A stretch of 47,986 nt of DNA from Bacteroidales bacterium (lineage in GTDB: Bacteria; Bacteroidota; Bacteroidia; Bacteroidales; AUK083): positions 1 to 47,986 of the forward strand of contig JAGGUV010000064.1 in the NCBI GenBank assembly GCA_021158345.1, written 5' to 3'. The notes under the pieces were generated by a model. The model ran no database searches and was not told where the DNA came from. It saw only the letters and a program-made list of their open reading frames with translations. Every line of letters starts with the position of its first letter. Within the stretch, counting starts at the first letter, position 1. This document shows positions 1 through 47,986 of this stretch, piece by piece. Made by a program: the position numbers and the translations under genes.

Positions 1-40
1 ATTTTAGAATTATCACATAATTACAAATTGTAACGATATA

Positions 41-81
41 AAAAAGACCTGTATGATTAATAAAATCTTGCAGGTCTTTTT
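41..81 (+). terminator. Intrinsic terminator-like hairpin (AAAAAGACCTG ... CAGGTCTTTTT)
   Basis: Perfect 11-nt inverted repeat with A/T flanks ending in a T-run; no ORF overlaps it. Confidence 0.6.
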
Positions 82-105
82 ATAAAATTTAAAAACATTT
101 ACAAG

Positions 106-738
106 ATGCATGAATTGGAAAAGACTTTAGAGATTATAAAACCGGATGTTGATAAACGCATCAAAAATTTTAAAATACTTTGGCAAGAAGCCGATGAAAA
201 AAGACTATTTCAAGAATTAGCTTTCTGTCTTCTTACCCCACAATCTAAAGCTCAAAATGCTTGGAAAACAATTCTTATTTTAAGCGAAAACAATCTTCTT
301 TTTACAGGACAAGCAAATGAAATTTCGGAATATTTGAATTATGTGAGATTTAAAAACAATAAAGCTCGCTATATTGTAAAAGCACGTGAGCAATTTTTTA
401 ATAGCAATGAGGGAATAAGAGAAACATTATTGAAGCTATCATCAGTAAAAGAAAAAAGAGAATGGTTGTTAAAAAATATTACAGGCTATGGCATGAAAGA
501 ATCAAGTCATTTTTTAAGAAACATAGGTTTTGTTGAGGGAGTGTCAATTTTAGACAGACATATTCTCAAAAACTTAAAAAAATTTAATGTTATAGATGAA
601 ATACCACAAAATCTTTCGAAAAAAAAATATTATAAAATTGAAAATAAAATGAAGCGGTTCTCGAAAGAAATAGATATTTCCTTAGGATACCTTGATTTTA
701 TTTTTTGGTATAAAGCAACAAATACATTATTCAAATAA
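106..738 (+). CDS. N-glycosylase/DNA lyase (8-oxoguanine DNA glycosylase, archaeal/Ogg2-like)
   Basis: 210 aa; HhH-GPD-like core 'NITGYGMKESSHFLRNIGF...SILDRHILKNL'; 'AFCLLTPQSKA' typical of the Ogg2/AGOG-like group. Confidence 0.8.
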   Translation: MHELEKTLEIIKPDVDKRIKNFKILWQEADEKRLFQELAFCLLTPQSKAQNAWKTILILSENNLLFTGQANEISEYLNYVRFKNNKARYIVKAREQFFNSNEGIRETLLKLSSVKEKREWLLKNITGYGMKESSHFLRNIGFVEGVSILDRHILKNLKKFNVIDEIPQNLSKKKYYKIENKMKRFSKEIDISLGYLDFIFWYKATNTLFK

Positions 739-793
739 AAAAACTTTTATGATTTATAATTTTATTTTAATACCCAAATGACATGACCATTCG

Positions 794-1462
794 CTATTCA
801 GTTAGTTTTTTCAATTTATTATAGTCAATAATCCTTATCATTTTACCTGGCACTTCAATTATCCCTTCATCTTTCATTTCTTTTATTGTACGTGCCAATG
901 ATGGACGTGTTACACCAAGATAATCAGCTAATTCCATTTGTGTTTTTCCTAAAAAAATTGTTTTGTTTTTGCTTTTCTTCGATAATTCGATAAAATGGCT
1001 TGCTAACTTTGCTTTTATTGTTTTTAACGATAAAAATTTTAACTTTTTTGTTACAAGCACAAATCTATTTGAAACAATATTCAAATAATTTTCTAATATT
1101 TTTTTATTCGAATGAAATAATCGAAGCAAATCATCTTTATGAATAATTAAAATTTTAGACTTTGTATTTGCCACAATATTAATTAATAAATTATTTTGGT
1201 CGGCAAACAAAAAAGCTTCGGCAAAAGTATCAGGAGCAAAAACATCTTCTATTTTAATAATTTTATCATTATAGTCAATAGCTTCTCCCCTAATGCTTCC
1301 CTCAACTAAAACAAATAAATTATTACACTCTTCGCCACTAAATGCAATAATTTCTTTAGGCTCATAAGTTTTTATTTGATGATGAGTAGATTTTAGAATA
1401 TCTGATACTTCATCTGAATTAAATCCCTTAAAAATAGGAGTTTCTGAAATTTGTGAATACAT
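794..1462 (-). CDS. Crp/Fnr-family transcriptional regulator (HcpR-like by context)
   Basis: 222 aa with cNMP-binding fold (SGEECNNLFVLVEGSIRGEA) and C-terminal HTH (MELADYLGVTRPSLARTIKEMKDEGII); divergent from ferredoxin/hcp cluster. Confidence 0.85.
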   Translation of the reverse strand: MYSQISETPIFKGFNSDEVSDILKSTHHQIKTYEPKEIIAFSGEECNNLFVLVEGSIRGEAIDYNDKIIKIEDVFAPDTFAEAFLFADQNNLLINIVANTKSKILIIHKDDLLRLFHSNKKILENYLNIVSNRFVLVTKKLKFLSLKTIKAKLASHFIELSKKSKNKTIFLGKTQMELADYLGVTRPSLARTIKEMKDEGIIEVPGKMIRIIDYNKLKKLTE

Positions 1463-1502
1463 AAATTATTTTTCTCCAAATTTATTAAAAAAAAACTCAA
1501 TT

Positions 1503-1518
1503 TGTAACACTTGTTACA
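1503..1518. promoter_or_regulatory. Putative Crp/Fnr-type (HcpR-like) operator TGTAAC-ACTT-GTTACA
   Basis: Perfect 6+4+6 inverted repeat in the divergent intergenic region between the regulator and the ferredoxin gene. Confidence 0.65.
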
Positions 1519-1540
1519 TTTTTAAAAAAAAGATAGTATT

Positions 1541-1547
1541 TAATTTG
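1541..1547 (+). promoter_or_regulatory. Possible -7 element (TAATTTG, near TAnnTTTG) for the ferredoxin gene
   Basis: Bacteroidetes-like -7 motif 38 bp upstream of the ferredoxin ATG and about 33 bp downstream of the palindrome centre. Confidence 0.35.
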
Positions 1548-1584
1548 CTTAAAAATTTAGTATTAACATTAAATTTATAAAATT

Positions 1585-1773
1585 ATGAAATTTAAAGTAG
1601 ATCAGGAATTATGCGTAGGCTGCGAAGCTTGCGAAGGCGTATGTCCAAAAATTTTTAAAATGCAAGAAAACGGTAAAGCTCATGTTATTGCAGATCCCGA
1701 TTCTGCAGATATTGAAGCTGATGCTCTTGAAGCTGAGGAAGCATGTCCTGTACAGGCAATATCTCATGAATAA
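1585..1773 (+). CDS. 4Fe-4S ferredoxin
   Basis: 62 aa with CVGCEACEGVCP and a distal EEACPVQAI cysteine: monocluster ferredoxin pattern. Confidence 0.9.
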   Translation: MKFKVDQELCVGCEACEGVCPKIFKMQENGKAHVIADPDSADIEADALEAEEACPVQAISHE

Positions 1774-1813
1774 TCCGCAAGAAATTTGTTAAAACATTTA
1801 TAAAAAAACAATC

Positions 1814-3517
1814 ATGGTAATTAAAGGAGATACAAAAATTAAAACTGCTTTGGAAAAATATCCCGAGCTTAAAGATGTATTAATAAAATATTCTAAAAAA
1901 TTTAAAAAATTAAATAATAAATTTATTTTTAATACAGTAGCAAAATGGGCAAATTTTAACGATGTTGCCAAAATAGGCAATATATCTATTTGCGACATAT
2001 TACACACTGTAAACGAAGCTATCGGAGAAGAAGAAAATCTGGAAAAAATATTCCCTGATTGTATTAAGGAAACTAAAAGTATAGAACCTAAAACTAAACC
2101 TGAATGGTATGATGAAATAAAACAATTTATTATTTACGATGTAAGAGAAGAAGATGGTTATTTCTTCCCTAAAATTATTGAAAAACTAAGACAATTAAAA
2201 CCGTCGCAAGCATTAAAAGTTGTTAATAGTTTCGACCCTCTTCCATTAAAACGCATGTTTGACGAAAAAGGAGGAAAATATTTCTCTGAAAAGATTACTG
2301 ATACAGAATATCATCTCACAATTTTACCAACCGGAGATGATTTGGCAATAAATCCTGAAAAAGATTGGAAAGAACAATTAGACCGCTTCCCTGAGCTGAA
2401 TGTTATTGGTATGCAGGAAGATCCTTTTGAGTTAATAATTAAAAATGCTCAGAAGATAAAACAGGGGCAAGGATTTGTTCTTTTGCAGGTATTTAAACCA
2501 ATACCACTTATTAATATGCTTACGCAGATGGGGTTTGATGATTACACAGAAGAAGATGTTGAAACAGGTATTTTCAAAATATATTTTTATAAAACACCTG
2601 CAAAAAACAAAATTGAAGTAAGTAATAAAAAAATACCGGTTGTTATTCAATCTGCCACACCTGTTACTTATCCAATAATCATGAAAATGCTTCACTCTGA
2701 AGAATTAATGAGCCGAATTGATATTAAAGAATTAAAAGTTTGGGAAGAAACGGAAAAACATATGGCTTGGGTTGTAAACGGAAAGGCAGATATTACTTTT
2801 TCTGCTGTAGCTGCTGCTGTAAAACTATATGCTTCAGGTGCCGATATAAAAATGGTGTCTGTTGATATTTGGGATAATTTTTATTTGCTTACTAACGGAT
2901 ATAAAGCTGATAGTTTTGAAGACATTAAAAATCACACTATTGAGACTCCTTTATTTAAAGGAGCACCTCCTACTGCTGTTACAACATCATTAATGAAAAA
3001 ATTAGGATACAATCCTGATGATTTTAGTTTTCATTATGATAAACCTTTTGGTCGCCCCAATAAAATTAAAGATGATTTTATTATGGGAAAAGCAGACACC
3101 GTACTTCTAAGAGAACCTGAAGCAAGTTTTGCTCTTTTCAATGCAGGCGATACTGCTCACGAATCTCTTTCATATAGTAAATTATGGAAACAAGTAGATG
3201 AAAAAAACAATCGTTTACCAAATGCAGGCTTAATTTTTAAAAATGATTTCTTGAAAAACCATCCTGATGTTGCTGAACTTTTTATTAAAGAATTAAAAAA
3301 GGCAATTGATTGGGTTAATAATAACAAAAAAGAAGCAGCAATGATGTCTTATGACATTCTCGGACAATCGCCAGAAGCTGTTGAATTATTTTTAAACAGA
3401 GCAAAATTTGAACATGTTCCGACAAAAGATATTTTAGATGAAATAAAAAATTATCTTAAATTGGTTCGTAATGACGGAAATGTTGATGAAGAAAAACTAA
3501 AAAGATTATTTTTGTAA
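1814..3517 (+). CDS. DUF1858-like + two DUF2249-like + NMT1/SsuA-like substrate-binding domain fusion protein
   Basis: 567 aa; N-term 'TKIKTALEKYPELKDVLIKYSKKF' DUF1858-like; two DUF2249-like blocks ('YDVRE...ALKVVNSFDPLPLKRMF' and 'KIKQGQGFVLLQVFKPIPLINML'); C-term 'WVVNGKADITFSAVAAAVKLYASGADIKMVSVDIWDNFYLL' SBP-like; no signal peptide. Confidence 0.7.
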   Translation: MVIKGDTKIKTALEKYPELKDVLIKYSKKFKKLNNKFIFNTVAKWANFNDVAKIGNISICDILHTVNEAIGEEENLEKIFPDCIKETKSIEPKTKPEWYDEIKQFIIYDVREEDGYFFPKIIEKLRQLKPSQALKVVNSFDPLPLKRMFDEKGGKYFSEKITDTEYHLTILPTGDDLAINPEKDWKEQLDRFPELNVIGMQEDPFELIIKNAQKIKQGQGFVLLQVFKPIPLINMLTQMGFDDYTEEDVETGIFKIYFYKTPAKNKIEVSNKKIPVVIQSATPVTYPIIMKMLHSEELMSRIDIKELKVWEETEKHMAWVVNGKADITFSAVAAAVKLYASGADIKMVSVDIWDNFYLLTNGYKADSFEDIKNHTIETPLFKGAPPTAVTTSLMKKLGYNPDDFSFHYDKPFGRPNKIKDDFIMGKADTVLLREPEASFALFNAGDTAHESLSYSKLWKQVDEKNNRLPNAGLIFKNDFLKNHPDVAELFIKELKKAIDWVNNNKKEAAMMSYDILGQSPEAVELFLNRAKFEHVPTKDILDEIKNYLKLVRNDGNVDEEKLKRLFL

Positions 3518-3545
3518 ACTAAAGTAATAAATGAATAAAATTCTT

Positions 3546-3569
3546 TTCAGGTGAATAAATATACCTGAA
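3546..3569. promoter_or_regulatory. Inverted repeat TTCAGGT-N10-ACCTGAA upstream of hcp
   Basis: Perfect 7-nt arms in the 88-bp gap before hcp; possible operator or leader hairpin. Confidence 0.4.
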
Positions 3570-3605
3570 TATTAAAAAAATTAAATTAATAAAGGAGAAA
3601 AAATT

Positions 3606-5258
3606 ATGAGTATGTTTTGTTATCAATGTCAGGAAACAGCCAAAGGAACAGGTTGCACTGTAAGAGGTGTTTGCGGTAAAACCGATGATTTGGCAAATAT
3701 GCAAGATCTTTTAATATTCGTATTAAAAGGTATTTCTATCTACAGCACTAAAGCACGCGAGCTTGGAATAGAAAATGCAAAAGTTAATAAATTTATCTAC
3801 GAAGGTTTATTTATGACAATTACTAATGCAAATTTTGATAAAGAGAGATTTATAGAAAGTGTTAGAGAGGGATTAAAACTTCGTGAAGAAATTAAAAATG
3901 AGCTTATAAAAGCTGGTGGCACAATTCCTGAAGATTTACATGAATCTGCTACTTGGTATGGTACATCTGTTGAAGAATTTGAGGCAAAAAATACTTCAAT
4001 TGGAGTTTTGGCAACTGAAGATGAAGATATTAGAGGATTAAGAGAATTAGTCATTTACGGATTAAAAGGTCTATCAGCTTACACAGAGCATGCCTTTAAT
4101 TTAGGGTTTGAAGATGTCAGTCTTTATGCTTTTATGCAAAAAGCTTTGGTTGAAACAACAAACGATGCTTTGAGTGCTGACGATTTGGTTGCATTAGTTC
4201 TTGAGACAGGTAAATTTGGTGTTGATGCAATGGCTCTTTTAGACAAAGCAAATACAACAGCTTACGGTAATCCTGAAATCACAAAAGTAAATATTGGTGT
4301 TAGCGACAAACCAGGTATCTTAATAAGCGGACACGATTTACGTGATATGGAAGATTTGTTAGAACAGACACAGGGTACAGGAATTGATGTTTACACTCAT
4401 GGCGAGATGTTACCTGCAAATTATTACCCTGCTTTTAAAAAGTTTAAAAATTTTATAGGTAATTACGGTAATGCTTGGTGGAAACAAAAAGAAGAATTTG
4501 AAACTTTTAACGGTCCAATTTTATTTACAACAAATTGTATTGTACCGCCTAAAAAAAATGCTTCATATAGCGACCGCGTATTTACTACCGGGACATCAGG
4601 TTTTCCCGGATTTAAACATATTCCTGAAAGAACTGAAGGAGGACAAAAAGATTTCTCTGAAATTATTGAAATGGCAAAAAAATGCAAACCGCCCGTTGAA
4701 ATTGAAAAAGGCGAAATAATTGGTGGCTTTGCTCATAATCAGGTTATTCAGCTTGCTGATAAAATTGTTGATGCAGTAAAAACAGGTGCTATTAAAAAAT
4801 TCTTTGTAATGGCAGGTTGTGACGGTAGAATGAAAAGCAGAGAATATTATACTGAATTTGCACAGAAATTACCTCACGATACTGTAATACTAACAGCAGG
4901 TTGTGCAAAATATCGTTATAACAAACTCAAATTGGGTGATATTAATGGTATACCGAGAGTGCTTGATGCAGGTCAATGCAACGACTCTTATTCATTGGTT
5001 GTTATTGCTCTTAAACTTAAAGAAGTATTTGAACTAAACGACATTAACGAATTACCTATTAAGTATAATATTGCATGGTATGAGCAAAAAGCAGTTATTA
5101 TTCTTCTGGCATTATTATATCTCGGGGTTAAAGATATTCATACAGGACCAACTTTACCTGCTTTCTTTACTCCTAATATTCTTAAAGTACTTCAAGATAA
5201 ATTCGGGCTTGCTACAATAGGTACAGTCGATGATGATATTAAAATGTTTATGAATTAA
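3606..5258 (+). CDS. hcp: Hydroxylamine reductase / hybrid cluster protein
   Basis: [26 protein letters not shown]-terminal cluster motif, 'FTTNCIVPP', '[17 protein letters not shown]', '[12 protein letters not shown]'. Confidence 0.97.
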
Positions 5259-5361
5259 AGATGTTGAAAGATAATTTTTTCTGTAAAAAGGATAATAAAA
5301 ATAAAAAAATTGCATAATTGTATACTGATTGAATTTTAATAATTTGAGTTAGCACAGATAA

Positions 5362-5625
5362 ATTATAATTGAAAAAATACGATTTTCAAAGTTTGGTGTA
5401 GAAACACTTATTAACTTATATTATCTGTCAAATCAAAAAAATGTTAGGTATGTAATGCTTAATGAACTAATATATCCGACGAAATTTGAAAAAGCAAATG
5501 CAACACAGGCAATAATAGAGTTTATAATAGAAAGATATCAAATTACTTCAACTACATTTGATAACTTTGATTTAGAAATTAAAACAGTTAAAAATTCTAT
5601 ATTAAAAAAAATAATACAGTCATGA
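5362..5625 (+). CDS. Small ORF of unknown function (non-ATG 5' extension; ATG-initiated part at 5455..5625)
   Basis: Open frame translating ...EKIRFSKFGVETLINLYYLSNQKNVRYVMLNELIYPTKFEKANATQAIIEFIIERYQITSTTFDNFDLEIKTVKNSILKKIIQS*; its TGA overlaps the next ATG (ATGA). Confidence 0.4.
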   Translation: MIIEKIRFSKFGVETLINLYYLSNQKNVRYVMLNELIYPTKFEKANATQAIIEFIIERYQITSTTFDNFDLEIKTVKNSILKKIIQS

Positions 5626-7130
5626 CAAATAATTTAACAGAGACTCCAATTAAAATTTTACTTGTATATCCCATGTATCCTGATACATTCTGGGGTTTTA
5701 AATATGCTTTAAAATTTATTAATAAAAAAGCAACAATGCCACCTCTTGGATTAGTCACAGTTGCTTCATTACTGCCTAAAAAATGGCAAAAAAAGTTAGT
5801 AGATCTCAATATTGGTTCATTAAAAACAAAAGATATTCTTTGGGCAGATTATATTTTTATTAGTGCAATGTCAGTTCAAGAAAAATCAGTTAATGAAATT
5901 ATTAAAAAATGTAAATTGCTAAATAAAAAAATTGTAGCTGGAGGACCTTTATTTACTGAAGAATATGAAAATTTTCCTGAAGTTGATTATTTAGTGCTGA
6001 ATGAAGCTGAGATAACACTGCCTCAGTTTATTAACGATTTAAATAATGGAACAGCAAAAAAAATTTATGAGACATCAGGATTTTCAAATATTGCAGAAAC
6101 ACCTGTGCCTGATTTTTCTTTGGTAAAAGCTTCTAAATACGCTGAACTTAATATTCAATATTCAAGGGGATGTCCATTTAATTGTGAATTTTGTGATGTT
6201 ACTGCTCTTTTTGGACATCGTGTACGAACAAAATCCACAAACCAGATCATTCTTGAGCTTGAAAATATATATAACTCAGGTTGGCGGGGAAATGTATTTT
6301 TTGTTGATGATAATTTTATAGGTAAGCCAAAAGTACTGAAAAACGACCTGCTTCCTGCAATGATAAAATGGATGGAGACTAAAAATTATCCTTTTACTTT
6401 TTCAACAGAAGCATCTATCAACTTATCAGACGATACTGAACTCATGAATATGATGATTCAGGCAGGTTTTAATAGTGTATTTATTGGTATTGAAACACCT
6501 GACAATGCAAGCTTGTCAGAATGCGGTAAAACACAAAATATGAACCGAGATATTCTTAATAGTGTCAAAAAAATTCAAAATCAAGGCATGGAAGTTTCTG
6601 CTGGTTTTATCGTTGGTTTTGATCATGATTCACCATCAATATTTCAGAGACAAATTAACTTTATTCAAGAAAGTGGAATTATGACAGCTATGGTGGGCTT
6701 GTTAAATGCTCCTAAAAAAACAAGACTTTATAATAGATTAAAAAATGAAGGAAGAATATTAAATGAAATAAGTGGGAATAATACAGATTTCTCATTGAAT
6801 TTTATTCCTAAAATGAATATTCAACAACTCCTTAATGGGTATAAGGAAATTATAAGGAATATTTATTCAAGTAAACCATATTACAAAAGAATGTTAAATT
6901 TATTAAAGCGTTTCCCCACAAATTATAGAAATAGACAGAGAATCACACCATCAACAATTATGTCATTTTTACGTACCATATTTGTAATTGGAATCTTTAA
7001 TAGTCATCAAAAATATTACTGGCTATTATTTTTCTGGAGTCTATTCAATAGACCAAAATTATTGCCAATAGCTATTAAATATTCTGTTTATGGTTATCAT
7101 TTCAGAAAAATCTTTAAAGATATTTTGTAA
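5622..7130 (+). CDS. B12-binding domain radical SAM protein (DUF4070-type)
   Basis: Rossmann-like N-term (LLVYPMYP...), 'YSRGCPFNCEFCDV' CxxxCxxC motif, 'FFVDDNFIG', 'GFIVGFDHDSPSIFQRQINFIQESGI'. Confidence 0.85.
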   Translation: MTNNLTETPIKILLVYPMYPDTFWGFKYALKFINKKATMPPLGLVTVASLLPKKWQKKLVDLNIGSLKTKDILWADYIFISAMSVQEKSVNEIIKKCKLLNKKIVAGGPLFTEEYENFPEVDYLVLNEAEITLPQFINDLNNGTAKKIYETSGFSNIAETPVPDFSLVKASKYAELNIQYSRGCPFNCEFCDVTALFGHRVRTKSTNQIILELENIYNSGWRGNVFFVDDNFIGKPKVLKNDLLPAMIKWMETKNYPFTFSTEASINLSDDTELMNMMIQAGFNSVFIGIETPDNASLSECGKTQNMNRDILNSVKKIQNQGMEVSAGFIVGFDHDSPSIFQRQINFIQESGIMTAMVGLLNAPKKTRLYNRLKNEGRILNEISGNNTDFSLNFIPKMNIQQLLNGYKEIIRNIYSSKPYYKRMLNLLKRFPTNYRNRQRITPSTIMSFLRTIFVIGIFNSHQKYYWLLFFWSLFNRPKLLPIAIKYSVYGYHFRKIFKDIL

Positions 7131-7158
7131 CTTTAAGAATTTAATTAATAATAACATT

Positions 7159-7531
7159 ATGGACTTAATAATTATTCTTAAACAAGAGCATAAAGAATTA
7201 TTAGAGCAAATAAAAAAATAATAAAGGATGGTTTTACTTCAAATCAAGCAAAAAAAGATATTTGTGAGTTTAAAGATATTTTAGTTAAACATCTAAGACA
7301 CCAAGACGATGAACTTTATCCTTTTCTGAATGATGTTGCAAAAATAAAATTAACAAAATAGAAGAAGATTCGTTAATCTTTTTTAACAACCTTGACAACA
7401 AGAAACTCACATCACAAAAAATTGTGAAAGAATTTGTCGTAATGACAAAAAAATTAAAAATTAGAATAACAAATGAGGGGGGGAAATTATTTCCAAAATA
7501 TTCTAATTTTAAATCAATAAATAAACAATAA
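7159..7531 (+). pseudogene. Hemerythrin-like (HHE) protein, interrupted by two -1 frameshifts
   Basis: Three-frame stitched translation: MDLIIILKQEHKELLEQIKK / IIKDGFTSNQAKKDICEFKDILVKHLRHQDDELYPFLNDVAKIKLTK / IEEDSLIFFNNLDNKKLTSQKIVKEFVVMTKKLKIRITNEGGKLFPKYSNFKSINKQ*. Confidence 0.7.
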
Positions 7532-7627
7532 GAATAAATTTTATTAGTTATATTTTAAATAAAAAATTTTTAATATCGGTTAAAAATAATAGTTAAATAA
7601 TTAAATTAATTAAAAAAGGAGAAAAAA

Positions 7628-7981
7628 ATGGAAAAATTAGCAGCAGACATGAATTATTCTTATGATCAATTTATGGATCTGATGAAAAAAGCAGGAGAAA
7701 TAAACCCTGGTTATGCAAAAGCCCTTATGGAATTTGTAAAACAAGCAGAAAAACCCGGTGCTCTAAGTACTAAAACAAAAGAACTTATTTCAATTGCACT
7801 TGGTGTAACAGCTCATTGTGTTTTTTGCATAGCATTTCATACTAAAAATGCTATAGCCGAAGGTGCTACAAAACAAGAAATTATGGAAGCAGGACTTGTA
7901 GCAGGACTTATGGGTGGCGGACCTGCCGTAGCTTATTTGCGATATGTAATTGACGCTTGCGACCAATTTGGTGCAAAATAA
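7628..7981 (+). CDS. Carboxymuconolactone decarboxylase / AhpD-like family protein
   Basis: 117 aa with 'KELISIALGVTAHCVFCIAFHTKNAIAEGATKQEIMEAG' (CxxC...H). Confidence 0.9.
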   Translation: MEKLAADMNYSYDQFMDLMKKAGEINPGYAKALMEFVKQAEKPGALSTKTKELISIALGVTAHCVFCIAFHTKNAIAEGATKQEIMEAGLVAGLMGGGPAVAYLRYVIDACDQFGAK

Positions 7982-8047
7982 TAAGTCAAATAATAATTTA
8001 ACTTGTCATAAGATAAGTTAATTGATTTATTACAAAAATAGTATTTA

Positions 8048-8086
8048 TTAACCTTCAGAAGCTTGCTTTTGAAGGTTAATTTTTTT
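8048..8086. terminator. Terminator hairpin overlapping the 3' end of the MFS gene
   Basis: TTAACCTTCA ... TGAAGGTTAA followed by a T-run; sits between the convergent CMD and MFS genes. Confidence 0.7.
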
Positions 8087-9302
8087 TACAATTTAGCTTA
8101 TTTACAAAAACGAAACTTGATAAAATTATTAATGAAACAGAACTAAATACTGCAATATAGCCAAATTGACTTATTAATAATCCTGCTATTAGTGGAAAAA
8201 TTGCTATTAATATGCTTCCTGCTCCTGAAATTCCCGTATATAATGCCCTGTTTTCATTTGTTGATATTTCCATTAAAACACCATTATTGCTTATCTTATA
8301 AATAGCTACAAAAACTCCTGACAAAACAAACAAAAATTGATAAAGGAATTGACTGGCGCCAAAAAATAATGCCATAACAGGTAATGAAGTTCCTATTATC
8401 AAACTGAATTTTAATAAAGTTTTATAATTAATTTTATGTGATATTTTAAAAAATGTTAAACTTGCAAATAGCATTCCTATTGTTCGAAACACCAAAAAAT
8501 TACCAATAAGTTCATACGATAAACCAAATTTATCTTTAGCAAAAAGTATTAAAAAAGGCAGAATACTTATTCCCAATCCTAAACTGTTTATGATAAGTAA
8601 ATAATTTCTTAAGTTTGGATTCTTTTTTATTTCAGATGGAATTAATCGAAAAAATTCAATTAAATTTTTTTTATAAATAACTTTTGAAGGAAATTCTCTA
8701 ATATTCCAAAATCCCGCTGAAGCAACCAGTAAAAGAAAACCTGCACAAAAAAATAATACCACATAATTGTTAGGATAATCAAACTGCTTTATTAAATATC
8801 TGACAAGGAATGCAGAAAAAAACATACCTATACTATTAATTGTTTGCTTTAACGAAAAAAAATGTTTCCTGCTTTCTTGCCTTACAGATTTTCCAAAAAT
8901 ATCATTATATGATACTCCTGAATACGAACCACTTAAAGCAAATATTGAAATTAATAAGAATATTAAAAAAATAATCAAATTATCGCTTAAAATTCCGGAA
9001 ATATAAAAAATAATCGACAAGCCTATTATTGAAAAAGCTCTTAGATTTATTCCTATGAGTAAAAACTTTTTTTTATATACTTTTTTGGAAAGGCTTGATG
9101 CAAATATTAATTGAAATATACTTGTTCCTCCTAACATAATTGCAGTTAATAAACCAAGATGAAATGCACTCCCACCGGCTTTTATCAACATAGAAGGAAT
9201 AATTGTTCCAACATCCATAAAGTTTGAAGCTAAAGCCAGAAACACAGCATGCCATAAAAAACTTCTAAAATTTATTTTTGATTGTTGTAATGATATTTGC
9301 AT
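8076..9302 (-). CDS. MFS transporter
   Basis: 408 aa, about 12 hydrophobic segments, MFS-like fold. Confidence 0.8.
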   Translation of the reverse strand: MQISLQQSKINFRSFLWHAVFLALASNFMDVGTIIPSMLIKAGGSAFHLGLLTAIMLGGTSIFQLIFASSLSKKVYKKKFLLIGINLRAFSIIGLSIIFYISGILSDNLIIFLIFLLISIFALSGSYSGVSYNDIFGKSVRQESRKHFFSLKQTINSIGMFFSAFLVRYLIKQFDYPNNYVVLFFCAGFLLLVASAGFWNIREFPSKVIYKKNLIEFFRLIPSEIKKNPNLRNYLLIINSLGLGISILPFLILFAKDKFGLSYELIGNFLVFRTIGMLFASLTFFKISHKINYKTLLKFSLIIGTSLPVMALFFGASQFLYQFLFVLSGVFVAIYKISNNGVLMEISTNENRALYTGISGAGSILIAIFPLIAGLLISQFGYIAVFSSVSLIILSSFVFVNKLNCKKN

Positions 9303-9353
9303 TAAATTAATTTTACGTTTTTATTTCGCCTTAAAAGTAACCAAAATTGAGAA

Positions 9354-10610
9354 TTAAAAACTATATTTTAATTTAAAATATCCCATAGAATTGTCTTTAT
9401 ACTGACCAAAACGACCGCTTTCATCACCAATAAAAATATTTGAACCAAGCAAGATTGAAAAACTATCATCAAAATCATAGGTAATTTTAGGTCTTATAAG
9501 AGCATCTTCGTTGGATAATCCGATGTATGAGAACAGCTCAAGGTGTAAGGTTTCTCGAAACATATCATAACGTACTAAAAATGTCATAGTGTTTTCCATT
9601 TCATTGTTCTGCATGTTCTCATCATAATCTAAAATTGCCTCTTGAATAAATTGTGTGCTTAATTTCACATCTTTAATATTGAAATCTAAGCCAATAAGAT
9701 AATGCAAATAATTTTTTTCTACCAATGCATCTGTAGCCAATGGGTCTTCGGTTTGGAAATATTTTCCATTGTAATAAGCAGCTTCGCCACGCAAAATAAA
9801 TCCTTTTATCTCTGTACTAAACGAACCGCCACCAACATATAATCTGTGATGTTCGGGCATTACATTGATACCAATTAATACCGGACTTCCCGATGACATA
9901 TCTATTTGTTTATGAATGTGCATTGCAGGATTGTCGTCCCAGGTATATCCTCCCATTATCTCAAAATCAATGTTTGATGTAAGTGCTGAATATTTCATAA
10001 ACAGCTCGCTGTTTTCAAGGCTTGGTTTAATTTTCGATTTAGACCAGTCGAAAGTTGGGGCTACAGGAAACGCAGGTTGTTTATACCAAATAGATCCTTG
10101 TGTTGGTTTTACTGTAGGAGTGAATACAGGAATGCCAATTACTTCAAAAGTGCTATTTCCTACATAATAATCAAATTTTATTGCCTCTACGCCTGTTCTT
10201 ATCTCATCAAAATCAGGCAATAAAAATTCTGTTAGATTAAGCGGGGAAACAATATCTGTAATGAATGCTCCATCTGCCTTTCCCCAAACAATTTGTTGCC
10301 TGCCTATTCTTAAATCGAAATTTTTAAAATACAAATCCATATATACCTCCCTGAATCTTAAATTCAGGCTATCAGAATTATAAAGATATAACATTGGATT
10401 AGCTTTAAAATCTATCTTCTCTCCTTTTTTCTCAAAATTCAAATTTAATGTTTGCTGAATAATGGAAAAATCACCATTGTTAAATTTTACCCCTTCATAA
10501 TTTCTTACAAATCCGGAAATATCAGGGTTTTGTGCCATTGTAAATTGACTTATAATCAAAATCAATATTAGTATTAAAAAAATCTTTTTCATCTTTTTCA
10601 TCTTTTTCAT
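9354..10610 (-). CDS. Outer-membrane beta-barrel protein (DUF1302/porin-like)
   Basis: Signal peptide, 'LRFREVYMDLYFKNFDLRIGRQQIVWGKADGAFITDIVSPLNLTEF', terminal aromatic residue (KYSF). Confidence 0.65.
   Translation of the reverse strand: MKKMKKMKKIFLILILILIISQFTMAQNPDISGFVRNYEGVKFNNGDFSIIQQTLNLNFEKKGEKIDFKANPMLYLYNSDSLNLRFREVYMDLYFKNFDLRIGRQQIVWGKADGAFITDIVSPLNLTEFLLPDFDEIRTGVEAIKFDYYVGNSTFEVIGIPVFTPTVKPTQGSIWYKQPAFPVAPTFDWSKSKIKPSLENSELFMKYSALTSNIDFEIMGGYTWDDNPAMHIHKQIDMSSGSPVLIGINVMPEHHRLYVGGGSFSTEIKGFILRGEAAYYNGKYFQTEDPLATDALVEKNYLHYLIGLDFNIKDVKLSTQFIQEAILDYDENMQNNEMENTMTFLVRYDMFRETLHLELFSYIGLSNEDALIRPKITYDFDDSFSILLGSNIFIGDESGRFGQYKDNSMGYFKLKYSF
10583..10609 (-). repeat. Three tandem copies of a 9-mer (TCTTTTTCA) spanning the start of the beta-barrel gene
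   Basis: Encodes MKKMKKMKK; exact 9-bp direct repeats. Confidence 0.9.
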
Positions 10611-10635
10611 TGTATAATTGTATCATTACATAATT
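10604..10635. repeat. 8-bp-periodic array NNNNMATT x4
   Basis: TTTTCATT GTATAATT GTATCATT ACATAATT, read directly. Confidence 0.5.
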
Positions 10636-10636
10636 A

Positions 10637-11407
10637 TTACAACCCTCGCATCATCATTCTTTCGGTAAATTTTGAAGCAGAAACTCCTGAGTTTACTTGC
10701 ACATTGCTTAATACCATGTTTGTTTTATGATTTTTTTGAACATTTTTCATTTCGGAATGAGTAATAATCCAAAAACCGGATATTTTCTCAACTTTTTTTA
10801 TTGTTAATATTTTTAAAAGTTCTCCATCTTCATCGTAAAACTCTTTTTTAACACCAACAAAATTGTCTTTTCTAATCCATGTAATGGTTTTCGAATACAT
10901 ATAATCTTCATCCTTCGACAAGCTTTCAACAACATAACATGGATTTCCGTTAATTGTATCTTCTCTTAAAAGTTTATGAGTATCATCATCTAATTTACGG
11001 TCGCCAAGGTCATCGTAAGTAAAATCAGACCCCATAAAATAATCACTTTTGCTGTCGCTCGAAATGCGTTTAGTCTTTTTCAATGCTGGCAGATAAATCC
11101 ATTGATCGTCAGATTTATCGCTATCGTAACTCCAATTCATAAATGATGTATTTTTTACATCGGCAGGAGAAAGAAAAAACATAATTTTCTTTTCAACTTC
11201 ACCGAAATCCTTTTTGAACTGTTTAATTTTTCGCACTCTCTGACTTCCTGATTTATTAGTAAGAGTCATTGTTAAATTTGATGTTTGATCGTCGCCGGTA
11301 GGTCGGTTATAAGCTTTCTCTACAATTTGTCTACCTGTTAACTGTGCATTTGCACTAAAACTTGCTACAATTAATGTCGCAATTAAGATTAATTTTAAAT
11401 TTTTCAT
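10637..11407 (-). CDS. Outer membrane lipoprotein-sorting protein (LolA-like)
   Basis: 256 aa, signal peptide, 'WIYLPALKKTKRISSDSKSDYFMGSDFTYDDLGDR'; gene next to MMPL/RND. Confidence 0.85.
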   Translation of the reverse strand: MKNLKLILIATLIVASFSANAQLTGRQIVEKAYNRPTGDDQTSNLTMTLTNKSGSQRVRKIKQFKKDFGEVEKKIMFFLSPADVKNTSFMNWSYDSDKSDDQWIYLPALKKTKRISSDSKSDYFMGSDFTYDDLGDRKLDDDTHKLLREDTINGNPCYVVESLSKDEDYMYSKTITWIRKDNFVGVKKEFYDEDGELLKILTIKKVEKISGFWIITHSEMKNVQKNHKTNMVLSNVQVNSGVSASKFTERMMMRGL

Positions 11408-11430
11408 GGTTTTTAATTATTTAATTATTT

Positions 11431-11470
11431 AATGTAATAATGTAAAAATGCGATAATGCGATAATGCTAT
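11431..11470. repeat. 8-bp-periodic array AATGNNAW x5 (left flank)
   Basis: AATGTAAT AATGTAAA AATGCGAT AATGCGAT AATGCTAT. Confidence 0.75.
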
Positions 11471-11493
11471 AATAATCAATTCATTTATTCATG

Positions 11494-11872
11494 CTAATGA
11501 TTAAAATTTTTGTAGGTTGAATCTTTTGCTTTCGACATTATTTTATTCATCTCATTGGCTTCTTTTAATAATCTTACTAATTCATCTTTATTCTTACTAA
11601 GATTTGATTCTTTAATTACTTCTAACTAATATTCCGATTCATCAACCTCTTCAACCACAATACATATTTTACTGAAGAATTCTTTTTTAGACCGTGCTTT
11701 GCAAGCTGCTCTATAATTTGCACCGGTAGAAGTTGCCGATTTTACCAATTGATATGTTATTACTGCTGATGCTTTTTTTGTTAACAAAGTGTCGCAAAAA
11801 TTAATTATATCAATAGCAAACTTCTTAGTCCTTTTTTTTCATCACTACAATAAATTCTTCTTTCTTAGTCAT
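11494..11872 (-). pseudogene. Four-helix-bundle protein (23S rRNA intervening-sequence/S23 family), decayed
   Basis: Reverse strand: MTKKEEFIVVMKKK [frameshift] TKKFAIDIINFCDTLLTKKASAVITYQLVKSATSTGANYRAACKARSKKEFFSKICIVVEEVDESEY*LEVIKESNLSKNKDELVRLLKEANEMNKIMSKAKDSTYKNFNH*; in-frame TAG (plus-strand 11626-11628) where the family usually has Trp. Confidence 0.8.
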
Positions 11873-11884
11873 TTTATTAAATTT

Positions 11885-11924
11885 TAAACATTAAATCATT
11901 TTAGCATTATCGCATTTCAGCATT
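11885..11924. repeat. 8-bp-periodic array NNNNCATT x5 (right flank, inverted relative to the left array)
   Basis: TAAACATT AAATCATT TTAGCATT ATCGCATT TCAGCATT; 14-nt exact inverted match GCATTATCGCATTT (11904-11917) to AAATGCGATAATGC (11446-11459). Confidence 0.75.
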
Positions 11925-11928
11925 TAAT

Positions 11929-14241
11929 CTATTTCTCTTTCTTCTTAAAATAAATATTAGACATATATAATAGTACTACCATAATTGTAAGTGTACCTAC
12001 AAAACTTGTAAACATATTTAGCGAAACTAAAGCTCCTAATTCACGATTTGGCGGGAATACAGAAAACATAAGAACCATAAAACCTGCAATTACTACTATT
12101 GCATTAAAACTTATTGCTCTACCTGAATGTGCCATTGTAATTTGAGTAGCCTTGAGTTTATCATCGGTTTGAGCAGCATTATTTTTGTACTGTTCAATAA
12201 AATGAACTGCGTAATCAATTCCTATACCTATAGCAATGCTTGAAAGTAATGCTGTTGTGCTATTCAACGGGATATTAAGAAATCCCATAATACCAAAACT
12301 TATTAATGCAGTTATTGTAATAGGAACAGCTCCTATTAATCCAATTTTAAAATTTTTGAACATTAGAGAAAGCAAAATAATGACTATTAATAAAGATAGT
12401 ATTAGACTCATTATTTGACCCTCTAAAATTAAGTCTGTAAATACTAATCCTTTATAGCCACTTCCAGCATAATTCATTGTAATTCCTTGCTTTTTGAAAT
12501 CATTTTTGTAAGAATCTATTATTTCGATTGCTGAGTTTATAGCTTTAGAATTATCGCTTTTAAGTTGAAAAGTAACATTCAGTTTATCATAATCGTAGTT
12601 TACTACTTTATCTAAGTTCTCAGGGTCTCCAGACATTTCATAAAGCAGTAAATATTGAGCGATTAAATTCTTACTGTCGGGAATTGTGTTAAATTTTTCT
12701 TTATCTGCATTCATAACTTTATTCATACGATCGATGTAATCGGTAAGAGAAAAAGTGTTTCCTACAACTTTAAGTTTATTGTCAACATTTTTTTGCATCT
12801 TGTCAACCAATTTTAACACAGCTGGTTCTTTAAATGCATCTTTTTTGCCGTTTGCATCAAGTATAAGATTAAGCGTGCTTGTTCCTCCAAAATGCTCATT
12901 AATAAACTTATCTGTCTTAACAATATCGCTGTTTTTTTCAAATTTTTCCAAAAAACTTGAGTTAATCCAGACTTTTTGCATACCTATAATTGAAAGTATT
13001 ATAATAGCAATAGTTCCAATTATTGAAACATACTTATGCTTTATTACAGCAGTAGCAAAATTATTGGCAAGTGTTGAGTATGAGTGACCTCCTTTAGCAT
13101 TATTATTTGCTTTTATTTTTTGAGGTTTAGGCAAACCAAAAATCATAATACCTGCCGGTAAAAAGATCAACGAGAACACCATTGCAACCATTACTCCAAA
13201 GGCAGTAAATATTCCAAAATATTTAATGGGATAAACCTGAGAAGTAAGCAAAGAGATAAAACCTACAGCAGTGGTAACAGAAGTCATAACAACTGGTTTC
13301 CACAAATTTTTAAGCATATCAAGAGTTGCTTCTTTTTTTGTTGCATCGGGATGTTTGTTAATATATATATGAAGGTGTGTGTAAAGATGAATTCCATCCG
13401 CCACACCAATTGCGATAAGCATAACCGGAATCATTGTTGAAACAGCATATATCGGGATATTTACTGCAGCCATAAGTCCAAAAGCCCAAATAGTTGAAAA
13501 AAATACTACACCCAGAGTTATAAATGTTCCTTTCAAACTCCTTAATGTAATTAAAAGTACAAGGAAGATTATCAATAAAACAATAGGAACCATCTTTTTC
13601 ATATCTGCAGGACCAAGTAATGCCATTGTGCCTTCAACAATAGGGCGACCTGCAACATAAATTTTAATATCTTTATTCTCAGATGCTTTAGCAACTTTTA
13701 ATATTTTTTTATAGAATTTTTGAGAGAATACCCCATCTTTAATTTCGGCAACTATTACTGTAACAGTCTCATCAGAAGATACTAATCTGCCAAAAATCAT
13801 TTCGTTGCTTTCAACATTCTTTTTTATTTGCAGTAACTTTTCTTTTGATTTAGGAACTCGTTTATAAAAAGGTTTTACATCCATTCCATCTTCAGTCCCG
13901 ATAATATTATCTGCCGTATATAAAGAAGTTACATCGTCTTTATCAATCTCATTAAATTTCTGAAATCTTTTTGTTAATTGCTTAAGAGTGTCGAGGGTTT
14001 CTGTATTAAAAATGCCTTTTTTGTTTTCAAGGGCAATTATTATTCCATCATTAATATTAAACCACTCTTCGGCTTTATTGCTATAAATAAATGCGGGATT
14101 GTTTTGTGGCATATACTTATCCAAATCAGTTTCCATTCTTGTATTTTCTTTCATCTTAAAGAAAAACAAAACTGTGATAACAAGAATAGCAATCATGACA
14201 GCCCATGAATAATTTAATAATTTATTTAGTAATTTTTCCAT
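11929..14241 (-). CDS. RND/MMPL-family transporter (HAE3-like)
   Basis: 770 aa, two 5-6 TM clusters, 'MIPVMLIAIGVADGIHLYTHLHIY' and 'LLSSIAIGIGIDYAVHFIEQY' repeats. Confidence 0.9.
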   Translation of the reverse strand: MEKLLNKLLNYSWAVMIAILVITVLFFFKMKENTRMETDLDKYMPQNNPAFIYSNKAEEWFNINDGIIIALENKKGIFNTETLDTLKQLTKRFQKFNEIDKDDVTSLYTADNIIGTEDGMDVKPFYKRVPKSKEKLLQIKKNVESNEMIFGRLVSSDETVTVIVAEIKDGVFSQKFYKKILKVAKASENKDIKIYVAGRPIVEGTMALLGPADMKKMVPIVLLIIFLVLLITLRSLKGTFITLGVVFFSTIWAFGLMAAVNIPIYAVSTMIPVMLIAIGVADGIHLYTHLHIYINKHPDATKKEATLDMLKNLWKPVVMTSVTTAVGFISLLTSQVYPIKYFGIFTAFGVMVAMVFSLIFLPAGIMIFGLPKPQKIKANNNAKGGHSYSTLANNFATAVIKHKYVSIIGTIAIIILSIIGMQKVWINSSFLEKFEKNSDIVKTDKFINEHFGGTSTLNLILDANGKKDAFKEPAVLKLVDKMQKNVDNKLKVVGNTFSLTDYIDRMNKVMNADKEKFNTIPDSKNLIAQYLLLYEMSGDPENLDKVVNYDYDKLNVTFQLKSDNSKAINSAIEIIDSYKNDFKKQGITMNYAGSGYKGLVFTDLILEGQIMSLILSLLIVIILLSLMFKNFKIGLIGAVPITITALISFGIMGFLNIPLNSTTALLSSIAIGIGIDYAVHFIEQYKNNAAQTDDKLKATQITMAHSGRAISFNAIVVIAGFMVLMFSVFPPNRELGALVSLNMFTSFVGTLTIMVVLLYMSNIYFKKKEK

Positions 14242-14281
14242 TTTTAATATGTTTCTTATATGTTAATTAATATTCACTAAC

Positions 14282-14299
14282 TTTATTTTGCAAAATAAA
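14282..14299. promoter_or_regulatory. 18-bp perfect palindrome TTTATTTTGCAAAATAAA upstream of RND gene
   Basis: Direct inspection; GCAAAATAAA also occurs in the TetR upstream region. Confidence 0.45.
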
Positions 14300-14324
14300 A
14301 CCCGTTTAAAATAATGCCGGAATT

Positions 14325-14663
14325 TTACAAGAAAATAGTTTTAGATGTTGGTTTTGGTGCTTTCACAACCAATACACGCACAACCTTATCTGAATTGTTA
14401 TAAATGCAATGAGGTATATCCTTTGGACTTTCTACCAAACAATCCTGTTCAACCACTTGTTTTTCATCGCCAACCATAATCTCGGGTGTTCCTTCTAAAA
14501 TGTAGAAAAAAACATCTACAGGAGTAATATGTGGTTTTAAGCTTTCGCCTGGCTGCAATGTTAAATGTGATGCTTGTGCAGAATTATTGTCATATATTAG
14601 TTTTGTTTCTATTTTATGAACTGTTTTTTTTACTGATGTTTTTGATACTTGATTAATTTTCAT
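14325..14663 (-). CDS. Cupin-domain protein
   Basis: 112 aa, 'LQPGESLKPHITPVDVFFYILEGTPEIMVGDEK' cupin motif. Confidence 0.85.
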   Translation of the reverse strand: MKINQVSKTSVKKTVHKIETKLIYDNNSAQASHLTLQPGESLKPHITPVDVFFYILEGTPEIMVGDEKQVVEQDCLVESPKDIPHCIYNNSDKVVRVLVVKAPKPTSKTIFL

Positions 14664-14669
14664 GATAGT

Positions 14670-15248
14670 TTATTTTATTATTAATATTTTTATTGTTTCC
14701 AGTAATTTGTTGCCTTCCAATTTAAGGTCAAAAGAGTAAGAATTTTGTTTCCATTTTTTTACAAGAAGTCTTAATGACCCCATTATTATTAGTGCAATTT
14801 GTTTTTTATCAACTTCATTTTTTATTTCTCCTGTATTTTGACCTTCTTCTATAATTTGTGAAATAAGCTCTTCATTTGCCTTAAGTATTTCATTAATCTT
14901 GTTATACAATATTTTATCATTATTAAATATTTCTTCTGCAAATATTACAGAAATTATTGCAGGATTTTTTACGAAAAAATTAAAATGAGTTTGATAAATT
15001 TTCCCTATTTTCTTTAATGAATTCAAATTGCTTTTCATCAACTCTTGATTAAATTCATTAATATTATCTTTAAATTCATCAAGAATTTCAGCAAGTATGT
15101 GAAATTTGCTTTCAAAATGTCTGTAAATCCCGGGTTCTGAAATTCCGATTGCTTTTGAAAGATTTTTAATTGTCAAACCCTGAATTCCTTTTTTATCAAT
15201 TAATATAATGGCTTCGTTAATTATTTGTTGTTGTCTGTCGCTTAACAT
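14670..15248 (-). CDS. TetR/AcrR-family transcriptional regulator
   Basis: 192 aa with HTH 'GLTIKNLSKAIGISEPGIYRHFESKFHIL'. Confidence 0.92.
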   Translation of the reverse strand: MLSDRQQQIINEAIILIDKKGIQGLTIKNLSKAIGISEPGIYRHFESKFHILAEILDEFKDNINEFNQELMKSNLNSLKKIGKIYQTHFNFFVKNPAIISVIFAEEIFNNDKILYNKINEILKANEELISQIIEEGQNTGEIKNEVDKKQIALIIMGSLRLLVKKWKQNSYSFDLKLEGNKLLETIKILIIK

Positions 15249-15512
15249 TTTAAAATTGTTAGTTAGTATTTACTCGCAAAATAAACACTATTTATTTAAC
15301 TATGCAAATATTTTTTAAAAAAAATTAATATCCTCTATTAAAAAGACTTATTGTAACACTTAAAAGACTTTAAGAAAGGCATGATTTTTTGTCATCTTTT
15401 TAAATTTCCTGACAAATAAACATATATAGAAGTTTAGATGTATAAAATTCAGTAATGGTATAAAAATTGCAAGAGAGACCTAATCAATAAAAAAATAAAA
15501 TTAAATAATAAA

Positions 15513-16466
15513 ATGAAAGCAACAAAAGAGGAATATGATGTAATAGTTATAGGAGGAGGCCCTGCAGGAAGTACTTCTTCAATGTACACTTCTCGTGCAA
15601 ATTTATCTACACTTGTTATTGACAAGGGAATAACAAGCGGAGCATTGGGTGCAACCTCAAAAATATCTAACTTCCCTGGAGTTCCTGATGTAAAAGGTAT
15701 AGACCTTTTGAAAAACATTCAGGAACAGGCAAAATCATTTGGTGCTGAATTTATTTCCGACAAAGTTATTGGAGTTGATCTCAATAATGAAATAAAAACC
15801 ATTTACACAAATGACGGTATTTATAAAGCTAGAAGTGTAATACTTGCCAGTGGTTCAATGGGACGTTCAAATACTATTGAAGGTGAGAAAAGATTTATTG
15901 GACGAGGAGTTAGTTATTGTGCTACTTGCGACGGAGCTTTTTATAAAGATGCTGTTGTTGCTGTAATTGGCAATAATGATGAAGCTCTGGAAGAATTACT
16001 TTTCTTGACAAAATATGCAAAAAAAGTTTATCTGATAAATAAATTTAAAGAATTAAAAGCCAGAAAAGAATTAATTGAAAAAGTTGAAAATAATCCAAAA
16101 GTTGAAATACTTAATGAGACAAGACCTTTAAAAATTCAAGGTAATTTGAAACTTGAAAGTATTTTAATTTCATCGAAAGAAAATGTTAAGAAAGAACTTG
16201 AAGTAAGTGGTGTATTTATTTATTTGCAGGGGAATAAACCAATTATCGATTACACAATGGGACAAATTTCTGTTGATGATAAAGGTTGTGTTAATGTAAA
16301 CAGCAATATGGAAACATCGATAGAAGGAGTTTTTGCAATTGGTGATTTACTCTGCACTCATCCTAAACAAGCTGCTATTGCTGCCGGTGATGGCGCTATT
16401 GCTGCAATTGCAGTTGATAAATGGTTAAATAAAAAAGCTACTGCTGTACAAGATTGGAGAAAATAA
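15513..16466 (+). CDS. Thioredoxin reductase-like NAD(P)/FAD-dependent oxidoreductase
   Basis: GGGPAGSTSSMYTSRA, CATCDGAFYKD redox motif, 'EGVFAIGDLLCTHPKQAAIAAGDGAIAA'. Confidence 0.9.
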   Translation: MKATKEEYDVIVIGGGPAGSTSSMYTSRANLSTLVIDKGITSGALGATSKISNFPGVPDVKGIDLLKNIQEQAKSFGAEFISDKVIGVDLNNEIKTIYTNDGIYKARSVILASGSMGRSNTIEGEKRFIGRGVSYCATCDGAFYKDAVVAVIGNNDEALEELLFLTKYAKKVYLINKFKELKARKELIEKVENNPKVEILNETRPLKIQGNLKLESILISSKENVKKELEVSGVFIYLQGNKPIIDYTMGQISVDDKGCVNVNSNMETSIEGVFAIGDLLCTHPKQAAIAAGDGAIAAIAVDKWLNKKATAVQDWRK

Positions 16467-16557
16467 AATTATCAAACTCTTTAATTGTTTTATTAATACA
16501 TATGTAGGTGTGAATGCTGATTTGTAATTAACTCTTGCAAATAATTCAGCACAAAAT

Positions 16558-16596
16558 AAAAAAGGCTAAAATTATCAAATTTTAGCCTTTTTTTAA
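16558..16596. terminator. Bidirectional terminator between convergent TrxR-like and rpsP
   Basis: AAAGGCTAAAATT-atca-AATTTTAGCCTTT with A-run and T-run flanks. Confidence 0.85.
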
Positions 16597-16613
16597 AAAG
16601 AATAAATATTGTA

Positions 16614-17216
16614 TTATTCAGCTTTTTCAGCTGATTTTTCTTCAGGTTTTTCCTCAGGCATTCTTGTTTCAGGTTCAGCTTTTGCTTGTTCTTCAGCGAG
16701 AGCTTTTGCTTTTGCATCAGCTTTAGCTTTGATTTCAGCTTCTTTAGCAGCTAATTCTTCAGCTTTTTTCTTAGCAATAGCTTCAGAACGTTCTTCATTA
16801 ACTTTCTTTTCAGCATCGAGACGTTTTTTCATCTCCTCTTTTTTGCTAAGTTCATAATTTTTAGCTTTGTTTTCAATTTTAGCTTCTTTTTCTTTTAACC
16901 AAACTTGAAATTTAGCTTCTGCTTGCTCTAATGTTAAAGCACCTTTTGCTACACCTTTGAGTAAATGATTTTTGTACATTACTCCTTTATAAGTAAGGAT
17001 AGCTCTAACAGTATCAGAAGGCTGTGCTCCGTTTTGCAACCATTGCAAAGCTTTATCAGTATCTAATTTAATTTCTGCTGGGTTAGTAATAGGATTGTAT
17101 GTACCTATAGTCTCAATAAATTTTCCGTCTCGAGGTGCACGACCATCCGCAATTACTATATGGTAGAAAGGTCTTCCCTTTCTTCCAAATCTTTGTAATC
17201 TAATTCTTGCTGGCAT
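16614..17216 (-). CDS. rpsP: 30S ribosomal protein S16 with Lys/Glu/Ala-rich C-terminal extension
   Basis: [42 protein letters not shown]. Confidence 0.97.
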
Positions 17217-17553
17217 AATTTTTATTATTTATTTATTAATATTTTTTTGAGCTGCAAAATTCATCTATTTTTATGAGAATCAAAAGAAATAAGAAATAAA
17301 TTTTTAGATTTTTTTACATTTTTTTTAAAAAAATATTAAATTATTTCTCATAAACATCTATTTTCTTTAATTTTATTCAAAAATTAAATTATTATATAAA
17401 AAAAATCTTTCAAAAAAAATTATTAACACTATAAAATTTCCAAACAAATTTTATAATCAATGAGAAATAAATAATAATAATTTTATTTTTTTTATTTATT
17501 AACAAAACAAAATATATATCTCTTTTTATATATTTTTACATAAAAAATAAATA

Positions 17554-20500
17554 ATGGAAAATCCGGAAAAAGAAATTATTAATTTCACTCATTTACACGT
17601 ACATACACAATATTCGATATTAGATGGAGCTTCAGATATCAAAAAATTGATAAAAAAAGCAAAGCAAGATAATATGCGCGCTATTGCCATCACTGACCAT
17701 GGGAATATGTTTGGAGTAAAAAATTTCTTTGATGAAGCAAAAAAGCAAGAAATTAAACCAATTATTGGATGTGAAGTATATGTGGCTAACAGAACAAGAT
17801 TCGACAAAACAGAATCTGCTGACAAAAAAAGCAATCATTTAATTATTCTGGCAAAAAATCTTAAAGGCTATCATAATCTTATTAAATTAGCATCAAAAGC
17901 ATATACAGAAGGATTTTATTATAAACCAAGAATTGACAAAGATTTATTATTTAAACATCACGAAGGTTTGATAATCTCCACTGCATGTCTCGCAGGGGAG
18001 ATACCACGTGCAATACTTAACGGTGATATAGAAAAAGCCGAAAAACTAATTTTGGAATATAAAAATGTTTTTCAAGATGATTTTTATCTTGAAATGATGC
18101 GTCATAAAACTGATGACCCGGTTAAAAATGCTGATGTTTTTGATAAACAAGAAATCGTTAACAATGCATTTATAAAATTATCAAAAAAAACAGGAGTAAA
18201 AGTTATAGCTACTAATGATTGTCATTTTATTAATGCCGAAGATGCAGAAGCACACGACAGGTTAATATGTCTTAATACAGGTAAAGACCTTGATGATCCT
18301 ACAAGGATGAGATATACAAAACAGGAGTTTTTTAAAACTCAAGAAGAAATGAATGAACTTTTCTCTGATATTCCCGAGGCAATTAACAACACAAATGAAA
18401 TTGTTGACAAAGTAGAAGAATATGATATCAAACACTCGCATATTTTACCTGAATTTAATATACCTAAAGACTTTGAAAATGCTTATGATTATTTACGTTA
18501 TCAAACTTATGACGGAGCCAAAAAAAGATATATTGAAATTGACGAAAAAATAAAACAAAGAATAGACTTTGAATTATCCACAATAAAGAAGATGGGTTTC
18601 CCCGGTTATTTTTTAATTGTTCAGGATTTTATAAATGCAGCAAAAAATATGGGTGTTTCCGTAGGACCTGGACGTGGGTCTGCTGCAGGTTCTGTTGTTG
18701 CCTACTGCCTTGGAATTACAGATGTTGACCCAATAAAATATGACTTACTGTTTGAGAGGTTTTTAAACCCTGATAGAATTTCAATGCCTGATATTGATAT
18801 TGACTTTGACGAAGATGGCAGAGATAAAGTATTGCATTGGGTTGTAGATAAATACGGAAAAAATCGTGTTGCCCAAATAATTACTTTTGGAACAATGGCT
18901 ACTAAAATGGCTATAAGAGATGTTGCAAGAGTTGAAAAATTACCTCTTTCGGAAGCTAACAGACTTGCTAAATTAGTACCTGATTCTGTTAAAATTAATA
19001 CTTTTAAAAAAGCTTATGAAGCCTCTCCTGACTTACTTAAAGAAAAAAATTCAAAAAACAAATTAATAAGAGAAACACTTAAATACGCAGAAGCATTAGA
19101 AGGGTCAGTAAGACATACAGGAATACATGCTTGCGGAGTAATTATTGGAAAAGACGATTTAACTGAGCATATTCCTATTTGCACTTCAAAAGAAACAGAC
19201 CTTTTAGTAACACAATATCCGGGTAAAAAAGTTGAAGATGTTGGTATGCTGAAAATGGACTTCCTTGGTCTTAAAACTTTATCTATTATTAAAGATGCTG
19301 TCGAGAATGTAAAAATTTCAAAAGGTATTGATATTGACATTGAAAACATTCCTTTTGACGATAAAAAAACTTTCGAGCTATATTCAAATGGAGATACAAA
19401 AGGTGTTTTCCAGTTTGAGTCGGATGGAATGAGAAATTATCTTAAAGAGCTTAAGCCAAATAAAATAGAAGACCTTATTGCCATGAATGCCCTGTATCGC
19501 CCGGGACCTATGGGATATATCCCTTCTTATATAAAAAGAAAATATGGTAAAGAAAAAGTGGAATACGATCATCCAATAATGGAAGATACCTTAAAAAGCA
19601 CTTTTGGTATTACCATTTATCAGGAACAGGTAATGCAGCTTTCAAGGATTATGGCCGGGTTTACAAGAGGTGAAGCAGATACTCTGAGAAAAATTATCGG
19701 AAAAAAATTAAAAGATAAGTTACCTCCTGTTGAAAAAAAATTCTATAACGGATGTAAAAAAAACGGAATTGAAGAAAAAATTTATAAAAAAGTATGGAAA
19801 GACTGGATAGCCTTTGCTGAATATGCTTTTAACAAATCTCATTCCACTTGTTATGCTTTTGTTTCGTACCGTATGGCATATTTAAAAGCACATTATCCCG
19901 CTGAATTTATGGCTGCTGTGCTTAGCAGAAATCTTAAAGACATTAAAAAAATATCTTCTTTTATTGATGAATGCCAAAAACAAAATATTCCTGTTTTGGG
20001 ACCTGATATCAACGAAAGTTATATTAATTTTACTGTAAATAAAAAAGGAGAAATACGATTCGGATTAGCTGCTATAAAAGGCGTAGGCAATACTGCTGTA
20101 AAAGAAATAATAAACGAAAGAAATAAAAACGGTTATTTTAAGGACATTTTTGATTTAACAAAACGTGTTGTTCTCAGAACAGTAAACAAAAGAGCTTTGG
20201 AGGCTCTTGCATATGCAGGTGCATTTGATAACTTCGGCCCTCACAGAGCTCAATATTTTGCTTTAGACAATAAAAATGAAACTTTTTTAGAAAAAGTTGT
20301 TAAATATTCTAATAATTACCAAAATCAGTTAAATTCTCAACAACAATCTTTATTTGGCGAAACAGAAAGTATAGAAGCAGAAAAATTAAGTTTTCCGGAT
20401 TGCGAACCTTGGTCGGAATTAGAAAAACTTAAAAAAGAAAAAGAAGTTTCTGGCTTTTATATTTCTGGTCATCCCCTTGATAGTTATAAAGATGAAATAA

Positions 20501-21060
20501 AATATTTGTGTAACTCTTCTATTACAAATTTAAATGATAATCTTGAAAAATATTTAAACAAATACTTAAGCTTTGCATGTATTGTTACAAAAGTTTCGCA
20601 TAAATATACCAAAAGAGGAGATCAATATGCCAGTTTCACTATTGAAGACCTTAAAGATTCAACACAATTAGCAGTTTTTTCGGAAGACTATCTTAAATTT
20701 AAACATTTTCTTGTTGAAGGAATGCTTTTATTAATAAAAGTACAAATCAGAAATAAATATTATAACAGTGATCAATTCTCTATTAAAATTGTTGAAATGA
20801 ATCTCTTAAGTGAAGCTATTAACAACAAAATTAAAAATATTAATTTGTTTATTCAATTATCAGATATTAATGATGATATTATTGAGAAAACAAAAAAGAT
20901 TTTTGCTGACAATCCAGGAAATTGTAATATTAACTTTAATGTATATGATAACATAGATAATTTATCTGCCGAATTGAACAATTCAAAATTTAAAGTTAAT
21001 TGCATAAATGTTATTAAAGAAATAAAAAAAATTAAGTCATTAAAATATAATCTTAAATAA
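17554..21060 (+). CDS. dnaE: DNA polymerase III subunit alpha
   Basis: PHP N-term FTHLHVHTQYSILDGA, 'GPGRGSAAGSVVAYCLGITDVDP', 'PDIDIDFDEDGRDKVLHWV'. Confidence 0.98.
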   Translation: MENPEKEIINFTHLHVHTQYSILDGASDIKKLIKKAKQDNMRAIAITDHGNMFGVKNFFDEAKKQEIKPIIGCEVYVANRTRFDKTESADKKSNHLIILAKNLKGYHNLIKLASKAYTEGFYYKPRIDKDLLFKHHEGLIISTACLAGEIPRAILNGDIEKAEKLILEYKNVFQDDFYLEMMRHKTDDPVKNADVFDKQEIVNNAFIKLSKKTGVKVIATNDCHFINAEDAEAHDRLICLNTGKDLDDPTRMRYTKQEFFKTQEEMNELFSDIPEAINNTNEIVDKVEEYDIKHSHILPEFNIPKDFENAYDYLRYQTYDGAKKRYIEIDEKIKQRIDFELSTIKKMGFPGYFLIVQDFINAAKNMGVSVGPGRGSAAGSVVAYCLGITDVDPIKYDLLFERFLNPDRISMPDIDIDFDEDGRDKVLHWVVDKYGKNRVAQIITFGTMATKMAIRDVARVEKLPLSEANRLAKLVPDSVKINTFKKAYEASPDLLKEKNSKNKLIRETLKYAEALEGSVRHTGIHACGVIIGKDDLTEHIPICTSKETDLLVTQYPGKKVEDVGMLKMDFLGLKTLSIIKDAVENVKISKGIDIDIENIPFDDKKTFELYSNGDTKGVFQFESDGMRNYLKELKPNKIEDLIAMNALYRPGPMGYIPSYIKRKYGKEKVEYDHPIMEDTLKSTFGITIYQEQVMQLSRIMAGFTRGEADTLRKIIGKKLKDKLPPVEKKFYNGCKKNGIEEKIYKKVWKDWIAFAEYAFNKSHSTCYAFVSYRMAYLKAHYPAEFMAAVLSRNLKDIKKISSFIDECQKQNIPVLGPDINESYINFTVNKKGEIRFGLAAIKGVGNTAVKEIINERNKNGYFKDIFDLTKRVVLRTVNKRALEALAYAGAFDNFGPHRAQYFALDNKNETFLEKVVKYSNNYQNQLNSQQQSLFGETESIEAEKLSFPDCEPWSELEKLKKEKEVSGFYISGHPLDSYKDEIKYLCNSSITNLNDNLEKYLNKYLSFACIVTKVSHKYTKRGDQYASFTIEDLKDSTQLAVFSEDYLKFKHFLVEGMLLLIKVQIRNKYYNSDQFSIKIVEMNLLSEAINNKIKNINLFIQLSDINDDIIEKTKKIFADNPGNCNINFNVYDNIDNLSAELNNSKFKVNCINVIKEIKKIKSLKYNLK

Positions 21061-21097
21061 AATATTTATTTTTGAAAACAAAAAAAATTTAAAAGTT

Positions 21098-21415
21098 ATG
21101 GTATTAGAAATAACAGATTCAAACTTTGAAGAATTAGTATTAAAATCAGAAAAACCTATAGTATTAGATTTTTGGGCTCAATGGTGTGGCCCATGCAAAA
21201 TGATAAGCCCTATTGTTGACGAACTTAGCGAAGAGTATAATGGGCAAGTAGCGTTTGGGAAAGTAGATTGTGATAATAACAATGGCATTACAGCTAAATT
21301 CAGAATAAGAAACATACCCACATTATTATTCTTTAAAAATGGCGAAATTGTCGACAAACATGTTGGGGTTATTGCAAAATCCGCATTAGCTGCAAAACTT
21401 GAAGAAATTTTATAA
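21098..21415 (+). CDS. trxA: Thioredoxin
   Basis: FWAQWCGPCKMISP active site. Confidence 0.96.
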   Translation: MVLEITDSNFEELVLKSEKPIVLDFWAQWCGPCKMISPIVDELSEEYNGQVAFGKVDCDNNNGITAKFRIRNIPTLLFFKNGEIVDKHVGVIAKSALAAKLEEIL

Positions 21416-21441
21416 TTCCTTTGCAGGGATATAATAATTAA

Positions 21442-21484
21442 AGCTTATCAGAAATTCTTCTAATTTCTGATAAGCTAATTTTTA
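21442..21484 (+). terminator. Intrinsic terminator after trxA
   Basis: AGCTTATCAGAAAT ... ATTTCTGATAAGCT perfect 14-nt stem followed by AATTTTT. Confidence 0.85.
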
Positions 21485-21494
21485 AAAATAAAAA

Positions 21495-22430
21495 GTGAAA
21501 TATTCTATTGATCAGGAAAAACTTCAAAAATTTTCTTCTTTAGATTTAATAGCAAATCAGATTGTTGAAGGTTTTATCACAGGTCTTCACAAAAGCCCTT
21601 TTCATGGTTTTTCTGTGGAATTTGCTGAGCATCGTTCATATAATACAGGAGAGTCAATAAAAAATATCGACTGGAAATTATACGGACGTACTGACAAACT
21701 ATTTGTAAAACGCTATGAAGAGGAGACAAATTTGCGTTGTCAAATAATTATTGACAATTCCTCGTCAATGTATTTCCCTTTAAAAAATAATATTAGCATT
21801 AATAATCCCAATAAAATCACCTTTTCAATATATGCAGCAGCAGCATTAATAAACTTATTACGCAAACAACGCGATGTTTTCGGACTTAGCGTTTTTTCAG
21901 ATAAAATTGAAAATTTTACTGACACAAAATCAAATTCTGTTCATCAAAGATATTTATTTCAAATTCTGGAAGAACTTTTAATACCTATTGATAAAACCAG
22001 ACATAAAAGAACCTTTGCCACAGAAGCTTTACATCAAATAGCAGAAAGAATACACAAACGTTCTTTGGTAATTATTTTCAGCGATATGTTTGATACTAAC
22101 AAAAATACTGACGAGCTGTTTTCTGCTTTGCAACATCTAAAACATAACAAACACGAGATTATTTTATTTCATGTGATAGATAAACAAAAAGAAATTGATT
22201 TTGATTATAAAAACAGACCTTCGAAATTTATTGATTTAGAAAGCGGTGAAATTATTAAGCTTAATCCTGTTGAAATAAGAAAACAATATAAAAAATCAAT
22301 TAAAAAATTTGTTGATGAGCTTAAATTAAGATGTGGTAATCAAAAAATAGACTTTGTGGAAGCTGACATTAACAAAGGCTTTGAACAAATTTTATTGCCT
22401 TATTTGTTGAAAAGGAAGAAAATGAAATAA
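21495..22430 (+). CDS. DUF58 domain-containing protein (GTG start)
   Basis: 311 aa, 'GFSVEFAEHRSYNTGESIKNIDWKLYGRTDKLFVKRYEEETN', vWA-like 'IIIDNSSSM'. Confidence 0.93.
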   Translation: MKYSIDQEKLQKFSSLDLIANQIVEGFITGLHKSPFHGFSVEFAEHRSYNTGESIKNIDWKLYGRTDKLFVKRYEEETNLRCQIIIDNSSSMYFPLKNNISINNPNKITFSIYAAAALINLLRKQRDVFGLSVFSDKIENFTDTKSNSVHQRYLFQILEELLIPIDKTRHKRTFATEALHQIAERIHKRSLVIIFSDMFDTNKNTDELFSALQHLKHNKHEIILFHVIDKQKEIDFDYKNRPSKFIDLESGEIIKLNPVEIRKQYKKSIKKFVDELKLRCGNQKIDFVEADINKGFEQILLPYLLKRKKMK

Positions 22431-22496
22431 TAAATCTGTTTTTTTTATTAATTGCAAAAACATTTAATATCCTTAGCTCAAAATAAAAATTTCCGT

Positions 22497-23618
22497 TTAA
22501 AAACATTTCTCAATAGATGCCCAAAGTTTTTCAGATGACTTTTGCCAGGAAAATTCTTTTTTTCTGATATTAGATTTACTAATAAGATTAGATCGTAAAT
22601 TTTCATCTTTAGCAATTTTCATCATAGCATCAGAAATTTGACTAACAGAAAAAGGGTCAACTATCAAAGCAGCATCACCTGCAATTTCGGGCAATGATGT
22701 TACATTAGATGTAATAACAGGAGTATTACAATAAAAAGCCTCAACAACAGGAATGCCAAAACCTTCGAAATACGAAACATATGTTAATGCTAGTGCAGAT
22801 GCAATTACTTTATGTAAATCCTCTGTTGATAATCGTCCGCAAAAAATTACATCATCTTTAAATTGCATATTTTCATAGGTCTTTCTTATTTCATAAGTCC
22901 ACCATTTTTTATTGCCTACAATTAATAATTTAGTATCAGAAGAATAATTTCTCTTAAAATCATCGAATGCTTTAAAAAGATTAGTAAGATTTTTTCTTGG
23001 ATGCAAAGCACCTACAAAAAGAAAATATTCTTTTGAGCCGGAATATTTTTCCCGAGTTTCAATTTTTTCATTTTCCTGTAAGGGAGTATACTTTTCGTTG
23101 GCACCATTATAAACAACATCAATTTTTGATTTTGGGATGTTATATAATTTATTAATATCGTTTTTAGAATATTCCGAAACAGTGGCAATACGACAAGCTT
23201 TTTTAGCAAATTTAGGGAAATAATACCTGTAATATTTTCTTTCAAGCCAAGGCAGGTCTTTAGGATAATGTTCAAAATTTAAATCATGAAAAACTGCAAG
23301 CGACTTAACTTTAGAAGAAAGTGATAAATATCCATCAGGAGATAAAAACAAATCAGGTTTTAATTTTTTTAAAATACTATTTACAGAATACTCAAACCAA
23401 ATATAATATAAAAATGGGTGTCTGGCTTGTGGAGATAAAACTATAGGAGTTATATTTTCAGAAAAAATAAATTCCTCATCAAAATATCTGTCAAAAAGAA
23501 AAATAAAATGATGCTCCTTATGCTGATTAGTAATTCTTTTTAAAGTTTCATACGAAAACCAACCTATTCCTTCGAGCTTATTTTTAATTAATAAACGAGT
23601 ATTTACAACTATTTCCAA
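22497..23618 (-). CDS. Glycosyltransferase family 4-like
   Basis: 'FLFVGALHPRKNLTNLFKAF' and 'SYFEGFGIPVVEAFYCNTPVITSNVTSLPEIAGDAALIVDPF'. Confidence 0.92.
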   Translation of the reverse strand: MEIVVNTRLLIKNKLEGIGWFSYETLKRITNQHKEHHFIFLFDRYFDEEFIFSENITPIVLSPQARHPFLYYIWFEYSVNSILKKLKPDLFLSPDGYLSLSSKVKSLAVFHDLNFEHYPKDLPWLERKYYRYYFPKFAKKACRIATVSEYSKNDINKLYNIPKSKIDVVYNGANEKYTPLQENEKIETREKYSGSKEYFLFVGALHPRKNLTNLFKAFDDFKRNYSSDTKLLIVGNKKWWTYEIRKTYENMQFKDDVIFCGRLSTEDLHKVIASALALTYVSYFEGFGIPVVEAFYCNTPVITSNVTSLPEIAGDAALIVDPFSVSQISDAMMKIAKDENLRSNLISKSNIRKKEFSWQKSSEKLWASIEKCF

Positions 23619-23860
23619 AATAAGAATATCTATTTATTTAAAGTAAAATTTTATATTTGCAGCAAATATCGTAAATTTTATTATGACTTGTATTAAAAAA
23701 GGATTTCAAAAATTACTTTATTTAAAATTTTTCTGTTAAAATTTCTATAATAGATTTTTTATGCTCTGAAAAATAAGAAACAGAAATAAATTTTTTATGT
23801 GTTCAAATACAATAAAATATATTTTTTGAGTTTTAATGTTTTTATCTATAATATTATTAA

Positions 23861-25318
23861 ATGCAAAAGAAATTTCTAAAAAGTTTAATACTAATTTTAA
23901 CCTTAAATTTATTAATAAAACCATTTTGGGTATTAGGTATAGACAGGACAGTACAAAATATTGTTGGCGCAAAAGATTTTGGATTTTATTTTGTAATATT
24001 TAATTTTTCATTTCTCTTCAATATTATCCTCGATCTGGGAATAACTAATTATAACAACAGAAATATTGCACGAAATTCTCATCTGTTAAAAGATAATTTT
24101 CAGAGGCTTGTACCTGTAAAAATAATTCTTGGTGCAGTATATTCAATAATTACTTTTGTATTTTTTTTATCGATATTCGGTTATGAACAACGCCAAGTAC
24201 AAATCTTAGGTTTTTTATGTATTAATCAATTTTTACTTTCATTCATATTATATTTAAGGTCAAATATTGCAGGATTATTATTACTGACAACAGAGAGTAT
24301 AATGTCTGTTTTAGACAGAGTATTAATGATAATAATATGTGGTGTTTTATTGTGGGGAAATCTTATTAAAGGCAGTTTTAAAATAGAGTGGTTTGTTTAT
24401 TCTCAGACAATTGCATATATTATAACAGCATTAATAGGTTCAATTATTGTAATAAAAAAATCAAAATTTGAGAAAATAATCTGGGATAAAAAATTCTCAT
24501 TAAAAATTTTAAAAGAAAGTTTTCCTTATGCCTTATTAGTATTATTAATGACATTTTATAACAGGATAGATCCTATTTTAATAAAAAAAATATTAGGTGC
24601 CTCAATAAGAGATCAGCAGGCAGGAATTTATGCTTCAGCATTTCGTATTCTTGATGCTTCAAATATGATAGCCTATCTGTTTTCAGTATTGCTTTTGCCA
24701 ATATTTTCAAAAATGATAAAGCATAATGAATCAGTAGATAAAATAGTAAAATTATCCACAACAATACTAATCACAGGAGCAGTTATAGTTTCATTTGGTT
24801 TAAGTTTTTATAGTTACAATATTATTGATTTATTATATAAAGAACATATTGCAGAATCAGCAGCAGTATTTAAAATTTTAATATTTGGATTTATTCCTAT
24901 TGCTTCGACATATATTTTTGGCACTCTACTAACTGCCAACGGAAGTCTAAAAGCTCTTAATATTATAGCAGGTTCAGGCATGATACTTAGCATTATCTTA
25001 AATCTTATATTAATACCAAAATTAATGGCATTAGGCTCTGCTTATGCAAGTATATCTGCTCAATATATTACAGCTGTTGCTCAAATTATTTTTGCACAGT
25101 ATATCTTTAAATTTAAAATCAATTATAACCTCTTAATAAAAATTTTATTATTTGTTAGTGGGGTAATTGTAATAAACATATTCTCAAAACAATTAAATTT
25201 TGACTGGAAATTAAATTTCACAATAATGATTGCTGCCTCTTTATTATTAGCATCATTACTAAGGCTTTTTAGTATAAAATCATTATTAAAAATTATTACT
25301 GAGAAAGAAGAAGTATAA
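23861..25318 (+). CDS. Polysaccharide flippase (Wzx/MATE-like)
   Basis: 485 aa polytopic; 'FWVLGIDRTVQNIVGAKDFGFYFVIFNFSFLFNIILDLGITNYNNRNIAR'. Confidence 0.85.
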   Translation: MQKKFLKSLILILTLNLLIKPFWVLGIDRTVQNIVGAKDFGFYFVIFNFSFLFNIILDLGITNYNNRNIARNSHLLKDNFQRLVPVKIILGAVYSIITFVFFLSIFGYEQRQVQILGFLCINQFLLSFILYLRSNIAGLLLLTTESIMSVLDRVLMIIICGVLLWGNLIKGSFKIEWFVYSQTIAYIITALIGSIIVIKKSKFEKIIWDKKFSLKILKESFPYALLVLLMTFYNRIDPILIKKILGASIRDQQAGIYASAFRILDASNMIAYLFSVLLLPIFSKMIKHNESVDKIVKLSTTILITGAVIVSFGLSFYSYNIIDLLYKEHIAESAAVFKILIFGFIPIASTYIFGTLLTANGSLKALNIIAGSGMILSIILNLILIPKLMALGSAYASISAQYITAVAQIIFAQYIFKFKINYNLLIKILLFVSGVIVINIFSKQLNFDWKLNFTIMIAASLLLASLLRLFSIKSLLKIITEKEEV

Positions 25319-25358
25319 TCTTATATAAAATATAAGTTGTTTGTAAAAAAAATTTTTA

Positions 25359-25366
25359 TATTTTTG
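25359..25366 (+). promoter_or_regulatory. Bacteroidetes -7 element TATTTTTG upstream of the Wzz-like gene
   Basis: Matches TAnnTTTG 22 bp before the ATG. Confidence 0.4.
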
Positions 25367-25388
25367 AATTTTAAACATTCGATAAAAT

Positions 25389-27635
25389 ATGATTAATAAA
25401 AATAATCTTAACCAAAATTTCAATTCCTTAAAATTATTATTGTTTCTGTATAAATGGCGTAAAATTTTATTTATTGTGTCTCTTGTATCAATATTGACAT
25501 CAATAATTTTTTCATCACCATATTTTATCACACCAAAATACAAGTCTACAGTAATAATGTATCCTGTATCTACAAACTCTATTTCAAAAGCATTGTTAAA
25601 TGAAAATGTAAATTCAAAAGAGGATATATTAGGTTTTGGTGAAGATGAACAGACAGAACAGATGCTTCAAATATTAAATTCAAATAAAATACGCAATAGA
25701 GTTATTCGCAAATTTGATTTAATGAAACATTACAAAATTGATACAACTTTAAAATATAAGTATACTAAACTTTATAAAGAATATAAAAACAACATAAAAT
25801 TTAACAGGACAAAATACATGGCTGTAGAAATAACCGTGTATGACAAAGATCCACAAATGGCAGCTAATATTGCTAACTATATTGCAGAATCTCTTGATTA
25901 TGTAAAAAATCAGATACAAAAAGAAAGAGCATTAAAAGGGTTCAAAATTGTAGAAGCAGAATACAATAAGTTAAAAACAGAGATTCAGGTAAAAGAAGAT
26001 TCTTTGACAACATTACGAAAATTAGGCGTTCACGATTATGAATCACAAGTTGAGATGATTAACCGTCAAATGGCTATGGAGTTGGCAAAAGGTAATAAAC
26101 CAGGTATTAGCAGACTTGAAGCTAAACTTAAAATTCTCGCAAAATATGGTGGTCCCTATGTTTCATTAAGAGATGCTCTGGAACACGATAAAAAACAATT
26201 AAGTGCTGTTAAAAATAAATATGAAGAGGCAAAAATTGATGCTGAAAATTTTCTCCCACAAAAATTTATTGTTAACAGTGCTTTTAAAGCTGAAAGAAAA
26301 TCATACCCTATACGCTGGATAATTATTCTTATATCTTTTCTTTCCAGCATTTTTATTACTATAATAGTTTTAATTATTATTGAAGATATTTCTCTTTTTA
26401 ATATTACAAAAAATGTTAAAACTTCCTTAAAACCTGATAATATTTTAAAAAGTGACAAAAACGAAATTATTTTTAATAATTCACAAAAAAACATTAACTC
26501 TGAAAACAATAACAAAATTGATAATGACATTGGTAATAATATTAATAACATAAAAAAAAATAATAATACAGAAAATAATACTAATAATAATAACACAGAA
26601 AAAAATAGTGTTAAATCAAATATAAATAATACGGAAAAAAAAATAAATTTAAACACTTCTAATAACAATAATAAAATGGACAATTTATTTAATAGTTCTA
26701 ATCTGATAAAAGTCATTTTTAAATGGAAAAAACATATAATTATTACTTTAGCTGTTTCATTAGTTTTAGCAGCTATTTTTTCCAGCCCGTTTTTTATTAA
26801 GCCTAAATTTAAATCAATAGCAATTATTTACCCGTCAAACATTTCTCCATATTCAGATGAGAATGAAACTGAACAAATGCTTCAATGGCTTAATTCCAGG
26901 GACATTAAAGATAGCATAATTAATAAATATCATTTAGACAAGCATTATAAAATCGATAAAAATTACAAACATTATTATTCTTCGATATTATATAAATACA
27001 GTAAAAATATTATCATCAAAAAAACTCAATACGAATCAGTTGAAATAGAAGTTTTAGATACAGATCCTTTAATAGCTTATAATATTGTTAATTCAATTAT
27101 AGATTTTTATAACTTAAAAATCAGACGTATACATAGAGAAAAATCTAAGGAAGTTTTAGATGTTCTTAGAAAAACTCTTGAGATGAAAAAAAATGAGATT
27201 AATTCTGTAGAAAAAAATCTTTATACTCTTAGAACAAAATATGGCATTATTGATTATGGCAATCAATCCAGAGAAGTAGCAAGAGGATTTTTAGGTACTG
27301 TTGATGGCAATAACGTAGCACAAATTAATAAAAGAGAAGTGCTTAAATTAAAAAAGAATATTGAGATAAAAGGTGGAGAATTTATTGTTAATAATACAAG
27401 ACTATACGATCTACTTAGAGAATACTCAGTAATTCAAAATCAATATGATTTAGCATATAAAGATGTAAACAAAGAATTTACATATACAAATATTGTTACG
27501 CCACCTTATGTAGCAGATAAAAAATGTTCTCCTAATAGATTTATAATTCTTGCTTTAACAGCATTAGCAGTATTATTTTTTACGATAATAACAATTTTCA
27601 TTATTGAAAACAAAAAGAAAATTATTGAAGATTAA
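25389..27635 (+). CDS. Tandemly duplicated Wzz-like (chain-length determinant) protein
   Basis: 748 aa; two homologous halves ('FSSPYFITPKYKSTVIMYP...EQTEQMLQILNS...KHYKID' and 'FSSPFFIKPKFKSIAIIYP...NETEQMLQWLNS...KHYKID') joined by an Asn/Lys-rich linker; four TM segments. Confidence 0.85.
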   Translation: MINKNNLNQNFNSLKLLLFLYKWRKILFIVSLVSILTSIIFSSPYFITPKYKSTVIMYPVSTNSISKALLNENVNSKEDILGFGEDEQTEQMLQILNSNKIRNRVIRKFDLMKHYKIDTTLKYKYTKLYKEYKNNIKFNRTKYMAVEITVYDKDPQMAANIANYIAESLDYVKNQIQKERALKGFKIVEAEYNKLKTEIQVKEDSLTTLRKLGVHDYESQVEMINRQMAMELAKGNKPGISRLEAKLKILAKYGGPYVSLRDALEHDKKQLSAVKNKYEEAKIDAENFLPQKFIVNSAFKAERKSYPIRWIIILISFLSSIFITIIVLIIIEDISLFNITKNVKTSLKPDNILKSDKNEIIFNNSQKNINSENNNKIDNDIGNNINNIKKNNNTENNTNNNNTEKNSVKSNINNTEKKINLNTSNNNNKMDNLFNSSNLIKVIFKWKKHIIITLAVSLVLAAIFSSPFFIKPKFKSIAIIYPSNISPYSDENETEQMLQWLNSRDIKDSIINKYHLDKHYKIDKNYKHYYSSILYKYSKNIIIKKTQYESVEIEVLDTDPLIAYNIVNSIIDFYNLKIRRIHREKSKEVLDVLRKTLEMKKNEINSVEKNLYTLRTKYGIIDYGNQSREVARGFLGTVDGNNVAQINKREVLKLKKNIEIKGGEFIVNNTRLYDLLREYSVIQNQYDLAYKDVNKEFTYTNIVTPPYVADKKCSPNRFIILALTALAVLFFTIITIFIIENKKKIIED
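26455..26695 (+). repeat. Low-complexity Asn/Lys-rich linker coding region
   Basis: NNKIDNDIGNNINNIKKNNNTENNTNNNNTEKNSVKSNINNTEKKINLNTSNNNNK; AAT/AAC/AAA-rich DNA. Confidence 0.85.
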
Positions 27636-27672
27636 AAAATAAGCATTCTAATAATTTATAACACGATAAACC

Positions 27673-29118
27673 TTGACAGAAAAAAATAAAATTAAGTGGG
27701 TATATGGTATTGTCTTTGCCTTTATTGCAATTAATACTGTTTTAATTGCAAACGAATTTTATTGGGCAGCAACAATACCTGTAGCTATTATTGTTTTATT
27801 AATTTACATCTTTTCTCTCGACAAACTAATATTATTAATTACATTTCTCACCCCATTAGCAATAAATGTCAAAGATATTTATATGGGTTACAGTATATCA
27901 CTCCCAACAGAACCTTTAATGTTTGGGGTGTTAGTAATCTTTATTTTTAAATTATTTTATGATAATAAACTTGATTATAAAGTTTTAAAGCATCCTATTA
28001 GTATTTCAATATTTTTATATTTGTTTTGGATGTTTATAACATCTATCACCAGTCAGCTTCCTATAGTATCGTTTAAATTTATAATTTCACGACTTTGGTT
28101 TATTGTACCATTTTATTTTATTGGCACACAAATATTTAAAGATAAAAAAAACATCAGAAAATTTTTCTGGTTATACACCTTACCTTTATTGATAGTTATA
28201 GGTTACACTATAATAAACCATTCAAAATATGGATTTTTAGAAGAGCCTGCCCATTGGGTTATGACTCCTTTTTATAATGACCATACTGCTTATGGAGCAG
28301 CAATATCATTGTTTATTCCAATATTTTTCGGACTTAGCTTTGATAAACATTACAATAAAAACTTAAGAATAATATCTTTTATAGTTTTTTCAATATTAAT
28401 AGTTGCAATAATATTATCATTCAGTAGAGCTGCTTGGATAAGTTTAATATTTGCTTTTATTGTTTATCTATTTATAGTTTTTAAAATAAAATTTAGATGG
28501 ATATTAACGACAATTATAATAATTACAGCAATATTTTTCTCATTTAAATTTGAAATTCTTGATAAACTTGAAAAAAACAAACAAGATTCATCTACAAACT
28601 TTATAGAACATATAGAATCCATTTCAAATATCTCATCAGACGCATCAAATCTTGAAAGGATAAACAGATGGCAATCAGCAATAAGAATGTTCAAAGAGAA
28701 GCCTTTCTTGGGTTGGGGGCCCGGCACTTATCAATTTGAATACGCACCTTTTCAGCAATCAAAAGAAAAGACAATTATCAGCACTAACGCAGGCAACAAA
28801 GGCAATGCTCACAGCGAATATTTAGGACCTCTTGCAGAAGAAGGATTTATTGGAATGTTAGCAGTTTTTGCTATTATTATTTGCACTATTTATACAGCTT
28901 TACGCATAATCATAGAGACGAAAAATAAAGAAATAAAACTCTTAACACTTATTGTAATATTAAGTTTAATTACTTACTATTCACATGGATTTTTAAACAA
29001 TTTTCTTGATACTGATAAGGCTTCTGTTCCTTTCTGGGGGCTTACTGCCATTATTGTTGCAATAGACATATATCACCATAAAAAAATATCAGAAACAAAT
29101 ATTGAAGTTACTGACTGA
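27673..29118 (+). CDS. O-antigen ligase/polymerase-like membrane protein (TTG start)
   Basis: 481 aa polytopic; 'ILSFSRAAWISLIFAFIV' and 'RWQSAIRMFKEKPFLGWGPGTYQ...NAHSEYLGPLAEEGFIG'. Confidence 0.9.
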   Translation: MTEKNKIKWVYGIVFAFIAINTVLIANEFYWAATIPVAIIVLLIYIFSLDKLILLITFLTPLAINVKDIYMGYSISLPTEPLMFGVLVIFIFKLFYDNKLDYKVLKHPISISIFLYLFWMFITSITSQLPIVSFKFIISRLWFIVPFYFIGTQIFKDKKNIRKFFWLYTLPLLIVIGYTIINHSKYGFLEEPAHWVMTPFYNDHTAYGAAISLFIPIFFGLSFDKHYNKNLRIISFIVFSILIVAIILSFSRAAWISLIFAFIVYLFIVFKIKFRWILTTIIIITAIFFSFKFEILDKLEKNKQDSSTNFIEHIESISNISSDASNLERINRWQSAIRMFKEKPFLGWGPGTYQFEYAPFQQSKEKTIISTNAGNKGNAHSEYLGPLAEEGFIGMLAVFAIIICTIYTALRIIIETKNKEIKLLTLIVILSLITYYSHGFLNNFLDTDKASVPFWGLTAIIVAIDIYHHKKISETNIEVTD

Positions 29119-29127
29119 AGATATTAT

Positions 29128-30066
29128 TCATTCATTATTAAAACGTTCAAATATTTCAGGTAATTTTCTTAACAAAGCCAATTCTTTCCATTTTTTCATA
29201 GCTTCGTCGGCAGGCACGCCAAAATACACTTTGCCATTACCTTTAAGAGATTTATCAACAGCAGATGTTGCAAGTACAACAGCTCCTTTTTCAATAACCA
29301 GGTCTTTATCAATAGCTACTTTACCCCATATCAATACTTCATCCTCAATCTTAGTAACTCCTGCAATAGCAGTATGACATCCTATTAAGCATTTTTTCCC
29401 GATTTGTGTATCATGACCTACCTGAACATGATTATCAAGTTTTGAACCTTCATCTATTATAGTATCTCCTGAAACACCCCTATCAATGGAACACAAAGAG
29501 CCAATTTCAACATTACTGCCTATAACAACTCTGCCACAAGATTCTAATTTTCTGTAATTCCCGTCTTTTTTTTGGAAATAATAAGCATCTGATCCTAAAA
29601 CAGAATTTGAATGAATTATCACATTATCGCCAATAATAGTTCCATCGTATATACTTACATTTGAATGTATGAGACAATTTTTGCCAATTACAACATTATT
29701 ACCAACAAAAACATTAGGTTGTAAAATTGTACCCTCACCAATAAAACTTGAGTCAGAAATTAAAGATTCGGCTTTTTTAAATGGAAAAAACTTTTTAACA
29801 AGTAAAACATAATCTTTAAAAGGGTCATCAGAAAATATCAAATTTTTTCCTTTAGGACATTCGACCTTTTTATTAATAATAATAGTAGTAGCTTTTGAAT
29901 TAAGAACTTTTCTGTAATATTTCGGATGGTCAACAAATGTTAAATCACCATTTTCAACCATATGAATTTCATTTATACCTTTAATTAAAGAATCAGGGTC
30001 TCCAAGAAAATCAGAGTTTAAAATTTCTGCAATATCTTTTAAAGTATAAGCATTTTTTAAAAGCAT
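29128..30066 (-). CDS. LpxD-like UDP-3-O-acylglucosamine N-acyltransferase paralogue
   Basis: 312 aa left-handed beta-helix hexapeptides; LpxD-like N-term 'LKDIAEILNSDFLGDPDSLIKGINEI'. Confidence 0.85.
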   Translation of the reverse strand: MLLKNAYTLKDIAEILNSDFLGDPDSLIKGINEIHMVENGDLTFVDHPKYYRKVLNSKATTIIINKKVECPKGKNLIFSDDPFKDYVLLVKKFFPFKKAESLISDSSFIGEGTILQPNVFVGNNVVIGKNCLIHSNVSIYDGTIIGDNVIIHSNSVLGSDAYYFQKKDGNYRKLESCGRVVIGSNVEIGSLCSIDRGVSGDTIIDEGSKLDNHVQVGHDTQIGKKCLIGCHTAIAGVTKIEDEVLIWGKVAIDKDLVIEKGAVVLATSAVDKSLKGNGKVYFGVPADEAMKKWKELALLRKLPEIFERFNNE

Positions 30067-30090
30067 AAATAATTATTTAATTTCTATATT

Positions 30091-30654
30091 TTATTTTACT
30101 CTTTCTGAATATGTTGAAGTACGAGTGTCAATTTTAATTTTTTCGCCAATACCAATAAATAAAGGAATTCTAATATGAGCACCTGTTTCTACTTCGCAAT
30201 CTTTTAAAGCATTAGTAGCAGTATTTCCTTTTTCACCAGGTTCAGTATAAGTAACTTCTAATACAACAAACGGAGGCAAATCACATGATAAAGGTGTTTC
30301 TGTATCAGCATGGAATAAAATTTCAACTTCTTGTCCTTCTTTTAACAACGAAGGAGCATTAATAAGGTCTTCCTGTAATGAAATTTGTTCAAAAGTTTCT
30401 GTATTCATAAAATTATACCCCATATCATCTTTATAGATATATTGATATTGTCGTCGTTCCACTCTTGCTGTAGTAACTTTAGCGCCTGCAGTAAAAGTAT
30501 TTGGTATAACTTTTCCTGTTGATAAATTTTTTAATTTTGTTCTAACAAAAGCAGGGCCTTTTCCTGGTTTTACATGCTGAAATTCAACTATTGTGTATAA
30601 TCCGTTATTGAACTCTATACATAATCCATTTTTAAAATCTGATGTACTTGCCAT
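30091..30654 (-). CDS. efp: Elongation factor P
   Basis: 187 aa; 'VEFQHVKPGKGPAFVRTKLKNLSTGKVI', 'GAHIRIPLFIGIGEKIKIDTRTSTYSER'. Confidence 0.97.
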   Translation of the reverse strand: MASTSDFKNGLCIEFNNGLYTIVEFQHVKPGKGPAFVRTKLKNLSTGKVIPNTFTAGAKVTTARVERRQYQYIYKDDMGYNFMNTETFEQISLQEDLINAPSLLKEGQEVEILFHADTETPLSCDLPPFVVLEVTYTEPGEKGNTATNALKDCEVETGAHIRIPLFIGIGEKIKIDTRTSTYSERVK

Positions 30655-30685
30655 ATTATTTGTTTAATAAATTTATTTTAAAATG

Positions 30686-30716
30686 CAAAAGTACAAATTT
30701 TAACAAACATCACAAA
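30686..30716 (-). promoter_or_regulatory. Bacteroidetes promoter TTTG-N19-TACTTTTG for efp
   Basis: Exact match to TTTG/TAnnTTTG with 19-nt spacing on the minus strand upstream of efp. Confidence 0.75.
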
Positions 30717-30793
30717 TTAATAATGCTCCTTATCATAAAAATATTATTAAGGGGATTTCTAATAGTTCGTTTCTTTCAAAAAACAAAGAAAAA

Positions 30794-31579
30794 TTAAAAT
30801 TTAGAATAGCCTTTCATAAGACCTCTATCACTTTTTTGATTAATAAATGAGAGGATAATATCACGTTCTTTAGTAGCAGGAATATTTGCTTCAATATAAG
30901 CAACAGCCTGAGTAACATTACGCCCTCTAAGGAAAAGAATTCTATAAATATCCTGAATATTAGTAATTTGTTCAGAAGTAAACCCTCTTCTTCTAAGACC
31001 TATTGAATTAACACCAACATAAGCCAAAGGTTCTCTGGCAGCTTTAGTAAAAGGAGGCACATCTTTTCTAATCAAAGAGCCACCGGATATCATAACATGG
31101 GCACCAATATTAACAAATTGATGTACGCCTGAAAGCCCTCCAATAATAGCCCAGTCACCAACAGTAATATGTCCTGCCAAAGACGTTGTATTTGCAATAA
31201 TACAATTATCGCCAATAACACAGTCGTGAGCGATATGAACATAAGCCATTAATAAACAGTTTTTCCCTATAACTGTTTTATTGCTTGCTATTGTACCTCT
31301 GTTAATAGTAACAAATTCCCGAATAGTAGTATTATCACCAATATGAACAGTAGTGTATTCACCTTTGAATTTAAGATCCTGTGGTATAGCCGAAATTACA
31401 GAGCCAGGAAAAATTTTACAATTTTTACCTATACGAGCACCTCTCATTATAGTAACATTAGAGCCTATCCATGTTCCTTCATCAATTATTACATCTTTAT
31501 CAATAGCAGCAAAAGGCTCAATAACAACATTATCAGCAACTTTTGCTTCCGGGTTTACATATGCTAAGGGTTGATTCAT
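30794..31579 (-). CDS. lpxA: Acyl-ACP--UDP-N-acetylglucosamine O-acyltransferase
   Basis: 261 aa hexapeptide repeat protein, 'GLSGVHQFVNIGAHVMISGGSLIRKDVPPF', 'VGVNSIGLRRRGF'. Confidence 0.96.
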   Translation of the reverse strand: MNQPLAYVNPEAKVADNVVIEPFAAIDKDVIIDEGTWIGSNVTIMRGARIGKNCKIFPGSVISAIPQDLKFKGEYTTVHIGDNTTIREFVTINRGTIASNKTVIGKNCLLMAYVHIAHDCVIGDNCIIANTTSLAGHITVGDWAIIGGLSGVHQFVNIGAHVMISGGSLIRKDVPPFTKAAREPLAYVGVNSIGLRRRGFTSEQITNIQDIYRILFLRGRNVTQAVAYIEANIPATKERDIILSFINQKSDRGLMKGYSKF

Positions 31580-31588
31580 TATTTAAAA

Positions 31589-32986
31589 TTATTTTTTATT
31601 TTTTACTATTTGAGCTAACATTGTAGCTTCCATTACAACATTATATTCTACATATGCAGTACCTTTCATATGACAAATACCACGCCTAATGGGCTCTACT
31701 AAATCTAAATTAAATATCACGGTATCACCGGGGATAACTTTTTTTCTGAATTTAACATCATCAATTTTCAAAAAAAGAGTAGTATAATTTTCAGGGTCAG
31801 GCACTTGACTTAATAATAAAATACCACCTGTCTGCGCCATTGCCTCTATCTGTAAAACACCAGGCATAATAGGTTCATCAGGAAAATGTCCTATAAAAAA
31901 AGGCTCATTCATAGTTACATTTTTCAGTCCAACAACATTAGTTTTTGACATTTTAAGAATTTTGTCAACTAATAAAAATGGAGGCCTGTGAGGTAATATA
32001 TTTTTTATCTGATTAATATCATACAAAGGTTTTTCTTTTAAATCATACTGAGGTATATTACTAATTTTTTTTTCATTAATAATGTAATTTTTAATAAGTT
32101 TTGCAAATTCAACATTAGAAAAATGCCCGGGTTTTTTTGCTATTATTTGACCTTTTATTGGCATTCCCACTAATGATAAATCTCCAACAACATCAAGAAG
32201 CTTATGACGTGCAGGTTCATTAGCAAAATTTAATTCAACATTATTTAAAATCCCCTGCACTAAAACCTCAACTTTAGGTTTATTAAAAAACACAGCTAAT
32301 CTGTCTAATTCTTCCTGAGAGATAATTTTATCAACAAAAACAATAGCATTATTATAATCGCCTCCTTTAATAAGATTATTATTAATAAGGTATTCTAATT
32401 CATGGAGGAAGACAAAAGTTCTGCAAGGAGCAATATTATCTTTATAATCTTTAATATCATCTAAAACAGCAAATTGAGTATTTATAACATCAGAATTGAA
32501 ATCAATCATAACTGAAACTCTAAAATCATCACAAGGTAATGCTAATATTTCAATATTATTATCAGGATTAAAATATCTAATATTTTTCTTTATTTTATAA
32601 TATACTTTATTAACATTTTGTTCAACTATGCCTGCTTTAATTAAAGCCTCAACAAAATATTTTGAGCTTCCATCTAAAATAGGTGTTTCAGAAGAGTCCA
32701 GTTCAATAAGAATATTATCGATGCCTAAGCCTGCAATAGCAGACAAGACATGCTCAACAGTACTAACTCTCACTCCGTGATATTCAAGAGTTGTCCCTCT
32801 TGATGTGTCAACAACATTATCAACATCAGCTTTAATGAACATGCTGTCTTCAACATCTACTCTTTTAAATTTAATACCGAAATTTTCGGAAGCAGGTTTA
32901 AACGTTAAAGTAACATCTTTTCCGCTATGTAATCCTAAGCCTTTTACACTTATGGGTTTATGTATTGTTTTCTGCTTTTCTATCAT
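31589..32986 (-). CDS. Bifunctional LpxC deacetylase / FabZ (3-hydroxyacyl-ACP dehydratase)
   Basis: 465 aa; LpxC 'STVEHVLSAIAGLGIDN', 'ARHKLLDVVGDLSLVG', then FabZ 'ILPHRPPFLLVDKI...GHFPDEPIMPGVLQIEAMAQTGG'. Confidence 0.97.
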   Translation of the reverse strand: MIEKQKTIHKPISVKGLGLHSGKDVTLTFKPASENFGIKFKRVDVEDSMFIKADVDNVVDTSRGTTLEYHGVRVSTVEHVLSAIAGLGIDNILIELDSSETPILDGSSKYFVEALIKAGIVEQNVNKVYYKIKKNIRYFNPDNNIEILALPCDDFRVSVMIDFNSDVINTQFAVLDDIKDYKDNIAPCRTFVFLHELEYLINNNLIKGGDYNNAIVFVDKIISQEELDRLAVFFNKPKVEVLVQGILNNVELNFANEPARHKLLDVVGDLSLVGMPIKGQIIAKKPGHFSNVEFAKLIKNYIINEKKISNIPQYDLKEKPLYDINQIKNILPHRPPFLLVDKILKMSKTNVVGLKNVTMNEPFFIGHFPDEPIMPGVLQIEAMAQTGGILLLSQVPDPENYTTLFLKIDDVKFRKKVIPGDTVIFNLDLVEPIRRGICHMKGTAYVEYNVVMEATMLAQIVKNKK

Positions 32987-33084
32987 AATAAATAATAATA
33001 CAAATTATTAAAATATTATTTGCAAATATAATTTTCTTTATTAATAATTTTAAAAATAATCGGTAAATTTTTAATTTCACCAAA

Positions 33085-34101
33085 TTATTTTTTTTCAAGA
33101 TTTCTAATTCTTTTTTCTATATCTACAAAATTTTTAAAAAGAATAGAAGAACGCTTAAATTTACCTGCTTCAATAGCAGGGGTCCCTAAAAATATAGTAC
33201 CTTCTTTTTTAATACTTGAGGCAATACCTGATTGAGCACCAATAGATACATTATCAGCAATAGTAATATGTCCTGCAATCCCAACCTGTCCGCCAATCAT
33301 ACAATTTTTCCCAATCTTTGAAGAGCCTGATATACCTGTTTGTGCGGCAATAACAGTATTTTCACCTATTTCTACATTATGAGCTACCTGTATTAAATTG
33401 TCTAATTTTACGCCTTTTCTTATTATTGTTGAGCCTAAGGTTGCTCTGTCAATAGTAGTATTTGCTCCTATCTCAACATTATCCTCAATCACTACATTGC
33501 CTATCTGAGATACTTTTTTATAAGTATGGTCTTTTTGCAGAGCAAACCCAAAACCATCAGCACCTATTATTACGCCTGCATGTAAAATACAATCTTTTCC
33601 AATAATATTATTAGAATATATTTTTACTCCTGAAAACAAAATTGTACCTGATTTTATCACAGTATTATCATCAATATACACCTGAGGATAAATTTTTACA
33701 TTATCTTCAATAACCACATTGTCACCAATATATACAAAATCTCCAATAAATAAATTCTTTCCTAATTTTACATTTTTGCCAATAGCAACAGTTTTTGAAA
33801 TACCTGATTTATCTGATTTAATTTCATTATAAATTTCTAATAATTTAGAAAAAGCAGTATATGCATCTTCAACTTTTATCAAGGTGGTAGAAACAGATTT
33901 ATTAGGCATTAAATTTTTATTTACCAATACAATAGAGGCTCTGGTAGTATAAAGATAATGAGAATATTTTGGGTTTGCCAAAAAACTCATTGTACCGGGT
34001 TCCCCTTTTTCTATTTTTGAAATATCATCAATAGCAATGTTAGAATCACCAATAACTTCGCCATTCAATAATTCCGCTATTTGTTTTGCTGTAAATTTCA
34101 T
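33085..34101 (-). CDS. lpxD: UDP-3-O-(3-hydroxymyristoyl)glucosamine N-acyltransferase
   Basis: Start set at [19 protein letters not shown] rather than the upstream in-frame ATG of the ORF track; '[50 protein letters not shown]'. Confidence 0.95.
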
Positions 34102-34129
34102 AATCTTATAATTTATACAAAAATAAAAA

Positions 34130-35368
34130 TTATTGTGCAATTAACTTTGGATAACACAAAAAATACTTCCTTACTGTTTTTGAAAGTACTGAAACATTTA
34201 ACTGATCAGAAGCTTCACTAACATCTACTACCTCTCCTGTTTTATATAAAATATTTATTTTATCAGTTTTAGGATTGTAAGCGCTGTTTTTTACTTCATC
34301 GGTAAACACAAAAAAATCTGCATCGAAATCGTTTATTTTATACTCTTGTTTTACTTTCTTTTTAATATTACTGATATATTCTGAATCAAAAACAAAATCC
34401 CTAATTTCTGTTCTGAACAATTTTCTGTTAACCAAATTTCTTGAAAGTATTGATAAAACCTTATCTGTAGAATTACACCATACTTTTATTGATGTATAAA
34501 TATCATAATCGTCTAACAAAGCAAAATTGTCAATAAGTTTATCATTATTAATAAAATCAGATTTAGTAATATCGTTAACAAGAAATAATTTTAATGCAGG
34601 AGTAGCGAATAAATTAAAATTGTTTTTAGCAAGATATTTAGCCCGTTTTAAAATATTAATTAACATATTTTCAGCTGAAAGTACAGTTTTATGCAAATAT
34701 ACTTGCCAATACATTAAACGACGCGCTACAATAAAATTTTCAATAGAATAAATTCCTTTAGCTTCTACAACAATATTATCATCAACAACATCAAGCATTT
34801 TAATAATTCTATCGCAATTAATAGCGCCTTCAGCTACACCTGTATAAAAACTGTCGCGCTTTAAATAATCAAGTCTGTCAAGGTCAAGTTGACCTGAAAC
34901 CAGTTTATGTAAAAATTTTTTATTGTAAACATTTTTATAAATATCCCCGGCAAGTGTAAGTGCACCATTATAATGAACATTTAACTTATCAATAAAAATA
35001 TTAGTAAGGTCTTCGTGAGTCATATCTTTGATAAAGAAATTCTCAAGAGTATGAGAATACGGACAATGACCTATATCGTGAAGAAGTATAGCCATTACCA
35101 CAGCATTTTCTTCATCATCAGAAATATCATGGCCTTTAATTCTGAGACTATCAACAGCTTGTTTCATTAAATGAATAGTCCCTATTGAATGGTTAAAACG
35201 AGTATGTAAAGCACCCGGATAAACAAGATAACTCAATCCAAGTTGTTTTATTCTTCTTAATCGCTGAAAATATGGGTGTTCAATAATGTCAAATATTAGT
35301 TCATTTGGTATTGTTATAAACCCAAAAACAGGATCATTAATAATTTTTCTTTTATTCTGGAATATCAA
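34130..35368 (-). CDS. HD-domain phosphohydrolase (dGTPase-like)
   Basis: 412 aa; '[14 protein letters not shown]', '[17 protein letters not shown]', '[24 protein letters not shown]'. Confidence 0.93.
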
Positions 35369-35594
35369 ATCAATACAATTTTTATATTTTTACTTTTTGA
35401 AAATTACTTATTTAAAATATTAATTCGGGGTACTGTCTTTTAAGTTTATGAATTAATCGGATTAAAAAGTAAAACAAAACAGATTGCAAAATTAATAATT
35501 ATAATTTATAAAAATAAAAATCTTTTAAAAGCGTTAATAAATCAAAGAAATTCACTTTATATTTAACACAAAAATATTGCCTAAAAAATAAATT

Positions 35595-37148
35595 ATGAGA
35601 AAAATAAATATTCTATGGGTTGATGATGAGATTGATTTACTAAAGCCTCATATTCTATTCTTGGAAAACAAAGGATATAATGTTTTTACTTCAAATAATG
35701 GAAACGAAGCATTGGATATTTTAAAAACAAATCCTTTTGATATAGTATTTTTAGATGAACAAATGCCTGGTATCTCCGGTATTGAGACATTAGGTTTTAT
35801 TAAAAGTGCTCATCCAAACATACCTGTGATAATGATCACAAAAAGTGAAGAAGAAAAAATTATGGAAGATGCAATAGGGTCAAACATTTCCGATTATTTA
35901 ATTAAACCTGTCAACCCTAACCAAATACTGCTCTGTCTAAAAAAGAATCTTGAAAATAAAAAATTGATAAGCGAGAAAACAGCTTTTGACTATCAGCAGG
36001 AATTTAGAGGTATTGGATTAAAACTATCAGAAAATCTTAACACAGAACAATGGATAGAAATATATAAAAAGCTGGTTTATTGGGAGCTTGAGCTTGAAAA
36101 ATCAAATGATAGCGGTATGATTGAAGTTCTTAAACTTCAAAAAGAAGAGGCTAATAATGCTTTCTCAAAATTTATAGAAAAAAATTATTTTAAATGGCTT
36201 CACAATATGTCTGATGACATTCCAATAATGTCGCATACATTAGTTAAGAAAAAATTATTTCCTTTATTAAAAACTAACAAGCCTGTTTTTTTTCTCGTTA
36301 TTGACAATTTCAGATACGACCAATGGAAGACATTTCAACCTGTACTTGAAGAATATTTCAGAGTTGTTAAAGATGAAATTTATTATAGCATTTTACCTAC
36401 TACAACCCAATATGCAAGAAATGCTTTATTTGCAGGATTAATGCCTTCTGAGATAGAAAAAAAATATCCTAAATACTGGGTAAACGAAACTGATAACAAA
36501 GGAAGAAATCAATATGAAGACGAATTGTTTTCCGAACTCTTAAAACGCTTTGGAATAAATATAAAACACTCTTATAATAAAGTAACAAATTTAAATGTTG
36601 GCAAAAAACTTGTAGATACCTTGCCCAATCTTTTAAAAAACAAACTAAATATTATTGTTTATAATTTTATCGACATGTTGTCGCATGCCAGAACAGAAAT
36701 GGAAATAATCCGCGAACTTGCTAATGATGAATCTGCTTATCGCTCCTTAACATTTTCATGGTTTGAGCATTCTCATCTTTTTCAAATTATTAAGTTTATT
36801 TCCGAAAACAATGCTGAACTTATTATAACCACTGACCACGGCTCAATAAGAACATATTATCCAGTAAAGGTTGTCGGAGACAAATCCACTAATACTAATT
36901 TAAGATATAAAATTGGTAAAAGCTTAAATTACAACAAAAAAGAAGTTTTTGAAGTTGTCAACCCTGATGATGCTTATTTACCCAAAAATTTTGTCAGTGC
37001 TAAATATATCTTTGCTAAAAAAAATAACTTCTTTGCATATCCAAATAATTATAACTATTACGTTAATTATTACAAAAATACTTTTCAACATGGGGGAATA
37101 TCTTTAGAAGAAATGCTAATACCTATTATTCATCTTAAAGCCAAATAA
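35595..37148 (+). CDS. porX: PorX-type response regulator: receiver domain + PglZ domain
   Basis: 517 aa; receiver 'ILWVDDEIDLLKPHILFLENKGY...DIVFLDEQMPGISG', PglZ-like 'FFLVIDNFRYDQW...PTTTQYARNALFAGLMP...TTDHGSI'. Confidence 0.92.
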   Translation: MRKINILWVDDEIDLLKPHILFLENKGYNVFTSNNGNEALDILKTNPFDIVFLDEQMPGISGIETLGFIKSAHPNIPVIMITKSEEEKIMEDAIGSNISDYLIKPVNPNQILLCLKKNLENKKLISEKTAFDYQQEFRGIGLKLSENLNTEQWIEIYKKLVYWELELEKSNDSGMIEVLKLQKEEANNAFSKFIEKNYFKWLHNMSDDIPIMSHTLVKKKLFPLLKTNKPVFFLVIDNFRYDQWKTFQPVLEEYFRVVKDEIYYSILPTTTQYARNALFAGLMPSEIEKKYPKYWVNETDNKGRNQYEDELFSELLKRFGINIKHSYNKVTNLNVGKKLVDTLPNLLKNKLNIIVYNFIDMLSHARTEMEIIRELANDESAYRSLTFSWFEHSHLFQIIKFISENNAELIITTDHGSIRTYYPVKVVGDKSTNTNLRYKIGKSLNYNKKEVFEVVNPDDAYLPKNFVSAKYIFAKKNNFFAYPNNYNYYVNYYKNTFQHGGISLEEMLIPIIHLKAK

Positions 37149-37154
37149 TTATTT

Positions 37155-37580
37155 ATGACCCAAAATAAAATTATCTGTAAAGAAATTTCAGAACTTGAAG
37201 ACATTGCAAAAAAACTTTTAGCTGATTATCCAGACAGAAGAATATTTGCTTTTTATGGAAAAATGGGTGTAGGCAAAACAACATTCATTAAAGCTTTATG
37301 TAAAACATTGGGAGTTGTCAACATCACTAACAGCCCAAGCTATTCAATAGTAAATGAATATACAGGCAAAGAAGGCAACACTATTTATCATTTTGATTTT
37401 TACAGGATAAAAAATATTAATGAGGTTTTTGATATTGGATACGAAGATTATTTTTTTAGTAATAATTATTGTTTTATTGAATGGCCTGAAAAAATCAAAG
37501 ACTTATTACCTGATGACAGTATAAAAATTTATATCAAAGAAAACCCTTTAGATAACAGTAGAATAATAAAAATTCAATAA
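37155..37580 (+). CDS. tsaE: tRNA threonylcarbamoyladenosine biosynthesis ATPase TsaE
   Basis: 'FAFYGKMGVGKTTFIKALCKTLGV...NSPSYSIVNEY...HFDFYRI'. Confidence 0.96.
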   Translation: MTQNKIICKEISELEDIAKKLLADYPDRRIFAFYGKMGVGKTTFIKALCKTLGVVNITNSPSYSIVNEYTGKEGNTIYHFDFYRIKNINEVFDIGYEDYFFSNNYCFIEWPEKIKDLLPDDSIKIYIKENPLDNSRIIKIQ

Positions 37581-37649
37581 AATTATTTATTTTGCTTTAG
37601 TTTAATCAGGGAAATCATTATCTTTGAAAGAAATTTTAAAACTATTGCT

Positions 37650-38876
37650 ATGGATTTACATAAGGGCAAATTTATAAAATTTACAGATTCCAATAAATAT
37701 TTACCACAGGAAGAAATACTGGAAAAAAAAGGCAATAAAAACTCATTAACAATAGGAGTACCAAAAGAAATTTCTTTTCAGGAAAGCAGAATTGCTTTGG
37801 CACCTCAGGCTGCAGGACTTTTAGTTGCTAACGGACATAAAATCCTTATTGAAACAGGAGCAGGTAAAGCAGCTCATTTTCCTGACAAAGAATATTCAGA
37901 TGCCGGAGCTTTAATTGTTAGCACTTCGGATGAAATATATAAATCAGATATTATTCTGAAAATAGCACCTCCTACTTTTAATGAATTAAACCTTTTAAAA
38001 AACACTAAACAAACTATTTTCTCTTCACTTAATTTTGCAGGGCAAAACATTGATTTTTTTAAAAAATTAATGTTGAAAAAAACAACTGCTATTTCAATAG
38101 AAAACATTAAAGACAATTCAGACAGCTATCCTATCAGGCTTTCAATGAGCGAAATAGCCGGAACATCGGCAATTCTTATAGCAAGCGAATATTTAAGTAA
38201 TCCCAATTATGGGAAAGGAAGTCTTTTAGGAGGTTTCCCGGGTGTAACGCCAACAGAAATTGTTATTCTGGGTGCAGGTACTGTTGCTGAATTTGCAGCA
38301 CGTGCTGCTCTTGGCCTTGGTGCTGTTGTTAAAGTCTTTGATAATTCTATTTATAAACTTCGCAAAATACAAAATAATCTTAACTCAAGAATTTTTACAT
38401 CTATTTTTCAACCTACTGTTTTGCGAAAAGCTCTTAAAACTGCTGATGTTGCAATTGGTGCATTAAATATTGCTGAAGATAATTACCCTTTTATTGTCTC
38501 CGACGATATGGTGCAACAAATGAAATATGGTTCTGTTATTGTAGATGTTAGCATTGATCAAGGTGGTTGTTTTGAAACATCACATGTTACAACACATTCA
38601 AATCCTGTTTATAAAAAATATGACGTTACTCATTATTGCGTACCTAACATACCTTCAAGAGTGCCACATACAGCATCTTATGCTTTAAGCAACTTTTTTA
38701 CTCCTATAATCCTTGAAATAGGTGAAAAAGGTGGAGTTGGAAATTTTCTTAAATCTGATAAAGGCACAAGAAACGGATGTTATATTTATAATGGAACTCT
38801 TATAGATAAAAATATTAGTAACCGCTTTAATATACCTTATCAGGACATTGAATTATTAATGGCTGCATTTCATTAA
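37650..38876 (+). CDS. ald: Alanine dehydrogenase
   Basis: 'GVPKEISFQESRIALAPQAAGLLVANGHKILIETGAGKAAHFPDKEYSDAGA', 'ILGAGTVAEFAARAALGLGAVVKVFDNS'. Confidence 0.94.
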   Translation: MDLHKGKFIKFTDSNKYLPQEEILEKKGNKNSLTIGVPKEISFQESRIALAPQAAGLLVANGHKILIETGAGKAAHFPDKEYSDAGALIVSTSDEIYKSDIILKIAPPTFNELNLLKNTKQTIFSSLNFAGQNIDFFKKLMLKKTTAISIENIKDNSDSYPIRLSMSEIAGTSAILIASEYLSNPNYGKGSLLGGFPGVTPTEIVILGAGTVAEFAARAALGLGAVVKVFDNSIYKLRKIQNNLNSRIFTSIFQPTVLRKALKTADVAIGALNIAEDNYPFIVSDDMVQQMKYGSVIVDVSIDQGGCFETSHVTTHSNPVYKKYDVTHYCVPNIPSRVPHTASYALSNFFTPIILEIGEKGGVGNFLKSDKGTRNGCYIYNGTLIDKNISNRFNIPYQDIELLMAAFH

Positions 38877-39066
38877 AACAGGGTAGGGCTAAAATAAAAA
38901 TATAAAAAGAAAAAAAAGGTTGAAGCTAAAAATATTTAATAAATCTTTAATTAAATAAAACACCTTATCTATTAATATAATAGTAGAGTTTTGACATATC
39001 TTTTCGTTGTTAATAATTTTAGATAATCTTATGCGTTATTCTTAAAAATAATAAGAAGAATTTATA

Positions 39067-39074
39067 TATTTTTG
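39067..39074 (+). promoter_or_regulatory. -7 element TATTTTTG upstream of the PKD/FISUMP gene
   Basis: TAnnTTTG match 40 bp before ATG. Confidence 0.4.
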
Positions 39075-39114
39075 TTTTTTACAATATTTAATAATTATTT
39101 TAAATTTTTTTTCT

Positions 39115-40329
39115 ATGAAAATTATCTCAACCACATTCAAATCTCTTAAAAAAGAGTTAATTTCTTTATGCATTATAGCAGTCTTATCATTATTATTTTA
39201 TTCATGTAAAGACAATAATGGTTCAGACGATGATTCGCCAATAGCAATATTTACAGTTACTCCTGAATCAGGAAATCTTTCTACAATATTCGCTTTTGAT
39301 GCCTCAGGATGTACAGACAATAACGATAACACATCTTTATTACAAATAAGATGGGACTGGGAAAACGACGGAACCTGGGACACTGAATTTTCGAATACAA
39401 AAACTGCTAATCATCAATTTACAGAGGCAGGCACATACACTGTTAATATGGAAGTGAAAAATACTAAAAATAAAACAGATAGTTTTAGTTTAGACATTAT
39501 TGTTGACAATAACACACCACCTATTGCTGATTTCACTTTCACTCCTGAAAATGGCACTACTGCCACAGTTTTTACTTTCGATGCCTCATCTTCATCCGAC
39601 AATGAAGACAACACAGATGCACTTAAAGTAAGATGGGACTGGGAAAATGATGGAACATGGGACACTGATTTTTCTACTACAAAAACAGCCACACATCAAT
39701 TTAGCACTGCCGGTGATTACACTGTAAATATGGAAGTAAAAGACACTAAAGAAGTTGTATCTAATAAAACAGCTACAATAAATATTACTGAGGGAAATAT
39801 CACAGGGACATTTACAGATGATCGCGACCAACACATATACAAAACTGTTAAAATTGGCGACCAATGGTGGATGGCAGAAAATCTGAATTTCTATACAGGT
39901 GGTGGTTCATGGATTTATGATAATGATCCTGCTAATGAAGATAAATATGGCAGGATGTATAACTGGGCAACAGCAATGGTAGTATGTCCTGACGGCTGGC
40001 ATATTCCTACAGATGATGAATGGAAAACTTTAGAAATACATCTTGGCATGACACCTGAAGAGGCAAACAAATATAATTGGAGAGGCACAGACCAGGGAAC
40101 TCAACTTAAAGACCAAGGCAGTTCAGGTTTTGATGTTTTAATGGGCGGATACCGTTTTAAAGGCGGAGGCGGTTTTTTGAGCATTAACAAGAGCACATCT
40201 TTCTGGACTGCAACAGAATCAGGAAATTATGAAGCATGGATTCGAAGCTTCGATTCTGACAAAGACAATGTTTACAGATTTACAAAGGATAAAGGCTACG
40301 GCTATTACATCAGATGTGTTAAAGACTAA
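39115..40329 (+). CDS. PKD-domain lipoprotein with C-terminal FISUMP (Fibrobacter succinogenes major paralogous) domain
   Basis: Lipobox-like LLFYSCKDN; two PKD copies; 'TVKIGDQWWMAENLNFYTGG...YGRMYNWATAMVVCPDGWHIPTDDEWKTLE...YYIRCVKD'. Confidence 0.9.
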   Translation: MKIISTTFKSLKKELISLCIIAVLSLLFYSCKDNNGSDDDSPIAIFTVTPESGNLSTIFAFDASGCTDNNDNTSLLQIRWDWENDGTWDTEFSNTKTANHQFTEAGTYTVNMEVKNTKNKTDSFSLDIIVDNNTPPIADFTFTPENGTTATVFTFDASSSSDNEDNTDALKVRWDWENDGTWDTDFSTTKTATHQFSTAGDYTVNMEVKDTKEVVSNKTATINITEGNITGTFTDDRDQHIYKTVKIGDQWWMAENLNFYTGGGSWIYDNDPANEDKYGRMYNWATAMVVCPDGWHIPTDDEWKTLEIHLGMTPEEANKYNWRGTDQGTQLKDQGSSGFDVLMGGYRFKGGGGFLSINKSTSFWTATESGNYEAWIRSFDSDKDNVYRFTKDKGYGYYIRCVKD

Positions 40330-40438
40330 TCTTAACCTATCAATAAAAAATTTTAAATCATTGGTTTAATGAAAAGAGCTATTAATACACTTACTTTTCA
40401 TTAAATATTTTTATTATTTTCAGATACATTAATATTTG

Positions 40439-40446
40439 TATTTTTG
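40439..40446 (+). promoter_or_regulatory. -7 element TATTTTTG just upstream of aroB
   Basis: TAnnTTTG match ending 4 nt before the ATG at 40451. Confidence 0.35.
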
Positions 40447-40450
40447 TTTT

Positions 40451-41527
40451 ATGAATAAAATTGATAAAATTTTTATTGACGGAAATTTTTATAGAAATCT
40501 TGAAAACTTTTTAAATGAAAAGTTTCAAAATTCTAAATTTTTTATTTTAGTCGATGAAAATACAATTAAAAAATGTCTTCCCGAATTAATATTCAATATT
40601 CCTTTGCTTAACAACGCTGAAATAATAGAAATAGAAAGCGGAGAAGAAAACAAAACTCTTGAAACCTGTGTTCAGATATGGGAATTTTTATCTGAAATGA
40701 AAGCAGACAGAAACTCAATTTTAATAAATTTAGGCGGCGGTGTAATTAGCGATATGGGTGGTTTTATTGCTTGCTGTTTTAAAAGAGGCATAAAATTTAT
40801 TAACATTCCTACAACTCTTCTCGCACAGGTAGATGCTTCCATTGGCGGTAAACTCGGTGTTGACATTAATAATTTTAAAAATATTGTCGGTTTGTTTTCC
40901 TTTCCTGAAGCTGTTTTTATTAATACTGAATATTTGAAAACTCTCCCTGAAAAACAATTATTGTCAGGTTTTGCTGAAATTATTAAATATTCTTTAATTG
41001 ATGATGATGAAAATCTTTGGCAAATAGTGAATAGTATTTCATTAAAAAATATTATTATAGATATTACCCGAACTGAAATAATAAAAAAATCTATCAAAAT
41101 AAAGAACAAAATTGTTTCACAAGACCCAAAAGAAAAAAATCTAAGAAAAGTCTTAAATTTTGGTCATACAATAGGTCATGCTTTTGAAACATTTTCATTA
41201 TCACATACAAAAAATCATTTGCTTCATGGCGAGGCTGTGGCTATAGGTTTGATTTGTGAGTCGTATTTATCAAATATTTTTGCCGGACTAAATAATGATA
41301 ATCTTAATAAAATCGTCAAACTTATTTCTTCTGTTTACGATAATTATAAAATTGATGAAAAGGATTTTGACATTTTATTGGACATCATGACAAATGACAA
41401 AAAAAATATTGACGATAATATTAATTTTACTTTAATATCTTCGATTGGCAAGCCAATAATAAATCAAAATATTGAAAAAAAATATATTATTGACAGCCTG
41501 AAATATTATCAAAATATCATTGTTTAA
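40451..41527 (+). CDS. aroB: 3-dehydroquinate synthase
   Basis: 'LINLGGGVISDMGGFIACCFKRGIKFINIPTTLLAQVDASIGGKLGVD...NFGHTIGHAFE...HGEAVAIGL'; start set at MNKIDKIFI. Confidence 0.95.
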   Translation: MNKIDKIFIDGNFYRNLENFLNEKFQNSKFFILVDENTIKKCLPELIFNIPLLNNAEIIEIESGEENKTLETCVQIWEFLSEMKADRNSILINLGGGVISDMGGFIACCFKRGIKFINIPTTLLAQVDASIGGKLGVDINNFKNIVGLFSFPEAVFINTEYLKTLPEKQLLSGFAEIIKYSLIDDDENLWQIVNSISLKNIIIDITRTEIIKKSIKIKNKIVSQDPKEKNLRKVLNFGHTIGHAFETFSLSHTKNHLLHGEAVAIGLICESYLSNIFAGLNNDNLNKIVKLISSVYDNYKIDEKDFDILLDIMTNDKKNIDDNINFTLISSIGKPIINQNIEKKYIIDSLKYYQNIIV

Positions 41528-42786
41528 TGCGAACTTTAAAAATTATAAAGCCTGATAAAAATCTAAAAGGGACAATTAATTTGCCTGCTTCAAAAAGCGA
41601 GACAAACAGATTAATGATAATAAAACATTTAAGCAATGAAAAAATATCTGTTGAAAATTTATCCGGTGCTGACGATATTAAAATTTTGTCACAAGCTTTA
41701 TCCAAAATAAATAATTCAAAAAATAATGATGATACAATCTGTAAGATTAATGTTTCTGACTCAGGCACAGCAATGCGTTTTCTTTGTGCTTTGCTTAGCG
41801 TCACTCCAGGCAAGTGGTTGCTTACAGGTTCCGAAAGAATGAAACAAAGACCTTTAAAACCTCTTGTTGATGCTTTAAAAATTCTAAATGCAGACATAAA
41901 TTATACTGAAAAAACAGGCTTCCCTCCTATCCTGATAAAAGGAAAAAAATTAAAAAATAATAAAACTGAAATACTCTCTAATGTCAGCAGCCAATATATC
42001 TCAGCATTATTATTAATAGCTCCTGCGTTAGACAACGGCTTAATCCTAAAATTAAAAGGCAAAATCATCTCAGAGTCATATATCAGTATGACTTTAAAAA
42101 TATTAGACACGTTTGGCATAAAAACTCAAAAAACTCAGGATGAAATAATAATTAAAAAACAAAATTACAAAGCTAAGACATATAAAATAGAATCGGACTG
42201 GACAGCCGCTTCATACTGGTTCGAGACGGCTTGCCTTGCCGATGATGTAAATTTATTTTTAAAAGGTCTGAAAAAAAAATCATTCCAGGGCGACAGTATC
42301 CTTGTTGAAATTTACAAAAATTTTGGAGTAAAATCTGTTTTTGAAAATAACGGCTTAAGATTGTTAAAAACAAATATTAAAAAACCTGATTTTTTTAATT
42401 TTAATTTTATTTCAAATCCCGACATTGCTCAAACCATAGCTGCTACTTGCATTGGCATGAATATTAATGCTGAACTCACAGGCTTAAATAATTTATACAT
42501 AAAAGAAACTAACAGACTATTAGCTTTAAAAAATGAATTCGATAAATTAAAATCTGAAACAGAAATTATCAATAATAAAAAATTCATTATAAAAAAATCA
42601 GAAAATACTGAAATAAAAAATATAATTTTTGACACTTATAACGACCATCGCATGGCAATGTGTCTGGCTCCCCTCGCTATTTGTTTTAACGAAATAAATA
42701 TTAATAATCCTGACGTAGTAAAAAAATCATACCCGAAATTTTGGGACGATCTCGAAAAAATAGGCTTTAAACTGACTATAAAATGA
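41527..42786 (+). CDS. aroA: 3-phosphoshikimate 1-carboxyvinyltransferase
   Basis: 'LPASKSETNRLMI', 'DSGTAMRFLCALLSV', 'YNDHRMAMCLAPLAI'; overlaps the aroB stop by 1 nt (TAATG). Confidence 0.95.
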   Translation: MRTLKIIKPDKNLKGTINLPASKSETNRLMIIKHLSNEKISVENLSGADDIKILSQALSKINNSKNNDDTICKINVSDSGTAMRFLCALLSVTPGKWLLTGSERMKQRPLKPLVDALKILNADINYTEKTGFPPILIKGKKLKNNKTEILSNVSSQYISALLLIAPALDNGLILKLKGKIISESYISMTLKILDTFGIKTQKTQDEIIIKKQNYKAKTYKIESDWTAASYWFETACLADDVNLFLKGLKKKSFQGDSILVEIYKNFGVKSVFENNGLRLLKTNIKKPDFFNFNFISNPDIAQTIAATCIGMNINAELTGLNNLYIKETNRLLALKNEFDKLKSETEIINNKKFIIKKSENTEIKNIIFDTYNDHRMAMCLAPLAICFNEININNPDVVKKSYPKFWDDLEKIGFKLTIK

Positions 42787-42824
42787 TTATATAAACACAA
42801 AATTTTGTATCTCTACAATTAAAC

Positions 42825-42900
42825 TACCCCGCCGCAAGCAGCAGGGTATCAAAATAAATGTTTTGTCTTTTCTATCGCCGCAAGCTGCGGGGAATTAAAC
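42825..42900. repeat. Two REP-like palindromic GC-rich units in an AT-rich intergenic region
   Basis: TACCCCGCCGCAAGCAGCAGGGTATC and ATCGCCGCAAGCTGCGGGGAATTAAAC. Confidence 0.6.
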
Positions 42901-42937
42901 TCTACAATTTTCGCATCGTACTTCAATTGATTGGAGT

Positions 42938-42967
42938 AATCAGTGTAATCTGCGAAATCTGTGGATT
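42938..42967. repeat. 9-bp-periodic direct repeat AATCNGNGN x3
   Basis: AATCAGTGT AATCTGCGA AATCTGTGG ATT. Confidence 0.6.
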
Positions 42968-43038
42968 AAACATATTTCAAAAAAAATAATTCTATTAATT
43001 TTTAGACAGAAAATTCAAGGTTATTATTCAAAAAATTA

Positions 43039-43046
43039 TAACTTTG
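43039..43046 (+). promoter_or_regulatory. -7 element TAACTTTG upstream of the PKD-like T9SS cargo gene
   Basis: TAnnTTTG match 14 bp before ATG. Confidence 0.4.
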
Positions 43047-43060
43047 TAACGAATAAAACA

Positions 43061-46000
43061 ATGAATACATTCTCCATGAAAAAAATATTTATATTAATTT
43101 TATTATTAACGGGAATTTTATATGCTAAAGCACAGGTAGTTAGCATAAGCGGGCCTTCAGAGGCATGCAAAGGTGAAGAAATTACATTAACAGCAAATGG
43201 TGCTTTTAAACCCGATTTTATCTTACCAAAATGCGATAATGATACAGTATATGGTCCTTATAATATTGGTTTTGACTTTAATTTTTATGGAAAAAAGAAA
43301 ACTGAATTTTATATTGCAAATAATGGCTTTATTAGTTTCAGTCCTGGTCAACCTAAAGGATATGTTAAATACACATATCCTCAAATACCAACAACAAATC
43401 CCAATGTACCCAAAGATTGCATAATGGGACCATGGCAAAATTGGAACTATAAACCTAATTCTGAGACAGGTGTTATCAGCTATACAAATTTAGGCACTTC
43501 CCCTAATAAAAAACTTATTGTCAGTTGGTGCTCAATATTAATGGATACAGACACAACTCATGTAACTTTTCAAATTGTTTTGAATGAAAATGGTATTATT
43601 GAAAATCATATTGTAAAAAAATTAAAAGCCAAACCGTCAAGTTCTGTATGGTGTAAATATGGGTATCAAGGCGTACATAATTCTGGAGGTACCAAGGCAG
43701 CAGCCATTCATAATAATGAACAATGGGAAGATGTAGAAAGTTCATATAAATATACTTACTCAGGTGGAAATTATGAATGGGCAACTGAAGATTATTCGCC
43801 TGAACCTGTTACCACTGACGGTATTCAATGGTATAAGGACGGGGAACCTTTTGCAACCGGACAAAGTATTACTTTCACTGCTGATGAATTAGGCACTTCT
43901 ATTTATTCTTTTCAAGCAGATTTATGTTGTTGTGGTCATGTAACTGCTGCGGATTTTCCCTTGCTTGTAAAACCCATTCCAACAGCCGACTTTTCATTTG
44001 ATATTCCATGTTATCAGGTTGCCACTCATTTTACCGACTTGTCTTCTCCTGCTTCAGGAGGTTATAGTATCACAGGCTGGGACTGGGACTTTGGCGATGG
44101 AGGAACATCTACAGATCAAAACCCTGATTATATTTTTGTTAATCAGGGCGATCAAATAGTAAGGCTTGTTGTTACTCAGGATAATTTCTGCACTGACACA
44201 ATTTTCAAACATGTATGGGTAAGTCCTTTTCCTGATGATGCAGGTAATATTTCCGGACCTACTGATGTTTGTCAAAAAGAAACTCATTCATATTCTGTTC
44301 CTGAAATTGACAGCGCCGACTCTTATGTTTGGGAAATTCCTGCTGATATTACAATAGTTTCTCAAAACGAAAATGAAATAGAATTAAAATTTGAAGTTAC
44401 TTCTATGTCAGGAGTTATAAGTGTTTATGGTGTAAATGATTGTGGTAATGGCGAAGCATCATCATTAAGTATAAATGTTAATCCAATACCTCTGCCTGCT
44501 GGTGAAATAACAGGTGTATCTCCTGTTGTTAAAGGCCAAACAGGTGTTCCTTATTCTGTTGAGACAATACCATATGCCGATTCCTATGAATGGACAGTGC
44601 CCACAGGTGCAACTATTGCTTCAGGAGCAGGAACCAAAAGTATTACAGTTGATTTTTCTATGTCTGCTGTTAGTGGATACGTTACTGTAAAAGGCGTAAA
44701 CGATTGTGGTGATGGAAATAGCTCTTCATTTACTGTCGTAGTAGGAAACTTACCAGGACCTGCCGGTGATATTATTGGCTCTGACTCAGTTTGTATAAAT
44801 AATGATTTTATTTATGAAGTTGATGATATTATCCAAGCAGATACATATATCTGGACAGTACCAAGCGGAGCTAGTATTATTTCAGGTGAAAACACTAAAA
44901 AAATTACTGTTCATTTTAGCCCTTCTGCAATAAATGGTAAAATTACTGTAAAAGGTCATAACTCTTATGGCGTCGGAGAAAAATCTGAACTGAATATTTT
45001 TGTTAGCGACCTTCCCGAAGCAGCTGAGCCTATTCAAGGTAAAGATAAAGTTTGTAACGGTGATATCAGCGTTAATTATTATGTACCTGAAATTAACAGA
45101 GCCGAATATTATGACTGGACTTTACCTGCCGGTGTTAACATTATCAGTGGCGACAGCACTAATAATATCACTGTTAACATTTCTCTATCAGCAACATCCG
45201 GCGACATAATTGTTAAGGCTGTTAACTATTGTGGTAGTGGTGAAGAAGCAATACTTCCTTTGACTGTAAACCCATTACCTACAGCAAGTCTTTCAGGCAA
45301 TACTGAAATCTGCAAAAACGACACTGCTGTATTAGAAATAAATTTAACAGGAACTCCTCCATGGCAAGTAAAATATTCTGACGGTACTAATTCCAATACA
45401 ATTTCTAATATTAATGATTCGCCTTTGTATGTTAATGTAACACCTGATATTACTTCAACATATACAGTAGAAGAGGTAACAGACAATAACACATGCTCAA
45501 ACTCAGGGACAGGAAGTTTTACAGTTACTGTTCACGAATTACCAACAGCAAATCTTTCAGGCAACAACTCAATATGTTACGGCAGTACATCTTTATTGAC
45601 TGTTGAATTAACAGGTGCTTCACCTTGGGAGATAATATATTCGGATGGAGATACAAGCATCACAAAATCAAATATCACAAATTCTACTTATTCTTTCTCT
45701 GTAAAACCTGAAGCTACAACAACATATTATATTACTGATGTTTTAGATGCTAATCTATGTAAAAACACTGGAATAGGGACAGCCACAATTGAGGTAAATC
45801 CAATCCCTGTTGCAAGTATTCTTTCTGATTCTACTACTTGCTTAAACGCTACATTAACATTTCATGATAACTCAACAGTTGTAACAGGAAACATTAATTC
45901 ATGGTTTTGGAATTTTGATGAATCAGGAGCTACATCATATGACAAAAATCCTCAATATACTTTTGAAAGCACAGGATTACATAATATTTCACTTAGCGTA

Positions 46001-46552
46001 GAAACAGATAAAGGCTGTACAAATACAACATCAAAATCGCTTATGGTGTTTCCTAATCCTGAAGTAAATATAAATTTCAATAATGGCTGTATAATTTTTA
46101 ATACTACAGACACATTGGATGCAGGCGATTTTTATTCTGAATATCTGTGGGATGACGGTAGTATTAATAGGTTTAGAATTATTGATTCATACGGAGAATA
46201 TTCAGTAACAGTAACTGACACTAACGGATGTTCTGCTTCAGGAAATATTAAAGTTAAACAATGCCCCGGAAAATTATGGATACCAAATGCTTTTACTCCT
46301 AATTCCGACGGAAAAAATGACAACTTTAAAATCTTTGGTTCACTTGAAGGTGTATCGAAATTTAAATTAAGTATTTTTGATAAATGGGGAAAACTCTTAT
46401 ACTCAACGGATAATATTTATGAAGGCTGGGATGGAAAATCTAATGGACAGCTTTGTCCTGCGGGTGTTTATATTTGGGTAATTTATTATACTGAACAAGG
46501 TACAGGCGAAGGTGAAAAAACTCTTAAAGGTCATGTTACTTTATTGAGATAA
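43061..46552 (+). CDS. Large PKD/PKD-like repeat protein with T9SS type B (gliding-motility-associated) C-terminal domain
   Basis: 1163 aa; signal peptide; repeated 'ADSYEWTVPTGATIASG...SGYVTVKGVNDCGDG' modules; C-term 'LWIPNAFTPNSDGKNDNFKIFG...KLSIFDKWGKLLYSTDNIYEGWDGKSNGQLCPAGVYIWVIYY'. Confidence 0.92.
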   Translation: MNTFSMKKIFILILLLTGILYAKAQVVSISGPSEACKGEEITLTANGAFKPDFILPKCDNDTVYGPYNIGFDFNFYGKKKTEFYIANNGFISFSPGQPKGYVKYTYPQIPTTNPNVPKDCIMGPWQNWNYKPNSETGVISYTNLGTSPNKKLIVSWCSILMDTDTTHVTFQIVLNENGIIENHIVKKLKAKPSSSVWCKYGYQGVHNSGGTKAAAIHNNEQWEDVESSYKYTYSGGNYEWATEDYSPEPVTTDGIQWYKDGEPFATGQSITFTADELGTSIYSFQADLCCCGHVTAADFPLLVKPIPTADFSFDIPCYQVATHFTDLSSPASGGYSITGWDWDFGDGGTSTDQNPDYIFVNQGDQIVRLVVTQDNFCTDTIFKHVWVSPFPDDAGNISGPTDVCQKETHSYSVPEIDSADSYVWEIPADITIVSQNENEIELKFEVTSMSGVISVYGVNDCGNGEASSLSINVNPIPLPAGEITGVSPVVKGQTGVPYSVETIPYADSYEWTVPTGATIASGAGTKSITVDFSMSAVSGYVTVKGVNDCGDGNSSSFTVVVGNLPGPAGDIIGSDSVCINNDFIYEVDDIIQADTYIWTVPSGASIISGENTKKITVHFSPSAINGKITVKGHNSYGVGEKSELNIFVSDLPEAAEPIQGKDKVCNGDISVNYYVPEINRAEYYDWTLPAGVNIISGDSTNNITVNISLSATSGDIIVKAVNYCGSGEEAILPLTVNPLPTASLSGNTEICKNDTAVLEINLTGTPPWQVKYSDGTNSNTISNINDSPLYVNVTPDITSTYTVEEVTDNNTCSNSGTGSFTVTVHELPTANLSGNNSICYGSTSLLTVELTGASPWEIIYSDGDTSITKSNITNSTYSFSVKPEATTTYYITDVLDANLCKNTGIGTATIEVNPIPVASILSDSTTCLNATLTFHDNSTVVTGNINSWFWNFDESGATSYDKNPQYTFESTGLHNISLSVETDKGCTNTTSKSLMVFPNPEVNINFNNGCIIFNTTDTLDAGDFYSEYLWDDGSINRFRIIDSYGEYSVTVTDTNGCSASGNIKVKQCPGKLWIPNAFTPNSDGKNDNFKIFGSLEGVSKFKLSIFDKWGKLLYSTDNIYEGWDGKSNGQLCPAGVYIWVIYYTEQGTGEGEKTLKGHVTLLR

Positions 46553-46562
46553 AAATTTAATA

Positions 46563-47267
46563 ATGCACTTTTTTTATACTCCTGACATAAATTCTGATGT
46601 CTATACTTTAAATGAACAAGAGTCGAGGCATTGTGTAAAAGTTCTCAGGCTAAAAACCGGCGATATTATATATTTAACCGATGGCATAGGCAATATTTTT
46701 AAAACTAAAATTATTGACACTGATGCTAAAGCCTGCAAAGTTAATATTATTGAAACTTTTAAAAATTATGAAAAAAGAAATTTTAAAATTCATATTGCTG
46801 TTGCTCCTACAAAAAATATTAACAGATTAGAGTGGTTTCTTGAAAAAGCTACTGAAATTGGTATTGACGAAATAACTCCTATTATCTGCGAACATTCTGA
46901 AAGAAAAATTCTTAAAACTGAAAGACTGAATAAAATAATTATCTCTGCTATTAAACAATCATTAAAAGCATATAAGCCTATTCTTAATGAAGCAATATCT
47001 TTAAATGATTTCTTAAATAAAAATTTTCAAGAACAAAAATTTATTGCTTATTGCGACATTGAAAAGCCGCGTTTGCTTCAGCAAGAATACACAAAAGGAA
47101 ATGATGTTTTAATATTAATAGGCCCTGAAGGTGATTTCAGTAAAGAAGAATTTAATTATGCTTTAGAAAAAGGATTTTCTCCTGTCAGCCTCGGTAACAG
47201 TCGCCTAAGAACAGAGACTGCTGCTTTGGTAGCTTGTAATACTATTAACATCATCAATAATATTTAA
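46563..47267 (+). CDS. rsmE: 16S rRNA (uracil(1498)-N(3))-methyltransferase
   Basis: 'HFFYTPDI...HCVKVLRLKTGD', 'EHSERKI', 'LILIGPEGDFSKEEFNYALEKGFSPVSLGNSRLRTETAAL'. Confidence 0.96.
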   Translation: MHFFYTPDINSDVYTLNEQESRHCVKVLRLKTGDIIYLTDGIGNIFKTKIIDTDAKACKVNIIETFKNYEKRNFKIHIAVAPTKNINRLEWFLEKATEIGIDEITPIICEHSERKILKTERLNKIIISAIKQSLKAYKPILNEAISLNDFLNKNFQEQKFIAYCDIEKPRLLQQEYTKGNDVLILIGPEGDFSKEEFNYALEKGFSPVSLGNSRLRTETAALVACNTINIINNI

Positions 47268-47284
47268 TTTTTTTTAATATATCA

Positions 47285-47956
47285 ATGAGCAAAAATTCTA
47301 TAAATAAAATTATTATCTCAGTATTATTTTCAATAATACTTTTTTCAGCAACAAAAGCACAAAGTTATCAGATAGCATTATTAAAATATAAAGGTGGCGG
47401 CGATTGGTATGCAAATCTTGAAACATCATTACCAAATCTGATAAAATTTTGCAATAAAAACCTGAATACAAATATAAACGAGCAGCAGGCTATTGTTGAA
47501 GTCGGCAGCCCTGATATTTTTAATTATCCTTTTATTCATTTAACAGGGCACGGTAATATTATATTTTCTGAAGATGAAATAAAAAATTTAAGAAACTACC
47601 TTATCTCAGGAGGTTTTCTTCATATTGACGACAATTACGGATTAGATAAATTTATAAGGCCACAAATGAAAAAAGTCTTTCCTGAACTTGATTTTGTTGA
47701 ATTACCTTTCGACCATCCTATATATCATCAGAAATATAATTTTAAAAACGGCTTACCTAAAATCCATAAACACGACGGCAAACCTCCACAAGGTTTCGGA
47801 TTAATATACCACGGTCGCTTGGTTTGTTTTTATACCTACGAATGTGACCTCGGCGATGGCTGGGAAGATTATATTGTTCACAAAGATCCTCCTGAAAAAC
47901 ACATACAGGCACTAAAAATGGGAGCTAATATTTTACAGTATGTTTTTATGCAGTAA
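47285..47956 (+). CDS. DUF4159 domain-containing protein
   Basis: 223 aa; signal peptide; 'YKGGGDWYANLETSLPNLIKFCNKN...FIHLTGHGNIIFSEDEIKNLRNYLISGGFLHIDDNYGLD'. Confidence 0.9.
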   Translation: MSKNSINKIIISVLFSIILFSATKAQSYQIALLKYKGGGDWYANLETSLPNLIKFCNKNLNTNINEQQAIVEVGSPDIFNYPFIHLTGHGNIIFSEDEIKNLRNYLISGGFLHIDDNYGLDKFIRPQMKKVFPELDFVELPFDHPIYHQKYNFKNGLPKIHKHDGKPPQGFGLIYHGRLVCFYTYECDLGDGWEDYIVHKDPPEKHIQALKMGANILQYVFMQ

Positions 47957-47986
47957 TATTCTAAAAAAAAATTTTAGGTGAATATC

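Follow-up and report, generated by a model that had tools for sequence, protein, structure and literature searches.

The 47,986-nucleotide stretch of Bacteroidales DNA analysed here (the window) carries, on the forward strand at positions 1814 to 3517, an open reading frame for a 567-amino-acid protein in which a DrpB-type module (DUF1858-DUF2249-DUF2249) is joined to a substrate-binding protein (SBP)-type domain. We tentatively favor the view that this fusion is a cytosolic, NasS-like ligand receptor with a DrpB-type output and a redox input through ferredoxin and cysteines, serving the handling of nitric oxide (NO) or nitrite. The receptor reading draws on similarity to DrpB, the lack of a signal peptide and of transporter genes, an HcpR2-type motif, linkage to ferredoxin, adjacency to hcp, co-occurrence with a quinol NO reductase (qNOR), invariant residues of the SBP part, and the precedent of NasS.

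Domain architecture of the fusion protein

Pfam placed a DUF1858 domain at residues 3 to 62 (positions 1820 to 1999, E = 2e-12) and matched DUF2249 in two stretches (E = 5e-15); a DUF2249 search of the genome scored both copies, at 2165 to 2323 and 2414 to 2590, over the curated cut-off. The SBP-type domain, NMT1/SsuA-like, spans residues 274 to 567 (2633 to 3514). Pfam NMT1 matched residues 311 to 508 above its gathering score (E = 3.5e-5), and NCBIfam SsuA_fam matched with an E of 1.1e-9, below its cut-off. All four domains lie on the forward strand, in the composition that the original prediction had given.

By sequence, a search of the PDB returned only weak matches, with NrtA not among them. 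AlphaFold models built on alignments of 10 to 13 relatives were of low confidence, with a mean pLDDT of 67 for the full protein and 61 for the SBP part. Foldseek with the latter nevertheless gave a best E of 6e-6 (probability 1.00), with SBP-type folds making up almost all of the 50 top matches, including 3qsl, 3hn0, 3un6, Thi5, TauA, and SsuA. Because TM-scores reached only 0.3 to 0.4, the model is weak; it supports the SBP fold class proposed earlier for the C-terminal domain, and no detail of it is to be relied on.

Cytosolic SBP folds are often enzymes, and the top Foldseek matches include two such single-domain proteins, Thi5 (pyrimidine synthesis) and structures labelled "Enzyme of biosynthetic pathway," which we read as MqnA (menaquinone synthesis). 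The fusion might by analogy be a ferredoxin-driven enzyme that converts a metabolite during nitrogen-oxide stress, and E312, E314, K315, and H316 are invariant among the fusions. However, Thi5, the HMP-P synthase, has a cysteine-rich motif in its SBP fold, whereas the SBP domain of the fusions has no conserved cysteine. The binding proteins SsuA and TauA match equally well, and biosynthetic genes are absent beside the fusion. Overall, we regard an enzymatic role as improbable.

Cytosolic location and comparison with transporter proteins

An in-frame TAA lies 8 codons 5' of the ATG of the fusion gene, and within residues 1 to 40 the most hydrophobic 19-residue window scores -0.28 on the Kyte-Doolittle scale, compared to +1.3 to +2.0 in three secreted relatives. 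The upstream stop and the hydropathy of the first 40 residues thus revealed no export signal, so a signal peptide was not missed, and the protein is cytosolic as judged from its sequence. None of the open reading frames in the window's first 12 kb encodes an ABC permease or ATPase; in the sequence read near related fusions, phmmer detected no such genes save the end of an ATPase-like gene about 5 kb away in one locus (L047). Both the missing N-terminal signal and the missing transporter genes had been predicted, and both were confirmed, the latter within those 12 kb.

The closest separate SBPs in the plasmid collection (L017 to L019; Aliarcobacter, Sulfurimonas, and Paraclostridium plasmids) are about 25% identical to the fusion and have W310, W353, E434-P435, and A471-G472 in common with it. 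They also occur in settings with NnrS, Crp/Fnr, or hcp genes, and permease and ATPase genes lie beside them, which would favor the fusion serving as the SBP of an ABC importer whose genes lie elsewhere. Unlike the fusions, however, they have hydrophobic N-terminal segments and lack H316, R414, and R433. Fusions have neither signal peptides nor adjacent transporter genes, and most relatives carry an N-terminal ferredoxin. In addition, a profile of the SBP domain found only two matches at E ≤ 1e-40 in 295 genomes of the class; one was the window protein, and the other has an open frame as long as a fused form (659 amino acids). A part in an importer is therefore very improbable, and the fusion was rejected as a transporter component for want of a signal peptide and of transporter genes. 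ABC importers of the same SBP subfamily are encoded together with NnrS on the Arcobacter plasmid (L017, 5149 to 10982), where a TonB receptor is also present, and on the Sulfurimonas plasmid (L018, 3773 to 8870); their substrate may hint at the ligand of the fusion.

Gene order and a predicted HcpR2-type site

The fusion gene is located between a gene for a 62-amino-acid ferredoxin in an FrdX-like position (1585 to 1773, forward strand; Fer4_13, E = 9e-16) and hcp, encoding hybrid cluster protein (3606 to 5258, forward strand; Prismane, E = 1.6e-180, with NCBIfam hydroxylamine reductase above its cut-off). Gaps of 40 and 88 bases separate the three genes, and no terminator-like sites were found between them; the single such site found lies inside the fusion gene, at chance level. 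Ferredoxin, fusion, and hcp are probably carried on one transcript. The small inverted repeat TCAGGTGAATAAATATACCTGA occurs at 3548 to 3569, between the fusion and hcp.

Divergent from this operon lies a gene for an HcpR2-like Crp/Fnr regulator (794 to 1462, reverse strand; Pfam cNMP_binding and HTH_Crp_2). Its second-best PDB match is the Crp-family regulator 1o5l, which we take to be a Thermotoga protein. In its recognition helix, VTRPSLAR, Pro replaces the Glu181 of CRP, a change described for HcpR2 (PMC1274295). Between the regulator and ferredoxin genes, upstream of the latter, the palindrome TGTAACACTTGTTACA (1503 to 1518) matches the published HcpR2 motif GTAACnnnnGTTAC exactly (PMC1274295) and constitutes a predicted site. 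L004, L006, and L007 have the same palindrome core at the corresponding position, the spacer being different in L006 and L007. As TGTAACANNTGTTACA and a reversed control pattern each occur once in the genome, this count alone is no evidence; the place and conservation of the site are. No exact HcpR2-type sites were found before ferredoxin-fused genes. Overall, the locus resembles the HcpR2 regulon of anaerobes (frdX and hcp) in having the motif, a ferredoxin gene, hcp, and an HcpR2-like gene in divergent orientation, but here the fusion gene separates ferredoxin from hcp.

Farther downstream, about 3 kb past hcp, the window encodes a major facilitator superfamily (MFS) transporter (8076 to 9302). 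In L043, a gene for another MFS transporter with a near-identical N terminus (3388 to 4656) immediately follows a ferredoxin-fused fusion gene, and a link between this transporter and the fusion is possible.

Distribution of the fusion and its ferredoxin

Fusions were found in Bacteroidota, Neomarinimicrobiota, Cloacimonadota, and Calditrichota, while Vulcanibacillus has a shorter DUF2249-SBP form and fragments occur in Candidatus Tenebribacter and Desulfurellales. Within the same order, 19 of 247 sampled genomes carry the fusion. In 16 of these, as well as in one genome outside the sample, an N-terminal ferredoxin forms a fourth domain whose four cysteines are conserved in 17/17. Ferredoxin-fused forms constitute one group in the tree (support 89/100); the window protein groups with Neomarinimicrobiota and Cloacimonadota proteins of the three-domain form (100/99), a placement that suggests transfer of the gene between phyla. 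Ferredoxin and fusion very probably work together, given that one branch has them in a single protein and another has their genes side by side.

Two cysteines, C60 inside the DUF1858 domain and C83 just after it, are invariant in all 27 fusions having DUF1858. The domain had been described as lacking its usual CxxC; that motif is indeed absent, but these two separated cysteines are retained. The DUF2249 repeats have no conserved cysteine. Consequently, the label "redox/sulfur-carrier-like" given earlier to these domains is only partly upheld, in that C60/C83 and the ferredoxin fused in most relatives agree with it and the DUF2249 repeats do not.

Ferredoxin and C60/C83 also fit the main rival explanation, in which the fusion is not a sensor but a redox or cofactor-maturation partner of metalloenzymes that handle NO or nitrite. 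In that case, electrons or Fe-S units would pass through ferredoxin and C60/C83, docking to the target enzyme would fall to the DUF2249 repeats, and a cofactor or metal complex would occupy the SBP domain in place of a signal. In three loci (L044, 8864 to 11568; L049, 2948 to 5195; L048, 5518 to 6139), fusion genes lie beside genes for ParA/NUBPL-type NTPases with ferredoxin domains, NifX-like (Nitro_FeMo-Co) proteins, and DUF59 proteins, assigned by Pfam on the L044 copies only. This neighbor set looks like metal-cluster assembly and speaks for a maturation role, as does the phenotype of Thermus drpAB mutants, in which NarG is made but has roughly one-tenth of its activity (PMC6282519). Assembly genes adjoin the fusion in few loci only, however; an SBP fold would be an unusual scaffold for electron transfer; and deletion of DrpB clearly alters transcription (PMC6282519). 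We therefore rate a maturation partner as a real but rather unlikely explanation.

Relationship to DrpB and other nitrogen-oxide genes

Fusion residues 2 to 260 align with Thermus DrpB at about 25% identity. The two have DUF1858-DUF2249-DUF2249 in the same order and a nitrogen-oxide context in common, with the Thermus gene lying just downstream of the nar operon. We take COG4309, a family that appears in regulon studies cited below, to be DUF2249. In Thermus thermophilus, DrpB is cytosolic and partly membrane-bound, and double deletion of drpA and drpB renders nar expression independent of nitrate; the sensing model is a proposal by the authors of that study, in which DrpB is also reported to play a part in the activity of the reductase (PMC6282519). 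Unlike the fusion, Thermus DrpB is without an SBP domain, ferredoxin, C60, and C83, and it works with DrpA. A DUF2249 search found no gene for DrpA (single DUF2249) in the window genome, which holds only the two copies of the fusion. Because C60 and C83 are not conserved in Thermus DrpB, the fusion branch may work differently.

Related genes recur in similar settings. Members of COG4309 share a transcript with norB or are predicted to belong to the NsrR regulon (PMC1274295); Haloferax induces DUF2249 genes when it denitrifies (PMC11218638); and in Bradyrhizobium, NnrR controls a DUF1858 gene listed near nirK (PMC6710368). For the fusion, the HcpR2-type site, hcp, and the co-occurrence with qNOR supply a context in which it would take part in nitrogen-oxide-responsive expression. 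The three-domain DrpB type has already been published; our search of the open-access literature turned up no description of a form fused to an SBP domain or a ferredoxin.

Association with hcp, qNOR, and NrfA

In the window and in L004 to L007, hcp is next to or near the fusion. Across the order, hcp is present in 3/19 fusion genomes compared to 106/228 others, and in none of the 16 with the ferredoxin-fused form. The ferredoxin-Hcp operon named in the original prediction is therefore a feature of this genome and its close relatives, whereas hcp is missing from most of the order's fusion genomes, many of which have qNOR instead. With 16 of 19 genomes lacking hcp, a role as general Hcp partner was rejected. 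Genomes with the close qNOR and no fusion also tend to lack hcp (present in only 1/10), so the depletion may be a lineage effect. More broadly, this qNOR clade and hcp hardly ever share a genome among the 247, with or without the fusion, and may be alternatives.

A qNOR of one clade is encoded in 10/19 fusion genomes and 10/228 others (P = 6e-8), a comparison in which the query was picked as the neighbor of a fusion and the genomes are not independent, 15 families having the fusion and 6 of those the close qNOR. All 10 of the qNOR-bearing fusion genomes are among the 16 with the ferredoxin-fused form. The qNOR gene adjoins the fusion in G009 (L059) and lies one gene away in G393 (L047), with a hemerythrin/PAS gene between; one such case falls within the order sample and one in a genome outside it. 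An Rrf2-like gene, Pfam-confirmed in L059 only, stands beside both loci. NrfA was rejected as a partner, as it is not enriched (9/19 fusion genomes versus 98/228 others). At least one of hcp, qNOR, and NrfA is present in 18/19 fusion genomes versus 153/228 others.

The SBP domain and a proposed mechanism

R414, R433, and H316 are invariant in the SBP part of the fusions. At these positions the three nearest transporter SBPs have, respectively, S or a gap; A, V, or L; and L. The two arginines would point to an anionic ligand.

Pfam NMT1_2, presumably the family of NrtA/NasS type, did not match the fusion at E ≤ 1; in one relative it matched with an E of 0.0068, below its cut-off. With no such match and NrtA missing from the PDB matches, membership in the NasS/NrtA family by sequence is unsupported. 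The likeness to NasS is one of design: NasS, of the NasS-NasT system, is an SBP-type protein that lacks a signal sequence and serves in the cytosol as a receptor for nitrate/nitrite (PMC3795266). NasS differs from the fusion in being single-domain and NrtA-like with NasT as its partner, whereas the fusion best matches NMT1/SsuA and is joined to DrpB-type domains.

In the receptor reading, a DrpB-type nitrogen-oxide response protein would have gained its own ligand-binding receptor. The pair of SBP lobes would bind, inside the cell, a small and probably anionic metabolite of nitrate, nitrite, or NO handling, much as NasS, with no transporter involved, binds nitrate or nitrite. Closure of the lobes would be relayed to the DUF1858-DUF2249-DUF2249 module, serving as output; in Thermus DrpB, this module affects both transcription of nitrate-respiration genes and reductase activity. 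Ferredoxin, separate here and fused in most relatives, and the two invariant cysteines would feed in the redox or Fe-S state. The target would be an NO- or nitrite-handling system, namely, Hcp here and quinol NO reductase in many relatives.

Counting against the receptor reading, the fusion has no DNA- or RNA-binding output domain, and in its genome DrpA is lacking and neither NrfA nor the close qNOR type was found. The earlier proposal that the protein is no transporter part but a soluble sensor or carrier of a ligand is supported by the absence of a signal peptide and transporter genes, the DrpB-type module in front, and invariant lobe residues unlike those of the nearest transporter SBPs. 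A stronger claim, which we consider doubtful at present, is that the fusions form a new receptor class for a nitrogen-oxide-derived metabolite, in which a periplasmic-type fold works inside the cell, a DrpB module and built-in ferredoxin read ligand and redox state together, and Hcp or quinol NO reductase is served according to lineage.

If this is true, NasS would be joined by another cytosolic receptor of the SBP type that serves nitrogen-oxide metabolism. DUF1858/DUF2249 proteins recur in gene sets for denitrification and NO stress, and a natural fusion to a ligand-binding domain offers a direct way in; the ligand of the SBP lobes, once found, would indicate what at least one branch of this protein group senses.
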